Source: Alloactinosynnema sp. L-07
GTDB taxonomy: Bacteria; Actinomycetota; Actinomycetes; Mycobacteriales; Pseudonocardiaceae
Direction of reading: 5' to 3'
Assembly: GCF_900070365.1 (NCBI RefSeq)
Contig: NZ_LN850107.1
Coordinates: forward strand, 496,001-560,000
DNA length: 64,000 nucleotides
Below are positions 1 to 64,000 of this stretch, in pieces. A program made the translations under genes and the position numbers. The notes under the pieces are model-generated. The model searched no databases. It was not told the DNA's origin and saw only the letters and a program-made list of their open reading frames with translations. Within the stretch, counting starts at the first letter, position 1. The number at the start of each line of letters is the position of its first letter.

Positions 1-407
1 CCGAGCTCGCGGGCGGCGGCGAGTGCCACGGCGACGACGCGGTCCTTGAAGGAGTGTGTCGGGTTGCCGGTGTCGTCCTTGACCCACAGCGAGCGCACGC
101 CGAGCGCGGCGGCGAGGCGGTCGGCCTTGACCAGGCGGGTCAGGCCGGGGTCGGTGTTGGGGTGGGCGTCGACGTGGGCCGGGACGGGCAGCAGGCCGCG
201 GTAGCGCCAGATGGAGCGGGGACCCGCTTCGATGTCGGCCCGAGTGATGTTGCCGAACTCGTAGGCGACTTCGAGCGGGCCGAAACACTCGGCGCAGGCG
301 AATTCCGGGGCGAGAGGCGTCTGGTGGCCGCATTCCCGACAGGACAGGGCGCGAGCCGGTCCGAGGTCGAGCGCGGTCGAACGCTGGGCGTCAACTGTCG
401 ATGTCAT
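1..407 (-). CDS. thrC: Threonine synthase, N-terminal part (runs off the left edge)
   Basis: PLP enzyme that converts O-phosphohomoserine to threonine. About 135 N-terminal residues are visible; the C-terminus lies left of the window. The protein opens with a short cysteine-rich module (CRECG and CAEC pairs) typical of threonine synthases, and carries DDTGNPTHSFKDR, where the lysine of SFKDR is the expected PLP-binding residue. ATG at 405-407 is chosen because it is preceded by a GAGGAG-like ribosome site. It is divergent from holA across about 250 bp in which I see no other gene. Confidence 0.9.
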   Translation of the reverse strand, partial: MTSTVDAQRSTALDLGPARALSCRECGHQTPLAPEFACAECFGPLEVAYEFGNITRADIEAGPRSIWRYRGLLPVPAHVDAHPNTDPGLTRLVKADRLAAALGVRSLWVKDDTGNPTHSFKDRVVAVALAAAREL

Positions 408-657
408 CGCGAGGTATCTCCTCATCTGTCCCGCGAGCGGGTCGGAATTGGCACCGTGATCGCGCACATGCGCCTCGCGAAGAGGACATGCGCTCACGCC
501 GGTTGCCGGGGCTTCGTCGGGCCGTTCCCTCTGCCCCTCTGGATGAGCGGTATTAAGTTGTGGCACCGACGCTACGGCACGGTGTCCGGCGCATGCCACC
601 GCGTGTCCAGCATCCGAGAGGGCTTGCGCGCCCAAGGACGTGGCAGGATCTCTGGAC

Positions 658-1635
658 GTGAACTCGCCCGCGGTCACCCCACCCCCGTTGCAACTCGTCC
701 TGGGGGAGGAGGAACTGCTGGTCGAGCGCGCCGTCCGGGCCGCGCTCGACACCGCGCGGCTCGCCGACGCCAGTGCGGACCTGACGCGGGTGCGCGTGGC
801 TGAGCTCACAGGCCCTGAGCTGGCCGAACTGGTCTCGCCGTCGCTGTTCGCGGAGGCGCGGGTGATCGTTCTGGACGCCGCGCACGACGCCACGCAGGAC
901 ATCGTCGCCCCGGTGGTCGCCTACGCCAAGTCGCCGTCAGAAGGCATCGTGCTTGTTGTGGTGCACAACGGCGGCGGGCGCAAGGCGGGCAAGGACATCG
1001 TCGCCGCGCTGCGCAAGGGTGGAGCGGCCGTCACCGAGTGCGCGAAGATCACCAAGCCCGCGGAGCGCGAGGCGTTCGTGCGCAACGAGATCCGGCGCGC
1101 GGGTGGCAAGACCGATCCGGCTGCCGTGGCCGCGCTCATCGACTCGGTCGGCTCGGACCTGCGCGAGCTGGCGGCGGCGTCGGCGCAGCTGGTCGCCGAC
1201 GCGGCGGGCGCGGTGACCGAGGAAGCGGTCCGGCGCTACCACCGGGGGCGGGCCGACGTGACCGGGTTCGCCGTCGCGGAGAAGGCCGTCACCGGCGACG
1301 TGGCCGGGGCGCTCGAGGCGCTGCGCTGGGCGATGCAGCTCGGGGTCGCCCACGTGCTGGTCGCCGACGCTCTCGCGGACGCGGTGCGGACGGTGGCGCG
1401 GGTCGCGGGCGCGGGCCGGGCCGACCCGTTCCGGCTGGCGGGCGAGTTGGGCATGCCCGCGTGGAAGGTCAAGAAGGCGCTGGCGCAGAGCCGCGGCTGG
1501 AAACCCGCTGGTCTCGCTGAGGCCATGAAGGTGGTCGCCGACGTCAACGCCGACGTCAAGGGCGTGGCCGCCGATCCCGACTACGCGCTGGAGCGGGCGG
1601 TGTTGAAGATCGCGCGGGCCCACCGCAGGGAGTGA
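658..1635 (+). CDS. holA: DNA polymerase III subunit delta
   Basis: Clamp-loader subunit that opens the beta sliding clamp at the replication fork. The product is about 325 residues, normal for HolA. It begins with the family-type LQLVLGEEELLVERA segment and ends with a helical collar domain rich in Ala, Leu and Arg (YALERAVLKIARAHRRE). GTG 658 is preferred over in-frame GTG 640, because 658 has an AGGA about ten bases upstream while 640 has almost no spacing. It lies near rpsT, as in mycobacteria. Third positions are G/C rich throughout. Confidence 0.93.
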   Translation: MNSPAVTPPPLQLVLGEEELLVERAVRAALDTARLADASADLTRVRVAELTGPELAELVSPSLFAEARVIVLDAAHDATQDIVAPVVAYAKSPSEGIVLVVVHNGGGRKAGKDIVAALRKGGAAVTECAKITKPAEREAFVRNEIRRAGGKTDPAAVAALIDSVGSDLRELAAASAQLVADAAGAVTEEAVRRYHRGRADVTGFAVAEKAVTGDVAGALEALRWAMQLGVAHVLVADALADAVRTVARVAGAGRADPFRLAGELGMPAWKVKKALAQSRGWKPAGLAEAMKVVADVNADVKGVAADPDYALERAVLKIARAHRRE

Positions 1636-1664
1636 TTGACCGCGTTCTCGCGCCGGCGCTAACT

Positions 1665-1676
1665 TACTCTCAAGTA
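1665..1676. promoter_or_regulatory. Candidate operator TACT-ctca-AGTA
   Basis: A 4-4-4 inverted repeat just upstream of the esterase start at 1700. The same half-sites with the same spacing recur at 26695-26706 upstream of a secreted-protein gene. TetR-family regulators often use repeats of this kind; the regulator here is unknown. Confidence 0.35.
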
Positions 1677-1699
1677 GGCAAGCGTGAGGGGTAGGCCGC

Positions 1700-2674
1700 A
1701 TGTCCGTCGAAGGTCAGCGCATGGCGAAGGTCGAACACCGGGGCGGCAAGAACCTGCGCAGTCGGCTGATCTACGTTCTGACCCGCCTGTTCGCCTACCC
1801 CACGCTGCGACTGTGGCCGTTGAAGGGGCCGTTGGCGCTCGCGGTCCCGCTGGTGGACGTGTTCTGCAGGCTGATCCCGCGCCCCCGGTACGTCACGATC
1901 GAGCGGATCGCGACCCCGGCCGTGCGCGGGGAACTGATGCGCGCCAAGGCAAGCGAGCCGGGCAAAGGCGCTCTGATGTACCTGCACGGCGGCGCGTTCC
2001 TGTTCTGCGGACTCGCCAGCCACCGGCGCGTCGCGGCGCGGCTCGCGCGGCTGACCGGGTTGACCGTGCTGAGCGTCGACTATCGCCACCTGCCCAAGGC
2101 GGTGCTTGCCGACTCGCTGGCCGACTGCTTGGCCGCCTACGAATGGCTGCTCGCCGAGGGCGTCGAGTCGGTGGTGCTGTCGGGGGACTCGGCGGGCGGA
2201 CACCTCGCGTTCGCCACCGCGCTGGGCGCGGTGCGGGCAGGACTTCCCGTGCCCGCCGGGATCGCGGCGATCTCGCCGTGGATCGACTTCGACGACACCG
2301 AGCGTCTGGCGCACCCCAACCGGTCCCGCGACCCGTTCATCCCGGCCGCCCGACTGCCCGCGCTCACCGCGCTGTGCTTGCCGGGGGAGGTCCCGATCGA
2401 TCCGCTGCGGTCGCCGATCAACGGGGCGCTGGCGGAGCTGCCGCCCTGCCTGATCCTGGCGTGTGCCACGGAAGTCCTGCGCAGCGACGCCGAGCGGATG
2501 GCCGACCGGCTCGCGGTCGCGGGGGTGCCCACGGAGTTGCAGATCTGGGACGGACAGGTGCACGCGTTCCCCGTGCTGGCCGGGTTCATGCCGCAGAGCG
2601 CGCAGGCGGTGGACGAGATCGCCGCGTTCACCCGCGAGATGGTCGCGGGAACGGCGAGCCGCTCAGTCGCCTGA
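1700..2674 (+). CDS. Alpha/beta hydrolase, hormone-sensitive-lipase-type esterase
   Basis: Likely carboxylesterase of the HSL (family IV) group. The 324-residue protein has the oxyanion motif HGGAF near residue 95, the nucleophile elbow GDSAGG near residue 160, and a C-terminal QVHAF histidine around residue 280, giving a complete Ser-Asp-His set. A hydrophobic N-terminal stretch (residues 20-55) may bind it to the membrane. The natural substrate cannot be read from sequence; short or medium acyl esters are usual. It stands alone, with a candidate operator just upstream. Confidence 0.85.
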   Translation: MSVEGQRMAKVEHRGGKNLRSRLIYVLTRLFAYPTLRLWPLKGPLALAVPLVDVFCRLIPRPRYVTIERIATPAVRGELMRAKASEPGKGALMYLHGGAFLFCGLASHRRVAARLARLTGLTVLSVDYRHLPKAVLADSLADCLAAYEWLLAEGVESVVLSGDSAGGHLAFATALGAVRAGLPVPAGIAAISPWIDFDDTERLAHPNRSRDPFIPAARLPALTALCLPGEVPIDPLRSPINGALAELPPCLILACATEVLRSDAERMADRLAVAGVPTELQIWDGQVHAFPVLAGFMPQSAQAVDEIAAFTREMVAGTASRSVA

Positions 2675-2725
2675 CCCGCGATGACGGACCTGATCGCGCG
2701 GACGGCAGCCTGCGGGTGAACGTTT

Positions 2726-3220
2726 TCAGGTTGTGCGGCTGGCCAGGATCTCGTGGCGGCGGGTCAGGCGGTGGTGGCGGCGGATCTCGGCTTCGCGGCC
2801 TCGGCGCTCGTCCTCCGGGGTCTCCGGGACGACGGGTGGGACGGGGCGGGGGTTGCCGTCGCCGTCGACCGCGACGAAGACCAGGTAGGCGGTGGCCACT
2901 CGGGTGGGCGGCACGCCCGCTCGGTCCCACGGCTCGGCCACCACGCGGACGCCGACCTCCATCGACGAGCGGCCCGCCCAGTTGACCTGCGCGTGCGCGT
3001 GGACCAGGTCACCGACCCGGACGGGGTGCAGGAACGTCATCCCGTCCATCGCCGCGGTGACCGCGGGACCGCCGGAGTGGCGCTGCGCCACCGCGCCCGC
3101 GACGTCGTCGACCAGCTTCATGACGACGCCGCCGTGGACGGTGCCGAGGAGATTGGTGTCCACGGCGGTCATGATGTGCGACAGCGAGGTGCGGGCGGCT
3201 GACGTGGGCTTCGGATCCAT
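2726..3220 (-). CDS. Acyl-CoA thioesterase, hotdog fold
   Basis: Predicted to hydrolyse acyl-CoA to free acid and CoA. The single hotdog domain contains DTNLLGTVHGGVVMKLVDD, characteristic of the YciA/BACH-type acyl-CoA hydrolases, followed by a charged tail rich in Arg and Glu. ATG at 3218-3220 (MDPKPTSAART) is preferred over the in-frame start 42 bases upstream, which adds a non-conserved Gly/Cys/Arg segment. It lies downstream of rpsT on the same strand, with a strong hairpin between them, so it may be transcribed separately. Confidence 0.85.
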   Translation of the reverse strand: MDPKPTSAARTSLSHIMTAVDTNLLGTVHGGVVMKLVDDVAGAVAQRHSGGPAVTAAMDGMTFLHPVRVGDLVHAHAQVNWAGRSSMEVGVRVVAEPWDRAGVPPTRVATAYLVFVAVDGDGNPRPVPPVVPETPEDERRGREAEIRRHHRLTRRHEILASRTT

Positions 3221-3244
3221 GTCGCGCAGTCTGCCGCACACGTC

Positions 3245-3278
3245 GAAGGGGCCGCCCACCACAGTGGACGGCCCCTTC
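3245..3278 (-). terminator. Hairpin terminator downstream of rpsT
   Basis: Perfect 10-bp arms (GAAGGGGCCG and CGGCCCCTTC) with a 14-base loop, 15 bases past the rpsT stop. It has no T tract, as is common for actinobacterial terminators. Confidence 0.7.
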
Positions 3279-3293
3279 GGAAAACGACTTGGG

Positions 3294-3557
3294 TCAGCCG
3301 AGCTTGTTGACCGCCTGCGCCATGGCCGACTTCTTGTTGGCGGCCTGGTTGGCGTGGATGACGCCCTTGCCCGCGGCCTTGTCCAGCTTGCGGCTGGCGT
3401 CCTTGAGCAGCTCCGCGGCCTTGGCCTGGTCGCCCGCGTCGGCGGCCTCGCGGAACTTGCGGATCGCGGTCTTGAGCGAGGACTTGACGGACTTGTTGCG
3501 CAGTCGCGCCTTCTCGTTCGTCTTGATCCGCTTCATCTGGGACTTGATGTTCGCCAT
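3294..3557 (-). CDS. rpsT: 30S ribosomal protein S20
   Basis: Small-subunit ribosomal protein that binds the 5' domain of 16S rRNA. The 87-residue product has the family hallmark [21 protein letters not shown] at its start, a Lys/Ala-rich all-helical body, and the conserved [13 protein letters not shown] segment near the C-terminus. Length and sequence are normal. A start-proximal GAGGAG site is present on the minus strand. It is followed by a hairpin terminator. Confidence 0.97.
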
Positions 3558-3780
3558 GCGTGTACTCCTCGATCGTCAACCGGATCGCGCGCCGCGTGTG
3601 GGATGCGACCGGGGTCGCGTGGCCCTGCGTGTGCAGGTCTCCTCCATGACGGAGTGCCGCACGACGCGCTCGGCAAGGTTAACAGGCGGGTGTGGGGGAG
3701 ACCGAATCGCCTCCCTGAGTTGCGGGCGGACGCCCGGAGGGGCGAAATGTCACCCAAAAGACTCTGGAAGGGGACACACC

Positions 3781-4236
3781 GTGAAGGCGATGTGGAGTGA
3801 GTTCAAGGCGTTCGCGCTCGGCGGGAACATGTTCGACCTCGCGCTCGGGTTCATCATCGGCACCGCGTTCGCGGCGCTGGTGGAGAGTCTGGCGGGCAAT
3901 GTGCTGATGCAGCTCGTGGCGGCGATCTTCGGCAAACCGGACTTCAGCGGCCTGCTGTTCACCGTCAACGGGGCCGAGCTCAGGTACGGCGCGTTCCTGA
4001 CCGAGCTGCTGAACTTCCTGCTGCTGGGGCTGGTGCTGTTCGCGCTGGTCAAGCTGATGAAGAAGGCCGGCCTCGGCAACTTCCGGGCGCAGGGCAGCCG
4101 CGAGTGTCCCTACTGCAAGGAGTTCGTCCCCATCGACGCGCTCAAGTGTAAATGGTGTACCGCCGACATCGAGCCCGCGCAGCTTGAGGAGGAGGACGCG
4201 GCGATCGTCGCGTCGCGGACCAAGGTCGCCGAGTAG
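3781..4236 (+). CDS. mscL: Large-conductance mechanosensitive channel with C-terminal zinc ribbon
   Basis: Emergency release valve in the cytoplasmic membrane that opens when turgor rises. Residues 1-100 match MscL: a short amphipathic start, TM1 with NMFDLALGFIIGTAF, a periplasmic loop, and TM2 around FLTELLNFLLLGLVLFALV. After the basic linker KLMKKAGLGNFRAQGSR the usual cytoplasmic helix is replaced by CPYCKEF...CKWC, a four-cysteine zinc ribbon, then an acidic tail. GTG 3781 is chosen because of the upstream GGAAGGGG site. The 151-residue length fits. The ribbon is the odd feature. Confidence 0.88.
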   Translation: MKAMWSEFKAFALGGNMFDLALGFIIGTAFAALVESLAGNVLMQLVAAIFGKPDFSGLLFTVNGAELRYGAFLTELLNFLLLGLVLFALVKLMKKAGLGNFRAQGSRECPYCKEFVPIDALKCKWCTADIEPAQLEEEDAAIVASRTKVAE

Positions 4237-4237
4237 G

Positions 4238-4438
4238 TCAGTCGGCGTCCTTGGGCGGGCGGCCTCGTTTGGGCAGGCCGCCCGCGCCGTTCGGCAGCCG
4301 TCCGGCCTCGGCGAGGGCCCGGCGGAGCATGAACTCGATCTGCGCGTTGGTGCTGCGCAGCTCGTCGTTCGCCCACCGGGCCACCGCGTCGTGGACGGCA
4401 GGGTCCAGGCGCAAGAGGACTTTCTTGCGTTCGGTCAT
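4238..4438 (-). CDS. Arc-type ribbon-helix-helix DNA-binding protein with AT-hook-like tail
   Basis: Small 66-residue predicted DNA-binding protein. Residues 1-45 read as an Arc/MetJ-type ribbon-helix-helix: strand KKVLLRLDPAVHDAV, then helices ending in AQIEFMLRRAL. The C-terminus (LPKRGRPPKD) resembles an AT-hook, which grips the minor groove of AT-rich DNA. It overlaps the end of the SPFH gene by one base (ATGA), so the two are translationally coupled. It is a natural candidate to bind the palindrome at 5421-5436 and control its own operon; that is inference. Confidence 0.8.
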   Translation of the reverse strand: MTERKKVLLRLDPAVHDAVARWANDELRSTNAQIEFMLRRALAEAGRLPNGAGGLPKRGRPPKDAD

Positions 4439-5391
4439 CAGTGGTAGAGCGACCCGGTGTTGACCACGGGCTGGGCGTCGCGATCACCGCACAGGACGAC
4501 CAGCAGGTTGCTGACCATCGCCGCCTTTCGTTCCTCGTCCAGGTGGACGACGTCGTTGGCGGCCAGTCGCTCCAGCGCCATCTCCACCATGCCGACCGCG
4601 CCCTCGACGATCCGCTGCCGGGCCGCGACCACCGCGCCCGCCTGCTGGCGGCGCAGCATGGCCTGGGCGATCTCGGGGGCGTAGGCGAGGTGGGTGATGC
4701 GCGACTCGATCACGTTGACCCCAGCCGCCTCGACCCGCGCGGCGATCTCCGTCGACAGCTTGTGGGTGATCTCCTCGGCGTTGTCGCGCAGCGACATCTG
4801 GTCCTCGCCGTGGGCGTCGTACGGGTACGTGTTGGCGATGTGGCGCACCGCGGTCTCGGTCTGGATGCCCACGAAGGCGATGAAGTCGTCGACCTCGAAC
4901 ACCGCGCGCGCGGTGTCTTTGACCTGCCAGACGACGACGGCGGCGATCTCGATCGGGTTGCCGTCGGCGTCGTTGACCTTCATCACGGCGGTCTCGTGGT
5001 TGCGGATCCTGGTCGACACCCGGCGCCGGGTGGTGAACGGGTTGACCCAGCGCAGCCCGTCGAGCCGGACCGTGCCGGTGTAGCGGCCGAGGAACTGCAG
5101 CACCCTGACCTCGCCGGGGGAGACCATGGTCAGCCCGGCGACGGCGGGCACGGTGGCGACGATGGCCAGGAAGCCGAGCACGATCGCGGTCACCGCGAGC
5201 CCGACGCTGATGTCGATGCCCTCGGCCAGCCCGCCTAACCCGACCGCGATCAGTGCGATCCCCGCGAGCAGCAGGACCACGGCGGCGCCCACCAGGGGCA
5301 GGCCCGCCATGCAGAACGCCTCGGTCTCGCGGACGTGCGGCGTGGGCAGCGTCGGTCGGTCGAAGTCAGTGGAAGCCGTCGGTGTGGCCAT
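4438..5391 (-). CDS. SPFH-domain (stomatin/slipin-like) membrane protein
   Basis: Predicted membrane scaffold of the stomatin/prohibitin/flotillin/HflK family. The N-terminal 30 residues are soluble. Two hydrophobic segments (about 29-55 and 65-90) anchor the protein, followed by an SPFH domain ([19 protein letters not shown] onward) and a helical region with [18 protein letters not shown] typical of these proteins. The product is 317 residues. The start has a good GGGGAGGAACC site. A perfect palindrome lies about 30 bases upstream. It is followed directly by the ribbon-helix-helix gene. Client proteins are unknown. Confidence 0.88.
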
Positions 5392-5420
5392 GGTTCCTCC
5401 CCGGTTAGCACTTGCCTATC

Positions 5421-5436
5421 AAAGTGATATCACTTT
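5421..5436. promoter_or_regulatory. Perfect 16-bp palindrome AAAGTGATATCACTTT
   Basis: AT-rich and fully self-complementary, set in a GC-rich context 30 bases upstream of the SPFH start and inside the expected promoter zone. It is a strong candidate operator for the SPFH/RHH pair. Confidence 0.65.
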
Positions 5437-5454
5437 TCCGGGGTGGAAGTCCAG

Positions 5455-5892
5455 TCACCGCCAGCCGAAGCGCTCCCGCAGCGCCGCGGCGACCAGTGCG
5501 AAGCGGTCGGCCTCGAGGATCGCGCCCTCGCGGCGGATGTCGCGCTCACCGAGTTCGAACAGCCGGTCCAGCCGCAGATAGGACTCACGGCCGTCGCGGT
5601 CCCAGGTGCCGGAGCCGAGCGGGAGCCAGTCGTCCAGCTCGCGGTCGTGCGGACTCTTGCTGGACAGCATCAGCGCGCGCAGGGTCGTCGCCTGGCGGCC
5701 GACGACCAGAAGGGGGCGGTCCTTGCCCCGCTCCGGGTCGTCCTCGTAGGGCACCCAGGCCCACACGATTTCGCCCGGATCGGCGGCGCCGTCCAGGTCA
5801 GGGGCGTAGGCGACGGCGTCGGGGCGGTCGGCGGTGGGCACCTGCCGCACCGCGCCGCGGGCGGGGCGTGGGTCATCGGAAGTGGCGTGCAC
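5455..5892 (-). CDS. PemK/MazF-family protein
   Basis: Related to MazF/PemK, the endoribonuclease-toxin fold. The first 40 residues are an Arg/Pro/Asp-rich extension. The core begins with GEIVWAWVPYEDDPERGKDRP, matching the conserved opening strand and the G-K-x-RP loop of the family, and continues with a VVGRQ strand and a C-terminal helix. At 145 residues it is longer than typical MazF. No antitoxin lies immediately upstream; the nearest small DNA-binding gene is the RHH at 4238-4438. It may be an unpaired or regulatory homologue. Confidence 0.75.
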   Translation of the reverse strand: MHATSDDPRPARGAVRQVPTADRPDAVAYAPDLDGAADPGEIVWAWVPYEDDPERGKDRPLLVVGRQATTLRALMLSSKSPHDRELDDWLPLGSGTWDRDGRESYLRLDRLFELGERDIRREGAILEADRFALVAAALRERFGWR

Positions 5893-5903
5893 GGCTGGCG
5901 AGC

Positions 5904-6071
5904 CTAGGGCGTGTCCTGTGGATCACGGTAGGCGCTATCCGCGCCCGCGCGGCCCCTGGCCGCACCGCAGGGACGGCCACGGACAACCAGTACGCGACCG
6001 CCCCTGCGGCGCGGCCAGGAACCACGCGGATCACGAATCCCGCCTACCGTGATCCACAGGACACGCCCTAG
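5904..6071. mobile_element. MITE-like palindromic element with CTAG target duplication
   Basis: A 160-bp interior (5908-6067) flanked by CTAG on both sides. The outer arms GGCGTGTCCTGTGGATCACG and its complement pair almost perfectly for about 25 bp, and the inner halves also pair imperfectly, so the whole element folds into one long hairpin. There is no transposase gene. YTAR-type four-base duplications are known for IS5-group elements; a TA duplication would fit the same ends. It sits between the divergent PemK and glyoxalase genes and supplies the intergenic sequence there. Confidence 0.7.
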
Positions 6072-6107
6072 TCGCGCGCGGGCCCGATCGCCGGTAGGAC
6101 TTGAGGG

Positions 6108-6488
6108 ATGGAGTTCCTGAGCAGCCGACTGATCATCCATCCGGTCGATCCGCCGCGGTCGCTGGCCTTCTACCGCGACGTGCTCGGCCTGGCGGTGTTC
6201 CGTGAGTTCCCCGGCGGCACCGTGTTCTTCCTCGGCGGCGGACACCTGGAGGTGTCGAGCCAGGGCAGCACGCGCGCCGGTCCCGACCTCGCCCTGTGGC
6301 TCCAGGTCCGCGACCTGGCCGGGAGCGTGGCCGAACTGCGCGAGCGTGGCGCCGAGATCACCCGGGAGCCGCGGCTGGAGCCGTGGGGCCTGCACGAGGC
6401 GTGGCTGGCCGACCCGGACGGCGTGCGGATCGTGCTTGTGCAGGTGCCAGCCGAGCACCCGATGCGGCTGGACCCCCGCACGCCGTGA
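6108..6488 (+). CDS. Glyoxalase/bleomycin-resistance (VOC) family protein
   Basis: Single-domain vicinal-oxygen-chelate protein of 126 residues. It shows the paired beta-alpha-beta-beta-beta modules: DPPRSLAFYRDVLGLAVFREF at the start and VAELRERGAEI...AWLADPDGVRIVLVQV at the end. The usual metal ligands cannot be fixed with certainty (H52-region GGGHLEV and E in the last strand are candidates). The substrate is unknown. It is monocistronic and ends at a strong hairpin. Confidence 0.82.
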   Translation: MEFLSSRLIIHPVDPPRSLAFYRDVLGLAVFREFPGGTVFFLGGGHLEVSSQGSTRAGPDLALWLQVRDLAGSVAELRERGAEITREPRLEPWGLHEAWLADPDGVRIVLVQVPAEHPMRLDPRTP

Positions 6489-6512
6489 CGCCGGGCACCC
6501 AGGTGCCCGGCG
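6489..6512 (+). terminator. Hairpin terminator after the VOC gene
   Basis: Perfect 10-bp stem CGCCGGGCAC / GTGCCCGGCG with loop CCAG, starting at the base after the stop codon. Confidence 0.75.
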
Positions 6513-6521
6513 CCACGCGAA

Positions 6522-6671
6522 TCAGGACTCTCCGATCCAGGGCATCGAGACCAGCGGGGCTATCCGCAGCTCATCGGCGACGCGGATCATCATGTCCTTG
6601 TCCTGGGGGCCGCCCACGTCCAGCCGGCGTCCGTCCCCGAGGGTGATCTGCTGCGTCGCTTGATCAGATGT
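6522..6671 (-). pseudogene. Possible 3' remnant of a lost gene
   Basis: Forty-nine open codons with typical high-GC third positions, ending in DKDMMIRVADELRIAPLVSMP and WIGES, but with no plausible start. An in-frame TAG lies immediately upstream (6672-6674), at the boundary with the ATP-grasp gene. The codon bias suggests it was once coding. I do not recognise the family. Confidence 0.3.
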
Positions 6672-6709
6672 CTAGTGCCAAGAAGTGTCCGGTGAGCGAA
6701 GATTCCTGG

Positions 6710-8339
<1,630 letters not shown>

Positions 8340-8359
<20 letters not shown>

Positions 8360-9287
8360 GTCGCTGTACTGGATCGGCCGCTACGTCGAGCGGGCCGACG
8401 ACACCGCCCGCATCCTCGACGTCTCCGTCCACCACCTGCTGGAGGACGCGACGGTCGACGCCGACGCCACCAGCCGCCAGCTGCTCGCCGTCCTGGGGAT
8501 CACCCCGCCCGACGGCGCCACGCTCGACGTGCGGCCGCTGACCGACCTGGTGGCGTTCTCCCGCGAGCACGCGGGTTCCATCGTCTCCTCGATCACCAGC
8601 GCACGGGAGAACACCCGGGTCGCGCGCGAGGTGGTGTCGACGGAGCTGTGGGAGTGCATCAACGCGATGTGGATCGCCCTGCCCGACCGGCAGAAGGCGG
8701 CCAAGCGGACCGGACCGCATTCGTTCTTCTCCTTCGTCGAGGAACGCGCGGCGATGTTCGCGGGCCTGGCCGACTCGACCATGAGCCGCGACGACGGCTG
8801 GCGGTTCCTCGTGCTGGGCCGGTCGGTCGAGCGGGTCGACATGATCGTGCGGCTGCTGATGTCACGGGTGGGGGACAAGCCGTCCTCACCTGGCTGGGTG
8901 ACGGTGCTGCGGTCCGCCGGTGCGCACGACACGTACCTGCGGACGTATCGGGGCGCGCTGGACGCGCGGCGGGTCGTGCAGTTCCTGCTGCTCGACCGGC
9001 TGTTCCCGCGCTCGGTGTTCCACGCGCTGCGGCAGGCCGAGTCGTGCCTGGAGCAGCTCGACCACCGGCCGGTCACCAGGGTCGGCGCCAAGGCCGAGGC
9101 GATCCGGCTGCTCGGCAAGGCGCGCAGCGACCTGGAGTTCCTGCGGCCGGACGAGCTGCTGGAGAACCTGACCGGCCGACTCCTCGACCTGCAGACCACG
9201 GTCCGCGACGTCGGCGAGGCCGTGTCGCAGCAGTATTTCCACTCCGTGCCGTGGGTGGCGTGGACCAACGCGGAGGTGAGTCTGTGA
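8340..9287 (+). CDS. Alpha-E domain-containing protein
   Basis: All-helical partner of the permuted ATP-grasp protein. The 315-residue protein begins with the family signature MLARNAESLYWIGRYVERAD and repeats a similar helix with LGRSVERVDMIVRLLMSR, as in other alpha-E proteins. Its first 20 bases overlap the end of the ATP-grasp gene, with GGGAGG upstream of ATG 8340. It overlaps the transglutaminase gene by GTGA. Its biochemical role is unknown; the fixed three-gene set implies a joint function. Confidence 0.9.
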
Positions 9288-10126
9288 CCTGGCGGATCCG
9301 GGTGGTGCACACGACCGGCTACCAGTACGAGGCGCCGGTCGTGCAGTCGTTCAACGAGGCCCGGCTGACCCCGCGCAGTGACCGCAGGCAGAACCTGGTG
9401 GTCAGCCGGATCGAGACCACGCCGCCGACGCGGTCCTACCGGTACACCGATTATTGGGGCACCGAGGTCACCTCGTTCGACCTGCACGCGCCGCACACCG
9501 AGCTGAAGATAGTCGCGTCGTCGGTGGTCGAGACCGGCGACACCGTCGAGCCGGTCGACGCCGCGACCTGGGCCGACCTGCGCGACCCGATCGTGCTCGA
9601 CCGGTACGCGGAGTTCCTGGAGTGGACGCGGTACGTGCCGCGGCACCGGGAGCTGGGGAAGCTGGCCCGATCGATGCGCAAGGGGAGGAAGCCGTTCGAG
9701 GCGGTGCTGGCGGTGTCGGAACTGGTGCACGACCGGCTGACATATCGACGGGGAACCACGGGTGTGCACAGCTCGGCGGTCGACGCGTGGGATGCGCGGG
9801 AGGGCGTGTGCCAGGACTACGCCCACCTGACGCTGAGCATGCTGCGGGCGATCGGGGTGCCCGCGCGGTACGTGTCGGGATACCTGCACACCAAACCCGA
9901 GGCGAAGATCGGCGAGGCCGTCCAGGGCGAGAGCCACGCGTGGATCGAGGCGTGGACGGGTGGGTGGTGGGGGTTCGACCCGACCAACGATGTCGAGATC
10001 GGACCTCGGCATATCTGGGTGGCGACGGGACGGGACTACTCGGACGTGTCGCCGGTGAAGGGGACCTATAGCGGGGGAGCGGCATCGGCGATCGAGGTGT
10101 CGGTGGCGGTGACCCGGCTGGCATGA
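9284..10126 (+). CDS. Transglutaminase-like cysteine peptidase-fold protein
   Basis: Third member of the ATP-grasp/alpha-E operon. The N-terminal 80 residues are a beta-rich bacterial transglutaminase N-domain (WRIRVVHTTGYQYEAPV). The catalytic core is complete: Cys in REGVCQDYAHL, His in GESHAWIEAW and Asp in FDPTNDVEIG. GTG 9284 overlaps the preceding stop. The product is about 280 residues. It probably forms or cleaves an amide bond of the product made by the ATP-grasp ligase; this is inferred from the operon. Confidence 0.9.
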   Translation: MTWRIRVVHTTGYQYEAPVVQSFNEARLTPRSDRRQNLVVSRIETTPPTRSYRYTDYWGTEVTSFDLHAPHTELKIVASSVVETGDTVEPVDAATWADLRDPIVLDRYAEFLEWTRYVPRHRELGKLARSMRKGRKPFEAVLAVSELVHDRLTYRRGTTGVHSSAVDAWDAREGVCQDYAHLTLSMLRAIGVPARYVSGYLHTKPEAKIGEAVQGESHAWIEAWTGGWWGFDPTNDVEIGPRHIWVATGRDYSDVSPVKGTYSGGAASAIEVSVAVTRLA

Positions 10127-10662
10127 GTGCCTACTGGAACCCGCTGCCCGCGGTTTCGCGGTGGTCCGACGGGACGAACCTGGCAGGGAAGTGGGACGAG
10201 TGCAACTGGCGCAATGTCCCCGGCCCGTTCTACGCCGCGGCGACCGACACCTGCGTCACCGGCAGGTTGGTAGCGCCGAGAAATGTCCTCTATGACGACG
10301 GCTGGCAGGAGTTCATCTACCGACAGCCGACGCATCCCGCGGAGGTCTCAGCGGTCATGGAAGCCGCGTGGAGCGACCCGTTCGGCGGTTACGCCGTCGA
10401 TGGGGACAACCACTGGACGGTTGCCGCGGTGCGCGGGTGGTGGAGGGACCGCGGGCGGTTGCGGGAGTGGGTCGCGGCGCGGCTGGCGGAGTTCGCGGAC
10501 GGCACGCCCGACGGATCGCCTGACAACCAGGACACCGAGGGCGGCCTGCGTGAATTCGCGAACTATGTGGACGGCGGACTGGATCGATACCTGCGCGGAT
10601 ATCTGTTCTGGCTGGATACCGGCCGAGCCCCGCACACTGGGGAGCGTCTGCCAGCGCTGTGA
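10123..10662 (+). CDS. Conserved hypothetical protein, unknown function
   Basis: A 179-residue soluble protein, coupled to the transglutaminase gene by an ATGA overlap. It is rich in Trp, with NVPGPFYAAATDTCVTG near the N-terminus, a WQEFIYRQP block and a central DGDNHWTVAAVRGWWRDR motif. I recall similar actinobacterial proteins, sometimes labelled ferredoxin, but there is no cysteine cluster to support that here (only two or three isolated cysteines). No function is assigned. The operon position suggests a link to the preceding genes. Confidence 0.7.
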   Translation: MSAYWNPLPAVSRWSDGTNLAGKWDECNWRNVPGPFYAAATDTCVTGRLVAPRNVLYDDGWQEFIYRQPTHPAEVSAVMEAAWSDPFGGYAVDGDNHWTVAAVRGWWRDRGRLREWVAARLAEFADGTPDGSPDNQDTEGGLREFANYVDGGLDRYLRGYLFWLDTGRAPHTGERLPAL

Positions 10663-10768
10663 CAGCGGGTGACCGGGTCATCGCTGGGAGGTGTGCGAGC
10701 GCTCCCGGTCAGGCCCGGGCGGGCGGCATGGGACGATGTACGCATCCCTTGACCATGCGAGGACCTGA

Positions 10769-12616
<1,848 letters not shown>

Positions 12617-12722
12617 CTCGTCCGCGACTTCGCATCCGATCAACCGCACCCAAGGGGCACCGTGACGGCGGCTGACCACGGTCACCGCCTGTTCGGCACC
12701 TTCGCTCGGCAGGTGACCAAGC

Positions 12723-13139
12723 CTAGAAACTCCGGGGAGGCGGGACTGCGTAGTCGAAGGTGTAGGTGTGGGCGCCGTTGTCGTCTCGGCTGATGACCAG
12801 TTCTCCGGTCAGACCGGCGAGTTCGTTGGTGCCTGTTCCCGGCACCACCGTCACGCTGACTGTCTGGCCGGAACTGTCCGCTGTGGCCGAGTGGTGGAGC
12901 ACGAAACTGCCCGCGCGACCGTCGAGGTCGCCGTGGAAGCGCTCGAACGCCACGTAGGCACTGCCGCCGGTCTCCGGGTTCTGGGCGCCGATCATGTGGA
13001 CCTCACTGGTGCCGACCAGCCCGCCGGAGAACGTCTTCGACAGCGTCACGTGGCCGATCGCCGTGCCGCCGTGGTCGTCGTACGGGTCCTCGGCGTTCCA
13101 GCTGTCGATCACAAACGCGCCGGTGACGTGCTCGGCCAT
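12723..13139 (-). CDS. DUF3224-family protein
   Basis: A 138-residue, mostly beta protein. The features I associate with DUF3224 are an N-terminal strand pair, the LSKTFSGGLVGTSEV segment, a central YVAFERFHGDLDGRAGSFVL block and a C-terminal GELVISRDDNGAHTYTFDY. The fold resembles allene-oxide-cyclase-type barrels. No catalytic role is known. It has no signal peptide, so it is probably cytoplasmic. It is divergent from the MmcQ/YjbR gene across 35 bases. Confidence 0.8.
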   Translation of the reverse strand: MAEHVTGAFVIDSWNAEDPYDDHGGTAIGHVTLSKTFSGGLVGTSEVHMIGAQNPETGGSAYVAFERFHGDLDGRAGSFVLHHSATADSSGQTVSVTVVPGTGTNELAGLTGELVISRDDNGAHTYTFDYAVPPPRSF

Positions 13140-13174
13140 CAGGTCTCCCGCAAGTGTCGTGGTTGGTGTGCATC

Positions 13175-13558
13175 ATGTCAGTCATGACCGACAAGCCCGA
13201 CCCGCTCCCGGCCCTGCGCGCGATCTGCCTGGCCTTTCCGGAGGCGACCGAACGGGTCAGCCACGGCGAGCCGACGTGGTTCGTCCGGGAGAAAAAGACG
13301 TTCGTGACCTATGCGAACAACCACCACGACGACCGCGTCGCCTTCTGGTGCGCCGCGCCGCCGGGGGCGCAGGAGGAGTTGGTGGCCGAGGACCCGGAGC
13401 GGTTCTTCCGGCCGCCCTACGTCGGGCACCGGGGCTGGCTCGGGGTCTATGTGGACGTCGAGGTCGACTGGGCCGAAATCGCCGAGATCGTCGACCAGGC
13501 ATATCGCCTCATCGCGCCCAAACGGCTGGTGGCCGAACTGGACGCTCGTGGTGCGTAG
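13175..13558 (+). CDS. MmcQ/YjbR-family protein
   Basis: Small 127-residue protein of the double-wing DNA-binding-like MmcQ/YjbR fold. Diagnostic segments are LRAICLAFPEATERVSHGEP, the tryptophan and strand of TWFVREKKTFVTY, and the FRPPYVGHRGWLGVYVD block near the C-terminus. Either ATG 13175 or ATG 13184 could be the start; they differ by three residues. No function is established for the family beyond a structural resemblance to DNA-binding proteins. Confidence 0.82.
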   Translation: MSVMTDKPDPLPALRAICLAFPEATERVSHGEPTWFVREKKTFVTYANNHHDDRVAFWCAAPPGAQEELVAEDPERFFRPPYVGHRGWLGVYVDVEVDWAEIAEIVDQAYRLIAPKRLVAELDARGA

Positions 13559-13730
13559 GCACTTCGCCCCTATCTGACCGGGGGAACAAGTGGCATAACC
13601 GTCTGTGGCTTACGTGACTTTGCGTGAGCAGACCACAGCAACGAGACCCATTTGGGTGCTCGTCAACCTTGCCGAGAAGAGACTCGGGGATCTGCCTCTT
13701 CGCGACGCTTTGCCGACGCTGGAGGCATTG

Positions 13731-15503
13731 ATGTCCCTTCGCAGGTCTCGGCTCGCGGTCATCCCGGTCGCGGCCATGGCGCTGGTGGTCGGCTACCTGC
13801 CCGCCGCCGTCGCGAATCTGGCCGGAAGCCCGTTCGACGCGGGTGACGGCAACCTCGTCCTCAACGACGAGACGCAGGACTGGGTGAACGCCCCGAACCG
13901 ACAGGTCGGCGTCGACCTGCCCACAGGTCAGAACGACAACTCCTTCGGCCAGGGCACGAAAGAGGACACCCCGGTCCCGACGGTCGTCACCGGGTCCATC
14001 CCGAACAACAAGAGCGACCTGACCCGGCTGTATGTGGCCAACGAGAAAGTCGGCGCCAAGGAATTCCTGTACCTGGCTTGGGAGCGCGTGCAGGAGCCCA
14101 ACGGCACCACCAACATGGACTTCGAGTTCAACCAGAACTCCACCGCCTCCGCCAACGGGGTCACGCCGGTTCGCACCGCCGGTGACGTGCTGATCAAGTA
14201 CGACCTCTCTCAGGGCGGGGTCAACCCGAACCTCGGCTACCACCTCTGGGTCACCGCCGGTGATCCCGCCGTGGTGTGCGAGGCCAACAACTCGGTGCCG
14301 TGTTGGGGCACGGTGCAGTCCTTGTCCGGCAACTTCGAGGGCGCGATCAACACCGTGCCGGTGAGCGACCCGATCCCACCTGGCCCGCCGCGCACGCTGA
14401 GCGTGCGCACCTTCGGTGAGGCCGCGGTCAACCTGACCGACTCCGGCATCCTGCCGCCGAACGTGTGCAAGACCTTCGGCTCGGCCTACCTCAAGAGCCG
14501 CGCGTCCGACTCGTTCACCGCCGCGGTGAAGGACTTCATCGCGCCGGTCCCGGTCAACATCAGCAACTGCGGTTCGATCGTCATCCACAAGGTCACCGTC
14601 AACGGGGACGACACCTTCTCCTACACCACGACGGGTGGCTTGAGCCCGTCCGGATTCACCCTGTCCAACGGTGGCACGCGGACCTACGTCGACGTCGCCT
14701 CCGGTTCGTACGGCGTGACCGAGAGCGCCCCGCCCGCGGGCTGGACGCTGCAGAGCCTGGTGTGCGCCGCCACCGGCGCGGGCACCAGCGTCACGACCAG
14801 TTCGGCGACGGCCAACATCACCATGGCCGGTGACGGGCTCGTCGAGTGCACCTACACCAACCACACAAAGCTGAGCCCGACCATCACCACGACCCTCTCG
14901 GCGACGTCCGCGCCGATCGGGACGACGGTCCACGACTCGGCGGCGCTGTCCGGCGCCTCCGCCACCGCGGGCGGGACCGCGACGTACACCGTCTACACCG
15001 ACACCGGCTGCTCGCAGAACCCGCAGGACGCGGGCACGGTGAACGTGACCAACGGGGTCGTGCCGGACTCCAACGGGATCACGTTCAACTCCGCGGGGAC
15101 CTTCTACTGGCAGGTCACCTACAGCGGCGACGCGAACAACAACCCAGCGATCAGCGTCTGCACGAGCGAGATCGTCGTCATCGTCAAGAACCAGCCGGGG
15201 ATGACGACCGCGCAGAACCTGCTGCCCAACGACAACTCGACGCTGACCGGCGCGACCGCGAACGCGGGCGGATCGATCACGTTCAAGCTGTTCAGCCCGG
15301 CCGACGGGACCTGTTCGGGTGCGGCCTCGCTGACCGAGACGGTCGCGGTGTCCGGCAACGGCACGTACGCCACGACGAACACGACCTTCTTCGCCTCCGC
15401 CGAGGGCACCTGGCGGTGGCTGGTCACCTACACCGGTGACGCCAACAACGAGGCGGCGACCTCGGCGTGCGGCGTCGAGCACTTCACGATCGACAACGGC
15501 TGA
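13731..15503 (+). CDS. Secreted multi-domain Ig-like protein
   Basis: About 590 residues. It has an N-terminal signal sequence (MSLRRSRLAVIPVAAMALVVG, cleavage near PAAVA), then a roughly 250-residue beta-rich region of unknown type. A prealbumin/SpaA-like domain follows (about 280-378, starting CGSIVIHKVTVNG and containing SGSYGVTESAPPAGWTL), then two tandem Ig-like repeats (about 380-487 and 490-590), each ending in W-x-VTY-x-GDANN. There is no sortase motif or C-terminal anchor, so it is probably released. ATG 13731 is chosen because of the GGAGG site ten bases upstream; the open frame before it lacks a good start. Confidence 0.78.
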   Translation: MSLRRSRLAVIPVAAMALVVGYLPAAVANLAGSPFDAGDGNLVLNDETQDWVNAPNRQVGVDLPTGQNDNSFGQGTKEDTPVPTVVTGSIPNNKSDLTRLYVANEKVGAKEFLYLAWERVQEPNGTTNMDFEFNQNSTASANGVTPVRTAGDVLIKYDLSQGGVNPNLGYHLWVTAGDPAVVCEANNSVPCWGTVQSLSGNFEGAINTVPVSDPIPPGPPRTLSVRTFGEAAVNLTDSGILPPNVCKTFGSAYLKSRASDSFTAAVKDFIAPVPVNISNCGSIVIHKVTVNGDDTFSYTTTGGLSPSGFTLSNGGTRTYVDVASGSYGVTESAPPAGWTLQSLVCAATGAGTSVTTSSATANITMAGDGLVECTYTNHTKLSPTITTTLSATSAPIGTTVHDSAALSGASATAGGTATYTVYTDTGCSQNPQDAGTVNVTNGVVPDSNGITFNSAGTFYWQVTYSGDANNNPAISVCTSEIVVIVKNQPGMTTAQNLLPNDNSTLTGATANAGGSITFKLFSPADGTCSGAASLTETVAVSGNGTYATTNTTFFASAEGTWRWLVTYTGDANNEAATSACGVEHFTIDNG

Positions 15504-15508
15504 GGGAG

Positions 15509-15538
15509 CGGGTCGAGGAGTTCGGTGTCCTCGGCCCG
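15509..15538. terminator. Bidirectional hairpin between convergent genes
   Basis: Arms CGGGTCGAGGA and TCCTCGGCCCG (one G-T pair) around an 8-base loop, in the 35-base gap between the Ig-like protein and the HD gene. Confidence 0.6.
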
Positions 15539-15964
15539 TCAGCTCACACTCAGGTACGCCAGCGCGGCCCGGTACTTGGCCCGCAGGCGTACCTGGGTGT
15601 GTTCGTCGAGGTAGTGCAGGCGTTCCGGGGATGAGTTGTCGGCGATGTCGGCGAACTTCACCGTCAGCGCGATCGGATTGGCCGCGACCCTGGCCAGGTA
15701 GGTCTGCTGGTCCTCGCCGGGGACCTTGCTGATGGCGACCACGGCGGCGACGACCTCCGCCGGGCAGCCCGCGGCGAGCAGGTCGGCGGCGGTGACGTGG
15801 GTGTCCTCGACGACGTCGTGCAGCACGGCGGTCATGCGCTCGTGGTCGCCGCTCACGCGGTCCATGACACGCAGCGGGTGGCCGATATAGGGTCGCCCGG
15901 ATTTGTCGACCTGGCCCCGGTGTGCCTCGCGCGCGATGCGGATGGCGTCATCGACGGTGAACAT
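15539..15964 (-). CDS. Small HD-domain hydrolase, SpoT/MESH1-like
   Basis: A 141-residue stand-alone HD domain related to the hydrolase half of RelA/SpoT. Visible motifs are REAHRGQVDKSGRPYIGHPL, the metal-binding HDVVEDT, and KFADIADN in place of the usual KLADRLHN. There is no synthetase or TGS domain. Small alarmone hydrolases of this size remove the 3' diphosphate of (p)ppGpp; whether this one does is inference. The changed third motif leaves room for another nucleotide substrate. Confidence 0.75.
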   Translation of the reverse strand: MFTVDDAIRIAREAHRGQVDKSGRPYIGHPLRVMDRVSGDHERMTAVLHDVVEDTHVTAADLLAAGCPAEVVAAVVAISKVPGEDQQTYLARVAANPIALTVKFADIADNSSPERLHYLDEHTQVRLRAKYRAALAYLSVS

Positions 15965-16046
15965 GTCGAGAATCTAACCAACAGGACCGGAACCGCACGT
16001 CGATCACACACGTCCTGGTGACAGCGCGACAGGGAGGGAGGCCGCA

Positions 16047-16958
16047 GTGGACGAACCGTGGGGACTGTCCGGACCGGAGTTCTTGAGGCTGTATTGGATA
16101 GCCATCGGTCTCGCGGTGGTGCTGGTGGTGGTCGCCAAGATCCGCGCGCGGACCGCGGCGTCGGGAGATCCGCACGACCGCGGCGATCTGGACCCGTACC
16201 AACTCGCCCTGCTGACGGCGGGGCCCGCGCGGGTCGAGCAGACCGCGATGGCGGGCCTGGTGTCGCGGGGCGCGATCCGGGTGAACCGGACCGGCGAGGT
16301 TACCCGCCCGCACGGCGGTCCCGGGCCCGCCGACGCGGTGCAGGACTACGTACTCGGCCGGGTCCCGACCTCGGGCAGGCTGCCGCGACTGGCGGGCCTC
16401 GGTTTCGGCGACAGCGCGCTCGGCAGGCAGTTGATCGACGGCCTGACCCGGCGCGGATACATGACTTCGTTGCACCGCGCGCGGCGGCTCAACCGGGTGC
16501 ACTGGGTGTTCCTGGTGATCATCGCAGTCGGCGGGTACCGGGCCTACAACGGCATCCAGCTGGACCGGCCCAGCGTGTTCCTGTTCCTGTCGGTGTTCGC
16601 CACCCTGTGGATCTGGATCTTCTGCCGCGCGATCCTGGGTCGGGCGCGCAGCCGGGTCACCAAGCGCGGCAGGTCCGCGCTGCTCGACGCGCGGTCGCGG
16701 TATCCCCGCACGGTGGGCGTCGGCGCCATGGCCGGGTTCGCGGTGCTGGGCCCGGTCGCGCTCTGGGGGCTGACCGCGTACCCCGACGACGAGCTGAGCG
16801 CGGCGTTCGCGGCGGACAGGACGACGTCGAGCTCGGACAGCGGCAGCGGCTGCGGCAGCGGGTGCTCGGCGAGTTCGTGCTCCAGTTCGAGCAGCAGCAG
16901 CGGTGGCAGCAGTTGCAGCAGCGGCAGCAGTTGCGGTGGCGGCGGCTGCGGCGGCTAA
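16047..16958 (+). CDS. TIGR04222-type membrane protein with Cys/Ser/Gly-rich tail
   Basis: 303 residues with four hydrophobic segments (about 12-32, 152-170, 178-198 and 222-245) and a cytosolic middle domain (DPYQLALLTAGPARVEQTAM...AL..RG.I) matching the TIGR04222 family as I recall it. The last 44 residues are almost only Ser, Gly and Cys, with six cysteines (ending SSCGGGGCGG). Such tails occur in this family and have been linked with metallo-oxidase-type modification when a DUF692 gene is adjacent; none is visible here. GTG 16047 follows a strong GGGAGGGAGG site. Confidence 0.75.
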   Translation: MDEPWGLSGPEFLRLYWIAIGLAVVLVVVAKIRARTAASGDPHDRGDLDPYQLALLTAGPARVEQTAMAGLVSRGAIRVNRTGEVTRPHGGPGPADAVQDYVLGRVPTSGRLPRLAGLGFGDSALGRQLIDGLTRRGYMTSLHRARRLNRVHWVFLVIIAVGGYRAYNGIQLDRPSVFLFLSVFATLWIWIFCRAILGRARSRVTKRGRSALLDARSRYPRTVGVGAMAGFAVLGPVALWGLTAYPDDELSAAFAADRTTSSSDSGSGCGSGCSASSCSSSSSSSGGSSCSSGSSCGGGGCGG

Positions 16959-16967
16959 GGTCGGTGG

Positions 16968-18005
16968 GTGATCGCTGAGCTGACCATCCCGGTGATCGTC
17001 GCGCCGATGGCGGGCGGTCCGAGCACCCCGGAGCTGGTGGCGGGCGCGGTCGACGCGGGTGCGTTCGCCTTCCTCGCCGCGGGCTACCTCACCGCGGACG
17101 CGCTGCGGGCCCAGATCGACGCGACCCGCGCGCTGACCGGCAAGCCGTTCGGCGTCAACCTGTTCGTCCCCGGCGCGGAGTCGGCCGACGACCTGGAGCC
17201 GTACCGCGACCTCGTCGGCAGGGAGGCCGCGCGGCTGGGGGTCGAGCCGGGGAATCCCGCGTGGGACGACGACCAGTTCGCCGCCAAGCTCGACGTGGTG
17301 CTCGACGCGCGGATCCCGGTCGTGTCGTTCACCTTCGGGCTGCCCTCGTCCGCCGACCTCGACCGGCTGCGGTCGGCGGGCGTCGTCACCGTCGCGACGG
17401 TCACCACGCCCGCGGAGGCCCGCGCGGCGCGTGCCGTGGACGCGCTGTGTGTCCAGGGCGGCGCCGCGGGCGCGCACCGCGGGTCCTTCGCCAACGAAGT
17501 CCACCTCTACGACCTGCTCCCGCTGCTGCGCCTGATCGCGGCCGAGACCGACCAGCCGCTGATCGCCACGGGCGGGCTCATGCACGGCGCCGACGTGGCC
17601 GCCGTGATCGCAGCCGGTGCGGTCGCCGCGCAGTTGGGCACCGCGTTCCTGCGCTGTCCCGAGGCGGGCACCCAACCCGCCCACCGGGCGGCGCTGGCGG
17701 CAGGGGAGCGCGACACCGTGGTCACCCGCGCGTTCAGCGGGCGGCCCGCGCGCGGGATGGCCAACCGGTTCATCGCCGAGTACGGCCCGCACGCCCCGGC
17801 GGCCTACCCGCAGATCCACCACCTGACCCGCCCGGTGCGGGCCGCGGCGGCGCGGGCGGGCGACCAGGAGGCGATGGCGCTGTGGGCGGGCCAGGGCTAT
17901 CGGCTGGCGCGCGAATTGCCGGTCGCCGAAGTGATCGACGCACTTTCCCACGAATTCGAAGAAGCGGTAACTCGTTTGGCCCATCGGGTGCCGCGAACGG
18001 GTTAG
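16968..18005 (+). CDS. Nitronate monooxygenase / 2-nitropropane dioxygenase-family flavoprotein
   Basis: FMN-dependent TIM-barrel enzyme that oxidises alkyl nitronates. The 345-residue product begins with the substrate/FMN strand PVIVAPMAGGPSTPELV and has the flavin-phosphate loops QGGAAGAHRGSF and ATGGLMHGADVAAVIAAGAVAAQLGTAFL. The His in AGAHRG is the likely catalytic base. GTG 16968 starts ten bases after the preceding gene, so the two may be co-transcribed. The physiological substrate is unknown. Confidence 0.87.
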   Translation: MIAELTIPVIVAPMAGGPSTPELVAGAVDAGAFAFLAAGYLTADALRAQIDATRALTGKPFGVNLFVPGAESADDLEPYRDLVGREAARLGVEPGNPAWDDDQFAAKLDVVLDARIPVVSFTFGLPSSADLDRLRSAGVVTVATVTTPAEARAARAVDALCVQGGAAGAHRGSFANEVHLYDLLPLLRLIAAETDQPLIATGGLMHGADVAAVIAAGAVAAQLGTAFLRCPEAGTQPAHRAALAAGERDTVVTRAFSGRPARGMANRFIAEYGPHAPAAYPQIHHLTRPVRAAAARAGDQEAMALWAGQGYRLARELPVAEVIDALSHEFEEAVTRLAHRVPRTG

Positions 18006-18120
18006 TTTCCAGAAAGTTTCGTCTTATGTGGACGCTGTGCGGTTGCCCACAGACTTGTCCACGAGCGCCGATGTCCGCGGCTAACCTTTGCGGACAGCCA
18101 ACAATCCCGGAGGCCGTCGC

Positions 18121-19185
18121 ATGGTCGGACTGCCGACACTGGACACTGTTCGCGCCGCGGCGGGCAATGTCGCCCACCGTGCCCTGGTCGGCGGTTTCGC
18201 CGATTTTCGGCCGCTGCCGCGCACCGCGATCGATTCGGGTCGCACGCGGTCGGTCTTCAATTACCACCTGCCGGAAGGCGTGGCCGCCGACGGCGATCCG
18301 ACGCTGCTGGTGCCGCCGCTCGCCGTGCCCGACTACTGCTTCGACCTGCGCCGCGGGTGCAGCGTGGTCGAGCACCTGATCTCCGGCGGCAGGCCGACCT
18401 ACGTCGTGGAGTACGGCGCCATCGGGTTCGGCGACCGCGCGCTGGGGCTGGAGCACTGGGTCGAGGACGTGCTGCCGACGGCGATCCGGGCGGTGCACGA
18501 GCACTCCGGGGGCAGGCCGGTGCACCTCGTTGGCTGGTGCCTCGGCGGGATCATGTCGATCCTCACCGCCGCGCGGATGGGCGCGTGGCCGATCGCGTCG
18601 GTGACGGTGGTGGCCAGTCCGTTCGACTTCCGCGCCATTCCGCTGATCTCCGCGTTCCGGCCCCTGGTCGAGGCGACCGGCGGATACGCGCTCACGCCGC
18701 TCTACCGGGCTTTCGGGGGCGTTCCGGCTCCGCTGGTGCGCCGGGCGTTCCAGATCAGCGGGTTGAGCAAGCACGTGACCAAGCCGGTCGCGATCGCCCG
18801 CAACCTCGGCGACCGGGACTTCCTGGCCCAGATCGAGGCGGTCGACCGGTTCACCGCGAACATGGTCGCCTACCCCGGCCGCACGTTCGCCCAGCTCTAT
18901 CACCGCTTCTTCCGCGCGAACGACCTGGCCGACGGCCGGGTGACGCTCGGCGGCGTCGAGGTGGACACCGCCGCGGTGAAGCAGCCGACCCTGGTGATCG
19001 CGGGGACGGGCGACAACCTCGCGCCGCCGCGCGCGGTCCGCAGGCTCACCGAACTGCTGCCGGAAGCCGCCGAGGTCCGGTTCGCGACGGCGCCCGGCGG
19101 CCACCTCGGCGTGCTGACCGGACGCGGCGCGCGCCGGGGGACTTGGCCGCTGATCGACGCGTTCCAGGCCCGGCACGACGCCTAG
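18121..19185 (+). CDS. Alpha/beta hydrolase with PHA-synthase-like cysteine nucleophile
   Basis: A 354-residue alpha/beta-hydrolase. The nucleophile elbow reads VGWCLGG, with Cys in place of Ser, as in polyhydroxyalkanoate synthases. The acid is probably Asp in GTGDNLAPP and the base His in GGHLGV. The oxyanion region is PPLAVPDYCFDL. It is shorter than PhaC of classes I/II and nearer class III in length; no PhaE or granule-protein gene is nearby. It may be an acyltransferase or a divergent PHA synthase. ATG 18121 has CCGGAGG upstream. It overlaps the next, convergent gene by four bases. Confidence 0.75.
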   Translation: MVGLPTLDTVRAAAGNVAHRALVGGFADFRPLPRTAIDSGRTRSVFNYHLPEGVAADGDPTLLVPPLAVPDYCFDLRRGCSVVEHLISGGRPTYVVEYGAIGFGDRALGLEHWVEDVLPTAIRAVHEHSGGRPVHLVGWCLGGIMSILTAARMGAWPIASVTVVASPFDFRAIPLISAFRPLVEATGGYALTPLYRAFGGVPAPLVRRAFQISGLSKHVTKPVAIARNLGDRDFLAQIEAVDRFTANMVAYPGRTFAQLYHRFFRANDLADGRVTLGGVEVDTAAVKQPTLVIAGTGDNLAPPRAVRRLTELLPEAAEVRFATAPGGHLGVLTGRGARRGTWPLIDAFQARHDA

Positions 19186-20033
19186 GAGACCAGCGTTCGT
19201 TCGCGGGCGCCCGAGGCGAAGTCGGCGATGAGGTCGGCGGTCCCGGCCGGGTCGTCGAGTTGGGGGCAGTGGCCGCAGTCGTCCAGGACGCGCAGTTCGC
19301 TGTGGGGGACCTCGGCGTGCAGACGCTTGCCGGACTGGGTGGCGACGAGCTTGTCCTTGCGGCCGACCACCACGGTGAGCGGGCAGCGGATGTCCTGCGG
19401 CCGGTAGGCGTCGCGCAGTTCCGACAGCAGGGTGCGCCCCTTGACCAGCAGCGCCTTGGTCGACTGGTCGTCGCGGACGAGGTCGGCGAAGCGGGCGACG
19501 GTGTCGGGGCAGGCCGAGCCGGGGCGGGCGTAGAGGATCCTCGGGATGACCGCCGAGGCCACCGTGCGCACCGCGACGGCGGGGACGGGCAGCGCCGAGT
19601 ACAGCCACACCGGCAGCGCGTTGGTGTCCAGCGCCCGCAGCATCCACGAGTCGTGCAGGCCGGGAGCGGCGATCGAGACGACGCCCGCCAGCGGCAGGCC
19701 CGGGTTCTGCGCGGCTCGCAGCGCGGCCGTGCCGCCCATCGAGTTGCCGACCAGCACGACCGGGCCGCCGCGACCGGTGACCAGGTCGGCCAGGAACGCG
19801 TCGAGTTGGGGCAGGATCGGGCCCGGCGCCAGGTCGTCGGCCTCGCCGAAGCCGGGCAGGTCGACCGCCATGGCCGCCAGCCCGCGCTCGGCGAAGTCCG
19901 CCAGCACGCCTCGCCAGGTGTCCGCCGAGTCGCCGAACCCGTGCAGCAGCACGACGCGGGGGCGTCTGCCGACCGATAGCACCCTGGTCCGCACCCCACC
20001 GACTGTGCGCAGGCTCACTCGAATGGACGACAT
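19182..20033 (-). CDS. Alpha/beta hydrolase
   Basis: A 283-residue serine hydrolase of the general alpha/beta family. It has the HGFGDSADTW oxyanion motif after the first strand, nucleophile elbow VGNSMGG near residue 95, acid Asp in VVGRKDKLV and His in LDDCGHCPQLD. This is a complete triad of the type found in C-C hydrolases, haloperoxidases and epoxide hydrolases; the substrate cannot be assigned. ATG at 20031-20033 (MSSIRVSLRTVGG) is preferred over the longer frame. It is convergent with the PHA-synthase-like gene. Confidence 0.82.
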   Translation of the reverse strand: MSSIRVSLRTVGGVRTRVLSVGRRPRVVLLHGFGDSADTWRGVLADFAERGLAAMAVDLPGFGEADDLAPGPILPQLDAFLADLVTGRGGPVVLVGNSMGGTAALRAAQNPGLPLAGVVSIAAPGLHDSWMLRALDTNALPVWLYSALPVPAVAVRTVASAVIPRILYARPGSACPDTVARFADLVRDDQSTKALLVKGRTLLSELRDAYRPQDIRCPLTVVVGRKDKLVATQSGKRLHAEVPHSELRVLDDCGHCPQLDDPAGTADLIADFASGARERTLVS

Positions 20034-20100
20034 AGCGACAGAGGCTAAAGGGCGAACCTGAAAATGTCTCGACACGCACCGGTAACAAACCGGCGGCGGT

Positions 20101-21066
20101 TCAGCGCGCGAAGACGATCTTCCCGGCCGTCTCGCCGTTGAGCATCTGCTCGAAACCCTCCTTGGCCTGCGACAATGACAGCTGGGTGCCGATCTTCGGC
20201 TTGATCCCGGCCAGGTCGCAGAAGCGCATCAGGTCGCCCAGTTCCTCGCGGGTGCCCATGGTCGAGCCGACCACGCGCAGCTGCAGGAAGAACAGCCGCT
20301 GCAGGTCGGCGCTGGGGTCCGGGCCGCTGGTGGAGCCCGACACCACGATGATCCCGCCGGGCTTGAGCGCCTTCATCGAGTGCGACCAGGTGGCCTTGCC
20401 GACGGTCTCGAACACCGCGTCGACCTTCTCCGGCAGCCGCGCGCCCGACTCGAAGGTCGCGTGCGCGCCTAGCTCGGCGGCCAGCGCGCGCTTCTCCTCG
20501 GTGCGGCCGGTGACCCACACCCGCATGCCAGCGGCCTTGCCCAGCTCGATCAGCGCCGTCGACACGCCACCGGAGGCGCCCTGGACGAGCATGGTCTGAC
20601 CGGGGCGCAGCTCGGACTTCACGAACAGCATCCGGTAGGCGGTCAGCCACGCCGTGCCCATGCACGCGGCCTCGGCGAAACTCAGGCCCGCCGGCTTGGG
20701 CAGCGCGTTGCGGGCGGGCACGACGACGGTCTCGGCGAAGGTGCCCTGGTGCTTCTCGGTGAGCAGGGTCCGCTTCGGGTCGAGCGTCTCGTCGCCGACC
20801 CAGGCCGGATCGCCGATGACCGAGTGCAGCACCACCTCGGTGCCGTCGGCCAGTGTGCCCGCGCCGTCGCAGCCCAGGATCATCGGGAACGACTCGGCCT
20901 TGATGCCCACACCCCGCAGCGTCCACAGGTCGTGCATGTTGAGGCTGGCGGCCATGACCTTCACCGCCACCCAGCCGTCGGGCACCTCGGGTTCCGGGCG
21001 CTCCCCGACGGTGAGCGAGGCCAGTGGATCTTCGGGACTGGGCGCGGACGCGTAGACGGCGAACAT
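20101..21066 (-). CDS. Zinc-free quinone-oxidoreductase-type dehydrogenase (MDR family)
   Basis: NAD(P)H-dependent medium-chain dehydrogenase/reductase of 321 residues. The catalytic N-domain has MAASLNMHDLWTLRG and GCDGAGTL; the Rossmann motif is VQGASGGVSTALIELGKAAG. The usual structural-zinc cysteine cluster is missing, pointing to the quinone oxidoreductase branch. TGRTEEKRALAAELGA follows the second strand, and the basic residues there suggest NADPH. It is transcribed divergently from the small membrane gene at 21133. Confidence 0.85.
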   Translation of the reverse strand: MFAVYASAPSPEDPLASLTVGERPEPEVPDGWVAVKVMAASLNMHDLWTLRGVGIKAESFPMILGCDGAGTLADGTEVVLHSVIGDPAWVGDETLDPKRTLLTEKHQGTFAETVVVPARNALPKPAGLSFAEAACMGTAWLTAYRMLFVKSELRPGQTMLVQGASGGVSTALIELGKAAGMRVWVTGRTEEKRALAAELGAHATFESGARLPEKVDAVFETVGKATWSHSMKALKPGGIIVVSGSTSGPDPSADLQRLFFLQLRVVGSTMGTREELGDLMRFCDLAGIKPKIGTQLSLSQAKEGFEQMLNGETAGKIVFAR

Positions 21067-21132
21067 GGCCGAAACATATCGACCGCGACCGTGGCACGCG
21101 CCCGGAAGTGGTCAAGGTCTACTCTCCTTGTT

Positions 21133-21348
21133 GTGCCTGACTGGTGGGATGACGTCGAGCTGTGGGTCATCCAGCTTCCGTTCGCCCTGCAGTTCACCCT
21201 GGTGATGGCCGTGCTGCTGCCGTTGTGTGTGGTGGCGGCCTGGTTCATCGACCGGGCGATCGACTGGGGCATCCACTTCGCCCGCGCCCGCTTCGGCCGG
21301 ACCCGCGCCGAGCACCCGCTGGGGTCGCGCGCCAAGACGGATTCGTAG
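21133..21348 (+). CDS. Small single-pass membrane protein, unknown function
   Basis: 71 residues beginning VPDWWDDVELWVIQLPF, with one long hydrophobic helix (about 16-44) and a basic C-terminal tail (HFARARFGRTRAEHPLG) likely to face the cytoplasm. The GTG start has only a weak ribosome site; a TACTCT hexamer at 21120-21125 could be its -10 element, giving a nearly leaderless message. It lies ten bases before the secreted ribonuclease gene and may share its transcript. I do not recognise the family. Confidence 0.55.
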   Translation: MPDWWDDVELWVIQLPFALQFTLVMAVLLPLCVVAAWFIDRAIDWGIHFARARFGRTRAEHPLGSRAKTDS

Positions 21349-21357
21349 GCTGGTGGG

Positions 21358-21792
21358 GTGGGTTCGAGAAAACGCATCACCGCCGCGCTCGTCGGCCTGG
21401 TCGTGCTGGTCCTCGTGGGCTGGCTGGTCCGGGAGTTGGGTTCCGGCACCGCCGCGCCCGGGCCCGCACCGGTGTCGGGCACCGCGGTGCCGGGAGCGGC
21501 GTCCGGCCTGTCCGTGCGCCCGCTGTCCGAGCTGCCCGCCGAGGCCGCCGCCACCTGGCGGCTCATCCAGCGCGGCGGTCCGTTCCCGTATCCCCGCAAC
21601 GACGGCACGACGTTCCAGAACCGCGAGAAGCTGCTGCCCGCGAAGTCCTCGGGCTACTACCGGGAGTACACCGTGCCAACGCCAGGAAGCCCGGATCGCG
21701 GCGCCCGCCGCCTGATCTCCGGGTCAGAGAAAGAGCTGTACTACACCGCCGACCACTACGGGTCGTTCGTCGTCGTGGACGCGACCCGATGA
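21358..21792 (+). CDS. Secreted guanyl-specific ribonuclease (barnase/RNase Sa type)
   Basis: Small extracellular RNase. The N-terminal hydrophobic helix (RITAALVGLVVLVLVGWLV) is a signal or anchor. A Pro/Ala/Gly linker leads to the catalytic domain. Expected active-site residues are visible: Glu in YYREYTVPTPG, Arg in DRGARRLI and His in TADHYGSFVVVD. It overlaps the barstar gene by ATGA, so toxin and inhibitor are co-translated. It is probably used for RNA scavenging or competition. Confidence 0.88.
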   Translation: MGSRKRITAALVGLVVLVLVGWLVRELGSGTAAPGPAPVSGTAVPGAASGLSVRPLSELPAEAAATWRLIQRGGPFPYPRNDGTTFQNREKLLPAKSSGYYREYTVPTPGSPDRGARRLISGSEKELYYTADHYGSFVVVDATR

Positions 21793-22094
21793 TCGAACAC
21801 GTGCTGGACGGCACGAAGATCCGCAGCAAGCGCGCGATGTTCACCGCGCTGGCGGACACGCTGAAGTTCCCCGACTGGTTCGGCCACAACCTCGACGCGC
21901 TCTACGACTGCCTGACCGACCTGTCGTGGCTGCCCGCCGACCACCACGTGCTGATCTGGACGCACTCGCAGGTGCTGGCCAAGGCCGACCCGCCCGGCTA
22001 CCGCGCGATCCGCGAGGTGCTCGACGACGCCGTGGAGGGCGCGGCGGGCAGCGACCGCACCATCGAGCTGGTCATCGCCCGGGACCAGGCTTGA
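21789..22094 (+). CDS. Barstar-family ribonuclease inhibitor
   Basis: Cytoplasmic 101-residue inhibitor of the upstream RNase. It shows the barstar layout: an N-terminal strand, helix IRSKRAMFTALADTLKFPDWFGHNLDALYDCLTDL with the conserved FGxNLDALYDCL core that plugs the RNase active site, then strands VLIWTHS and IELVIARD. ATG 21789 overlaps the ribonuclease stop. Its 3' end overlaps the convergent sigma-factor gene by 23 bases. Confidence 0.9.
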   Translation: MIEHVLDGTKIRSKRAMFTALADTLKFPDWFGHNLDALYDCLTDLSWLPADHHVLIWTHSQVLAKADPPGYRAIREVLDDAVEGAAGSDRTIELVIARDQA

Positions 22095-24039
22095 GCTGAC
22101 GCAGGGTGTGGCCGGTGGCCTGCTTGAACAGGTACTCCGCCCGTTCGTAGGACAGCCGTCCCCGGCCCGTCTCCGGGCACAGGTCGCCCGGTGCCACCGG
22201 GCGGGCCGGTGCCGGGCGGCGGTCGGCCAGGAACAGTGGGCCGCTGGTCCGGCCCGCGACGAGGTCGGGGAGCAGGCGGGCGGTGCCCGCGCGCCACGTC
22301 ACCCAGGTCCCCGCGACGCGGGCCCGGCGGTCGTCCAGGTCGAGGTGTTCGACGTCGATCGACAGCACCGTCCGCACTCCGGCGCCCGACTCGTGCAGGA
22401 GCCGCCACAGCGTCCGGTCCCGCAGGCGCAGGTCGGGCCGCGCCCACAGCGCGTCGAGGTGCGCCGCGTCGATCGGCGGCGTCCTCGGCCGGGTCTCGAC
22501 GCGCCGGTCGAGTCCTGAGGCGATGTCCATGGACACCCAGGCGCCGAACGACCGGACCGTCGCTCGGTGCCGGTTCCACGTCGCGGCGGCCGCGTCACCC
22601 CATGCTGTCTCGAACGCGCGCGCGACCGCGTCGGCGGTGAGCGAGGTGAGCGGCAGCCGGTCGCCGATGGCCAGCCGCAGGCGGCGAAGGGTCTGCCCGT
22701 AGGAGCGGATCGTGTGCGGGTCCAGGTCGTCGCGGGCAAGGAAGTCGTGGGCGGCGGTGCCGAGCGTGACGGCGGTGGGGTGGTCGGCGGGAAGCTCGGC
22801 GGCACGTCGGCGCAGGAAGTCCCGTTCGGCGGCGTTGCGGGCGAGCGCGGCGGCCCGATCGAACTCCAGCCGCGCCTCCCTGAACCGTCCCAAGTGGACA
22901 AGCAGGTCGCCGCGGACACCAGGCAGCAGGTGGTAGTCGCGCAGCGTCGGGTCGCCGAGCAGGGTGTCGACCAGGTCTAGGCCCGCTTGGGGCCCCTGGG
23001 CCTTGCTGATCGCGACCGCGCGGTTGAGCTGGACGACCGGCGTGGGCAACAGCCTGGCCAACGCCTCGTAGAGCGCGGCGATCTGGGGCCAGTCGGTGTC
23101 CTGCGCGCTGCGCGCCTGCGCGTGGCAGACGGCGATCGCGGCCTGCAGCACATACGGACCAGGCGGACCGCCGAGGTCGCGGGCCCGCAGCATGGCGGTG
23201 AACCCGCGGCGGATGAGCAGCTGGTCCCAGCGCCCCCGGTCCTGCTCGTGCAGCTGGACGGGCTCGCCTGCCGGACCGGTGCGGGTCGCCGAGCGGGACG
23301 CCTGGATCTCCATCAGCGCCACCAGCCCGTGCACCTCGGCCTCGCGCGGTGCCAGCTCGCCGAGCAGCCTGCCCAGGCGCAGCGCCTCCAGACACAGGTC
23401 CAGCCGGATCAGGTCGGACCCGGACGTCGCCGAGTACCCCTCGTTGAAGATCAAGTAGATGACGTCGAGCACCGAGGACAGGCGCTCGGACAGTTCGGCG
23501 CCGTCGGGAAGCTCGAACGGCACCCGTTCCTCGGCCAGTGTCCGCTTGGCCCCGCTGACGCGTTGCGCGATCACCTGATCGGAGACCAGGAACGCGCGCG
23601 CGATCTCCGCGGCGGTGAGCCCGCCGACCAGCCGCAGGGTCAGCGCGACCCGCGCGGAGGTGGGCAGCACCGGGTGGCAGGTGATGAACATCAGCCGCAG
23701 GACGTCGTCGCGCTCGGGTTCCCGCGGCTGGTCGGCCTCGTGGGCGAGCTGTTCCTGCCTGCGTTCGAGGCGCTGCGCGCGCCGGATGTGGTCGACCGCG
23801 CGGCGCTTGGCGATGGCCATCAGCCAGGCGCCGGGGTTGTCCGGGACGCCGGACGTGGGCCACTGCTCAAGGGCGGCGACCAGGGCGTCCTGCGCCAGTT
23901 CCTCGGCGAGGCCGACGTCTCGGACGATCCGGGTCAGGCCCGCGATGATCTTCGCGGACTCCAGCTTCCAGACCGCGTCGATCGTGCCGCCGATGACCGC
24001 ACCGCCCTGGCGTCCAGGGCGGTGCCCGCCGGTGGTCAT
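22072..24039 (-). CDS. ECF42-type sigma factor fused to a truncated tyrosine-recombinase domain
   Basis: 655 residues. 20-90: sigma region 2 (DVGLAEELAQDALVAALEQWP; NPGAWLMAIAKRRAVDHIRR). 110-175: sigma region 4 (LTLRLVGGLTAAEIARAFLV). 185-415: the helical TPR-like extension of group ECF42 (DVIYLIFNEGYSA; LQAAIAVCHAQA; VVQLNRAVA). 425-655: a recombinase-like part, with core-binding domain (DDLDPHTIRSYGQTLRRLRL), box I arginine in GAGVRTVLSIDVEHLDL, and RGRLSYERAEYLFKQATGHT, stopping at LRQLK where box II H-x-L-R-H should be. The catalytic tyrosine is absent, so recombination activity is unlikely. It is coupled by ATGA to the YCII gene, its usual ECF42 partner. Confidence 0.85.
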   Translation of the reverse strand: MTTGGHRPGRQGGAVIGGTIDAVWKLESAKIIAGLTRIVRDVGLAEELAQDALVAALEQWPTSGVPDNPGAWLMAIAKRRAVDHIRRAQRLERRQEQLAHEADQPREPERDDVLRLMFITCHPVLPTSARVALTLRLVGGLTAAEIARAFLVSDQVIAQRVSGAKRTLAEERVPFELPDGAELSERLSSVLDVIYLIFNEGYSATSGSDLIRLDLCLEALRLGRLLGELAPREAEVHGLVALMEIQASRSATRTGPAGEPVQLHEQDRGRWDQLLIRRGFTAMLRARDLGGPPGPYVLQAAIAVCHAQARSAQDTDWPQIAALYEALARLLPTPVVQLNRAVAISKAQGPQAGLDLVDTLLGDPTLRDYHLLPGVRGDLLVHLGRFREARLEFDRAAALARNAAERDFLRRRAAELPADHPTAVTLGTAAHDFLARDDLDPHTIRSYGQTLRRLRLAIGDRLPLTSLTADAVARAFETAWGDAAAATWNRHRATVRSFGAWVSMDIASGLDRRVETRPRTPPIDAAHLDALWARPDLRLRDRTLWRLLHESGAGVRTVLSIDVEHLDLDDRRARVAGTWVTWRAGTARLLPDLVAGRTSGPLFLADRRPAPARPVAPGDLCPETGRGRLSYERAEYLFKQATGHTLRQLKPGPGR

Positions 24040-24365
24040 GGGCCGAAGACCTCCTGGATGGTGCTGGAGCCGTCGCCGGTGATCTTGAGGAACCGGCGGC
24101 CGATCTCGACGGCCTCTTCTCTGGAGCGGACCTCGATCAGCGCGAAGCCCGCGATGGCCTCCTTGGCCTCGGTGAACGGACCGTCGGTCAGCGTGATCTC
24201 GCCGCCGGTCGACGTCATCCGCAGGCCACCGGCCTCCAGGCCGCCGGTGGCCAGCAGGATGCCCGCGGCGCTCAGCTCCTCGATGAACTTGCCCATCTCG
24301 ACGAACAGGGTCTCGTCGGGCTCGGGAGTGGTGTCGGTGGCCCTGGACGTCATCAGGAAACGCAT
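24036..24365 (-). CDS. YCII-family (DGPF-motif) protein
   Basis: Small ferredoxin-fold-like protein of 109 residues with the family motif TLTDGPFTEAKEAIAGFALIEV. DGPF proteins are the standard genomic partners and targets of ECF42 sigma factors; their function is unknown. ATG at 24363-24365 (MRFLMTS) has an AAGGAG site; the longer frame lacks one. It overlaps the sigma gene by ATGA. Two inverted repeats in the upstream gap probably hold its promoter. Confidence 0.88.
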   Translation of the reverse strand: MRFLMTSRATDTTPEPDETLFVEMGKFIEELSAAGILLATGGLEAGGLRMTSTGGEITLTDGPFTEAKEAIAGFALIEVRSREEAVEIGRRFLKITGDGSSTIQEVFGP

Positions 24366-24396
24366 GTCGTGCTCCTTGGTTCGTGATCGCTGTGGC

Positions 24397-24406
24397 TGAC
24401 ATGTCA
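24397..24406. promoter_or_regulatory. Palindrome TGACATGTCA
   Basis: A perfect 10-bp palindrome about 30 bases upstream of the YCII start, close to a likely -10 region for the leftward transcript. Confidence 0.35.
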
Positions 24407-24418
24407 ACGTCGAACCGG

Positions 24419-24457
24419 CGATGTGACAGGGAATGGTAGCCGTTCCCTGTCACATCG
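24419..24457. promoter_or_regulatory. Perfect 15-bp inverted repeat in the divergent promoter region
   Basis: CGATGTGACAGGGAA, a 9-base spacer, then TTCCCTGTCACATCG. It lies between the YCII (leftward) and DUF998 (rightward) starts, centred near 24438. It could be a two-site operator or an RNA hairpin. No terminator is needed between divergent genes, so a regulatory role is favoured. Confidence 0.55.
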
Positions 24458-24508
24458 CTGGATCGACGTGGTGGTGTCCCCATCGGAATCACGAAGAGAG
24501 GCCCGGAC

Positions 24509-25135
24509 ATGACCACCACCCTGGCTCCCGCCACCACCCGCTCCTTGCTCACCTGCGGCGCCGTCGCCGGACCGCTGTGGGCGGCGGTCTCGCTGGCCCA
24601 GGCGGCCACCCGCGAGGGATTCGACCTCACCCGCCACCCGCTCAGCGTGCTGAGCAACGGCTCGCTCGGTTGGCTGCAGATCGCCAACTTCGTGGTCGCG
24701 GGCGTGTTGGCCGTCGTCGGCGCGGTCGGATTCCGTCGGGCGCTGCCGACCAGTCGTTGGGTTCCCCGACTGGCCACCGTCTACGGCCTCGGCATGATCG
24801 CAGCCGGAGCCTTCGTCATGGATCCGGGCGACGGTTTCCCCGTGGGCACCCCGTTCGGCCCGCCCACCACGCTGAGCGCGCAGGCCGCCGTCCACCTCGC
24901 CGCGGGGTCGATCACCTTCATCGCGTTGATCGCCGCCTGCTACGTCCTCGGCCGCCACTTCAGCCGTCGAGGCGAGCGCCGCGACGCCATCGCCTCACGG
25001 GTGGCGGGCACGGCCGCGCTGGTCGGCAACGTCTGGGCCATGTCCGGCGGCGTGGCCGGTTCGCTGGTCCTGGCCGTGGGGGTCATCACCGCGATGCTCT
25101 GGATCAGCGTTGTCGCCGCCCGCTCGCGGTTCTGA
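24509..25135 (+). CDS. DUF998-family membrane protein
   Basis: A 208-residue integral membrane protein with about six hydrophobic segments. The conserved N-terminal part reads GFDLTRHPLSVLSNGSLGWLQ, a DUF998 hallmark, followed by GLGMIAAGAFVMDPGDGFPVGTP. The function of the family is unknown. ATG 24509 has an AGAGAGG-like site. It is divergent from the ECF42/YCII operon with a large inverted repeat between, so it may belong to the same regulon. Confidence 0.85.
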   Translation: MTTTLAPATTRSLLTCGAVAGPLWAAVSLAQAATREGFDLTRHPLSVLSNGSLGWLQIANFVVAGVLAVVGAVGFRRALPTSRWVPRLATVYGLGMIAAGAFVMDPGDGFPVGTPFGPPTTLSAQAAVHLAAGSITFIALIAACYVLGRHFSRRGERRDAIASRVAGTAALVGNVWAMSGGVAGSLVLAVGVITAMLWISVVAARSRF

Positions 25136-25145
25136 CACCGCACGC

Positions 25146-25177
25146 CAGCGCCCCAGTGCCGAGGCACTGGGGCGCTG
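25146..25177. terminator. Bidirectional terminator hairpin
   Basis: Perfect 15-bp stem CAGCGCCCCAGTGCC / GGCACTGGGGCGCTG with a two-base loop, between the convergent DUF998 and enoyl-CoA hydratase genes. Confidence 0.85.
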
Positions 25178-25183
25178 TGCGTT

Positions 25184-25957
25184 CTAGTCGGCGGGGACCC
25201 AGCTTGGCTTGCGCTTCTGGGCGAAGGCGGTGATGCCCTCTTGGCCCTCGGCGCTGGCGAAGAAGCCCGCCGACAGAGTCAGCATCTCGGCGAAGTCCGT
25301 GGTCAGGTCGGCGGCGGGTGTCCGCCGCAACATCTCCTTGGTCGCCGACAGCGCGACCGGGCCGCCCAGCGCGAGCATGCCGGTGTAGCGGTCGACCTCG
25401 GCGTCGAGCCCGTCGGCCGGGACCGCGGAGTTGATGAGCCCGATCTGCACCGCGCGGTGGGCGTCGAAGGATTCGCCGGTGAGGAACAGCTCGTGTGCGG
25501 CGCGGGGGAGCAGGCGGGGGAGCACGGTCACGGAGATGACCGCGGGCACCACGCCGATGCGGACCTCGGTGAACGCGAACGTCGCGCTGTCGACCGAGAC
25601 CGCGATGTCGCAGGCCGCCACGATGCCGACCCCGCCCGCGCGGGCCGGGCCCGCCAGCTTGGCCACCACGGGCTTCGGGCTGGTCCAGATCTGCTCCAGG
25701 ATCGCCGGGAACTCGTTGACGCCCTGGTCGCCGGAGGCCGCGCCCCCCGCTTCCTTGAGGTCCATGCCCGCGCAGAACACCGGGCCGGTGTGGTCGAGCA
25801 CGACCACCCGCACGGCGTCGTCGGCGATCGCGGCGGTCAGGTGGTCGCGCAGCTCGCCGCGCAGCTGCCGGGACAGCGCGTTGCGGTTGTGTGGGGAGTC
25901 CAGCGTGATCCGGGCGATGCCGCGGGACACGTCGTAGTGCACCAACTCGTCAGCCAT
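25184..25957 (-). CDS. Enoyl-CoA hydratase/isomerase-family protein
   Basis: Crotonase-fold enzyme of 257 residues that acts on acyl-CoA thioesters. The oxyanion-hole segments are GPVFCAGMDLKEAGG and PARAGGVGIVAACDIAVS. One of the two glutamates of classical enoyl-CoA hydratase is expected near the FTEVRIGVVPAVIS block, where E is present. The second position is not clear, so hydratase activity is not assured. It probably serves fatty-acid or amino-acid breakdown. It ends at the bidirectional hairpin. Confidence 0.85.
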   Translation of the reverse strand: MADELVHYDVSRGIARITLDSPHNRNALSRQLRGELRDHLTAAIADDAVRVVVLDHTGPVFCAGMDLKEAGGAASGDQGVNEFPAILEQIWTSPKPVVAKLAGPARAGGVGIVAACDIAVSVDSATFAFTEVRIGVVPAVISVTVLPRLLPRAAHELFLTGESFDAHRAVQIGLINSAVPADGLDAEVDRYTGMLALGGPVALSATKEMLRRTPAADLTTDFAEMLTLSAGFFASAEGQEGITAFAQKRKPSWVPAD

Positions 25958-25971
25958 GGGGTCACCCTAAA

Positions 25972-25999
25972 CGGGCCGGGTCGTGGTCGACCCGGCCCG
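25972..25999 (-). terminator. Terminator after the secreted-protein gene
   Basis: Perfect 12-bp stem CGGGCCGGGTCG / CGACCCGGCCCG with loop TGGT, five bases past the stop of the leftward gene at 26005. Confidence 0.75.
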
Positions 26000-26004
26000 C
26001 TTCG

Positions 26005-26628
26005 TCAGGCGATCGTGGTGGTCGTGATCACCGGGTTGGGGTTGGGGTAGCACTTCGTGGGCACGTTGATGTCGCCAAGGAACGACCGGACCACGGCGGT
26101 GAAGGTCAGGCCGGGGTTGGTGTAGCCGGTGCCGTACAGCTTGGTCTGGATGGTCCCGGACGGGCCCGCCGTCAGGTTCGCGGTGACGGTAGGCAGCTCG
26201 AACGTGGCGCCGCCGCTGATCGGCCCGGTCGCGGTGACCGTGGCGATCCCGTTGGCGACGCTGATGTTGGTCGTGCCCACGTTCGAGCCGCCGGACAGCG
26301 TGGCCGAGACGTAGGTCGAGTTCGCCGGGATCGGCACCTTCAGTGCCATGGTGTGCACCCGCCGGACGGTGTAGCCGTTGACACTGCCGGGAATCGTGTT
26401 CGGCGCCGGGTCGATCACGATGGTCAGCGCGCCGCCGGGGGCGACCGTCGCCGGGGCGGTCACCTCGGCGTTCTGCTGCAGCGTGAAGTTCTGCGGCCCG
26501 GCGGGTGTGCTGCCTTGGCAGGCGAAGTTGACGGTGGTCGGCACGGCCGCCGCCAGCGGCGCGAACGCCACGATCGGCACGGCAACTAGGGCGGCGATGG
26601 ACAGGGCTCGACGCAGGGTCGATGTCAT
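26005..26628 (-). CDS. Secreted beta-rich protein, unknown function
   Basis: A 207-residue exported protein. The signal peptide (TLRRALSIAALVAVPIVAFA) ends at an AAA-V site near residue 28. The mature part is almost all beta, rich in Thr, Val, Gly and Asn, with blocks FACQGSTPAGPQNFTLQQ, VTAPATVAPGGALTIVIDP and KLYGTGYTNPGLTFTAVV. I have seen similar proteins in actinobacteria under vague names but cannot name the family. Two cysteines, one early and one late, may form a disulfide. It ends in a strong terminator. Confidence 0.7.
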   Translation of the reverse strand: MTSTLRRALSIAALVAVPIVAFAPLAAAVPTTVNFACQGSTPAGPQNFTLQQNAEVTAPATVAPGGALTIVIDPAPNTIPGSVNGYTVRRVHTMALKVPIPANSTYVSATLSGGSNVGTTNISVANGIATVTATGPISGGATFELPTVTANLTAGPSGTIQTKLYGTGYTNPGLTFTAVVRSFLGDINVPTKCYPNPNPVITTTTIA

Positions 26629-26938
26629 CTCGGGTCACCTCGAATGTGCTGGTGGACGAGTTGAAACAGTGGTCGGCCGCGGCACCGTGATACTTACTTG
26701 CGAGTATCTTTCAGGTCAAATTCTCACGGTATTGACAAACTTCCGGTCGACAACTGTCCGAAACGACGAACCGGATTCACCTCTCGCTCGTTGCGGCAAG
26801 CAGGTGATCGATTTCCGTCCATCGGCGTGGTGGATCACCTGACCGGTCCACGATGAGTGGCGTGAGACGGTCGGCGTAAGGCCAGGTGGGTGGATACGTG
26901 TTACGCCCGTTTACCGGCACATGGATGAGGCCTGCCGA
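26629..26938. other. 310-bp intergenic region with an AT-richer patch
   Basis: No gene is supported here. Bases about 26690-26770 are clearly lower in GC than the surroundings and probably carry the leftward promoter of the secreted-protein gene: TTGACC and TAAGTA hexamers spaced 17 bases apart can be read on the minus strand. The TACT-N4-AGTA repeat at 26695-26706 overlaps this promoter. The rest, up to the patatin gene stop at 26939, shows nothing recognisable. Confidence 0.5.
26695..26706. promoter_or_regulatory. Candidate operator TACT-tgcg-AGTA
   Basis: Same half-sites and spacing as the repeat at 1665-1676. It overlaps the presumed -10 of the leftward secreted-protein gene. Confidence 0.35.
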
Positions 26939-29122
26939 CTACGCGCGGGCGCAGGTGGCGCACTTCCACGCCGAGGCCCCGTTGTCCCCCCGGCTGCCGT
27001 TGCCGCTGGCCGTGCCCGGCAGCGTCAGGTTCAGGGTGTTGGCCGCCGCGCATCCCGCCGCGTGCCCGAGAGCGCGGTAGGCCTCGAACTGCTCGTCGGT
27101 GAAGGTCTGCTGGGTGGTGGCGTGGTTGGGGAAGCGGGTGTCACGCGCCTTGAACGCGTGCAGGTCCCAGCTGGCGCCCTTGGTCATGACCGCCTTCGCG
27201 TACACCAGTTTCGCGGTCCTGCGGTCGGGATAGGTGACGTTGCCCGCGGCGACCATGGACGTGCTGACCCCGTCACAGTCGGGCAGCACCGCGGTCGGAT
27301 CGAGCCGCACCTCGGCGTCGAGGTCGCTGCGGGCCAGGGCGATGGCGCGGCCGATGTCCAGCCCCGCGCCCTTGATGTCGCAGCTGGCGTCGAAGCACAG
27401 CACGTGGGTGCACCGCCTGCGCAGCAGCTCGACGAGTCCCAGGTTCTCCCAGTGGCCACCGTCGGTCAGGTAGATGTAACGGTGGTTGGACTTGGTGATG
27501 CCCATGGCCTCCCGCAGCACGTAGAGCGCGCCCGGCTCGTGCCACCCGTCCCTTATCCAGGTGAACGCCTTGCCGACGGCGGTCGTCGGCGGCTTGGGCG
27601 GGTCGCTCCACCGGGCGTGGTTGAAGTTCTTGATCCAGACACCGAGCCGGATGTTGGTCAGTGCCATCAGGAACCGCACCGGTGGGTAGGTGTGCCGACC
27701 CATCAGCGGCGACAGCGCCGCGCCGGACATCGCCATGAGTGAGGGCAGGGTCAGGTTGCTGCCCGCGACTCCGCCGTGGTTCTCGATGTCCTTGGTCGAG
27801 GGGCGCTCGCCAAGCGCGGGTCCGCCGCTCCGCTCCCGCTCGAAGGTGAACGACGCCGCGTAACGGCCGGTGGGAGTCTCCCTGCCGGTGAGGTTGACCG
27901 CGCAGCACACGACCAGCTCGGGAAGATGTCTGTCCTTGTTGGGCGGTGTCGCGGAGAAGTACACACTCGTCTTGTAGTCGATGGGGCGGACCACGAGCTT
28001 CCGTCGCCCCGGTTCGCCCTCGACCTGCCGCTGCACGGCGAACGGGATGCAGAGCCGTTCCCGGTAGTGGTTGTGCATCGAGTAGAGGCGATTGTGGACC
28101 GCGACCGCCATCACCGACACGACCAGCGCGAACACGGCCACCCAGATGACATCCCATGGTGAGTCGACTCCGTGCCTGCTGGCGTGCTCCAGCGCGGAGA
28201 GCAGCGGCACGAGCAGCAGGCCCGCGCTGGCGACGTAGGACAGGGTGAGCATCAAGCGCAGCGCACGGAACCGGCGCCCGAGAACCAGCGCGGCCGACGC
28301 CATCACCAGGGACACCGTGAGCCAGAAGGCGATCGCCACCGCACGGCCGAAGAACTCATCGAAGATCCCGGGGTCGCTGCCGAAGACCTTTGTCAGCACC
28401 AGAAGCGCGGCCGCGCGATACAGTTCGGCCAGCGCGGGCAGTGCCATGATCACCACGATGACCCCGGTGGCGACAAGGAAGCCCGCGGTCCTCTGCTCCG
28501 CCCGCCTTTTGGCGAACTCGCGGGGTTTGTCCCTGAACCGCCGCAGCGCGACACAGAGCAGGGCGGCCGCGACGCAGCCCAACGCCGCCCCGAGCGGCCA
28601 CTGGACGGCCGGGGAATCGGGCCACTGCAAGCCGTTGAGGCGCAGATCCGAGAGATCGACTCCAGCGGCGTACAGCAGCCATCCCGTGACCCGGCCCGCG
28701 ATCAGGATGCAGAGCATGAACGGCAGATAGTTGAGCAAGAACCCGAACACGATGCTCGCGGCCATCCACAGCTTGCCGGAGGCGCCGGAGGCGAGGTAGT
28801 CGGTGTTCTGCCGCAGATACCGCTCCTCGGGAGACCCACTGGCCCACAGCGGCTTGTCGCCCTCCGCGACGGGCACCGAGTACTTCGCCGAGATCGTCAG
28901 GGCGCTGGCGATGTAGTTCCCACCGGAGACCGCGGCGAGGTAGCTGGAGTTCTCGAGCACGTGGTGGGCCTGCAAAGCCTGCAACGCGCCGAGATTGAAG
29001 GCGGCCGACCGGATCCCGCCACCGGACAGCGCGATTCCGATCCGATTGCCGTCGGTGGCCTCCAGGAGGTACTCACCCTCCACTTTGGGCAGATCCTTGG
29101 CCTCTCCTGTGGACGCGGTCAT
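26939..29122 (-). CDS. Multi-pass membrane patatin-like phospholipase
   Basis: 727 residues. A patatin lipase domain is split by a membrane region. The oxyanion motif SGGGIRSAAF is at 33-42 and the nucleophile Ser66 sits in AVSGGN. Six or so transmembrane helices follow (about 118-153, 174-194, 213-245, 260-283, 288-312 and 326-345). The catalytic Asp is at about 554 in TDGGHWENLGL, so the Ser-Asp dyad is complete. The C-terminus ends in a CATC pair. It starts 15 bases after the P-loop ATPase gene. Patatin effectors that destroy membranes are known in several phage-defence systems; this role is inferred from architecture and pairing. Confidence 0.87.
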   Translation of the reverse strand: MTASTGEAKDLPKVEGEYLLEATDGNRIGIALSGGGIRSAAFNLGALQALQAHHVLENSSYLAAVSGGNYIASALTISAKYSVPVAEGDKPLWASGSPEERYLRQNTDYLASGASGKLWMAASIVFGFLLNYLPFMLCILIAGRVTGWLLYAAGVDLSDLRLNGLQWPDSPAVQWPLGAALGCVAAALLCVALRRFRDKPREFAKRRAEQRTAGFLVATGVIVVIMALPALAELYRAAALLVLTKVFGSDPGIFDEFFGRAVAIAFWLTVSLVMASAALVLGRRFRALRLMLTLSYVASAGLLLVPLLSALEHASRHGVDSPWDVIWVAVFALVVSVMAVAVHNRLYSMHNHYRERLCIPFAVQRQVEGEPGRRKLVVRPIDYKTSVYFSATPPNKDRHLPELVVCCAVNLTGRETPTGRYAASFTFERERSGGPALGERPSTKDIENHGGVAGSNLTLPSLMAMSGAALSPLMGRHTYPPVRFLMALTNIRLGVWIKNFNHARWSDPPKPPTTAVGKAFTWIRDGWHEPGALYVLREAMGITKSNHRYIYLTDGGHWENLGLVELLRRRCTHVLCFDASCDIKGAGLDIGRAIALARSDLDAEVRLDPTAVLPDCDGVSTSMVAAGNVTYPDRRTAKLVYAKAVMTKGASWDLHAFKARDTRFPNHATTQQTFTDEQFEAYRALGHAAGCAAANTLNLTLPGTASGNGSRGDNGASAWKCATCARA

Positions 29123-29137
29123 GGCCGTCTCCGATGG

Positions 29138-30784
29138 TCAATTCGTGATGTAGCCGAACGCCCGGCGGTAGTCCTCGCCCCTCAGCTCGCACCCGTAGGG
29201 GTAGGTCGCGTGCGCCTTCTCACGGCGCAGCCGCGACATCGACTGCTCCAGCAGGTGCCGGGTGAAGAGCGGGTGGATGCACAGGTAGTCGCGGTCTTCC
29301 TCGCAGTTGAGCCCGTGATCGAAGGTGTACTGGAAGTAGGTCTTGTTGTAGCGGCCGGTCTGGTCGAACCGGACGCCGAGCACCCCGAGCGCGAACAGCA
29401 TCGACACGAACTCGTCGAAGTCCAGTCGGGTGAGGTTGCGGATCCCCTGCTGGTTGTAGATCTTGTGCAGGGTCCGGACCGGGAAACAGAGGTCGAGCTT
29501 GCCCGCCAGCCTGCGCAGCGCGTCCGCCGCCTCGGGATAGGAGGCCTTGTAGGCGCTCAGGATGCCGCTGACCAGCATCCGCTCGGCGCTCCTGGTGCCG
29601 GTGCTGATCGCGTGGGGCGTCACCGCCCACGGCCGCGAACCGTCGTCGGTCCGGCGGAACACCCGGTTGAGGATCTCGATCAGGTGCCGGGGCAGCAGTT
29701 GGGTGTGCCGCAGCAGATAGGCCAGCGGGTCTTCCTCGATCTGCAGGTGGCCGTAGATGCGCTTGGGCAGCGCCGCCCGCAGCAGCGCGATGTTGCGGTC
29801 CGGCCCGTCGACGTCGCCCGCTTTCGCGCGCAGTTCCTTCCACTCCTCCGGGTGGTTGAGCCGCAGGAACAGATCCAGCCTGGACCCCGCCAGGTGCAGC
29901 AGCTCCGGCGCGGTCCAGAAGATCTTGAGATGGTTGCCTTGCAGGTCCTTCTCCGGAGCCGCGGCCAGATCGTGGATCTTGTCGTAGAGCTCGGACGGCA
30001 GACAGATCTGCAGCCCGTAGGGCTGACTCGACGCGTGCCGGGCGACCACCCGGCCCGCGCACCGGAACAGGCCCGCCAGCACCTCGGTCAGTTCGTGCAG
30101 CCGCAGTTGCAGGTCCTCCAGGTTGTCCATCACGATGATCACCGGCTGGGCGCGCTGGGCCAGCAGGGCCCGCATCGCCGTGCGGGCCTGCTCGAAGGTG
30201 ACCCCGCCCGCGCTGACACCCGCGATGACCTCGTCGAGTCCGAACGCGGTGTCGTCGTTGATCCGCCGGGTCAGGTCGCGCAGGAAGTGTTCGACCGCGT
30301 GCGTCGAGTCGGTCGGTCTGGTGCCGTCACGGTGCAGGAAGTCGGTGATGGTCTGCAGTTCGCGGTGCGCGTCCGTCGGCGACGCCGTCCGCCACGTGTG
30401 GAAGATCGCGACCTGGTCGAACGCCGCGGTCCAGATGTCGGACACCTGGTCGACGAACGGCCTGCCGTGTCTGCGGTCGTGGGCGTGCAGGACCCGGAGC
30501 ATCTCGAGGTAGACGTTCTCGGTCTTGAGGATCTCGTGGCCTGGCGCGTCGCCGAACAGCGAGCAGACGAGGAACGCGGTCTTTCCGGAGCCCTTGCGGC
30601 CGATGATGTAGGTCGGATGCGCGTCGGCCTGGGCGTAGATGACATTGGACCGGTCGAACAGCTGCTGGGCGAGTTCGTGCCCGAAGTGATCGATGGCCTC
30701 GGTGTAGCCGGGGCCGAACGGCTGGTTCGGCGTGAGGACTTCGCGCAGTCTGGTCGGGTCGACCAGGTCGGTGTAGTGGTCCAC
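29138..30784 (-). CDS. P-loop ATPase, Sll1717-like, partner of the patatin
   Basis: 548 residues. Walker A is GRKGSGKT at 62-69 and Walker B VIIVMDN at about 215-221. The middle is helical, with QLRLHELTEVLAGLFRCAG. The C-terminal third contains a winged-helix-like stretch (LTRLDFDEFVSMLFALGVLGV) ending near IHPLFTRHLLEQ. The overall plan fits the STAND/KAP-like ATPases annotated as Sll1717 family. It is the first gene of a two-gene leftward operon with the membrane patatin, and probably senses a trigger and controls the lipase; that is inference. Codon use is like the backbone. Confidence 0.82.
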   Translation of the reverse strand: MDHYTDLVDPTRLREVLTPNQPFGPGYTEAIDHFGHELAQQLFDRSNVIYAQADAHPTYIIGRKGSGKTAFLVCSLFGDAPGHEILKTENVYLEMLRVLHAHDRRHGRPFVDQVSDIWTAAFDQVAIFHTWRTASPTDAHRELQTITDFLHRDGTRPTDSTHAVEHFLRDLTRRINDDTAFGLDEVIAGVSAGGVTFEQARTAMRALLAQRAQPVIIVMDNLEDLQLRLHELTEVLAGLFRCAGRVVARHASSQPYGLQICLPSELYDKIHDLAAAPEKDLQGNHLKIFWTAPELLHLAGSRLDLFLRLNHPEEWKELRAKAGDVDGPDRNIALLRAALPKRIYGHLQIEEDPLAYLLRHTQLLPRHLIEILNRVFRRTDDGSRPWAVTPHAISTGTRSAERMLVSGILSAYKASYPEAADALRRLAGKLDLCFPVRTLHKIYNQQGIRNLTRLDFDEFVSMLFALGVLGVRFDQTGRYNKTYFQYTFDHGLNCEEDRDYLCIHPLFTRHLLEQSMSRLRREKAHATYPYGCELRGEDYRRAFGYITN

Positions 30785-30838
30785 GGCGGTCTCCAGGGTG
30801 GAGGGTATGCCTGGAACTCGTCCGTTTGGACTGGGCCG

Positions 30839-31018
30839 TTACGCCAATGGCAGGACAAAGTCACGCGCTGCGAACACGCACGACCACGGATTCGTCGTAG
30901 CGGTCCAGAGGCGTCCTGGTCGAATAGCGCGCTCGATGAACCCGCTGCGCCCTCGCGCGCCGACTCGCTGATCAAGTTCTTCGACCAGTGTGTCGTCGAT
31001 GCTTATGTGCAGACGCAT
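30839..31018 (-). pseudogene. Remnant of a ribbon-helix-helix antitoxin gene
   Basis: The first 33 residues (MRLHISIDDTLVEELDQRVG and GRSGFIERAI) are a clean RHH antitoxin N-terminus of the VapB/CopG kind. The reading then runs into an unrelated tail and stops, losing the region that would bind a toxin. No PIN-domain toxin gene follows. It lies upstream of the ATPase gene on the same strand, at the edge of the presumed island. Confidence 0.5.
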
Positions 31019-31043
31019 GGGCACAGCATGGCCGACACTTCGC

Positions 31044-31778
31044 TCAGGCGCTGCGGACTTGGGCCCGTTCGACCGAGTCATAGCGGTCCAATACCAGGTC
31101 CGCCACCTCGACGGCAGCGCCCAGTGGGGCGGCCACCCGGACCGTCGGACCTGCCTGGGCGATCACCCGATCGGGTAGCAGTCCCGGCGCCAGGAACCAG
31201 GACGCGACGGCGACCCGTTTCGCGCCTCTGGCGCGCAGGGCGGCGATCGCGCTGGACACGTCCGGGTCGGTGGCCGACGCGAAGGCCGCGCGGACCCCGG
31301 ACCAACCCATGACCCGGGACCACCGTTCGGCCACCTCGTGCACGCGGGCGTTGGCGGGCGCGTGTGACGAGCCGGTGGCCGCGAGGACCACGCCGAGGTC
31401 CGGGTCCCCGGGGACCACGTCGATCTCGGTGAGCCTGCGCAGGGCTGCGGCTTCCAACCGCGCGTCCGGGCCGAGCACGTCGGTCACGGTCACCGAGAGC
31501 AGCGGCAGCCGCGCCTCGGTCTCGGCGATCAGGGCGGGAAGGTCCACGCGCGCGTGGAACGCCCGGCCCAGCAGCAGGGGAGCGACCACGACGTCGCGGT
31601 GGCCCTCGGCGTGCAACGTCGCCAGTACGTCGGTCAGCAGCGGTACCGACAGGTCGAGGAACGCGCCGCGCACGTCCAGGTCGGGGCGTCGGGCACGGAC
31701 CACGTCGAGCAGCTCGGCCACCGTGGCGGCCGAGCGCGGGTCGCGGCTGCCGTGGGCGACAGCGACAAGCGGCGTCAC
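31044..31778 (-). CDS. Sirohydrochlorin chelatase-family protein (CbiX/SirB type)
   Basis: Inserts iron (or cobalt) into sirohydrochlorin, giving siroheme for the sulfite reductase encoded upstream. The 244-residue product has two CbiX halves. The N-terminal half carries the metal-site VAHGSRDPRS and LLLGRAFHARVDLP; the C-terminal half carries LAATGSSHAP and VASWFLAPGLLPDRV. It is the last gene of the sulfur operon, as its mycobacterial counterpart (next to cysH) also is. Siroheme supply explains the linkage. Confidence 0.88.
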   Translation of the reverse strand: MTPLVAVAHGSRDPRSAATVAELLDVVRARRPDLDVRGAFLDLSVPLLTDVLATLHAEGHRDVVVAPLLLGRAFHARVDLPALIAETEARLPLLSVTVTDVLGPDARLEAAALRRLTEIDVVPGDPDLGVVLAATGSSHAPANARVHEVAERWSRVMGWSGVRAAFASATDPDVSSAIAALRARGAKRVAVASWFLAPGLLPDRVIAQAGPTVRVAAPLGAAVEVADLVLDRYDSVERAQVRSA

Positions 31779-31788
31779 TGAGCCGTCC

Positions 31789-32673
31789 TCACAGTGCCCC
31801 GGTGAGCCCGCGGGCCCGCAACACGGCGCGTTCCAGGGGGCGGAACACGAGCAGTTCGATGCCGACGCCGACGAAGAAGATCAGCAGGATGCCCGCCATC
31901 ACCATCGACATGTCCGACAGGGACATGCCGTTGTGCAGGTACTGGCCGAGGCCGAATCCGAGCTGCGGCGAGGTGGCGATCAGCTCGGCGGCCATGAGCG
32001 ACCGCCAGGAGAACGCCCAGCCCTGCTTGAGGCCTGCCAGGTATCCCGGCAGCGCGGCGGGAAGCAGGATGAAGCGGGCGGTGTCGATGCGGCCCGCGCC
32101 GAGCACCTTGCCGACTCGGGGCAGGATCGGCGGGATCTGGTCGATCCCGGCGACCAGGCCGTTGGCGATCGACGGCACCGCGCCGAGCAGCACGACGGTG
32201 TAGATCGCGGCGTCGGTCAGGCCGAACCACAGGACCGCGGCGGGCACCCACGCCACCGACGGCAGGCTCTGCAGACCCGAGATCAGCGGGCCGAACGCGG
32301 CCCGGACCAGCGGCACCTTGGCCAGCAGCAGGCCCAGCGGCGTGGCCACGGCCACCGCGATCATGAACCCGATCACGGCGCGGTGGACGGAGACCCAGAG
32401 GAACTCCCACACGTCGCCGTTCTCGATCACCTTCTGGATCTGCTCCCACACCGCGAGCGGTGCGGGCAGCTGGTACTCCGGCCAGATCGCCCGCGACCAC
32501 AGGACCTGCCAGACCGCCACGATCGCGATCAGCGCGACGATCGGGGCGAGCGTGGTGCGCAGCAGGTTGCGCCGACCAGCGCTGCGGGTGGCACTCGGCG
32601 GCGTGTCGAGCGCGTCGAGGCCCGCCTCGACGGCCGCCTCATCGTCCCGAGTGGTCACGTCATGCTGCGGCAT
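31789..32673 (-). CDS. ssuC: Sulfonate/nitrate-type ABC transporter permease
   Basis: Membrane subunit of an SsuABC-like importer. 294 residues with about six transmembrane helices; the N-terminal 35 residues are soluble and acidic. The EAA loop that contacts the ATPase is near GRIDTARFILLPAALPGYLAGLKQG. It overlaps ssuB by 14 bases. In this sulfur operon the cargo is probably an alkanesulfonate or another organosulfur compound; the sequence cannot separate this from taurine or sulfate esters. Confidence 0.87.
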   Translation of the reverse strand: MPQHDVTTRDDEAAVEAGLDALDTPPSATRSAGRRNLLRTTLAPIVALIAIVAVWQVLWSRAIWPEYQLPAPLAVWEQIQKVIENGDVWEFLWVSVHRAVIGFMIAVAVATPLGLLLAKVPLVRAAFGPLISGLQSLPSVAWVPAAVLWFGLTDAAIYTVVLLGAVPSIANGLVAGIDQIPPILPRVGKVLGAGRIDTARFILLPAALPGYLAGLKQGWAFSWRSLMAAELIATSPQLGFGLGQYLHNGMSLSDMSMVMAGILLIFFVGVGIELLVFRPLERAVLRARGLTGAL

Positions 32674-33454
32674 GGCTGCTGATCACCTCGCGGAGCTTGG
32701 CGTTGATCTTGGTGACGGCCTCGGCCTCTGCGGCCGCGGAGAGACCGTCGACGTTCCACTCCTGCACGACGCGGCCCGGCTTGGACGACAGCAGCACGAC
32801 GCGCTGGCCCAGGCGCACGGCCTCGCGCACGTCGTGGGTGACGAAGACGACCGCGGCACCGGTGGCCTCCCACACCCGCAGCAGCTCGCCCTGCAGCACG
32901 TCGCGGGTGATCGCGTCGAGCGCGGAGAACGGTTCGTCCATGAGCAGCAGCGACGATGCCTCGCCGCCGTCGCCCGCGATGGCCGAGGCCAGCGCGCGCG
33001 CCAGGGCGACGCGCTGGCGCATGCCGCCGGACAGCTCGTGCGGGCGCTTGTCGCCGACGCCGCCGAGGCGGACCAGTTCGAGCAGGTCAGCGGTCTTGGC
33101 TCGGCGGTCGGCCCGGCCGACCCCGGCCAGCCGCAGCGGCAGCTCGACGTTGCGCGCGGCGGTCAGCCACGGCATGAGCGCGGCCTCCTGGAACATCACC
33201 GCGGGCCGGGTGGTGGAGAGCTGGATGTCGCCGGAGGTCGGCTTGTCCAGGCCCGCCACCAGGTTGAGCACGGTGGTCTTGCCGCAGCCGGACGCACCGA
33301 GGAGGCAGACGAACTCGCCGGGGGCGACGGTCAGGTCGATCCCGTCGAGCGCGGTCACGGCGCGCGCGCCGTGACCGAAGGACTTGCGGACACTGGTCAG
33401 CCGCACCACATCGTCGGTGGCGGTGGGCGCGGGGGTCTCGAGCGTCGCGGTCAT
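32660..33454 (-). CDS. ssuB: Sulfonate-type ABC transporter ATPase
   Basis: Energy-coupling ATPase of the importer, 264 residues. Walker A is GASGCGKTT, the Q-loop is in MFQEAALMPWL, the signature is LSGGMRQRVALARAL, Walker B is LLLMDEPFSALD and the switch His is in FVTHDVREAV. All motifs are intact. ATG at 33452-33454 (MTATLETPAPT) is the start. It lies between ssuA and ssuC and overlaps ssuC by 14 bases. Confidence 0.9.
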   Translation of the reverse strand: MTATLETPAPTATDDVVRLTSVRKSFGHGARAVTALDGIDLTVAPGEFVCLLGASGCGKTTVLNLVAGLDKPTSGDIQLSTTRPAVMFQEAALMPWLTAARNVELPLRLAGVGRADRRAKTADLLELVRLGGVGDKRPHELSGGMRQRVALARALASAIAGDGGEASSLLLMDEPFSALDAITRDVLQGELLRVWEATGAAVVFVTHDVREAVRLGQRVVLLSSKPGRVVQEWNVDGLSAAAEAEAVTKINAKLREVISSHAAA

Positions 33455-33513
33455 GGTTCGCCTGCCTTCCAGTCTCGAATGTCTCAGCGTGCCGTTGTCT
33501 TTGGTTAGCGCTG

Positions 33514-34593
33514 CTACTTCTTGTCCAGGCCTGCTGCGTTGGCCTCCGGCTTGCCCGCGGCCTTGAGCACCGCGTTGAGCGCGGTCAGGTCGACGAAGCC
33601 GGACAGGTCGGTCTCCTTCTGCGCGATGCCCGCGGTGACGGCGTCCTTGGACAGCTGCGGGAAGGTGCTCGCCAGCGGGTCCGGGTCCAGCGTGATCGCG
33701 GCGAACGCGCGGTCGATCACCTTGGCGCCCAGGCCCTTGCCGGTCAGCGCCTCCAGCTGCTTGTTCACCGCGGCCTTGGCGTCGGCCGCATTGGCCTTGG
33801 CGTAGTCGTTCGAGGCGAGCAGGCCGCGCAGCAGTGCCTCGACCGTCTTCGGGTGGTCCTTGAGGAACTGCGTGCGGACCAGCAGCACGGTGGTCGGGAA
33901 CTTGCCGTCGCGCCACAGTTCCTTCTCGTCGAGCAGGACCTTGGCGCCCGCGTCGAGCACTAGGCGCGAGGCCCACGGCTCGGGCAGCCACGCCGCCTGC
34001 ACCTCGCCCTTCTTGAACGCGTCGAGCGTCTGCCCGTTCTCCCGGTTGGTGACCTGGACCTTGTCCTTGAGGCCCTTCTCGACCAGCCACTTCTTCAGCG
34101 AGACGTCCTGGGTGTTGCCCAGCGCCGGGGTGACGACGACCTTGCCCGCCAGGTCCTCCGGCGTGTTGATGTCCGCGGCCACCACGAGCTGGGCGCCGCC
34201 GGACGTGCCGCCCGCGACCAGGCGCACGGCTTCGCCGTTGGACTTGGCGAAGGCGTTGATCGCAGGCCCGGAGCCGATGAAGCCCGCGTCGAGCGAGCCG
34301 CCGAGGAACGCGCTGACCTCGGTGGGGCCGTCGTTGAACTTGGTCGGGACGAGCTTGGTGCTGCCCAGTTCCTTGGCGTAGAGGCCCTTCTCCAAGCCGA
34401 TCAGCGCCGAGGCGTGCGTGACGTTGGGGAAGTAGCCCAGCCGCAGCTCGGCCGCGGGGCCCTTGTCGGTGCTCTGGCCCGCCGGAGCGGAGTCGGCGGG
34501 GGTCTCGGCGCGGGAGCAGCCGACGGCGAGGAGCGAGATCGCGACTGCTCCGGCTTGCAGGACCAAGCGCGGTCGGGACAAGCGGGTCTTCAC
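33514..34593 (-). CDS. ssuA: ABC transporter substrate-binding lipoprotein, sulfonate type
   Basis: Extracytoplasmic binding protein of the SsuABC-type importer, 359 residues. The N-terminus is a lipoprotein signal with lipobox LLAVGC, so it is anchored to the outer face of the membrane. The body is a type II periplasmic fold: LRLGYFPNVTHASALIGLEKGLYAKEL, then GGSLDAGFIGSGPAINAF for ligand contacts. This pattern is shared by sulfonate, taurine and nitrate binders; the sulfur operon favours a sulfonate. Confidence 0.88.
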   Translation of the reverse strand: MKTRLSRPRLVLQAGAVAISLLAVGCSRAETPADSAPAGQSTDKGPAAELRLGYFPNVTHASALIGLEKGLYAKELGSTKLVPTKFNDGPTEVSAFLGGSLDAGFIGSGPAINAFAKSNGEAVRLVAGGTSGGAQLVVAADINTPEDLAGKVVVTPALGNTQDVSLKKWLVEKGLKDKVQVTNRENGQTLDAFKKGEVQAAWLPEPWASRLVLDAGAKVLLDEKELWRDGKFPTTVLLVRTQFLKDHPKTVEALLRGLLASNDYAKANAADAKAAVNKQLEALTGKGLGAKVIDRAFAAITLDPDPLASTFPQLSKDAVTAGIAQKETDLSGFVDLTALNAVLKAAGKPEANAAGLDKK

Positions 34594-34621
34594 GGGTGGG
34601 CCCTTTCGGTGGGGGAGGGGA

Positions 34622-35944
34622 TTACGGACCGGGCGAGACGGCGGCCTCTCCGCCGCCGGTACAGCTCTCGCCGGTCTCCAATGCCCGCAGGCCCGCCCCG
34701 ACCAGGCCCGCTGCCAACGTGGAGCCGTCCGCCGGGTCGATCACCAGGAACGCCCCGGTGCGCCGGTTGACGGCGTAGTCGTCGACCGGGAGCGGCTCCG
34801 CGGTGCGGAGGCCGACCTGCCCGATCTCGTTGAGCTTCAGGTCGTCCGGGCTGTCCACAGTGGTCAGCTTCTGCTCGTCGAAGCGAGCCGACAGCTCGCC
34901 GACGAACGCCTGGACGGTCCGGGCGCCGTGCTTGACCAGCACGCGCGCGCCCGGCTTGAGTGGCTTCTCCGACAGCCACGCCAGTGTCGCGGCGAACTCG
35001 TCGGTCACCGCGGGGGACTCGGTGGCCGCGGCGATGAGGTCGCCGCGGGAGATGTCGATCTCGTCGGTCAGCACGAGGGTGACCGACCGGCCCGCCTCCG
35101 CCTCGTCGAGCTCGCCGTCCGGGGTGTCGATCCGCGCGACGGTCGTGCGCAGGCCCGCGGGCAGCACCACGATCTCGTCGCCCTTGGCTACCGTGCCCGC
35201 CGCGATCTGGCCCGCGTAACCGCGGTAGTCGCGGTGCTCGTCGGTGTTGGTGCGGATGACGTACTGGACCGGGAAGCGGAACGCGGCGTCGTGCGGGTCG
35301 GGCTCGACCGGCACTGTCTCCAGGTGCTCCAGCAGCGTCGGGCCGACGTACCAGGGGGTGTGCGCGGAGCGGTCGACCACGTTGTCGCCGACCAGGGCCG
35401 AGACCGGGATCGACAGCACCGAGCCGATCGGGTAGCCCAGAGCGGTGGCGTGGTCGGTGAACTCCTTGGCGATGACCTCGAAGACGCTCTCGTCGTAGTC
35501 CACCAGGTCGATCTTGTTGACCGCGAGCACCAGCCGCGGCACGCCCAGCAGGGCGAGCACGGCGGCGTGGCGGCGGGTCTGCTCCAGCACGCCCTTGCGC
35601 GCGTCGACCAGCAGCACCGCGAGCTGCGCGGTGGACGCGCCGGTCACGGTGTTGCGGGTGTACTGCACGTGGCCGGGGGTGTCGGCGAGCACGAAGGACC
35701 GCTTGGGCGTGGCGAAGTAGCGGTAGGCCACGTCGATGGTGATGCCCTGCTCCCGCTCGCTGCGCAGGCCGTCGACCAGTAGCGAGAGGTCCGGAGTGGA
35801 CAGTCCTTTGTCGACGGACGCGCGGTGCACGGCGTCGAGCGTGTCGGCGAGGACGGACTTGGTGTCGTAGAGCAGGCGGCCGACCAGCGTCGACTTCCCG
35901 TCATCGACGCTTCCAGCGGTGGCGAGCCGAAGAAGATCGCTCAT
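34622..35944 (-). CDS. cysN: Sulfate adenylyltransferase GTPase subunit
   Basis: GTP-driven subunit of ATP sulfurylase, which with CysD makes APS from sulfate and ATP. The 440-residue product has G1 GSVDDGKSTL, G3 DTPGHVQYTRN and G4 NKIDLV, then EF-Tu-like beta barrels. No APS-kinase (CysC) domain is fused at the C-terminus, unlike mycobacterial CysNC; this fits direct APS reduction by CysH. ATG at 35942-35944 overlaps the cysD stop. Confidence 0.93.
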   Translation of the reverse strand: MSDLLRLATAGSVDDGKSTLVGRLLYDTKSVLADTLDAVHRASVDKGLSTPDLSLLVDGLRSEREQGITIDVAYRYFATPKRSFVLADTPGHVQYTRNTVTGASTAQLAVLLVDARKGVLEQTRRHAAVLALLGVPRLVLAVNKIDLVDYDESVFEVIAKEFTDHATALGYPIGSVLSIPVSALVGDNVVDRSAHTPWYVGPTLLEHLETVPVEPDPHDAAFRFPVQYVIRTNTDEHRDYRGYAGQIAAGTVAKGDEIVVLPAGLRTTVARIDTPDGELDEAEAGRSVTLVLTDEIDISRGDLIAAATESPAVTDEFAATLAWLSEKPLKPGARVLVKHGARTVQAFVGELSARFDEQKLTTVDSPDDLKLNEIGQVGLRTAEPLPVDDYAVNRRTGAFLVIDPADGSTLAAGLVGAGLRALETGESCTGGGEAAVSPGP

Positions 35945-36855
35945 CAGAAGTAGCCCTCTCGCTTGCGGTCTTCCATGGCTGCTTCGGAAAGCCGGTCGTC
36001 GGCCCGGGTGGCGCCGCGCTCGGTGAGCCTGCTGGCCGACACCTCGGCGATGACCGCCTCGATGTCGGAAGCGTCGGACAGGATCGCCCCGGTGCACGAG
36101 CCGTCACCAACAGTCCGGTAGCGGACCGTCAGTTCCTGCACCGGCTCGTCGGCGTTCGGGCCGAACCACGGACCGGCCGTCAGCCACATGCCGTCGCGTT
36201 GGAAGACCTCCCGCTGGTGGGCGAAGTAGATCGAGGGCAGGTCGATGTTCTCGCGCTCGATGTAGCGCCAGACGTCGAGTTCAGTCCAGTTGGACAGCGG
36301 GAACACCCGCACATGCTCTCCCGCGCGGTGCCTGCCGTTGTACAGGTTCCACAGTTCGGGACGCTGCCTGCGCGGCTCCCACTGACCGAAGGCGTTGCGC
36401 AGGCTGAAGATGCGCTCCTTGGCCCGCGCGCGCTCCTCGTCGCGGCGGCCGCCGCCGAAGACCGCGTCGAACTTGTTGCTCGTGATGGAATCCAGCAGCG
36501 GCACGGTTTGCAGCGGGTTGCGCGTCCCGTCCGGACGCTCCTCCAGCCGACCGTCGTCGATGAAGTCCTGCACGCTGGCCACGACAAGGCGCAGGCCGTA
36601 GCGCTCGACGGTGCGGTCGCGGAACTCGATGACCTCGTCGAGGTTGTGCCCGGTGTCGACGTGCAGCAGCGGGAACGGGACCGGCGCGGGCCAGAACGCC
36701 TTGACCGCCAGGTGCAGCAGGACCGTGGAGTCCTTGCCGCCGGAGAACAGGATCACCGGCCGGTCGAACTCGCCCGCGACCTCGCGGAAGATGTGGATCG
36801 CCTCGGACTCCAGCCGGTCGAGCGCGTCCTGGTGCTTGGAAAGTGTCTGTGTCAT
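35944..36855 (-). CDS. cysD: Sulfate adenylyltransferase catalytic subunit
   Basis: ATP-pyrophosphatase-type subunit that adenylates sulfate. 303 residues with the PP-loop LFSGGKDSTVLLHLA near residue 40. The downstream blocks PLLHVDTGHNLDEVIEFRD, GGGRRDEERARAKERIFSLR and FPLSNWTELDVWRYI are all typical of CysD. It is transcribed between cysH and cysN with overlaps of a few bases, so complex subunits are made together. Confidence 0.94.
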   Translation of the reverse strand: MTQTLSKHQDALDRLESEAIHIFREVAGEFDRPVILFSGGKDSTVLLHLAVKAFWPAPVPFPLLHVDTGHNLDEVIEFRDRTVERYGLRLVVASVQDFIDDGRLEERPDGTRNPLQTVPLLDSITSNKFDAVFGGGRRDEERARAKERIFSLRNAFGQWEPRRQRPELWNLYNGRHRAGEHVRVFPLSNWTELDVWRYIERENIDLPSIYFAHQREVFQRDGMWLTAGPWFGPNADEPVQELTVRYRTVGDGSCTGAILSDASDIEAVIAEVSASRLTERGATRADDRLSEAAMEDRKREGYF

Positions 36856-36860
36856 GTCCT

Positions 36861-37544
36861 CTACCCGTGCAATCCGCACTCGGTCTTCGACTGGCCCGCC
36901 CACCGGCCGCTGCGCGCGTCCTCGCCCGGCTTGGGCAGGGCGGTGCACGGCGCGCAGCCGATGGAGAGATAGCCGATGCTGACGAGCGGGTTCTCCAAGA
37001 TCCCGTGGTCGGCGATGTAGCCGTTGAAGCGGTCGTCCGACCACGCGGCGATCGGGTTGATCTTCACCAGTCCGTTGCGGTCGTCCCACTGCACGATCGG
37101 CGTGTTGGCCCGCGTCGGCGCGTCGACCCGGCGCACGCCGGTCACCCACGCGTCATAGCCCTTGAGCGTGTTCTGCAGCGGTACCACCTTGCGCAGGAAG
37201 CAGCACTGGGTCGGGTCGGTCTGGTTCAGCAGGCCGAACTCGGCCTCCTGGTCGGCCACCGACTGCTCGGCCTCGGCGTTGACGATGCGCACCTCGGGGT
37301 ACACCGCCGCCACCGCGTCGCGGGTGCCGATGGTCTCCGGGAAGTGATAGCCGGTCTCCAGGAAGAGCACGTCGATCTCGCGCTTCGCCTGGTACGCCAG
37401 GTCGATCAGCACCGCGTCCTGCATGTTGGACGCCACGATCCAGCGGTCGCCGAACGTGTCGCGCACCCACGCCAGCGCCTCCCCGGCGTCGACGTCGGCC
37501 AGTTCCTTCTCGGCCCACTCGGCGAGCTTCTTCAGCTCCGTCAC
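36861..37544 (-). CDS. cysH: Adenylylsulfate (APS) reductase, assimilatory
   Basis: Reduces APS to sulfite with thioredoxin. 227 residues. Iron-sulfur-type cysteines are present (CCFLRK in the middle and GCAPCT near the end), which marks the [4Fe-4S] APS reductases as opposed to PAPS reductases. The catalytic C-terminal motif ECGLHG is intact. Starting with MTELKKLAEWAEKEL, it overlaps the zinc-ribbon gene by four bases. Absence of APS kinase in the operon agrees with APS as substrate. Confidence 0.94.
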   Translation of the reverse strand: MTELKKLAEWAEKELADVDAGEALAWVRDTFGDRWIVASNMQDAVLIDLAYQAKREIDVLFLETGYHFPETIGTRDAVAAVYPEVRIVNAEAEQSVADQEAEFGLLNQTDPTQCCFLRKVVPLQNTLKGYDAWVTGVRRVDAPTRANTPIVQWDDRNGLVKINPIAAWSDDRFNGYIADHGILENPLVSIGYLSIGCAPCTALPKPGEDARSGRWAGQSKTECGLHG

Positions 37545-37699
37545 TTAGCCACCCCCGTTGGCAGATTGAGACCCACGAACTTGACCGTGAAAACGCGCCT
37601 ACAACTCGTGCACAGCCACGCCGCGTGCGGCTCCTCCTGCGGGCGCAGGTCCTCGTCGCCGCAGTAGGGGCAGTGGAACGGCGTCGCCCTCTCGCTCAT
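37541..37699 (-). CDS. Small zinc-ribbon protein of the sulfite-reduction operon
   Basis: 52 residues with two cysteine pairs (FHCPYCGDEDL and AAWLCTSCRRVF) that make a single zinc ribbon, then a short LNLPTGVAK tail. It overlaps sulfite reductase upstream and cysH downstream by four bases each, so it is certainly part of the operon. Its role is unknown; a small metal-binding or redox adaptor for Sir or CysH is a reasonable guess. Confidence 0.8.
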   Translation of the reverse strand: MSERATPFHCPYCGDEDLRPQEEPHAAWLCTSCRRVFTVKFVGLNLPTGVAK

Positions 37700-39387
37700 C
37701 GCAGGTCCGCCTCGTCCGCGCGGGTGACCCACTGGGCGAACCGCTCGTCAGACTGACGCTTGGCCACGAAGTTGCGCACGACCCGCTCGACGTACTCGGG
37801 CAGCTCGACGGCGGTGACCTTGTGGCCACGCAGCTTGCGGCCGAAGCCCGCGTCGAGGCCGAGGCCGCCGCCGAGGTGCACCTGGAAGCCCTCGACCTGG
37901 TTGCCGTCGGCGTCGGTGACGATCTGGCCCTTGACCCCGATGTCGGCGGTCTGGATGCGCGCGCAGGAGTTCGAGCAGCCGTTGATGTGCACCGAGATCG
38001 GCGCGGTGATCCCGTCGGTGATGTCGACCAGGTTGGCTTCGAGCTTGGTGACCAGATCCAGCGCGCGCGCCTTGGTCTCGACGATCGCCAGCTTGCAGAA
38101 CTCGATGCCGGTGCACGCCATCACGCCGCGCCGCCACACCGACGGCTCGGTCTGCAGGCCCAGCTTCGACAGTTCGAGTTGCAGGGCGGAGACCTCGGAC
38201 TCGGGCACGTCGAGCACCACGAGCTTCTGCTGCGGGGTGAAGGTCACCCGGTTCGACCCCGCGCGCTCCACCGCCTTGGCCACCTCGACCAGCACCGAGC
38301 CGGACACCCGGCCCGCGATGGGAGCGGCGCCGACGTAGAACTTGCCGTCCTTCTGCCTGTGCACGCCGATGTGGTCACGCGGGACCGCCGGGACCTCGGG
38401 CGCCGGGCCGTCGATCAGCTTGCGCCCCAGGTACTTCTCCTCCATGACCTCGCGGAACTTGGCCGCACCCCAGTCCTTGACCAGGAACTTGATGCGCGCG
38501 CGGTGGCGCAGGCGGCGGTAGCCGTAGTCGCGGAAGACGCTGATCACCGCGCCGTAGACGTCGGCGACCTCCTCCAGCGGCACCCAGGCGCCGAGACGCT
38601 GGGCGATCATCGGGTTGGTCGACAGGCCGCCGCCGACCCAGACGTCGAAGCCGGGGCCGTGCTCGGGGTGGTTGACGCCGACGAACGCGACATCGTGGAT
38701 CTCGTGGGCCACGTCCGGCAGGCCGGAGACCGCGGACTTGAACTTGCGCGGCAGGTTCGAGAACGCCTTGTCGCCGATGAAGCGGCGCTTGATCTCCTCG
38801 ATGGCCGGGGTGCCGTCGATCACCTCGTCCTCGGCGATGCCCGCCACCGGCGAACCGAGGACGACGCGCGGGCTGTCGCCGCAGGCCTCCATCGTGGTCA
38901 GGCCCGCGCCTTCGAGCTTGGCCCAGATGGTGGGCATGTCCTCGACCCGGATCCAGTGGTACTGGATGTTCTGCCGGTCGGTGATGTCGGCGGTGTCGCG
39001 CGCGTAGGTCTGCGACACCTCGCCGATGACCTGCAACTGCTGGGTGGTCACCGCGCCGCCGTCGATGCGGATGCGGAGCATGAAGTACTCGTCGTCGAGC
39101 TCTTCTGGCTCCAGGGTCGCGGTCCGGCCGCCGTCGATCCCTGGCTTGCGCTGGGTGTAGAGCCCGTACCAGCGGAAACGTCCCCGCAGGTCGCCCGGGT
39201 CGATGCTGTCGAAGCCGCCCTTGGCGTAGATGTTCTCGATGCGCTCCCGCACGTGCAGCGGGTTGTCGTCCTTCTTGGACCGCTCGTTGGGATTCAGCGG
39301 TTCTCGGTAGCCGAGCGCCCACTGGCCCTCACCCCGGCGGACCGGAGTGCGGGCCGGGGCGGTCTTCTGAGGTGTGGTGGGAGACAC
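37696..39387 (-). CDS. sir: Ferredoxin-dependent sulfite reductase (siroheme, [4Fe-4S])
   Basis: Six-electron reduction of sulfite to sulfide. The 563-residue product has two nitrite/sulfite-reductase repeats. Substrate/siroheme Arg/Lys residues lie around TADITDRQNIQYHWIR, and the cluster cysteines are in ACTGIEFCKLA and NGCSNSCAR, in the Cys-x5-Cys and Cys-x3-Cys pattern shared with SirA/NirA. The pathway context favours sulfite over nitrite. GTG 39385-39387 follows a GGAGG site that can be sequestered by an upstream helix. Confidence 0.92.
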   Translation of the reverse strand: MSPTTPQKTAPARTPVRRGEGQWALGYREPLNPNERSKKDDNPLHVRERIENIYAKGGFDSIDPGDLRGRFRWYGLYTQRKPGIDGGRTATLEPEELDDEYFMLRIRIDGGAVTTQQLQVIGEVSQTYARDTADITDRQNIQYHWIRVEDMPTIWAKLEGAGLTTMEACGDSPRVVLGSPVAGIAEDEVIDGTPAIEEIKRRFIGDKAFSNLPRKFKSAVSGLPDVAHEIHDVAFVGVNHPEHGPGFDVWVGGGLSTNPMIAQRLGAWVPLEEVADVYGAVISVFRDYGYRRLRHRARIKFLVKDWGAAKFREVMEEKYLGRKLIDGPAPEVPAVPRDHIGVHRQKDGKFYVGAAPIAGRVSGSVLVEVAKAVERAGSNRVTFTPQQKLVVLDVPESEVSALQLELSKLGLQTEPSVWRRGVMACTGIEFCKLAIVETKARALDLVTKLEANLVDITDGITAPISVHINGCSNSCARIQTADIGVKGQIVTDADGNQVEGFQVHLGGGLGLDAGFGRKLRGHKVTAVELPEYVERVVRNFVAKRQSDERFAQWVTRADEADLR

Positions 39388-39390
39388 CGG

Positions 39391-39446
39391 CTGTCCTCCG
39401 GGGTTGGGGCGCCGCGCGCGCCGACCAGGACCCTTGGTTAGGACAG
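39391..39446 (-). promoter_or_regulatory. Possible anti-Shine-Dalgarno helix of the sulfur operon
   Basis: On the minus strand CTGTCCT (39440-39446) can pair with AGGACAG (39391-39397), which includes part of the GGAGG site of sir. The upstream partner lies just after the leader-peptide stop, so translation of the leader could open or close the site. The pairing is seen; regulation is inferred. Confidence 0.4.
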
Positions 39447-39501
39447 GGAACTCAGCCGACGTGCCCGAGCGCCTGCTGAATCATGAGATAGCGGCGACGG
39501 G

Positions 39502-39588
39502 TCAGATGTCCTGACGGCACATCGCGCTGGAGACGCGACGGAAGTCGACGTGGCGGCGGGCCACGAGGAAGACTTCGGTCGCTGACAT
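39502..39588 (-). CDS. Leader peptide of the cysteine/sulfur operon
   Basis: A 28-residue open frame ending about 115 bases before sir. It reads MSATEVFLVA then RRHVDFRRVSSAMCR and QDI. The R-x-H-V-D-x-x-R-x-x-S-A-x-C-R pattern matches the actinobacterial putative leader peptides found before sulfur genes. The single Cys codon near its end would make its translation sensitive to Cys-tRNA supply. I recall cysteine-responsive attenuation shown for similar leaders in mycobacteria; here it is inference. Confidence 0.75.
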   Translation of the reverse strand: MSATEVFLVARRHVDFRRVSSAMCRQDI

Positions 39589-39707
39589 GGGTCAAGGCTC
39601 TCACGCGTCCACGGTGTGGTCCACAGCCATCCGCATGCTGGGATGGACGTCACGCACTTGCGCCGGCGGGAATATGTCGTTCTCACCGCGCCTGCGAGGA
39701 TGGTGGC

Positions 39708-40922
39708 GTGCCCTCCGTCCTGCCTGATGGCGAACCCGCGCCCACCGACGGCGTGTTGCCCGCGACCGCGCTCGCGGGACTGGGCGCGCGCCCCTTCGGC
39801 GTCTACGTCCACGTGCCGTTCTGCGCCACCCGCTGCGGCTACTGCGACTTCAACACCTACACGCCGGGCGAGCTGGGCACGTCGGCGTCGCCGTCGTCCT
39901 GGCTGGAGGGGCTCAAGCGCGAACTCGACCTGGCCGCCCGGGTGCTGGGCACCCCGCCCGCGGCCGACACGGTCTTCGTCGGCGGCGGCACCCCGTCGCT
40001 GCTGGGCGCCGACGGGCTGGGCGAGGTGCTGGCGGCGGTCCGGTCGACCTTCGGGCTGGCCGAGGGCGCCGAGGTGACCACCGAGTCCAACCCCGAGTCG
40101 ACATCGCCGGAGTTCTTCGCGGGCATCAGCGACGCCGGGTACACGCGGATCTCCCTTGGCATGCAGTCCGCCGCACGACACGTGCTGGCTGTCCTCGACC
40201 GGACCCACACGCCCGGCCGCGCGGTCGACGCGGCGCGGGAGGCGCGGGCCGCGGGCATCGAGCACGTCAACCTCGACCTCATCTACGGCACGCCGGGGGA
40301 GCGGCCCGAGGACTTGGCCGCCTCGCTGGACGCGGTCCTCGCCGCCGGGGTCGACCACGTCTCGGCCTACGCGCTGATCATCGAGGAAGGCACGGCGCTG
40401 GCCCGCCGCATCCGCCGCGGTGATCTGCCCGCGCCGGACGACGACGTGCTCGCCGACCGCTACGAGCAAGTGGACGACACACTGTCGGCGGCTGGGCTGA
40501 CCTGGTACGAGGTGTCGAACTGGGCCTCGTCGGACGCCGCCCGCTGCCGCCACAACCTGGGCTACTGGCTCGGCGGCGACTGGTGGGGCGCGGGCCCCGG
40601 CGCGCACAGCCACGTCGGCGGCGTGCGCTGGTGGAACGTCAAGCACCCCGCCCGCTACGCCGAACTGCTGGCCGACGGCTCGTCGCCCGCGGCGGGCCGG
40701 GAGCGGCTCTCGGCCGACGACCAGCGGGTGGAGCGTGTCCTGCTCGAACTGAGGCTTGCCGAGGGCCTTCCGCTGGACGCGCTCGACGAGTCGGGCCGCG
40801 CCCAAGCCGAACTGGCCGCGCGCGACGGACTGCTCGACGCCCCGTCGCTGTCGGCGGGCCGCTGTGTCCTCACCTCACGCGGGCGTCTGCTCGCCGACGC
40901 CGTGGTCCGCCGCCTGACCTGA
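39708..40922 (+). CDS. hemW: Radical SAM heme chaperone HemW
   Basis: Heme-delivery protein related to coproporphyrinogen oxidase HemN. 404 residues with the radical SAM cysteines in CATRCGYCDFNTY (C-x3-C-x2-C), the GGGTPS block, SNPESTSPE, and LDLIYGTPGE. The HemW C-terminal domain is present. It lacks the extra N-terminal cysteine of true HemN. The start is GTG 39708. It is divergent from the leader peptide of the sulfur operon. Confidence 0.92.
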   Translation: MPSVLPDGEPAPTDGVLPATALAGLGARPFGVYVHVPFCATRCGYCDFNTYTPGELGTSASPSSWLEGLKRELDLAARVLGTPPAADTVFVGGGTPSLLGADGLGEVLAAVRSTFGLAEGAEVTTESNPESTSPEFFAGISDAGYTRISLGMQSAARHVLAVLDRTHTPGRAVDAAREARAAGIEHVNLDLIYGTPGERPEDLAASLDAVLAAGVDHVSAYALIIEEGTALARRIRRGDLPAPDDDVLADRYEQVDDTLSAAGLTWYEVSNWASSDAARCRHNLGYWLGGDWWGAGPGAHSHVGGVRWWNVKHPARYAELLADGSSPAAGRERLSADDQRVERVLLELRLAEGLPLDALDESGRAQAELAARDGLLDAPSLSAGRCVLTSRGRLLADAVVRRLT

Positions 40923-41525
40923 CGGGGTCCGCCAGCCCTTGATCATCCGGCTGATCAGGTAGCTGTACTCGTCGCGCAGCCGCCGCTGGTCCGCCGGGGC
41001 GGCCTCGGCCAGCGTCGTTCCCGCGGAACCGAGCATGGAGAACATGATCCGGGTGGCCGTGTCCAGCGGCACCGGATCGATCTCCTTGGTCGCGATCAGC
41101 GCGGTGATCAGCTTCTCGATGATCCCGTAGGCGTAGGTCCCCTCGGCCAGGTGCCACTCCGGCCAGCCCAGCGCGGTGGGCGCCTCCCGCCAGACGATCC
41201 GGCTGTAGGTCGGGTCGAGGCACTGGTCGAGGAACGCGTCGAGCGCCCAGAGCGCGCCCTCCCACGGGTCGCTCGCCGTGGCCGCGAGCCGCGTCACGTT
41301 GTCGACGGCGGCCGATTCCAGGGTGTCGTGCACCGCGCGGAACAGGGCCTGCTTGTTGCTGAAGTGGTGGTAGACCGCGCCGCGGGTCGCGTTGATGTCC
41401 GCGGCCACGTCCTCAAGTGCGGTTTTGGCGAACCCGAATTCGGCGAACCGCCTGGTCGCGGCCTCGATCAAGGCGGCGCGGGTGGCGTCGGAGTACTGCT
41501 CGCGCCTGCTCTTGACGGTCGACAT
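40875..41525 (-). CDS. TetR-family transcriptional regulator
   Basis: Predicted repressor of the divergent P450 gene. 216 residues: an N-terminal helix-turn-helix (ALIEAATRRFAEFGFAKTALEDVAADINATRGAVYHHFSNKQALFRAV) and an all-helical ligand domain with CLDPTYSRIVWREAPTALGW. ATG at 41523-41525 (MSTVKSRREQ) lies beside a perfect palindrome at 41543-41559. Its 3' end overlaps hemW by 48 bases, convergent. The ligand is unknown. Confidence 0.9.
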   Translation of the reverse strand: MSTVKSRREQYSDATRAALIEAATRRFAEFGFAKTALEDVAADINATRGAVYHHFSNKQALFRAVHDTLESAAVDNVTRLAATASDPWEGALWALDAFLDQCLDPTYSRIVWREAPTALGWPEWHLAEGTYAYGIIEKLITALIATKEIDPVPLDTATRIMFSMLGSAGTTLAEAAPADQRRLRDEYSYLISRMIKGWRTPSGQAADHGVGEQTPA

Positions 41526-41542
41526 GGTGTAGAACGATAGTG

Positions 41543-41559
41543 ACATACACGGTGTATGT
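41543..41559. promoter_or_regulatory. Operator ACATACAC-g-GTGTATGT
   Basis: A perfect 17-bp inverted repeat centred in the 58-base gap between the divergent TetR and P450 starts; it could block both promoters. A typical TetR-family site. Confidence 0.75.
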
Positions 41560-41583
41560 GACCAACGCAGGGAAGGTGAAGCG

Positions 41584-42792
41584 ATGACAGAGACGTTGTT
41601 CAACCCCTTCGCGCCTGGGTTCGATGAGAATCCTTATCCGCACTACGCCGAACTGCGGTCGGCCGACGCGGTCCAGGAACACCCGTTGGGGTTCTGGTAC
41701 GTCTCCCGCTTCGAGGACGTCACCACCCTCCTGCGGTCCGGCCTGTCGGTCGAGCCGCGCCACCTCGCCCCGCACCCGGTCCGCGACGAGATGCGCAAGG
41801 CCGCCGCGGGCGACGGCGACTGGCGCCTGGGCGGCCTCTCGATGCTCGACCGCGACCCGCCAGACCACACCCGCCTGCGCGGCCTGGTCGCGAAGGTCTT
41901 CACCCCCCGCGCGATCAACGCGCTCGAACCCCGCATCACGGCACTGGTCGACGCGGCGTTGGATCGGATGGCCGACCTCGGCCGGTTCGATGTGGTGGAC
42001 GAGTTGGCCTTCCCGCTGCCGTTCGCGGTGATCACCGACATGATGGGCATGCCGCCCACCGACGAGGCCCGGCTGCGCGAGCTCACCGGCACCCTGGTCC
42101 GGTCACTGGAACCGGTGGTCGACCCCGAACTGGCCACCCGCATCGGCGAGTCCGACCGCGAGTTCGCCATGCTCACCGCCGAGGCCATCGCCTGGAAGCG
42201 CGCCAACCCCGCCGACGACCTGCTCACCGCCCTCATCGACGCCGAACACGAAGGCGATGTCCTCAGCGACGACGAACTGATCGCCCAGGTCGGCCTGCTG
42301 TACGTGGCGGGCCACGAGACCACGGTCAACCTGATCTCCAACGGCGTCGTCGCGCTGCTGCGTAACCCGGACCAACTGGCCGCCCTACGCGCCGACCCGA
42401 CGCTGATCGACAACGCGGTCGAGGAACTCCTGCGCTACGACAGCCCGGTTCAGCTGAGCCGCCGCATCACCACGTCGGCCTTCGAGTTGGCGGGCCGCGA
42501 GATCCCGGCGGGCATCTTCGTGATCGCGGGCCTCGCCTCGGCCAACCACGACCCGGACCACTGGGGCCCCGACGCGGGCGACCTGCGCCTGGACCGCCCC
42601 AACGCCCGCCACCACGTCTCCTTCGGCGCCGGGCCGCACCACTGCCTCGGTGCGGCCCTGGCCCGGCTGGAAGGTCGGATCGCTCTCGGCAGGCTGGTCG
42701 AACGCTTCCCCGACTTGGCACTGGACGGCCCGGTGGAGTGGAACGGCCGAATCAACCTGCGCGGCGCGGCGAAGGTCCCGGTGACAGTCTGA
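41584..42792 (+). CDS. Cytochrome P450
   Basis: Soluble class I bacterial P450 of 402 residues. The I-helix motif is AGHETTVNLI, the ExxR motif is in EELLRYDSPVQ, and the heme loop is FGAGPHHCLGAALARLEG with the axial Cys. Everything needed for monooxygenation is present. No ferredoxin or reductase gene is adjacent, so it must use electron partners encoded elsewhere. It is controlled by the divergent TetR gene. The substrate cannot be inferred. Confidence 0.92.
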   Translation: MTETLFNPFAPGFDENPYPHYAELRSADAVQEHPLGFWYVSRFEDVTTLLRSGLSVEPRHLAPHPVRDEMRKAAAGDGDWRLGGLSMLDRDPPDHTRLRGLVAKVFTPRAINALEPRITALVDAALDRMADLGRFDVVDELAFPLPFAVITDMMGMPPTDEARLRELTGTLVRSLEPVVDPELATRIGESDREFAMLTAEAIAWKRANPADDLLTALIDAEHEGDVLSDDELIAQVGLLYVAGHETTVNLISNGVVALLRNPDQLAALRADPTLIDNAVEELLRYDSPVQLSRRITTSAFELAGREIPAGIFVIAGLASANHDPDHWGPDAGDLRLDRPNARHHVSFGAGPHHCLGAALARLEGRIALGRLVERFPDLALDGPVEWNGRINLRGAAKVPVTV

Positions 42793-42801
42793 ACCCGATG
42801 C

Positions 42802-42833
42802 CCCAGCCCGCGAAGATCGTCCCGCGGGCTGGG
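42802..42833. terminator. Bidirectional terminator after the P450 gene
   Basis: Stem CCCAGCCCGCG / CGCGGGCTGGG (11 bp) around a 10-base loop, between the convergent P450 and lipoprotein genes. Confidence 0.8.
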
Positions 42834-43277
42834 TCAGCTCGTCGGCGCCGGTGAGCGGTCTGGAGGTTCCTGACTACACGCGTCGGCCCGTACTTCGTCA
42901 GCCGTAGGGAACTTCGTCCGCAGCTCCTCGGCGAACCTGGCCCGATCCACCCCGTGCGCCACTCCGATGATCACTGACGCGGGGATCGCCTCCACGCGGG
43001 CGAGCTTCACCAATTCCGGCTGGTCCTTGAATATCACTTTGAACCGCTCGTACCCTTGGGCCTTCGTCTCGGCCTTAATCGCGCCGACCCGCTTGTCCGC
43101 TCGAAGCTCGGTGGTCACCGACTCCATTTCCGCGTCGGTGTTCAGGTAGATCACCATCTGGTCTGGATAGTTCTGGCACTCATCTATGCCCGCAGCAGGT
43201 GTCTTCGCCAAAGACTCGGACGAAGGGGCACATGCGGCGAGCGCGAAGACGGCGACAACCAGAAAAGCGAGGCGCAT
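42834..43277 (-). CDS. Lipoprotein with an FtsX-extracellular-domain-like fold
   Basis: 147 residues. Lipoprotein signal with lipobox ALAAC at residue 16. The mature part resembles the extracellular domain of cell-division protein FtsX: MVIYLNTDAEMESVTTELRADKRVGAI, ETKAQGYERFKVIFKDQPELVKL, then EAIPASVIIGV. In FtsX this domain activates a peptidoglycan hydrolase. Here it is stand-alone and membrane-tethered, without the four-helix permease. Function is inferred only. Confidence 0.75.
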   Translation of the reverse strand: MRLAFLVVAVFALAACAPSSESLAKTPAAGIDECQNYPDQMVIYLNTDAEMESVTTELRADKRVGAIKAETKAQGYERFKVIFKDQPELVKLARVEAIPASVIIGVAHGVDRARFAEELRTKFPTADEVRADACSQEPPDRSPAPTS

Positions 43278-43289
43278 GGCCGCACTCTG

Positions 43290-44159
43290 TCACACCTCCG
43301 CGTGTGCCCGCCGACGCGTGATCCACCACGCCAGCAAACCCGCTGGGAAGAACATCAGCACGCCGTAAACCGCCCCAGGCACCGCCAACGCCGAGTTGTT
43401 CATGACGGTCAAAGCGATCGTGATCGCCAACGTGCTGTTGTGGATGCCCACCTCGAAAGCCGAAGCGATCGCCTGCTTCTCGCTCACCTTCACCAACCGC
43501 GGCACGAAGTACCCAAGCGCCAGGCTCAGCACGCACAGCAGCAACGCCACGATGCCGACATCACGCAGGTACCCGGCGAGGTTGGCCCGCTCCGCCACCA
43601 AGGCCCCGACGATCACCGCCACCAGCACCACGATCGACGCGATCTTCACCGGCTTGCGCATCCGCTCCGCGAACTCCGGGAACCGCCGGTTCACCGCCAT
43701 CCCGATCGCCACCGGGATCAGCACGATCGCGAACACCGTGAGCATCTTGGCGGGCTGCAGACCGAGCGACGTGTCGTCGTCCATGAAGCCGGCCACCGAC
43801 AGGTTGACCACGATCGGCAGGGTGAAGACCGCCAGCACGGAGTTGATCGCCGTCAGCGTGATGTTGAGCGCGACGTCCCCGCCCGCCAGGTGGCTGAAGA
43901 TGTTCGCCGTCGTCCCGCCAGGAGACGCCGCCAGCAGCATCATGCCGACCGCCAGTACCGGGGACAGGTCGAACAGCAACACCAGGCCCAAGCACAACAC
44001 CGGCAACACCAGCACCTGGACTCCCAGCGCCACCAGGGCGGCGCGGGGGAAGCGGGCTACGCGGGTGAAGTCGGCGATCGTCAGTGACAGGCCGAGGCCG
44101 AACATCACGATCGCGAGTGCGATCGGCAGGAACACAGTGGTCAAGGTCGATGAAGCCAT
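43290..44159 (-). CDS. Bile acid:sodium symporter-family (BASS) transporter
   Basis: Membrane transporter with about nine or ten helices in 289 residues. Conserved family parts are MFGLGLSLTIADF, LLAASPGGTTANIFSHLAGGDVALNI (sodium-site loop) and GIHNSTLAITIALTVMNN in the second repeat. Likely a Na+-coupled symporter of an organic anion; the substrate is unknown. ATG at 44157-44159 (MASSTLTTVFLP) is preferred over a longer frame. It lies 12 bases downstream of nothing on its strand and is probably co-transcribed with the FtsX-like lipoprotein gene that follows it. Confidence 0.87.
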   Translation of the reverse strand: MASSTLTTVFLPIALAIVMFGLGLSLTIADFTRVARFPRAALVALGVQVLVLPVLCLGLVLLFDLSPVLAVGMMLLAASPGGTTANIFSHLAGGDVALNITLTAINSVLAVFTLPIVVNLSVAGFMDDDTSLGLQPAKMLTVFAIVLIPVAIGMAVNRRFPEFAERMRKPVKIASIVVLVAVIVGALVAERANLAGYLRDVGIVALLLCVLSLALGYFVPRLVKVSEKQAIASAFEVGIHNSTLAITIALTVMNNSALAVPGAVYGVLMFFPAGLLAWWITRRRAHAEV

Positions 44160-44301
44160 GGTCACTCCCTCGCATCCGGTGCGAGAATGGTTCAGATAAA
44201 CCGGACAAAGTCGCAATAGGCATGTCCGAAACGTGATCCCGGCACCGACTCGCCCAGCGGCCGCCGCCGCTCCGTAAACTTGACGGAAAGGGAGGTGTCA
44301 C

Positions 44302-45324
44302 GTGGTCAGTTCGGAGGAGCGCAGGCTCGAGGTCCTGCGTGCCATCGTGGCCGACTACGTGCACAACCAGGAGCCCGTCGCGTCCAAAGCGATCGTAGAG
44401 CGGCACAACCTGGGCGTGTCCAGCGCGACGGTGCGCAACGACATGGCCTCGCTGGAGGAAGACGGCTACATCACCCAGCCGCACACCAGCGCAGGCCGCA
44501 TCCCCACCGACAAGGGCTACCGCCTGTTCGTCGACCGCCTCAGCGACGTCAAGCCGCTCAGCACCGCCGAGCGGCGGGCGATCCAGAGTTTCCTCGAGGG
44601 CGCCATCGACCTCGACGACGTCATGCGCCGCAGCGTTCGCCTGCTGGCCCAGCTGACCAGGCAGGTCGCGGTCATCCAGTACCCGACGCTGACCACGTCG
44701 ACAGTGCGCCACGTCGAGCTGGTCAGCATCACCCCGGCCCGGATCATGATGGTCCTCATCACCGACACCGGCCGCGTCGACCAGCGCATGGTCGACCTCG
44801 GCGACGTGATCGCCGACGAGTCGATCGCCCGGCTGCGCACGATCCTCAACTCGACCCTGGCGGGCAAGCGTCTCACCGACGCCGCCGCCAAGGTCGCCGA
44901 GCTGCCCGAGGCCGCCCCCGGCGACCTGCGCGACGCGATGACCAGGCTGTCGACCGTGCTGGTCGAGTCCCTGGTCGAGCACCCCGAGGAGCGGCTCGTC
45001 CTGGGCGGCACCGCGAACCTCACGCGCAACGCCGCCGACTTCCCGCACTCGCTGCGCCAGGTGCTCGAAGCGCTCGAAGAGCAGGTCGTGGTGCTCAAGC
45101 TGCTCGCCGCGACCACCGACCCTGGCACCATTGTGGTGCGCATCGGCGAGGAGAACGAGGCCGAGGAGATGCGCAGCACGTCGGTGGTTTCCATCGGGTA
45201 CGGCACTCGTGCGACCCTGCTCGGTGGCATGGGCGTGGTCGGGCCGACCCGCATGGACTACCCCACGAACATCGCCGCGGTCCGCGCGGTGGCGAACTAC
45301 GTCGGGGACATTCTCGGCAAGTAG
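44302..45324 (+). CDS. hrcA: Heat-inducible transcription repressor HrcA
   Basis: Repressor of class I heat-shock genes through the CIRCE element. 340 residues: an N-terminal winged helix ([27 protein letters not shown]...[35 protein letters not shown]) and a GAF-like C-terminal domain. The length is normal. GTG 44302 has a GGGAGGTG site. I found no CIRCE-like repeat in the gap upstream, so its own promoter may not be CIRCE-controlled. The next gene is dnaJ. Confidence 0.95.
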
Positions 45325-45375
45325 GCAAGGGCAATCGAGGTGCCCCGGGGTGCCCGGGGCAGGAGGACTGACACG

Positions 45376-46533
45376 GTGGCGAGGGACTACTACGGCGCGC
45401 TCGGAGTGCGGAGGGACGCGAGCTCCGACGAGATCAAGCGCGCCTACCGCAAGCTCGCGCGCGAGCTGCACCCGGACATCAATCCGGACGAGGCGGCGCA
45501 GACGCGCTTCCGCGAGGTCACCGCCGCTTACGAGGTCCTTTCGGACCCGCAGAAGCGCAAGATCGTCGACATGGGCGGCGACCCGCTGTCCAACGGCGGC
45601 GGCGGTGGCGGCGGCCAGGACCCGTTCGGCGGGTTCGGCCTCGGCGACATCATGGACGCGTTCTTCGGCGCCGCGGGCGGCGGCGGTGGCGGACGCGGTC
45701 CGCGCAGCCGGGTGCAGCCCGGCTCGGATGCCCTGCTGCGCATCCAGATGACGCTGGAGGAGTGCGCCACCGGCGTCAGCCGGGAGATCGCCGTCGAGAC
45801 GGCGATCCTGTGCGACCTGTGCCGCGGCTCCGGCTGCGCCGATGGCACCTCGCCCACCACCTGCGACACCTGCCACGGCCGCGGCGAGGTCCAGTCAGTG
45901 CAGCGGTCGTTCCTGGGCCAGGTCGTCACCGCCCGCGCGTGCCCGGTGTGCCGCGGCCTCGGCGAGGTCATCCCCGACCCGTGTCGGCAGTGCGCGGGGG
46001 AGGGCCGCGTGCGCGCCCGCCGGACGATCACCGCGAAGATCCCGCCCGGTGTCGCCGACGGCATGCGGGTTCGGCTGTCCGGCCAAGGCGAGGTCGGCCC
46101 CGGCGGCGGCCCCGCCGGCGACCTGTACGTCGAGGTCGAGGAACTTCCGCACTCGACGTTCGAACGCGCGGGCGCCGACCTGCACTGCACCCTGCGCGTC
46201 CCGATGACCACGGCGGCCCTGGGCGCGGTCGTGCCATTGGAGACCCTCGACGGTCCGCTCGACATCGAGCTGGAACCGGGCACCCAGCCCGAGACCGAGC
46301 TGGTCATGACCGGCCGGGGCCTGCCCCGCCTGCGCTCAACCGGCCGCGTCGACGGTCGCGGCGACCTGCACGTGCACATCGAGGTCGAGGTCCCCACGAA
46401 GCTCGACGCCCGCCAGACCGAGCTGCTGCGCGAGCTCGCCGAACTGCGTGGCGAGGAAGAGCACACCCTGGCCGCGGCCAGCGCCCGCACAGGCGGGCTG
46501 TTCTCCCGGCTGCGCCAGCGCCACGCCCGATGA
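45376..46533 (+). CDS. dnaJ: Chaperone DnaJ (DnaJ2 type)
   Basis: Hsp40 co-chaperone of DnaK. 385 residues: J-domain with the HPD motif ([18 protein letters not shown]), a Gly/Phe-rich linker ([18 protein letters not shown]), four CxxCxGxG-type zinc repeats ([32 protein letters not shown]) and the substrate-binding C-terminal domain. GTG 45376 follows AGGAGG. It overlaps rsmE by ATGA. The hrcA-dnaJ2-rsmE order is standard in actinobacteria. Confidence 0.95.
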
Positions 46534-47261
46534 CCCTGGCGCTGTTCCTGATCGACGACCTGCCTTCCGGCCCGTTCACCCTGGACGGGCCGGAGGGCAG
46601 GCACGCCGCGGCGGTCCGCCGTCTGCGGGTCGGTGAGGAACTGCTGGTGTCCGACGGCCGGGGAGCGGTGGCCCACTGCGTCGTCGCCGCGGCCGGGCGC
46701 GACTCGCTAGACCTGACGATCACCCGCCGCTGGGACGAACCGCCGCCGTCGCCCCGCGTGATCATCGCCCAGGCCCTCGCCAAGGGAGATCGCGGCGAGC
46801 TCGCCGTGGAACTGGCCACCGAGGCGGGCGCCGACGAGATCATCCCGTGGCGTGCCGCCTGCTCGATCACCAAATGGGACGACGGCCCCCGCGGCGACAA
46901 AGCCCTCACGAAATGGCGAGCCACCGTCCGCGAAGCGGCGAAACAAGCGCGCCGCGCCTGGATCCCCATTGTCACCGAACCCATGTCGACTCGTGCACTT
47001 GTTGATAAGGCAAGAGAAGTAGCGCTGACACTGGTGTTGGAAGCAGGCCGATCCACCCGGATGGCCGAAGTCGAATTACCGGAATCCGGAGACGTACTAC
47101 TGATCGTCGGCCCGGAAGGCGGCATCACCGAAGACGAGATCAACGCCTTTGAGCAGGCACGATCCCGCGCGGTCCGCCTCGGCCCCGCCGTTCTGCGCAC
47201 CTCCACGGCCGCCGCGGTCGCATTAGGGGCCATAGGAGTACGCACCGCAAGGTGGCGCTGA
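46530..47261 (+). CDS. rsmE: 16S rRNA (uracil-1498-N3)-methyltransferase
   Basis: SPOUT-class enzyme that methylates U1498 of 16S rRNA with SAM. 243 residues. The N-terminal PUA-like domain starts [34 protein letters not shown]. The knotted C-terminal domain holds [18 protein letters not shown] and [16 protein letters not shown], the SAM-binding knot. ATG 46530 overlaps the dnaJ stop. Confidence 0.94.
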
Positions 47262-47460
47262 CCCTTAGCGAGGGTCTACCCTTTGTCCTGCAACGCGATC
47301 ACGCAATTCGATCGCCCGCACAGCAACCGCTGGACACCTCCCCCCTCGGTCCAGCGGCCGCCGCGCGGGGCGGTGGGGCGACCCCCAGGCTTCACCGCCC
47401 GCGCGGCATCCTCTGCCTCCCCCTGCTCGCCTGACGGCTCGCCTTGTCGTCTGCGTTCCC

Positions 47461-47481
47461 TCTGGGGGCCGAGCCCCCAGA
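47461..47481. terminator. Hairpin, possible rsmE-operon terminator
   Basis: Perfect stem TCTGGGGGC / GCCCCCAGA with loop CGA, directly followed by the tandem repeat; it could equally be part of a dispersed repeat element. Confidence 0.5.
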
Positions 47482-47483
47482 CC

Positions 47484-47641
47484 CCCACGGTGCGTACTCT
47501 CGCGAACCAGCCGTGCCCCGCATCCGTAGCTGGCGGTGGGCGGGGTGTAACCAATAGCCGAGTCGCCCACGGTGCGTACTCTCGCGAGCCAGCCGTGCCC
47601 GGCATCCGTAGCTGGAGGCGGGCGGGGTGTGTAGCCAATCG
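47484..47641. repeat. Two-copy 82-bp tandem repeat
   Basis: Copy 1 is 47484-47565 and copy 2 is 47566 to about 47641. Both start CCCACGGTGCGTACTCTCGC and contain a CCAGC...GCTGG dyad; about 61 of the first 65 bases match. It is intergenic and non-coding, probably a dispersed genomic repeat family. Confidence 0.75.
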
Positions 47642-47713
47642 AAACGTGCTCGGTGCTCCTGCGGTCGCTGCGCGGCGAGGAACTCTGAGTCGTCCGCCGA
47701 TAGGGTGTCGGTC

Positions 47714-48061
47714 ATGACCGCGGACTGCCTCTTCTGCAAGATCATCGCCGGTGACATCCCCTCGACGGTCGTCTATCAGAACGACGCCGTCTACGCCTTC
47801 CGCGACATCGGTCCCCAGTCCCGGGTGCACGTGCTAGTCGTACCCCGCGAGCACCACGAGGACGCGGGCGTACTCGCCGCGGCCGATCCCAAGCTGCTCG
47901 CCGAGGTGATCATCGCGGGGACCGAGGTCGCCAGGATCGAGGGAATCGACGAGTCCGGATACCGATTCGTGTTCAACACCGGCGACGACGCGTGCCGCAC
48001 GGTTTTCCACGCCCACCTGCACGTTCTCGGCGGGGAACAGCTCGCGGGCTTCGGCCGGTGA
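47714..48061 (+). CDS. HIT-family nucleotide hydrolase
   Basis: 115-residue histidine-triad protein of the HINT branch, which cleaves adenosine phosphoramidates and related nucleotides. N-terminal CLFCKIIAGDIPSTVVYQND, the strand SRVHVLVVPREHHED, and the catalytic triad FHAHLHVLGGE are all present. ATG 47714 is chosen; a longer frame exists but its start lies in the repeat region. The message may be leaderless. Confidence 0.92.
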   Translation: MTADCLFCKIIAGDIPSTVVYQNDAVYAFRDIGPQSRVHVLVVPREHHEDAGVLAAADPKLLAEVIIAGTEVARIEGIDESGYRFVFNTGDDACRTVFHAHLHVLGGEQLAGFGR

Positions 48062-48150
48062 CACCGTTTCTCCGGTGCGCCCTGTCGGTCGCTGGGTCTA
48101 GCATCGAATTCAGCACCTGACATCGAGCGCGAAGGCAGGACCGAGAGCAC

Positions 48151-49209
48151 GTGACCGGCACAGACCCCCGTTCTTCCGACGCGCCCACCCCACAGCACGA
48201 TGCCCAGTCTCGGTTCACGATCCCGGACGGTGCCGTCCTCGCCCTGCTCGGGTCCCGCGACGAGAACCTCCGCATCGCCGAAGACCTGCTCGACGCCGAC
48301 GTTCACGTCCGCGGCAACGAGGTGACCCTCTCCGGCGCCCCCGCCGACGTCGCGTTCGCCGAGCGGGTGTTCACCGAACTCGCGACCCTGGCCACCCGCG
48401 GCCAGCAGGTCGGCCCGGACACGGTCCGCCGCACCATCGCCATGCTCTCCGGCGACCAGGCCGAGTCGCCCGCCGACGTCCTCAGCCTCGACATCCTGTC
48501 CCGGCGCGGCCGCACGATCCGGCCCAAGACGCTCAACCAGAAGCGCTACGTCGACTCGATCGACGCCAACACCATCGTCTTCGGCATCGGCCCCGCAGGC
48601 ACCGGCAAGACCTACCTGGCGATGGCCAAGGCCGTGCAGGCACTGCAGGCCAAGCAGGTCACTCGCATCATCCTGACCAGGCCCGCGGTCGAGGCGGGGG
48701 AGCGCCTTGGCTTCCTGCCCGGCACCCTGTTCGACAAGATCGACCCATACCTACGCCCCCTCTACGACGCGCTGCACGACATGATCGAGCCGGAGTCGAT
48801 CCCGCGCCTGATGCAGGCGGGCACGATCGAGGTCGCCCCGCTCGCATACATGCGTGGCCGTACCTTGAATGAGGCGTTCATCATCCTGGACGAGGCGCAG
48901 AACACCACGCCCGAGCAGATGAAGATGTTCCTCACCCGCCTGGGCTTCGGCTCCAAAGTCGTCGTCACCGGCGACATCACCCAGATCGACCTTCCCGGCG
49001 GCCAGCGCAGCGGGCTCAAGGTCGTCAAGGACATCCTCACCGGTGTCGACGACATCCACTTCGCCCAGCTGACCAGCCAGGACGTCGTGCGCCACCGGCT
49101 CGTCGGCGATATCGTCGACGCCTACGAGCGCTGGCAGGACGCGCAGGACGCCGCCGAGCAGACCCACCGCGGCCCGGTTCGCGCGGGTGGTCGCAGGCCC
49201 GGGCGCTGA
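48151..49209 (+). CDS. phoH: PhoH-family P-loop ATPase
   Basis: 352 residues. An N-terminal KH-like RNA-binding part precedes the ATPase domain: Walker A is [15 protein letters not shown], Walker B lies in [28 protein letters not shown], and GDITQIDLP follows. PhoH is linked to RNA processing and is nearly always followed by ybeY, as here (18 bases). The start is GTG 48151. Confidence 0.93.
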
Positions 49210-49227
49210 ACCGGAGACAATGACTTC

Positions 49228-49773
49228 GTGAGTATCGAGATCGCCAACGAGTCCGGGGTGGCGGTCGACGAGGCGTCCATCGTCGCGGCGGCCCGCTTCG
49301 CCCTGGATCGGATGAACGTCAGCAAGCTCGCCGAGCTGTCGGTGCTGCTCGTCGAGCTGGACGTGATGTCCGACCTGCACGAGCGCTGGATGGACCTGCC
49401 CGGACCGACCGACGTCATGGCCTTCCCCATGGACGAGCTGGAGTCCGCCCGCAGACCCGACGCGCCCGAGGCGGGTCCGGCGCTGCTGGGCGACATCGTG
49501 CTGTGCCCGGCCTTCGCCAAGGACCAGGCGCGCAAGGCGGGCCACAGCCTCATCGACGAACTGCACCTGCTGACCGTGCACGGCGTGCTCCACCTGCTCG
49601 GCTACGACCACGCCGAGCCCGCGGAGGAACGCGAGATGTTCACCCTGCAGAAGCGCATCCTCGCCGACTTCCGCGCCGCGAGCTCGGAGGCCAAGCGCCG
49701 CGCGGCGCAGCGCGTCGAGGACGACAAGCTGCTCGGCACCGTCGGTCTGGGCGAGACCGACAAGGAAAACTGA
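49228..49773 (+). CDS. ybeY: Endoribonuclease YbeY (rRNA maturation)
   Basis: Zinc-dependent RNase that acts in 16S rRNA 3'-end maturation and 70S quality control. 181 residues. The metal-binding [11 protein letters not shown] (H-x3-H-x5-H) is intact, as are [17 protein letters not shown] and LGDIVLCP. A charged tail follows the metal site. It sits between phoH and a CBS-domain gene, as in most actinobacteria. Confidence 0.93.
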
Positions 49774-49777
49774 GCCC

Positions 49778-51082
49778 GTGTCAGCGGATTCCGCCGGTCT
49801 CCTTGTCATCGCCGTACTGCTGATCCTCGCGGCGGGCTGCTTCGCCGCCGCGGACGCCGCGCTGTCGGCGGTGTCCAAGGCCAGGGTCGAGGGTCTCCTG
49901 CGCGCGGGCCGGACGGGCTCCCGTCAGCTCCTCGCCGTGGTCAACGACCGGCCCCGGCACATCAACCTGCTGCTCCTGCTGCGGCTGAGCTGCGAGCTCG
50001 CCGCAACAGTGCTCGTCGCCGTCGTCTGCCTCCGATCGATCACGTCCGGCTGGGTCGCGGGCCTCGTCGCGGCGCTGGGCATGATCGTGGTGTCCTACGT
50101 CCTCGTCGGCGTCGGCCCGCGCACCATCGGCCGACAGCACCCGTATGGCGTCGGCCTGATCGCCGCCGGTCCGGTTCGCGCTCTGGGCACGGTGCTCGGA
50201 CCGCTGTCGAAGGTCTTGATCCTGGTCGGTAACGCGATCACGCCCGGCAAGGGCTTCCGCGAGGGCCCGTTCTCCTCGGAGGTCGAGCTGCGCGAACTGG
50301 TCGACCTCGCCGAGGAACGTGGCGTGGTCGACGCCGACGAGCGCGAGATGATCCACTCGGTGTTCGAGCTGCGCGGCACGATCGCGCGCGAGGTCATGGT
50401 GCCGCGCACCGAGATGGTGTGGATCGAGCAGGCGAAGACGGTCCGGCAGGCGCTGATGCTGTCGCTGCGCACCGGCTACACCCGCCTGCCGGTGATCGGC
50501 GAGAGCGTGGACGACGTCGTCGGCGTGGTCAACCTCAAAGACCTGGTCCGCGCCTGGGTCGACGCCGAGGCCGACACCCAGGCGGTGACCGAGCTGATGG
50601 GCACCGCCACGTTCGTGCCCGACACCAAGCGCGTCGACGACCTGCTGCGCGAGATGCAGCTGTCGAAGAACCACCTCGCGGTCCTGGTGGACGAATACGG
50701 CGGTACCGCGGGCCTGCTCACGATCGAGGACATCCTGGAGGAGATCGTCGGCGAGATCACCGACGAGTCCGACACCGACGACCGCCCGCCGGTCGAACAC
50801 CTCGATGACGGCGGCGTCCGGGTCAGCTCCCGGCTCCCGGTGGAAGACCTGGGCGCGCTGTTCGGCCTGCTCCTCGACGGGCAGGACGTGGAGACCGTCG
50901 GCGGCCTGCTCGCCCAGCGACTGGGACGTGTGCCACTGCCCGGTGCCGAAGCGGAGATCACCGGGCTACGGTTCCGAGCCGAGGGCGGCAAGGACAACCG
51001 CGGCCGGGTGCGCATCACCTCCGTGGTCGTCCGCCGCGCCGACGCCGACGACGAACACGAGAGGAGCCCCGAGCGTGGCTGA
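49778..51082 (+). CDS. CNNM/CorC-type membrane protein with CBS domains
   Basis: 434 residues. Four hydrophobic segments (DUF21/CNNM membrane domain), a paired CBS region (EVMVPRTEMVWIEQ onward, LMGTATFVPDTKRVDDLLREMQ, LVDEYGGTAGLLTIEDILEEIVGEI), and a C-terminal CorC/HlyC domain (RVSSRLPVEDLGALFGL). The family is linked to Mg2+ or Co2+ homeostasis; the older label hemolysin has no direct support. GTG 49778 starts four bases after ybeY. Confidence 0.9.
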   Translation: MSADSAGLLVIAVLLILAAGCFAAADAALSAVSKARVEGLLRAGRTGSRQLLAVVNDRPRHINLLLLLRLSCELAATVLVAVVCLRSITSGWVAGLVAALGMIVVSYVLVGVGPRTIGRQHPYGVGLIAAGPVRALGTVLGPLSKVLILVGNAITPGKGFREGPFSSEVELRELVDLAEERGVVDADEREMIHSVFELRGTIAREVMVPRTEMVWIEQAKTVRQALMLSLRTGYTRLPVIGESVDDVVGVVNLKDLVRAWVDAEADTQAVTELMGTATFVPDTKRVDDLLREMQLSKNHLAVLVDEYGGTAGLLTIEDILEEIVGEITDESDTDDRPPVEHLDDGGVRVSSRLPVEDLGALFGLLLDGQDVETVGGLLAQRLGRVPLPGAEAEITGLRFRAEGGKDNRGRVRITSVVVRRADADDEHERSPERG

Positions 51083-51410
51083 GCTGGACCCCGAGGACGC
51101 CAAGATCGTGACCCTGGCCCGGTCGAGCCGGGCCAGGACCGGTGCCGCCGAGGGGGCCGCGGTGCGCGACACCGACGGCCGCACCTACGCCGCCGCCACG
51201 GTCGCGCTGCCCTCGCTCAAGCTGACCGCGCTCCAGGCCGCCGTCGCCGCCGCGGTGTCCAGCGGCGCCGAAGGCATCGAAGCCGCCGCCGTTGTCACCG
51301 ACGCGGGTGAAATCGACGGCGACTCCCTGGCCGCCGTGCGCGACCTGACGCCCGACGCGCCGGTGTACCGGGCCGACGCGTCCGGCACCGTCGCCGACGT
51401 CCTCAGGTGA
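51075..51410 (+). CDS. Cytidine-deaminase-like protein lacking catalytic residues
   Basis: 111 residues with the cytidine-deaminase fold pattern: an N-terminal helix with ARSSRARTGAAEGAAVRDTDGRTYAAATV, then a helix and strand. In true cytidine deaminases the next helix carries (H/C)AE and later PCxxC. Here the helix reads LTALQAAVAAAV and there is no cysteine, so zinc and catalysis are lost. It overlaps the CBS gene by eight bases and the next gene by ATGA-type overlap, always in this era operon. It is probably structural or regulatory. Confidence 0.8.
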   Translation: MAELDPEDAKIVTLARSSRARTGAAEGAAVRDTDGRTYAAATVALPSLKLTALQAAVAAAVSSGAEGIEAAAVVTDAGEIDGDSLAAVRDLTPDAPVYRADASGTVADVLR

Positions 51411-51742
51411 GGATCACGGTCTGTCGGGACTGCTGCTGCGGGACGGTCAAGAAGCATCCGACGGTGAACCACGGCAAGCACCTGTCCCGGCTGCGGGCCG
51501 TCGCCGCCGAGGTCGGAGCCACTGTGACGGTGGTCGAGTGCCTCGACACGTGTGAGACCTCCAACGTCGTCGTGGTCCAGGCGAAGGGCGTCAAGCCGGT
51601 CTGGCTGGGCTTCGTGCTCGGCGACGACGCGATCACCGACATCGAGGACTGGCTCAAGGCGGGCGGGCCCGGTGTGGCGCCGCTTTCCGACACCCTTGAA
51701 CTGCACCGAATCACAGCACCGGGACTGCGGAAGGCACAATGA
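51407..51742 (+). CDS. Thioredoxin-like [2Fe-2S] ferredoxin-domain protein
   Basis: 111 residues. ITVCRDCCCGTVKKHP at the start and VECLDTCETSNVVVV in the middle provide the cysteines of a thioredoxin-fold [2Fe-2S] ferredoxin. A helix (VKPVWLGFVLGDDAITDIEDWLKAG) follows. The electron partner is unknown. It overlaps the deaminase-like gene by four bases and precedes era by four. Confidence 0.82.
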   Translation: MRITVCRDCCCGTVKKHPTVNHGKHLSRLRAVAAEVGATVTVVECLDTCETSNVVVVQAKGVKPVWLGFVLGDDAITDIEDWLKAGGPGVAPLSDTLELHRITAPGLRKAQ

Positions 51743-51746
51743 CTCG

Positions 51747-52655
51747 GTGACCAGCAGCACCGAAGGCCATAGGTCCGGTTTCGCCTGTTTCGTCGGCAGA
51801 CCCAACGCGGGTAAATCCACACTCACCAACGCGCTCGTCGGCAGCAAGGTCGCGATCACGTCCAGCAAGCCGCAGACCACCCGGCACGCCATCCGCGGCA
51901 TCGTCCACCGGCCGGACGCCCAACTCGTCATCGTCGACACTCCCGGCCTGCACCGGCCGCGCACGCTGCTGGGCCAGCGGCTCAACGACATCGTGCGCGA
52001 GACGTGGTCCGAAGTGGACGTCGTCGGCTTCTGTGTCCCGGCCGACCAGAAGGTCGGGCCAGGTGACAAGTTCATCGCCGCCGAACTGGCCAAGGTCGCC
52101 AAGCGCACCCCGGTCGTCGGCGTGATCACCAAGACCGACCTCGTCGCGCCGGAACAGGTCGTCCAGCAGCTGCTCGCCCTGCAGGACGTGATGGAGTTCG
52201 CGGAGCTGATCCCGGTCTCGGCGGTCGACGGATTCCAGGTGGCCACCCTGGCCGACCTGCTGGTCAACCGGCTGCCCGAGGGCCCGCAGCTCTATCCGGG
52301 CGGCGAGTTGACCGACGAGCCGGAGGCCACCCTGGTCGCCGAGCTGATCCGCGAGGCCGCGCTGGAGGGTGTGCGCGACGAGCTGCCGCACTCGATCGCG
52401 GTCACCATCGAGGAGATGGTCCCGCGCGAGGGCCGCGACGACATGCTGGAGATCCACGCGCTGCTATATGTGGAGCGGTCCAGCCAGAAGGGGATCATCC
52501 TCGGCCACCGCGGCGAGCGCCTCAAGCACGTTGGGACCACCGCTCGCAAGCACATCGAGGCGCTGCTGGGCACCCGTGTATACCTGGATCTGCACGTGAA
52601 GGTCGCCAAGGACTGGCAGCGCGACCCGAAGCAACTACGCCGTCTGGGGTTCTGA
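51747..52655 (+). CDS. era: GTPase Era
   Basis: Essential GTPase that binds 16S rRNA 3' end and checks 30S assembly. 302 residues: G1 GRPNAGKS, G2 near SSKPQTTRHAIRG, G3 VDTPGLH, G4 TKTDLV, then the C-terminal KH domain (RSSQKGIILGHRGERLKHVG). All motifs are intact. The start is GTG 51747. Order ybeY-CBS-cdd-like-fdx-era-recO is normal for the group. Confidence 0.95.
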   Translation: MTSSTEGHRSGFACFVGRPNAGKSTLTNALVGSKVAITSSKPQTTRHAIRGIVHRPDAQLVIVDTPGLHRPRTLLGQRLNDIVRETWSEVDVVGFCVPADQKVGPGDKFIAAELAKVAKRTPVVGVITKTDLVAPEQVVQQLLALQDVMEFAELIPVSAVDGFQVATLADLLVNRLPEGPQLYPGGELTDEPEATLVAELIREAALEGVRDELPHSIAVTIEEMVPREGRDDMLEIHALLYVERSSQKGIILGHRGERLKHVGTTARKHIEALLGTRVYLDLHVKVAKDWQRDPKQLRRLGF

Positions 52656-53102
52656 ATGTCAGCACACCGCGCCGACCTCGAACACACCGAGGTCGGCGAG
52701 TTGGGCGAGGTCGCCGTCGCCACCCCGGGGGGCCGGTTCGCCGCCAGGGTGATCGACACCGTGGTCGCCGGTGTGCCAGGGTGGCTCGCCGCGGTGCTGA
52801 TCTGGCCGGACGGATCCTGGGTCATGCGGCTGCTGTTCACGCTGCTGGCGGTGTTCGCCTACGAGTTCACGCTGGTGGCGGTCCGCGGGACGACCCCGGG
52901 CAAGTCGCTGCTGCGGATCGAGATCGCCGACTTGACCACCGGCGGCGCACCTGGCCCGGGCGACGCGTTCCTGCGCACGCTGGTGTTCTGGGCCGTCCCG
53001 ATGACCACCCTGAGCATTCTGCTGATCGACGAGCGGCTGCGGCGGGGCTGGCACGACCTGGCCGCGGGCACCATCGTCGTGTTGCGGCCTGTCGGCGGCT
53101 AA
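52656..53102 (+). CDS. RDD-family membrane protein
   Basis: 148 residues. The RDD signature is split as usual: GGRFAARVIDTVVAGVPGWLAAV at the start with the Arg-Asp pair, and TPGKSLLRIEI in the middle, then LRRGWHDLAAGTIVV. Three hydrophobic segments (about 35-50, 57-73 and 105-122). Function unknown, suggested to be in transport. It starts at the base after the era stop. Confidence 0.85.
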   Translation: MSAHRADLEHTEVGELGEVAVATPGGRFAARVIDTVVAGVPGWLAAVLIWPDGSWVMRLLFTLLAVFAYEFTLVAVRGTTPGKSLLRIEIADLTTGGAPGPGDAFLRTLVFWAVPMTTLSILLIDERLRRGWHDLAAGTIVVLRPVGG

Positions 53103-53133
53103 CACTGTCTGACCCTGGTGGGAGAATGCGTCC

Positions 53134-53901
53134 GTGAGCCTGTACCGCGACACCGGTGTGGTCTTGCGCGTGCAGAAACTCGGTGAGGCCGACCGGATCA
53201 TCACCCTCATCACCCAGAAGCACGGCAAGGTGCGCGCCGTGGCCAAGGGCGTGCGCCGCACGACCTCGCGCCTGGGCGCCCGGGTCGAGCCGTTCGCCCA
53301 CGTCGACGTGCAGTTCTACACCGGCCGCACCCTCGACGTGATCACCCAGGTGCAGACCCTCGACGCGTTCGGCGCGGGCATCGTCAACGACTACCAGCGG
53401 TACACCGCGGGCTGCGCGGTCCTGGAGACCGCCGACCGGCTGTCCGCCGAGGAAGGCGAACCGGTCTTACGCCTGTACCTGCTGGTCGCGGGCGCCCTGC
53501 GGGCGTTGGCCGACGGACAGCGCGACGCGTCCCTCGTGCTCGACGCGTTCCTGTTGCGCGCCATGGCTATCGCGGGCTGGTCGCCCGCCCTCACCGAGTG
53601 CGCCCGCTGCGGCGACCCGGGCCCGCACCGCGCGTTCAGCGTCCACGCGGGCGGCTCGGTCTGCCCCCGGTGCAAGCCGCCGGGCTCGGCGAGCCCGCCG
53701 TTCGAGGTGCTCAACCTGATGGACGCGCTGGCCACCGGCGGCTGGGACACCGCGGAACGCTCGACGGAGTCCTCCCGCCGCGAGGCCAGCGGACTGGTCG
53801 CCGCGCTGCTGCAATGGCACCTGGAACGTCAGCTCAGGTCGCTGCCGCTGGTGGAACGCCGTCGAGTGGAAGATCGACCACCTGCCGCGCCTCAGCCATG
53901 A
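53134..53901 (+). CDS. recO: DNA repair protein RecO
   Basis: Recombination mediator that helps RecR load RecA on gapped DNA. 255 residues: N-terminal OB fold ([46 protein letters not shown]), a helical middle part, and a four-cysteine zinc site ([10 protein letters not shown] and VCPRCKPPG). The start is GTG 53134. The 3' end overlaps the convergent gene at 53834 by 68 bases. Confidence 0.94.
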
Positions 53902-54376
53902 CCAAGGCTGCGACCTCGTCGAGCCCGCGACCGGTGTGGTCGGCCAAGTCGTACTCGTATTCGAGATCGTTCAGCCGGTCCACCACCGCCCACGGCATCT
54001 CCTGGAGTGTCTCCGATGCCCACGAGACCAGGACATGGGGTGCGATCTCGCCCGACAACACCAGCCGTGCCTTTGCCTCCAATGCCGCACGGAGCGCCGC
54101 AGCGGAGCCTTCTTCGTGGAAGGGAAGGCGCGCGTCCCGAACGGCGGCCGCCAGCAGTTCCCTGACCTCTTGCTCAGCATTTCCAGGCGATACCGCGGCG
54201 AGGGTGCACAGTGCCATGCCGCCCGCACCGGCGGCGAGCAGGTCACAAGCCGCCAGGACCACGTCGAACGCGGTCCGCTCGTGGGCGTGCCACAGTGCGA
54301 TGGTCTCGCGCAGGTTCTCCCGCGCCGATTCCGCGTTCACCGGTACAGGGTGCGACAGGGCCGAGGTGCGTGTCAT
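53834..54376 (-). CDS. Conserved hypothetical helical protein
   Basis: 180 residues, mainly helical and acidic, with no recognised motif: [29 protein letters not shown] near the start, [23 protein letters not shown] in the middle. ATG at 54374-54376 ([13 protein letters not shown]). It overlaps recO tail to tail by 68 bases and is divergent from uppS across about 55 bases. High-GC third positions in this frame support that it is a real gene. Function unknown. Confidence 0.65.
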
Positions 54377-54431
54377 TCCAATTGGGTCAGTAGGGTCGTT
54401 CGGGTCATCGAACGACGTGAAGGAGTGGACG

Positions 54432-55277
54432 GTGCTGCGACGGCGGCGGATCAGCAGGCTCGACGCGGGGCGGCCGGTGTCGCCACCGCAGCCACACCCG
54501 TCGGGAGCCCGACCACCCGCGATCCCGGCCGAGTTCGTGCCCAAGCACATCGCGATCGTCATGGACGGCAACGGCCGCTGGGCCAACCAGCGCGGCCTGA
54601 CCCGCATCGAGGGCCACAAGCGCGGCGAGGCCCAGGTCGTCGAGGCGGCGCGCGGGTGCATCGAGATGGGCGTGAAGTGGCTGTCGCTCTACGCGTTCTC
54701 CACCGAGAACTGGCGGCGCAGCCCCGAGGAGGTCCGCTTCCTCATGGGATTCTCCCGTGACGTCATCCACCACCGCACCGACGAACTCGACGAGCTGGGC
54801 GTGCGGGTGCGCTGGTCGGGCCGCAAGCCCCGGCTGTGGCGCAGCGTCATCGGCACGCTGGAGGAAGCCGAGGAGCGCACCAAGCGCAACGACGTCCTCA
54901 ACCTGGCGATGTGCATCAACTACGGCGGCCGTGCCGAGATCGGCGACGCCGCCCGCGAGATCGCCCGCCTGGCCGCCGCGGGCAAGATCAACCCGGACAA
55001 GGTGGACGAGCGCACCGTCGCCAAGTACCTCTACCAGCCGGAAATGCCCGACGTCGACCTGTTCATCCGCCCCTCGGGGGAGGAGCGGACGTCGAACTTC
55101 ATGCTCTGGCAGTCCGCGTACGCCGAACTGGTGTTCCAGGACGTGCTGTGGCCCGACTTCGACCGCCTGCACCTGTGGCAGGCCATCGAGACCTATGCCC
55201 GCCGCGACCGGCGCTTCGGCGCGGCCGAGGACTCCGCCGAGGTCGCCGCCCGGCTCAACGTTGAAGGAGAGGCATGA
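54432..55277 (+). CDS. uppS: Isoprenyl (undecaprenyl/decaprenyl) diphosphate synthase
   Basis: Cis-prenyltransferase that makes the C50/C55 lipid carrier of cell-wall synthesis. 281 residues. The catalytic Asp is in [16 protein letters not shown], then [22 protein letters not shown] and [15 protein letters not shown], all diagnostic. GTG 54432 has AAGGAG upstream. It corresponds to the long-chain synthase (Rv2361c) in M. tuberculosis gene order, next to recO. Confidence 0.94.
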
Positions 55278-55723
55278 CCAGCGAGGCCGTCACCGAGGCC
55301 GACCTGCTCACCCGGGCCCGCGAGGCCCTGGAGAGCTACCACGATGTCCGCGTCGACGACGACGGCGCCCTGACCTTCCGCCACGGCGACGTGCCGTGCG
55401 CGGTCCAGGCGATGCAGCTGGCCGAGGGCCTGACGGTGCTCAGCCTGACCTGTGTCGTGGCGTGGGACCTGCCCGAGGACGGCACGCTGGCGGTCTCCGC
55501 GGCCGAGCGCGCGGGCCAGGGCCTGTTCGGCACCCTGGGTGTCGTGCACACCGAGCGGGGGATGGACGTGACCTTGCGCTATGCGTTCCCGGCCGAGGGC
55601 CTCGCCGCCCCCGCCCTGGGCACTTTGCTCATGCTGGTCGTGTCGACGGCTTCCCAGTTGCGGGCCGAACTGTTGGGAACAGACGGTGGTGAACAAAGTT
55701 CAAGCGGCGGGTCCCCAACGTGA
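55274..55723 (+). CDS. YbjN/chaperone-fold-like conserved protein
   Basis: 149 residues, soluble, coupled to uppS by ATGA. The alternating helix and strand pattern ([63 protein letters not shown]) resembles the type III secretion chaperone/YbjN fold. There is no catalytic motif. A TGAAC-AAA-GTTCA repeat lies near its 3' end (55690-55702). Confidence 0.65.
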
Positions 55724-55788
55724 TGGGCATCCTGGCATCATTCCGCCCGTGATGACCCTTCGACGGTACCGACCCATGGCAGGCGCCG

Positions 55789-56904
55789 ATGAGTGACGAA
55801 CCCAAGGCCGCCGACCAGCCCGCGGCGCCCGCGTCCGACGACCCCGGCGCGGCTGGCGAGTCGCCCGCGAGCCCGTCGTTCGGCGGCGCCGTGGCGGTCG
55901 CCGAGCGCGCCCCCAAGGGCAAGGCGGACGAGCCCAAGCGTGGGATCACCTCGCTGGAAGTGCTGTGTGGTCTGCTCGTCGTCGCGCTGGTCGGCCAGCA
56001 GTGGATCACGTCCTGGTTCGACAACCCCGCCATCCAGACCGGGTCCACCATCTTCGTGGCCGTCTGCGTCCAGGCGCTGCCGTTCCTCGTCCTCGGCGTC
56101 CTGATCAGCGGCGCGATCGCCGCGTTCGTCCCCGCGACCCTGCTCAACCGGCTGCTGCCCAAGAAGCAGGCCGTCGCGGTGCCCATCGCGGGCGTCGCCG
56201 GGGTCGCGCTGCCGACCTGTGAGTGCGCCGCGGTGCCGGTCGCCCGGCGCCTGATGCAGCAGGGCGTGCCGCAGTCCGTGGCGCTGGCCTTCCTGCTCGC
56301 CGCGCCCGCGGTCAACCCGATCGTCCTGGTCGCCACCAACGTGGCGTTCCCGAACAACCCCGGCATGGTCTGGGCCCGCCTGGCGGCCTCGCTGGCCACC
56401 GCGATCATCATGGGCTGGCTGTGGGCCCGCTTCGGCAAGGCCGAGTGGATCGTCGAACGCGCACTGCGCCGCGCGCCGCAGGCCGAGGGCCGCAACCGCT
56501 GGCGCGTGTTCTTCGAGACCTCCCGCGCGGACTTGGTCGACGCGGGCGGCTTCCTCGTTCTCGGCGGCTTCACCGCCGCCGTCCTCAACGTGGCGATCCC
56601 CCGCGAATGGGTCAACACCCTGGGCGAGCAGATCGTCCTCGGTGTCATCGTGATGGCCGCGCTCGCGGTCGTGCTTGCCCTGTGCAGCGAGGCCGACGCG
56701 TTCGTCGCGGCGTCGATCTCGGGGATGCCGCTGCTGCCGAAATTGGTGTTCCTCGTCGTCGGACCGGCCATCGACGTCAAGCTGTTCGCCCTGCAGGCGG
56801 GCACGTTCGGCCGCTCGTTCGCCATCCGCTTCGCGCCCGCCACGCTGGTCGTGGCGATCGCGTGCGCGGTCGGCTCCGGCCTGATCTTCCTCGGGGGTGT
56901 CTGA
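55789..56904 (+). CDS. Permease of the YraQ/SO_0444 (DUF318) family
   Basis: 371 residues, with about eight transmembrane helices after a Pro/Ala/Asp-rich 55-residue N-tail. The signature PTCECAAVPVARRL is present. Proteins of this family are often metal- or metalloid-regulated permeases. The adjacent TIGR03943 gene overlaps by one base and is its standard partner. Zur and an ArsR/SmtB gene follow on the other strand, so a zinc or metal link is plausible but not proven. Confidence 0.85.
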   Translation: MSDEPKAADQPAAPASDDPGAAGESPASPSFGGAVAVAERAPKGKADEPKRGITSLEVLCGLLVVALVGQQWITSWFDNPAIQTGSTIFVAVCVQALPFLVLGVLISGAIAAFVPATLLNRLLPKKQAVAVPIAGVAGVALPTCECAAVPVARRLMQQGVPQSVALAFLLAAPAVNPIVLVATNVAFPNNPGMVWARLAASLATAIIMGWLWARFGKAEWIVERALRRAPQAEGRNRWRVFFETSRADLVDAGGFLVLGGFTAAVLNVAIPREWVNTLGEQIVLGVIVMAALAVVLALCSEADAFVAASISGMPLLPKLVFLVVGPAIDVKLFALQAGTFGRSFAIRFAPATLVVAIACAVGSGLIFLGGV

Positions 56905-57728
56905 TGCGGCGGGAAACCCAGAACATCCTGCTGATCCTGGTCGGCGGGGCGCTGTTGAAGATCTCCTTCACCAGCACCTACCTGCTCTACGTCAAGCCCG
57001 CCCACCAGCCGTGGCTTATCGGAGGCGGCCTGGTCATGGTCATCCTCGCGGCGGTCTCCATCGCCCGCGACCTGTGGCCCGCCAAGCCGACCGCGGCTGT
57101 GTCCACGGCATCGACCGACGGCGACTCGACGGCCGAGTTCGCCGCGGACGGGCACGCCGCGGGCCATGACGATTCCGGGCACGCCGGTCATGATCACGAC
57201 GACGACGGTGAACACCACCACCCGGCCCGTAGCGCCTGGCTGCTGCTGATGCCGGTGCTGGCGATCTTCCTCATCGCCCCGCCCGCCCTCGGCGCCGACT
57301 CGGTCATGCGCAACGACAACCGCGCCGCGGCCAGCCGCTCGTCGGGTACCGACGGATCGTCGCTTTTCCCGCCCCTGCCCAAGGGCGACGTCGTCTCCAT
57401 CGCGATGAGCGACTTCGCCGCCCGCGCGGCATGGGACTCCGGCAAGTCCCTCGACAACCGCACCGTCAAGCTGACCGGCTTCGTCGTCGCTCAGGGCGAG
57501 ACCAGGTACCTGGCCCGCCTGTCCATCGCCTGCTGCGCGGCCGACGCGTTCCCGGTCAAGGTCAAGCTCGACGGCCCCGGTGCAGGCGGACTGGCCAACG
57601 ACACCTGGCTTGAGGTGACCGGTCAGGTCCAGCCAGGCACGGCCACGAAGGACACCGACTACGTCCCGTCGTTGACCGTCGACGGCATGGTCCAGATCCC
57701 CCAGCCGGAGAACCCGTACGAGGCGTGA
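56904..57728 (+). CDS. TIGR03943-type permease subunit with His-rich loop
   Basis: 274 residues, partner of the preceding permease. Three hydrophobic segments near the N-terminus and around 112-130, with a His/Asp-rich loop between (GHDHDDDGEHHHP), a likely metal-binding site. The C-terminal domain has VVSIAMSDFAARAAWDSGKSL and ARLSIACCAADAFPVKVK, conserved in the family. ATG 56904 shares its base with the previous TGA. Confidence 0.85.
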   Translation: MRRETQNILLILVGGALLKISFTSTYLLYVKPAHQPWLIGGGLVMVILAAVSIARDLWPAKPTAAVSTASTDGDSTAEFAADGHAAGHDDSGHAGHDHDDDGEHHHPARSAWLLLMPVLAIFLIAPPALGADSVMRNDNRAAASRSSGTDGSSLFPPLPKGDVVSIAMSDFAARAAWDSGKSLDNRTVKLTGFVVAQGETRYLARLSIACCAADAFPVKVKLDGPGAGGLANDTWLEVTGQVQPGTATKDTDYVPSLTVDGMVQIPQPENPYEA

Positions 57729-57735
57729 CCCTGGC

Positions 57736-57764
57736 GTCCTCCGGCCCCACGCGGGCCGGAGGAC
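57736..57764. terminator. Bidirectional terminator between permease and zur genes
   Basis: Stem GTCCTCCGGCCC / GGGCCGGAGGAC (12 bp), loop CACGC, in the 37-base convergent gap. Confidence 0.8.
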
Positions 57765-57765
57765 C

Positions 57766-58176
57766 TCAGGTGCAGTTCGCGCAGGTCCCGAAGATCTCCA
57801 CGGTGTGGCTGACCTCGGAGAACCCGTTCTCGGCCGCGACCCGGTCTGCCCACCGCTCCACCGCGGGACCCTCCACCTCGACGGTGTGCCCACACGACCT
57901 GCACACCAGGTGATGGTGGTGGTGACTCGAGCACCGCCGGTAGATCGCCTCACCCGAGTCGGTGCGCAGCACGTCGATCTCGCCCGCGTCGGCCAGCGAC
58001 TGCAGGGTGCGATACACGGTGGTCAGGCCGATGCCCTCGCCCCGCTTGCGCAGCTCCTCATGCAGTTCCTGGGCCGAGCGGAAGTCGTCGAGCTGGTCGA
58101 GCAGCTGCGACACCGCCGTGCGCTGCCGCGTGGAGCGCTTGCCGGGAACGGTCGCCGAACGGTCGGTCGCGGTCAC
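57766..58176 (-). CDS. zur: Fur-family zinc uptake regulator
   Basis: 136-residue Fur-family repressor. Winged helix with LTTVYRTLQSLADAGEIDVLR; metal-rich region SSHHHHHLVCRSCGHTVEVEG; a second CANC pair near the end gives the structural zinc site. The zinc (Zur) subtype is assigned from the shared operon with an ArsR/SmtB zinc sensor, as for furB-smtB in M. tuberculosis. It overlaps the ArsR gene by four bases. Confidence 0.85.
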   Translation of the reverse strand: MTATDRSATVPGKRSTRQRTAVSQLLDQLDDFRSAQELHEELRKRGEGIGLTTVYRTLQSLADAGEIDVLRTDSGEAIYRRCSSHHHHHLVCRSCGHTVEVEGPAVERWADRVAAENGFSEVSHTVEIFGTCANCT

Positions 58177-58568
58177 CGCGGGTCGCCCTCCTCCACGTGC
58201 GCCACAGCGTCGACGACGATGTGGGACAAGTGCTCATCCACCAGTCGGTAAACCACCTCACGGCCGTGCCGCTCGCCGTAGACCACCCCTGCCGACTTCA
58301 GCACCCGCAGGTGCTGGCTGATCAGCGGCTGAGCCACGCCAAGCGCCTCCACCAGTTCGTGCACGCACCGATCAGCCTCGCGCAACTCCAGCACGATCGC
58401 GATGCGGACCGGCGCGGCCAACGCCCGCAGCAGGTCGCCCGCCGCGGTCAGCGTCGTCGCGGGCCGCCGGTGAACGGGCAGCACCAGGGGACGGTCAGGC
58501 GAGTGTTCGTGCTGCTCGGCGGCTGCCCGCAGCTCGTGCGACGCGGCGTCCGAGGTCACGATCGACAT
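58173..58568 (-). CDS. smtB: ArsR/SmtB-family metal-sensing repressor
   Basis: 131 residues. The helix-turn-helix reads CVHELVEALGVAQPLISQHLRVLKSAGVV followed by GREVVYRLVDEHL. Likely alpha-5 metal ligands are D and H in LVDEHLSHIVVDAVAHVEE, as in SmtB-type zinc sensors. It is the first gene of a two-gene operon with zur. The 30-residue N-tail is variable. No clear operator is read by eye. Confidence 0.82.
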   Translation of the reverse strand: MSIVTSDAASHELRAAAEQHEHSPDRPLVLPVHRRPATTLTAAGDLLRALAAPVRIAIVLELREADRCVHELVEALGVAQPLISQHLRVLKSAGVVYGERHGREVVYRLVDEHLSHIVVDAVAHVEEGDPR

Positions 58569-58690
58569 CGTCCTCTCATAGGCCCCAAGCGCCGCTTCGA
58601 CGTCCGGGTGATGGTTACCGTGTTCAACATCCTAGGCGGTCGACCTATTTCCCGACGGCAACACCGCTCAGCGCACCGATATCGACCGTT

Positions 58691-58999
58691 TCAGAGAACC
58701 GAGACAGCGATCGCGACCAACAGCCCGAGGACCAGAACCCGCCCCACCCGCTGACTCGCCGTCTGCACTCGCCAGGTCGCCGCGAGCAGCACGGCCACCC
58801 CCGCCGCCAGCACCCCAAGCAGCGCCGCTCCCAGCACGCCGCGGACCAGAACCCCGGCCGCGAACAGCCCCGCCACCAGGAGGAACACCACCAGCGGATG
58901 GATCCGGGCCAACGGCCCCCGACCGGCGAGCAGCGGTGCCCTGAACGATCGACCTTGCCCCACGGTGCCTCCCGGATCGGTTGGGCTACGGTGCTGCAT
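58691..58999 (-). CDS. Small membrane protein of the uppS-glyS region
   Basis: 102 residues with two or three hydrophobic helices (ARIHPLVVFLLVAGLFAAGVLV, GALLGVLAAGVAVLLAATW, and a C-terminal LVLGLLVAIAVSVL). ATG at 58997-58999 (MQHRSPTDPGG). It is divergent from the antibiotic-biosynthesis-monooxygenase-like gene. It may belong to a small DUF of actinobacteria; I cannot confirm which. Function unknown. Confidence 0.6.
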   Translation of the reverse strand: MQHRSPTDPGGTVGQGRSFRAPLLAGRGPLARIHPLVVFLLVAGLFAAGVLVRGVLGAALLGVLAAGVAVLLAATWRVQTASQRVGRVLVLGLLVAIAVSVL

Positions 59000-59030
59000 C
59001 CTCGCACCACCCCCGGAAAGGCCGCCGACC

Positions 59031-59405
59031 GTGCTGCTGATCGCCAGGTTCACCGCCACCGAGCCCGAGTCGTTCACCGCTCGCGCGCAGCGTGCGCTGG
59101 AACTGCTGCTGGCCCAGCCGGGCTGCCGCCGCGGCCTGCTCGTCCGGTCCACCGAGTCCGCCGACAGCTGGGTGCTGACCGTCGAGTTCGAGTCGGTGTC
59201 GGCTTATCGCAAGTCGCTGTCTCCGTTCGACGTCCGTGAGCACGTGATCCCGTTTCTCGCCGAGGCCGACACCACCGAGCCCGCCGCGTACGAGGTCGTC
59301 ATCGAGGCCGCCCCCGGCGACGTCCGCCGCCACACCAGCCTGCTCGCCGCCGACGCGGCGACCGTCCGCCTCGGCGAGGCGGGCGGCCCGACGACGCCCC
59401 GCTAG
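59031..59405 (+). CDS. Antibiotic-biosynthesis-monooxygenase-fold protein
   Basis: 124 residues. The ferredoxin-like fold of the ABM/dabb superfamily is suggested by ARFTATEPESFTARAQRALELL, GCRRGLLVRSTESADSWVLTVEFES and YRKSLSPFDVREHVIPFLAEA. Active-site residues are not conserved across this family and none can be named. GTG 59031 follows GGAAAGG. The position next to uppS/glyS is common in relatives. Confidence 0.7.
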   Translation: MLLIARFTATEPESFTARAQRALELLLAQPGCRRGLLVRSTESADSWVLTVEFESVSAYRKSLSPFDVREHVIPFLAEADTTEPAAYEVVIEAAPGDVRRHTSLLAADAATVRLGEAGGPTTPR

Positions 59406-59539
59406 CGGCCTCACGCCGAGTCGGATGTGATCCGGGTCTCCCGTTTCGACACCCCAGGCCGGAACTGCGTATCCCTTGATGAACACGTCGTCTGCGGGAG
59501 TGGGGGATTCATGGCTTTTCGGTGCGGAACGGGACATGA

Positions 59540-60127
59540 GTGACCGTGGCTGTCCCAGGAAGTCCCCTTCGGTGGCTGCGTGGGCGGTCCGCGGCGCGAG
59601 GCCCGGAGCCCGCCGGGTTGCGGACCGAACGCGAGGTCCAGACCGCCTACGAAACCTACGGCGGGGAACTGTTCGGGTTCGCGTTCAAGGCACTGGACGA
59701 CCGGCAGCTCGCCGAGGACGTGGTGCAGGAGACGTTCGTCCGTGCCTGGCGGTCGCGGCACGGCTTCGACGCGCACCAGGGCAGCATGCGGACTTGGCTG
59801 TTCGCCATAACCCGGAACGGGATTGTCGACGCCATCCGGCGGCGCCGGGTGGGTGCCGGTAGCCCGTCGGCCGCTGCCCTGCCCGATACGCCCTCGGCAC
59901 TTGACCATGTTGATCAGCTTCTTGAGCAGATCCAGCTCGGCGAGGCGTTGGGGCGGTTGAGCCCGCAGCATCGGGAAGCGGTGGTCGGGGTGTATTTCGG
60001 TGGTCGCACCTGTGCCGAACTGGGCGAGGAACTGGGAATCCCGGCTTCCACCATGCGCAGTCGGCTGTACTACGGGATGCGCGCGTTGCGGTTGGTCCTG
60101 GAGGAGAACGGGTGGCTGGCGCCATGA
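59540..60127 (+). CDS. ECF-type RNA polymerase sigma factor
   Basis: 195 residues. Region 2: LFGFAFKALDDRQLAEDVVQETFVRAWRSRHGFDAHQGSMRTWLFAITRNGIVDAIRRRR. Region 4: ALGRLSPQHREAVVGVYFGGRTCAELGEELGIPASTMRSRLYYGMRAL. It is translated with the zinc-type anti-sigma gene by an ATGA overlap, so sigma and anti-sigma are made in step. Target promoters are unknown; the two exported proteins downstream are candidates. Confidence 0.9.
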   Translation: MTVAVPGSPLRWLRGRSAARGPEPAGLRTEREVQTAYETYGGELFGFAFKALDDRQLAEDVVQETFVRAWRSRHGFDAHQGSMRTWLFAITRNGIVDAIRRRRVGAGSPSAAALPDTPSALDHVDQLLEQIQLGEALGRLSPQHREAVVGVYFGGRTCAELGEELGIPASTMRSRLYYGMRALRLVLEENGWLAP

Positions 60128-60762
60128 AGGACGAGTGCTTCGCCTTCCGTCCGGTGCTGGCCGAGCGTCTGCTGCTCGGGACGCCGTTGCCCGCGGCGGT
60201 GTCCCGGCACCTCGACCAGTGCCAGGACTGTTCCCGCGAGGCGTCCGAGCTCGGCGATGTGGTCCGGTCACTGCGGCGGACCGACCCACGTGTCGAGGCG
60301 GTCGCACGCGAGTGGCCGTCGCGGGAGCTCGACGACCGAATTCGGGATGTGGTCCAAGCGGCGGCCCGACCCCGGCGCAGACGGCGCTTCGCGGTGGCGG
60401 TCGCCGCCGCTGCCATCGTCGCCGCGACCGCGGTGGTCGCCCCACTTGTCGCAGGCCCGGAACAACCACCTGCCACGGCGGCCACACTGGTCCGGCAGGG
60501 GCCGATGATCAGTCATCCGTGGGGCACTGAGGTCCCCGTGTCCCTGTCCGGGCTCCAGCCGGGACAGATCTACCGCCTGATGACCGTCAACTCGGCGGGC
60601 GCGCGGGCGCCGGGTGGCAGCGTGCGGGCGGCAACCGGTGAACCGGTCTCGACCCGCATGGTGACCGGCATGCGTCGGGACGCCATCACCGCCCTGATCG
60701 TCGAGGACGAAGAGGGCGCCACGGTGATCCACGTTCCGGTGGCGCCGCCCCCAACGACCTGA
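60124..60762 (+). CDS. Anti-sigma factor with zinc-finger (zf-HC2/ZAS) domain
   Basis: 212 residues. N-terminal ZAS motif HLDQCQDC (H-x3-C-x2-C) binds the sigma factor. A single transmembrane helix (FAVAVAAAAIVAATAVVAPLVAG, about 86-108) anchors it. The extracytoplasmic part is a small beta domain with an RQGPMISHPWGTEVPVSLSGL block. GTG 60112 would add four residues; ATG 60124 is preferred for the overlap. Confidence 0.87.
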   Translation: MKDECFAFRPVLAERLLLGTPLPAAVSRHLDQCQDCSREASELGDVVRSLRRTDPRVEAVAREWPSRELDDRIRDVVQAAARPRRRRRFAVAVAAAAIVAATAVVAPLVAGPEQPPATAATLVRQGPMISHPWGTEVPVSLSGLQPGQIYRLMTVNSAGARAPGGSVRAATGEPVSTRMVTGMRRDAITALIVEDEEGATVIHVPVAPPPTT

Positions 60763-60844
60763 GGGCCCGACACACGCTTCCTGGCGTTCCCGTGGGCGAT
60801 CAGGCGATTCGTCGCGCCCAAAACATCGAAACAAGGGAGAAAGA

Positions 60845-62386
60845 ATGCGTTCCGCACGCCTTGCCACGTGGCTGTCGGTGGCCACGCTGGGGGTGGGAGC
60901 CGTAGGGCTGGCCATCACCTCCATCGCGCAGGCCAGTCCCGACCCCGCCGCTGCGTCCGCGGCGTCCTCGCAGTTCCCGATTCCGATCTCGGGCAAGGAT
61001 CGCCTCTACACGGCTGACCAGACCTCCAACACCGTCACGGTGGTCGACCCGTCCACCAACACCACTTTGGGCACAATCGCGCTGGGTGACCAGCGAGTGG
61101 GCAGCACGCTGAGTCCGCAGTACCTCGGCGACGTCGGGGTGCACGGCTTAGCGTTCTCGCCGAACCGTCAGCGGCTGGCGGTGGTGAGCGTCACCAGCAA
61201 CACCGTCGACATCGTGGACACGGAGTCAAACAAGGTCCTCAACTCCACCGACGTCGGCCGCGCCGCCCACGAGGGCAGCTTCACCGCCGACGGCAGGCAG
61301 TTCTGGGTCGCGAACCGGGGCCGAGACACGGTCACGATCGTCGACGCCGAGCGCGGCGGTGTCGTGGCCAACCTCGACGTGGGTGCGGGCCCATCGAAGG
61401 TGCTGATGAGCCCGAACGGCAGGTGGGCGTACGTCAACCACATCAGCAAGCCCGAGATCACCGTGATCGACGTGCGCGCTCGCCAGGTCAAGGACCGCAT
61501 CACCGGCCTCGGTGACACGTTCTCCTCCGACCAGTCGATCTCGCCGGACGGCAAGGAGCTGTGGGCGGCCCACAAGCGTGCAGGCAAGGTCTCTGTGGTC
61601 GACCTGGTGGGCAACAAGGTCGTCTCCGTCCTCGAAACCGGCCCTGACACCAACCACCCGCAGTTCGCCGACACCCGCACCGGGAAGTACGTCTACCTGA
61701 CGATGGGCGGGCTGGACGAGACCTGGGTCTACCGCCGGACCGGGGCGAACCCCGTCCCCGTCGCCAAGGTCAAGAACAACGGGCACGCCCCGCATGGGGC
61801 ATGGGCCAGCGGCGACGGCACCCGCATGTACGTCGGCCTGGAGAAGTCCGACGCGGTGGACGTCATCGACACCGCCACCAACAAGGTGATCGACACTGTC
61901 AAGACGGGTCAGGAGCCGCAGGCCGTCGTCTACGCCCCGCGGGCCGCGAAGCCCGGCAGCGCCCTCAACCTCGGCCGTCAGGGGCTCGACCAGCAGGCAC
62001 GCAATGTCCCCACCACGCTGCCTGACGGCACCGCGGGCGACACCCTGGACCCGGTCAAAGGCCGCGTCCTGGAGGCCACCATCCGCCCGGTCGGCGGCCT
62101 GGACATGATCCAGATCCAGGCCCGCCGCCTCACCCCGAACACCGTCTACCAGGCGTACTCCGTGGACGCCCACGGCCGCAGGACCCCGGTGTTCTCCTTC
62201 CCCACCAACGACAAGGGCGCGACCCCGATGGCGCTGTCCTTCGGCGTCTTCAACGGCAAGAGCGTCGCCATCGAGGCCCAGGGCGCGGTGACACCCGTTC
62301 GCAAGGCCGCCTTCGCCGCGCGGATCGATGGCGGCCACGGCCACTCGGTGACGACCGCCGACCTCACCTACTGCGACTGCTGCTGA
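60845..62386 (+). CDS. Secreted YVTN/YncE-type beta-propeller protein
   Basis: 513 residues. Signal peptide (about 1-30) with an AQA-S cleavage site. A propeller made of repeats like YTADQTSNTVTVVDPSTNTT, ...VVSVTSNTVDIVDTESNKV and VGLEKSDAVDVIDTATNKVI fills residues 50-375. The C-terminal 130 residues form a separate beta domain, ending in YCDCC, a cysteine cluster at the very end that may bind metal. ATG 60845 follows AAGGGAG. Likely in the ECF-controlled operon. Confidence 0.82.
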   Translation: MRSARLATWLSVATLGVGAVGLAITSIAQASPDPAAASAASSQFPIPISGKDRLYTADQTSNTVTVVDPSTNTTLGTIALGDQRVGSTLSPQYLGDVGVHGLAFSPNRQRLAVVSVTSNTVDIVDTESNKVLNSTDVGRAAHEGSFTADGRQFWVANRGRDTVTIVDAERGGVVANLDVGAGPSKVLMSPNGRWAYVNHISKPEITVIDVRARQVKDRITGLGDTFSSDQSISPDGKELWAAHKRAGKVSVVDLVGNKVVSVLETGPDTNHPQFADTRTGKYVYLTMGGLDETWVYRRTGANPVPVAKVKNNGHAPHGAWASGDGTRMYVGLEKSDAVDVIDTATNKVIDTVKTGQEPQAVVYAPRAAKPGSALNLGRQGLDQQARNVPTTLPDGTAGDTLDPVKGRVLEATIRPVGGLDMIQIQARRLTPNTVYQAYSVDAHGRRTPVFSFPTNDKGATPMALSFGVFNGKSVAIEAQGAVTPVRKAAFAARIDGGHGHSVTTADLTYCDCC

Positions 62387-62415
62387 CCCCGACCCCGAAC
62401 TGAGAGGACTTTCCC

Positions 62416-63150
62416 ATGCCCAGCCGCACTCGACGGCACGTCACCCGCCTGACCGCCATCGCCGCGAGTGCGGCTGGAGCGTTCGTGCTCCTGGCCGGGC
62501 CGGCCGCGGCGCACGTCCGGGTCATCGCCGACGTGATCCCCGGACAGCCCGCCACCCTCCAGTTCCGTGTCCCCAGCGAACTGGCCGACGCGACAACGGT
62601 GCGGATCGCCGTCGTCGTGCCGCCAGAGGTCGAGGTCACCGAAGTGCCGCTGAAGGAAGGATGGACGGCGGAGACCATCCCCGGGCCTGCCGACCAGGGC
62701 GCCCGGTTGGTGTGGACGGCCGAGCCGGGACACGAGATCCAGCCCGCTGAGAGCGCGACCTTCCCGGTGCTGGTCGGGCCCGTTCCCGACCAGCGCTCCC
62801 TCACCTTCAACACCGAGCAGACCTACTCCAACGGCACCGTCGCCGCGTGGAACCAGCCGCAAACCGGCGGCGAGGAGCCACCTTTCCCCGCGCCAGTGCT
62901 CATCATCAACCCCGAGGCCGCCCCGCCCACCGGGAACGCGGGGCACCCTCCAGCCACCGGCACCGCCCACCCGGGCGCCGGGTCCACCGCGCCGTCCATA
63001 GCCAACGTGGCGGGAGACTCGACAGGTGCCGGACAGACGGGACTGTCCGCTGGGCTCTTGGGTGGTATCGGTCTCGGCGTGGTGCTCGTTGGTGTGGTCA
63101 CCGCCATCCTGCTCCGACGGCGTAGGAGCAGGATGGCGGCGCGCTCGTAG
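62416..63150 (+). CDS. YcnI-like (DUF1775) copper-binding membrane protein
   Basis: 244 residues. Signal peptide with cleavage before His (GPAAA-HVRVIA), so the mature N-terminal His can form the copper site known for YcnI. The DUF1775 domain is about 34-165 (TLQFRVPSEL, VVPPEVEVTEVPLKEGW). A Gly/Pro/Ser linker leads to one C-terminal helix (GLLGGIGLGVVLVGVVTAILL) with RRRR stop transfer. A perfect 15-bp repeat lies in the last codons. Confidence 0.85.
   Translation: MPSRTRRHVTRLTAIAASAAGAFVLLAGPAAAHVRVIADVIPGQPATLQFRVPSELADATTVRIAVVVPPEVEVTEVPLKEGWTAETIPGPADQGARLVWTAEPGHEIQPAESATFPVLVGPVPDQRSLTFNTEQTYSNGTVAAWNQPQTGGEEPPFPAPVLIINPEAAPPTGNAGHPPATGTAHPGAGSTAPSIANVAGDSTGAGQTGLSAGLLGGIGLGVVLVGVVTAILLRRRRSRMAARS
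63101..63139 (+). terminator. Hairpin inside the 3' end of the YcnI gene
   Basis: Perfect 15-bp arms CCGCCATCCTGCTCC / GGAGCAGGATGGCGG with a 9-base loop, ending 11 bases before the stop codon at 63148-63150. It encodes the end of the helix and the Arg tail. Probably a terminator placed within the coding region. Confidence 0.55.
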
Positions 63151-63294
63151 TGCCCCGCTCGGGTCGGACGGCGCTCGCTGATCCCGCCCGTTGCCTGCCC
63201 AGTACGCGGGCCGCCCGCCACGCGCGGTGATCGTCGAGTGGTCGAACGAGCGCCCACAGTGACTCCCCGATCGGGTACCGGGAAGGTCGCGGAC

Positions 63295-63300
63295 TACCCT
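63295..63300 (+). promoter_or_regulatory. Candidate -10 (TACCCT) of glyS
   Basis: A hexamer 38 bases upstream of the glyS start. No good -35 and no T-box leader (no TGGN-type GGTGG core) could be found in the 187-base gap. Confidence 0.3.
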
Positions 63301-63337
63301 GGCGGCCTGCGACCTTGAGTTCCCGCATGGAGGGTCA

Positions 63338-64000
63338 GTGCCAGCCGACCGGATCGACACCGTCGTCAGCCTCTGCAAGCGCAGAGGCTTCGTCTACCCG
63401 TGCGGCGAGATCTACGGCGGCACCAGGTCGGCCTGGGACTACGGACCCCTTGGCGTCGAACTCAAGGACAACATCAAGCGCGCGTGGTGGAAGACCATGG
63501 TGCAGGGCCGCGACGACGTCGTGGGTCTCGACTCGTCGGTGATCCTGCCGCGCCAGGTATGGGTCGCATCCGGACACGTCACCGCCTTCCATGATCCGTT
63601 GGTCGAGTGCACCTCCTGTCACAAGCGTTTCCGGGCCGATCAGCTGGCCGAGGAGTACGCCGCCCGGACCGGCAAGGACCTGCCGGGCGCCGCCTCGGCG
63701 AACCCGGTGTACGACCTGTCCGACGTGCCGTGCCCGAACTGCGGCACCCGCGGTCAGTACACCGAGCCGCGCGAGTTCAACATGATGCTCAAGACCCACC
63801 TCGGCCCGGTGGAGACCGACGAGGGAGTGCACTACCTGCGCCCCGAGACCGCGCAGGGCATCTTCGTCAACTTCCTGAACGTGCAGACCACCTCCCGTCG
63901 CAAGCCGCCGTTCGGCATCGGTCAGATCGGCAAGTCGTTCCGCAACGAGATCACCCCCGGCAACTTCATCTTCCGCACCCGCGAGTTCGAACAGATGGAG
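63338..64000 (+). CDS. glyS: Glycyl-tRNA synthetase, alpha2 type (runs off the right edge)
   Basis: Class II enzyme that charges tRNA-Gly. The first 221 residues are visible. [19 protein letters not shown] and [16 protein letters not shown] are typical of the dimeric type. There is a C-x2-C...C-x2-C zinc insertion ([14 protein letters not shown]). Motif 2 [21 protein letters not shown] is complete. GTG 63338 follows GGAGGG. The gene order zur-smtB-glyS matches relatives. Confidence 0.95.

Follow-up and report, generated by a model that had tools for sequence, protein, structure and literature searches.

A gene for an Sll1717-family P-loop ATPase and a gene for a membrane patatin, adjacent in the 64,000-nucleotide stretch of Alloactinosynnema sp. 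L-07 DNA that was analyzed (the window), make up a real, conserved and mobile module which is not recognized by the defence library used. Both open reading frames (548 and 727 aa) were confirmed on the minus strand, 15 bases apart, as the first-pass annotation had placed them. The interpretation given there holds for a conserved two-gene module and fails for a defence-island neighborhood.

Conservation of the gene pair

A search for the ATPase in 84,980 species genomes gave at least 79 loci, in which the partner was found by means of a membrane-patatin profile. Among the matches listed, 16 of the 79 loci have a membrane patatin immediately downstream in the same orientation, which together with the window gives 17 loci with the adjacency that had been proposed for checking. 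They come from five orders of actinobacteria and from a gammaproteobacterial MAG, the hosts being Umezawaea, Lentzea (four loci), Actinokineospora fastidiosa, Nakamurella, Blastococcus, Geodermatophilus, Nonomuraea (three), Acrocarpospora (two), Virgisporangium and one Granulosicoccaceae MAG. When the called genes were compared all against all, ATPase and patatin were the only families present in all 17 loci, the next largest family being present in 3 of them; the gene caller was seeded with ATPase and patatin and misses some neighbors, e.g., those of locus L041, whose flanks are syntenic with those of L044. In pairs with clear gene starts, the two genes are separated by 1–15 bp or share 4 or 17 bp. 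Spacing was left uncounted in L036, L038, L041, L044, L081, L083 and L090, with over-long called starts.

Of 298 genomes sampled evenly across the order, 24 had patatin matches (some of them weak) and 3 had ATPase matches, with both genes adjacent in all 3; within the genus, 2 of 16 genomes harbor the pair. Both counts include the window's own genome. Ten pair genomes were analyzed with the patatin profile, and nine of them contain one copy and one contains two. Considering the best 120 clusters listed for each protein, 37 ATPase clusters share a contig with a patatin cluster, contig identity being judged by proxy; the proxy also equates the contigs of L037 and L040 with those carrying the copies in G162 and G135. 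Of the 79 ATPase loci among the matches listed, 63 gave no patatin; in some of these, the examined DNA stops soon after the ATPase. Related patatins occur as well without the ATPase.

A protein with multiple hydrophobic segments encoded upstream of the ATPase was considered as a third operon member and rejected, as among the loci examined it is present only in Lentzea loci L038 and L039, and the module in general lacks it. Protein P0261, a 1204-aa single chain with both ATPase and patatin, was likewise rejected as a natural fusion: it gives weak support for the pairing because its junction and its end seem to be read in the wrong frame and its source is a single 5.6-kb metagenome contig.

Features of the two proteins

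The ATPase (29138–30784, minus strand) is an AAA+ protein with ORC/STAND-like features. Its Walker motifs are intact, in agreement with the first-pass annotation. Walker A corresponds to GRKGSGKT (residues 62–69; 30578–30601, minus strand) and the Walker B region to VIIVMDNLED (residues 215–224; 30113–30142, minus strand), including IIVMDNLED at 216–224. Residues G62, G67, K68 and T69 of the former and D220 and E223 of the latter are identical in 36/36 aligned pairs. The protein scores 159 bits against NCBIfam model NF047389 ("P-loop ATPase, Sll1717 family"; cut-off 75) and 20.3 bits against the Pfam ORC-CDC6-like model, below the cut-off of 27. Fold matches cover residues 16–512 and include ORC/Cdc6-like proteins, tied with p97. 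The longest variable stretch comprises residues 126–200, the C-terminal part looks like a winged helix when judged by its predicted order of helices and strands, and a Pfam scan found neither sensor repeats nor a repeat sensor domain.

The patatin gene (26939–29122, minus strand) codes for SGGGIRS at residues 33–39, for Ser66 within AVSGG (codon 28925–28927, minus strand) and for Asp554 within DGGHWENLG (codon 27461–27463, minus strand). Both residues are predicted to be catalytic, Ser66 by comparison with the patatin family. Ser66 and Asp554 are invariant in the 32 rows of alignment A2, and the patatin hallmarks (oxyanion G34–36, S66 and D554–G556) are kept in 36/36 pairs. As Ser66 and Asp554 of the lipase and Lys68, Thr69, Asp220 and Glu223 of the ATPase are identical in all 36 aligned pairs, the observation is not due to chance.

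Six hydrophobic segments, at about residues 118–347 (28082–28771, minus strand), separate Ser66 from Asp554. Hydropathy and loop charge predict them to be transmembrane helices: the loops after helices 2 (197–204) and 4 (283–286) contain three K/R each, and the others contain 1, 0 and 0. In the AlphaFold2 model (pLDDT 84.5), residues 113–341 form six long helices, and the Ser-Asp dyad split by about six membrane helices that had been noticed from the letters is thereby borne out. The protein misses the Pfam gathering cut-offs of both PLA2_B (PF01735; 20 vs. 23 bits) and Patatin (PF01734; 20.6 vs. 27.7 bits); many of its close relatives carry Pfam patatin labels. Its nearest fold is human Group IV cPLA2 (1cjy), a strong fold match but with 15% identity. 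Taking into account both the missed cut-offs and the strong fold match, we describe the protein by its fold, without claiming membership of a Pfam family: the model is that of a cPLA2-like fold and of a predicted phospholipase. In cPLA2, a soluble cap lies between Ser and Asp, and a C2 domain is present. The lipase differs in having six transmembrane helices at that place and no C2 domain.

Mobility and co-evolution of the pair

Distances between ATPases and between patatins were compared along 36 pairs (the window, 16 genome loci and 19 of the 37 proxy-matched contig pairs). They correlate with r = 0.97, and with r = 0.84 for the 25 closest pairs (Mantel test); the highest values reached in 2000 permutation runs were 0.46 and 0.36, respectively. 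The lipase and the ATPase of the congeneric A. fastidiosa copy share 59 and 57% identity, respectively, with those of the window, vs. 74% for CbiX and 82% for enoyl-CoA hydratase, and the copy of Umezawaea, another genus, is equally close to the window (60 and 61%). A gene flanking the A. fastidiosa copy lacks close relatives elsewhere in the genus (best 35%). Lentzea fradiae and L. terrae have in common a 4.45-kb block, 89% identical, which ends at the lipase stop codon; outside this block, their 21-kb loci have only 40 bp in common (E ≤ 1e-5). In Blastococcus and Geodermatophilus the pair occupies a syntenic place and is 70% identical, vs. 76 and 84% for the flanks. ATPase and lipase are thus encoded, inherited and moved together. 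No match to the ATPase was found on plasmids, phages or viral contigs, apart from one distant PHROG match. Relatives of the patatin occur on 35 plasmids, all below 60% identity and none with a single place covering 80% of the query.

The insertion site

The pair is located within a 4144-bp inserted segment (26933–31076), between the CbiX gene, at its 3′ end, and the gene of a 207-aa protein. The blastn alignments of loci L133 and L134 to the window end at 26932 and 26923, respectively, and pick up again at 31077. CbiX is present in 16/16 genomes of the genus. Nine of the 15 other genomes were fetched and searched for either protein, and none has the pair at the CbiX site; the gap between CbiX and the 207-aa gene is 0.27–0.39 kb in six of the nine and 1.5 kb in one, and the 207-aa gene was not found in two. 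The window segment has been acquired at this site rather than being ancestral. The distance from the 207-aa gene to the enoyl-CoA hydratase gene also varies (3.2 kb in L134, 2.6 kb in L138).

A 19-bp sequence at 30889–30907, identical to L133 and L134, corresponds to the displaced ancestral CbiX 3′ end. The region of this displaced end and nucleotides 31077–31090 form a 14-bp direct repeat (13/14 identical; family D20), which brackets a truncated RHH/VapB-like antitoxin fragment (30908–31018, minus strand, within the same insert; listed open reading frame 30839–31081). Displaced end and direct repeat around the fragment indicate that the spot has probably been struck at least twice. The decayed antitoxin of the first-pass annotation is this fragment, with a score below the cut-off for the family (RHH_1, 18.9 vs. 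20.5 bits). Promoter and terminator scans gave no signal above chance.

Genomic neighborhood

The first reading had set the pair in a defence island. We scanned 130 of 138 selected neighbors of pairs (eight were left out, and L041 contributed none) with Pfam and with the 2023 release of PADLOC, outside of which later systems fall. At E ≤ 1e-8, 38 PADLOC families were matched, all of them by five of the 130 neighbors (two in L034 and one each in L081, L077 and L039): 3 of the families trace to three ABC-type ATPases, 32 to a kinase and 3 to a subtilase. Counted without a background set, these five matches give no visible signal of enrichment in defence genes. A CBASS CD-NTase is absent from 31 of the 38 families, and the remaining seven are again matched by the kinase. 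Around the window, the sole PADLOC match is that of the BrxP model to a 227-aa protein, among genes read as sulfate assimilation, and no CBASS model matched any of the ten window neighbors. By Pfam (best 25 of 169 families listed), the neighbors are metabolic, regulatory and secreted-enzyme genes. The island setting was accordingly dropped, the pair being surrounded by ordinary genes. A predominance of lipid-metabolism genes, which would have spoken against a defence role, was not seen either: none of these listed families that is related to lipids recurs in more than two of the 130 neighbors.

Relatives of the ATPase with other candidate outputs

Several relatives of the ATPase are fused to other domains. 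TIR is present in P0214, P0215, P0216 and P0218 (771–782 aa; N-terminal in the two scanned), in P0257 (N-terminal) and in P0262 (C-terminal). Among the 23 long ATPase-family proteins, query included, 17 contain BTAD and 15 of those 17 a Ser/Thr kinase. Domains were scanned for L042, taken from record P0246 (a proxy match) for L043 and judged from sequence for L068. An FAD/NAD(P)-type protein immediately follows the ATPase in L082, L088 and L095, and a second AAA ATPase in L073.

On the ATPase tree, the distribution of TIR needs three changes (3–3 in bootstrap trees), by which TIR would have been gained three times in the family. When the tree is rooted on other ATPases, the clade of P0214–P0216 and P0218 falls among the lipase-linked ATPases, with a support of 100/99 for the joint clade; four ATPases without known partner adjoin the TIR clade. 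If lipase and TIR rows are considered alone, they split on one branch, and nesting of the TIR clade depends on the outside rooting. Ten ATPase loci, mostly from Anaerolineales, have common genes upstream of a lone ATPase, and part of the family may therefore have a vertical, non-conflict role.

As relatives are fused to TIR or to BTAD and kinase, their architecture suggests a common switch in the ATPase, with the lipase as one output among several exchangeable ones (lipase, TIR, BTAD-kinase). These fusions are the strongest argument for the ATPase as switch.

Discussion

Taking into account that relatives of the ATPase carry another domain likely to kill, an undescribed self-destruct defence module is the most likely reading of the pair. 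We give about even chances to a mobile two-gene conflict or cell-suicide module whose ATPase acts as a switch and turns on a phospholipase embedded in the membrane. Such a module would probably act by abortive infection, with phage defence as its likeliest use. An AAA+ ATPase and a cPLA2-like membrane lipase are encoded, inherited and moved as one unit; the subsequent steps can be proposed as follows. The cytosolic ATPase would sense a sign of infection (DNA or a DNA-protein complex, perhaps) and undergo an ATP-linked change of state or oligomerize. It would then touch the lipase at its cytosolic catalytic domain, which is presumably held at the membrane by the six helices that separate Ser66 from Asp554, and lift the inhibition of the enzyme. 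Membrane phospholipids would be cut by Ser66/Asp554, leading to membrane failure and to cell death or growth arrest. A broader proposal, which we put forward tentatively, is that of an undescribed bacterial immune family: an ORC/STAND-like Sll1717 switch with a split cPLA2-like lipase, TIR or transcription-factor/kinase outputs, in which the ATPase would open the lipase directly, without a second messenger, and the membrane of the infected cell would be destroyed.

The tight spacing of two mobile genes, regulator first and toxin second, with no general third gene, would also suit a toxin-antitoxin-like addiction pair, the lipase being the membrane toxin and the ATPase an inhibitor whose loss frees it, without phage sensing; the remnant of an RHH antitoxin in the insert points to an earlier addiction module at this spot. 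We consider this unlikely, since the ATPase is large and conserved in its ATPase residues, a TIR or kinase domain in the same chain, as in relatives, is more in keeping with a switch than with a mere inhibitor, and ATPase loci without patatin predominate among the matches listed (63/79). Presence in only 2 of 16 genomes of the genus, the absence of a recurrent third gene and of any listed lipid family in more than two of 130 neighbors, and the TIR exchange in ATPase relatives all argue against regulated lipid remodeling or a membrane-stress response, in which the ATPase would control a membrane-adjusting phospholipase as an accessory trait. The ordinary metabolic neighborhoods, the existence of related patatins without ATPase and the syntenic position in two Geodermatophilaceae genomes are in its favor; the syntenic pair is, however, more diverged than its flanks, and we regard such a role as improbable. 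The same ATPase-to-lipase mechanism might instead be directed at plasmids, conjugation or competitors rather than phage, the ATPase sensing foreign replicons. ORC/Cdc6-like matches of the ATPase and the mobile, patchy occurrence of the pair agree with that target, but nothing in the data discriminates the trigger and no neighboring gene family recurs in over 3 of the 17 loci, and we give it a slim chance.

Among the closest known systems are the CBASS phospholipase effectors CapV and CapE, from which the pair is set apart in that no CD-NTase is present among the PADLOC matches listed for its neighbors. The nearest class for the ATPase is that of the STAND/ORC-Cdc6-like AAA+ conflict ATPases (SSO1545 fold, BrxC/BrxD of BREX, TIR-AP-ATPases). 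It differs from them in comprising 548 aa only, with no repeat sensor domain found and no BREX partners seen, and in having a separate membrane lipase as output. The window ATPase qualifies for NF047389, a model whose name gives neither a function nor any coupling to a lipase. Conflict systems that depend on NTP and use TIR or other effectors have been described, mostly in multicellular prokaryotes (available text of PMC7159879). We found no paper for "sll1717" and no description of the ATPase-patatin pair in literature on patatin or phospholipase with ATPase or defence topics, a search outside of which subscription papers and bioRxiv fall. The pair is not described in the available portions of PMC12657218, PMC12839542, PMC12419801, PMC7159879 and PMC8195603, and the word "patatin" has no match in those of the last two.

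If an ATPase switch does activate the lipase, a direct ATPase-to-membrane-lipase route would join the known triggers of bacterial cell suicide, an uncharacterized NCBI ATPase family would gain a testable function, and bacteria would have a cPLA2-like enzyme embedded in the membrane. With lipase and TIR exchanged on one switch, the cue of the ATPase would become a single question with several read-outs.

Probable traces of other insertions next to the ATPase-patatin pair

A truncated RHH/VapB-like antitoxin fragment, devoid of a toxin partner, lies at nucleotides 30,839–31,081 of the window. It is flanked on both sides by a 14-bp near-perfect direct repeat, the sequence of which originates from the 3′ end of the CbiX gene. 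The toxin-less fragment and its repeats are probably left over from a previous insertion at the site that the pair now occupies. Two congeneric relatives that lack the pair at this site carry other genes between the 207-aa protein gene and the enoyl-CoA hydratase gene, close to the insertion spot of the pair in the window: a glycine-rich ESX-like protein pair in L134 (7918–11172) and tandem proline-iminopeptidase-like hydrolases in L138 (2875–5472), both named by eye. As different genes occur near the same spot in these relatives, the CbiX/207-aa/enoyl-CoA hydratase region could be a hot spot for integration.

Variation in the partners of the ATPase and of the patatin

Among the loci examined, only those of two Lentzea species have an additional gene that lies upstream of the ATPase gene and travels with the pair (L038:9327–9893 and L039:9302–9856); its product is about 189 aa long and shows, by eye, some four hydrophobic segments. 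Patatins with internal hydrophobic segments also occur where the ATPase is absent (L004, L005, L006 and L012); in the latter three, a long N-terminal extension bears additional hydrophobic segments (by eye).

At three loci (L082, L088 and L095) a FAD/NAD(P)-type Rossmann protein is encoded directly downstream of the ATPase, and is a possible further output. The window's own genome encodes a separate protein (L156, C1:1225314–1225964) that is 37% identical to the portion of the TIR-ATPase fusion P0216 comprising the TIR domain and the linker.

Locus L066 (8307–12413) contains two diverged Sll1717-family ATPases in tandem; the protein encoded after them is 260 aa long, matches no Pfam family and has hydrophobic segments (by eye). 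Lone Sll1717-family ATPases were found downstream of shared genes at ten loci from Anaerolineales and related MAGs (L051, L052, L053, L055, L060, L062, L063, L064, L072 and L085); the upstream genes encode proteins of about 306 aa (10/10 loci) and of about 518 and 360 aa (most loci). These lone-ATPase loci suggest a possible vertical role for the Sll1717 family.
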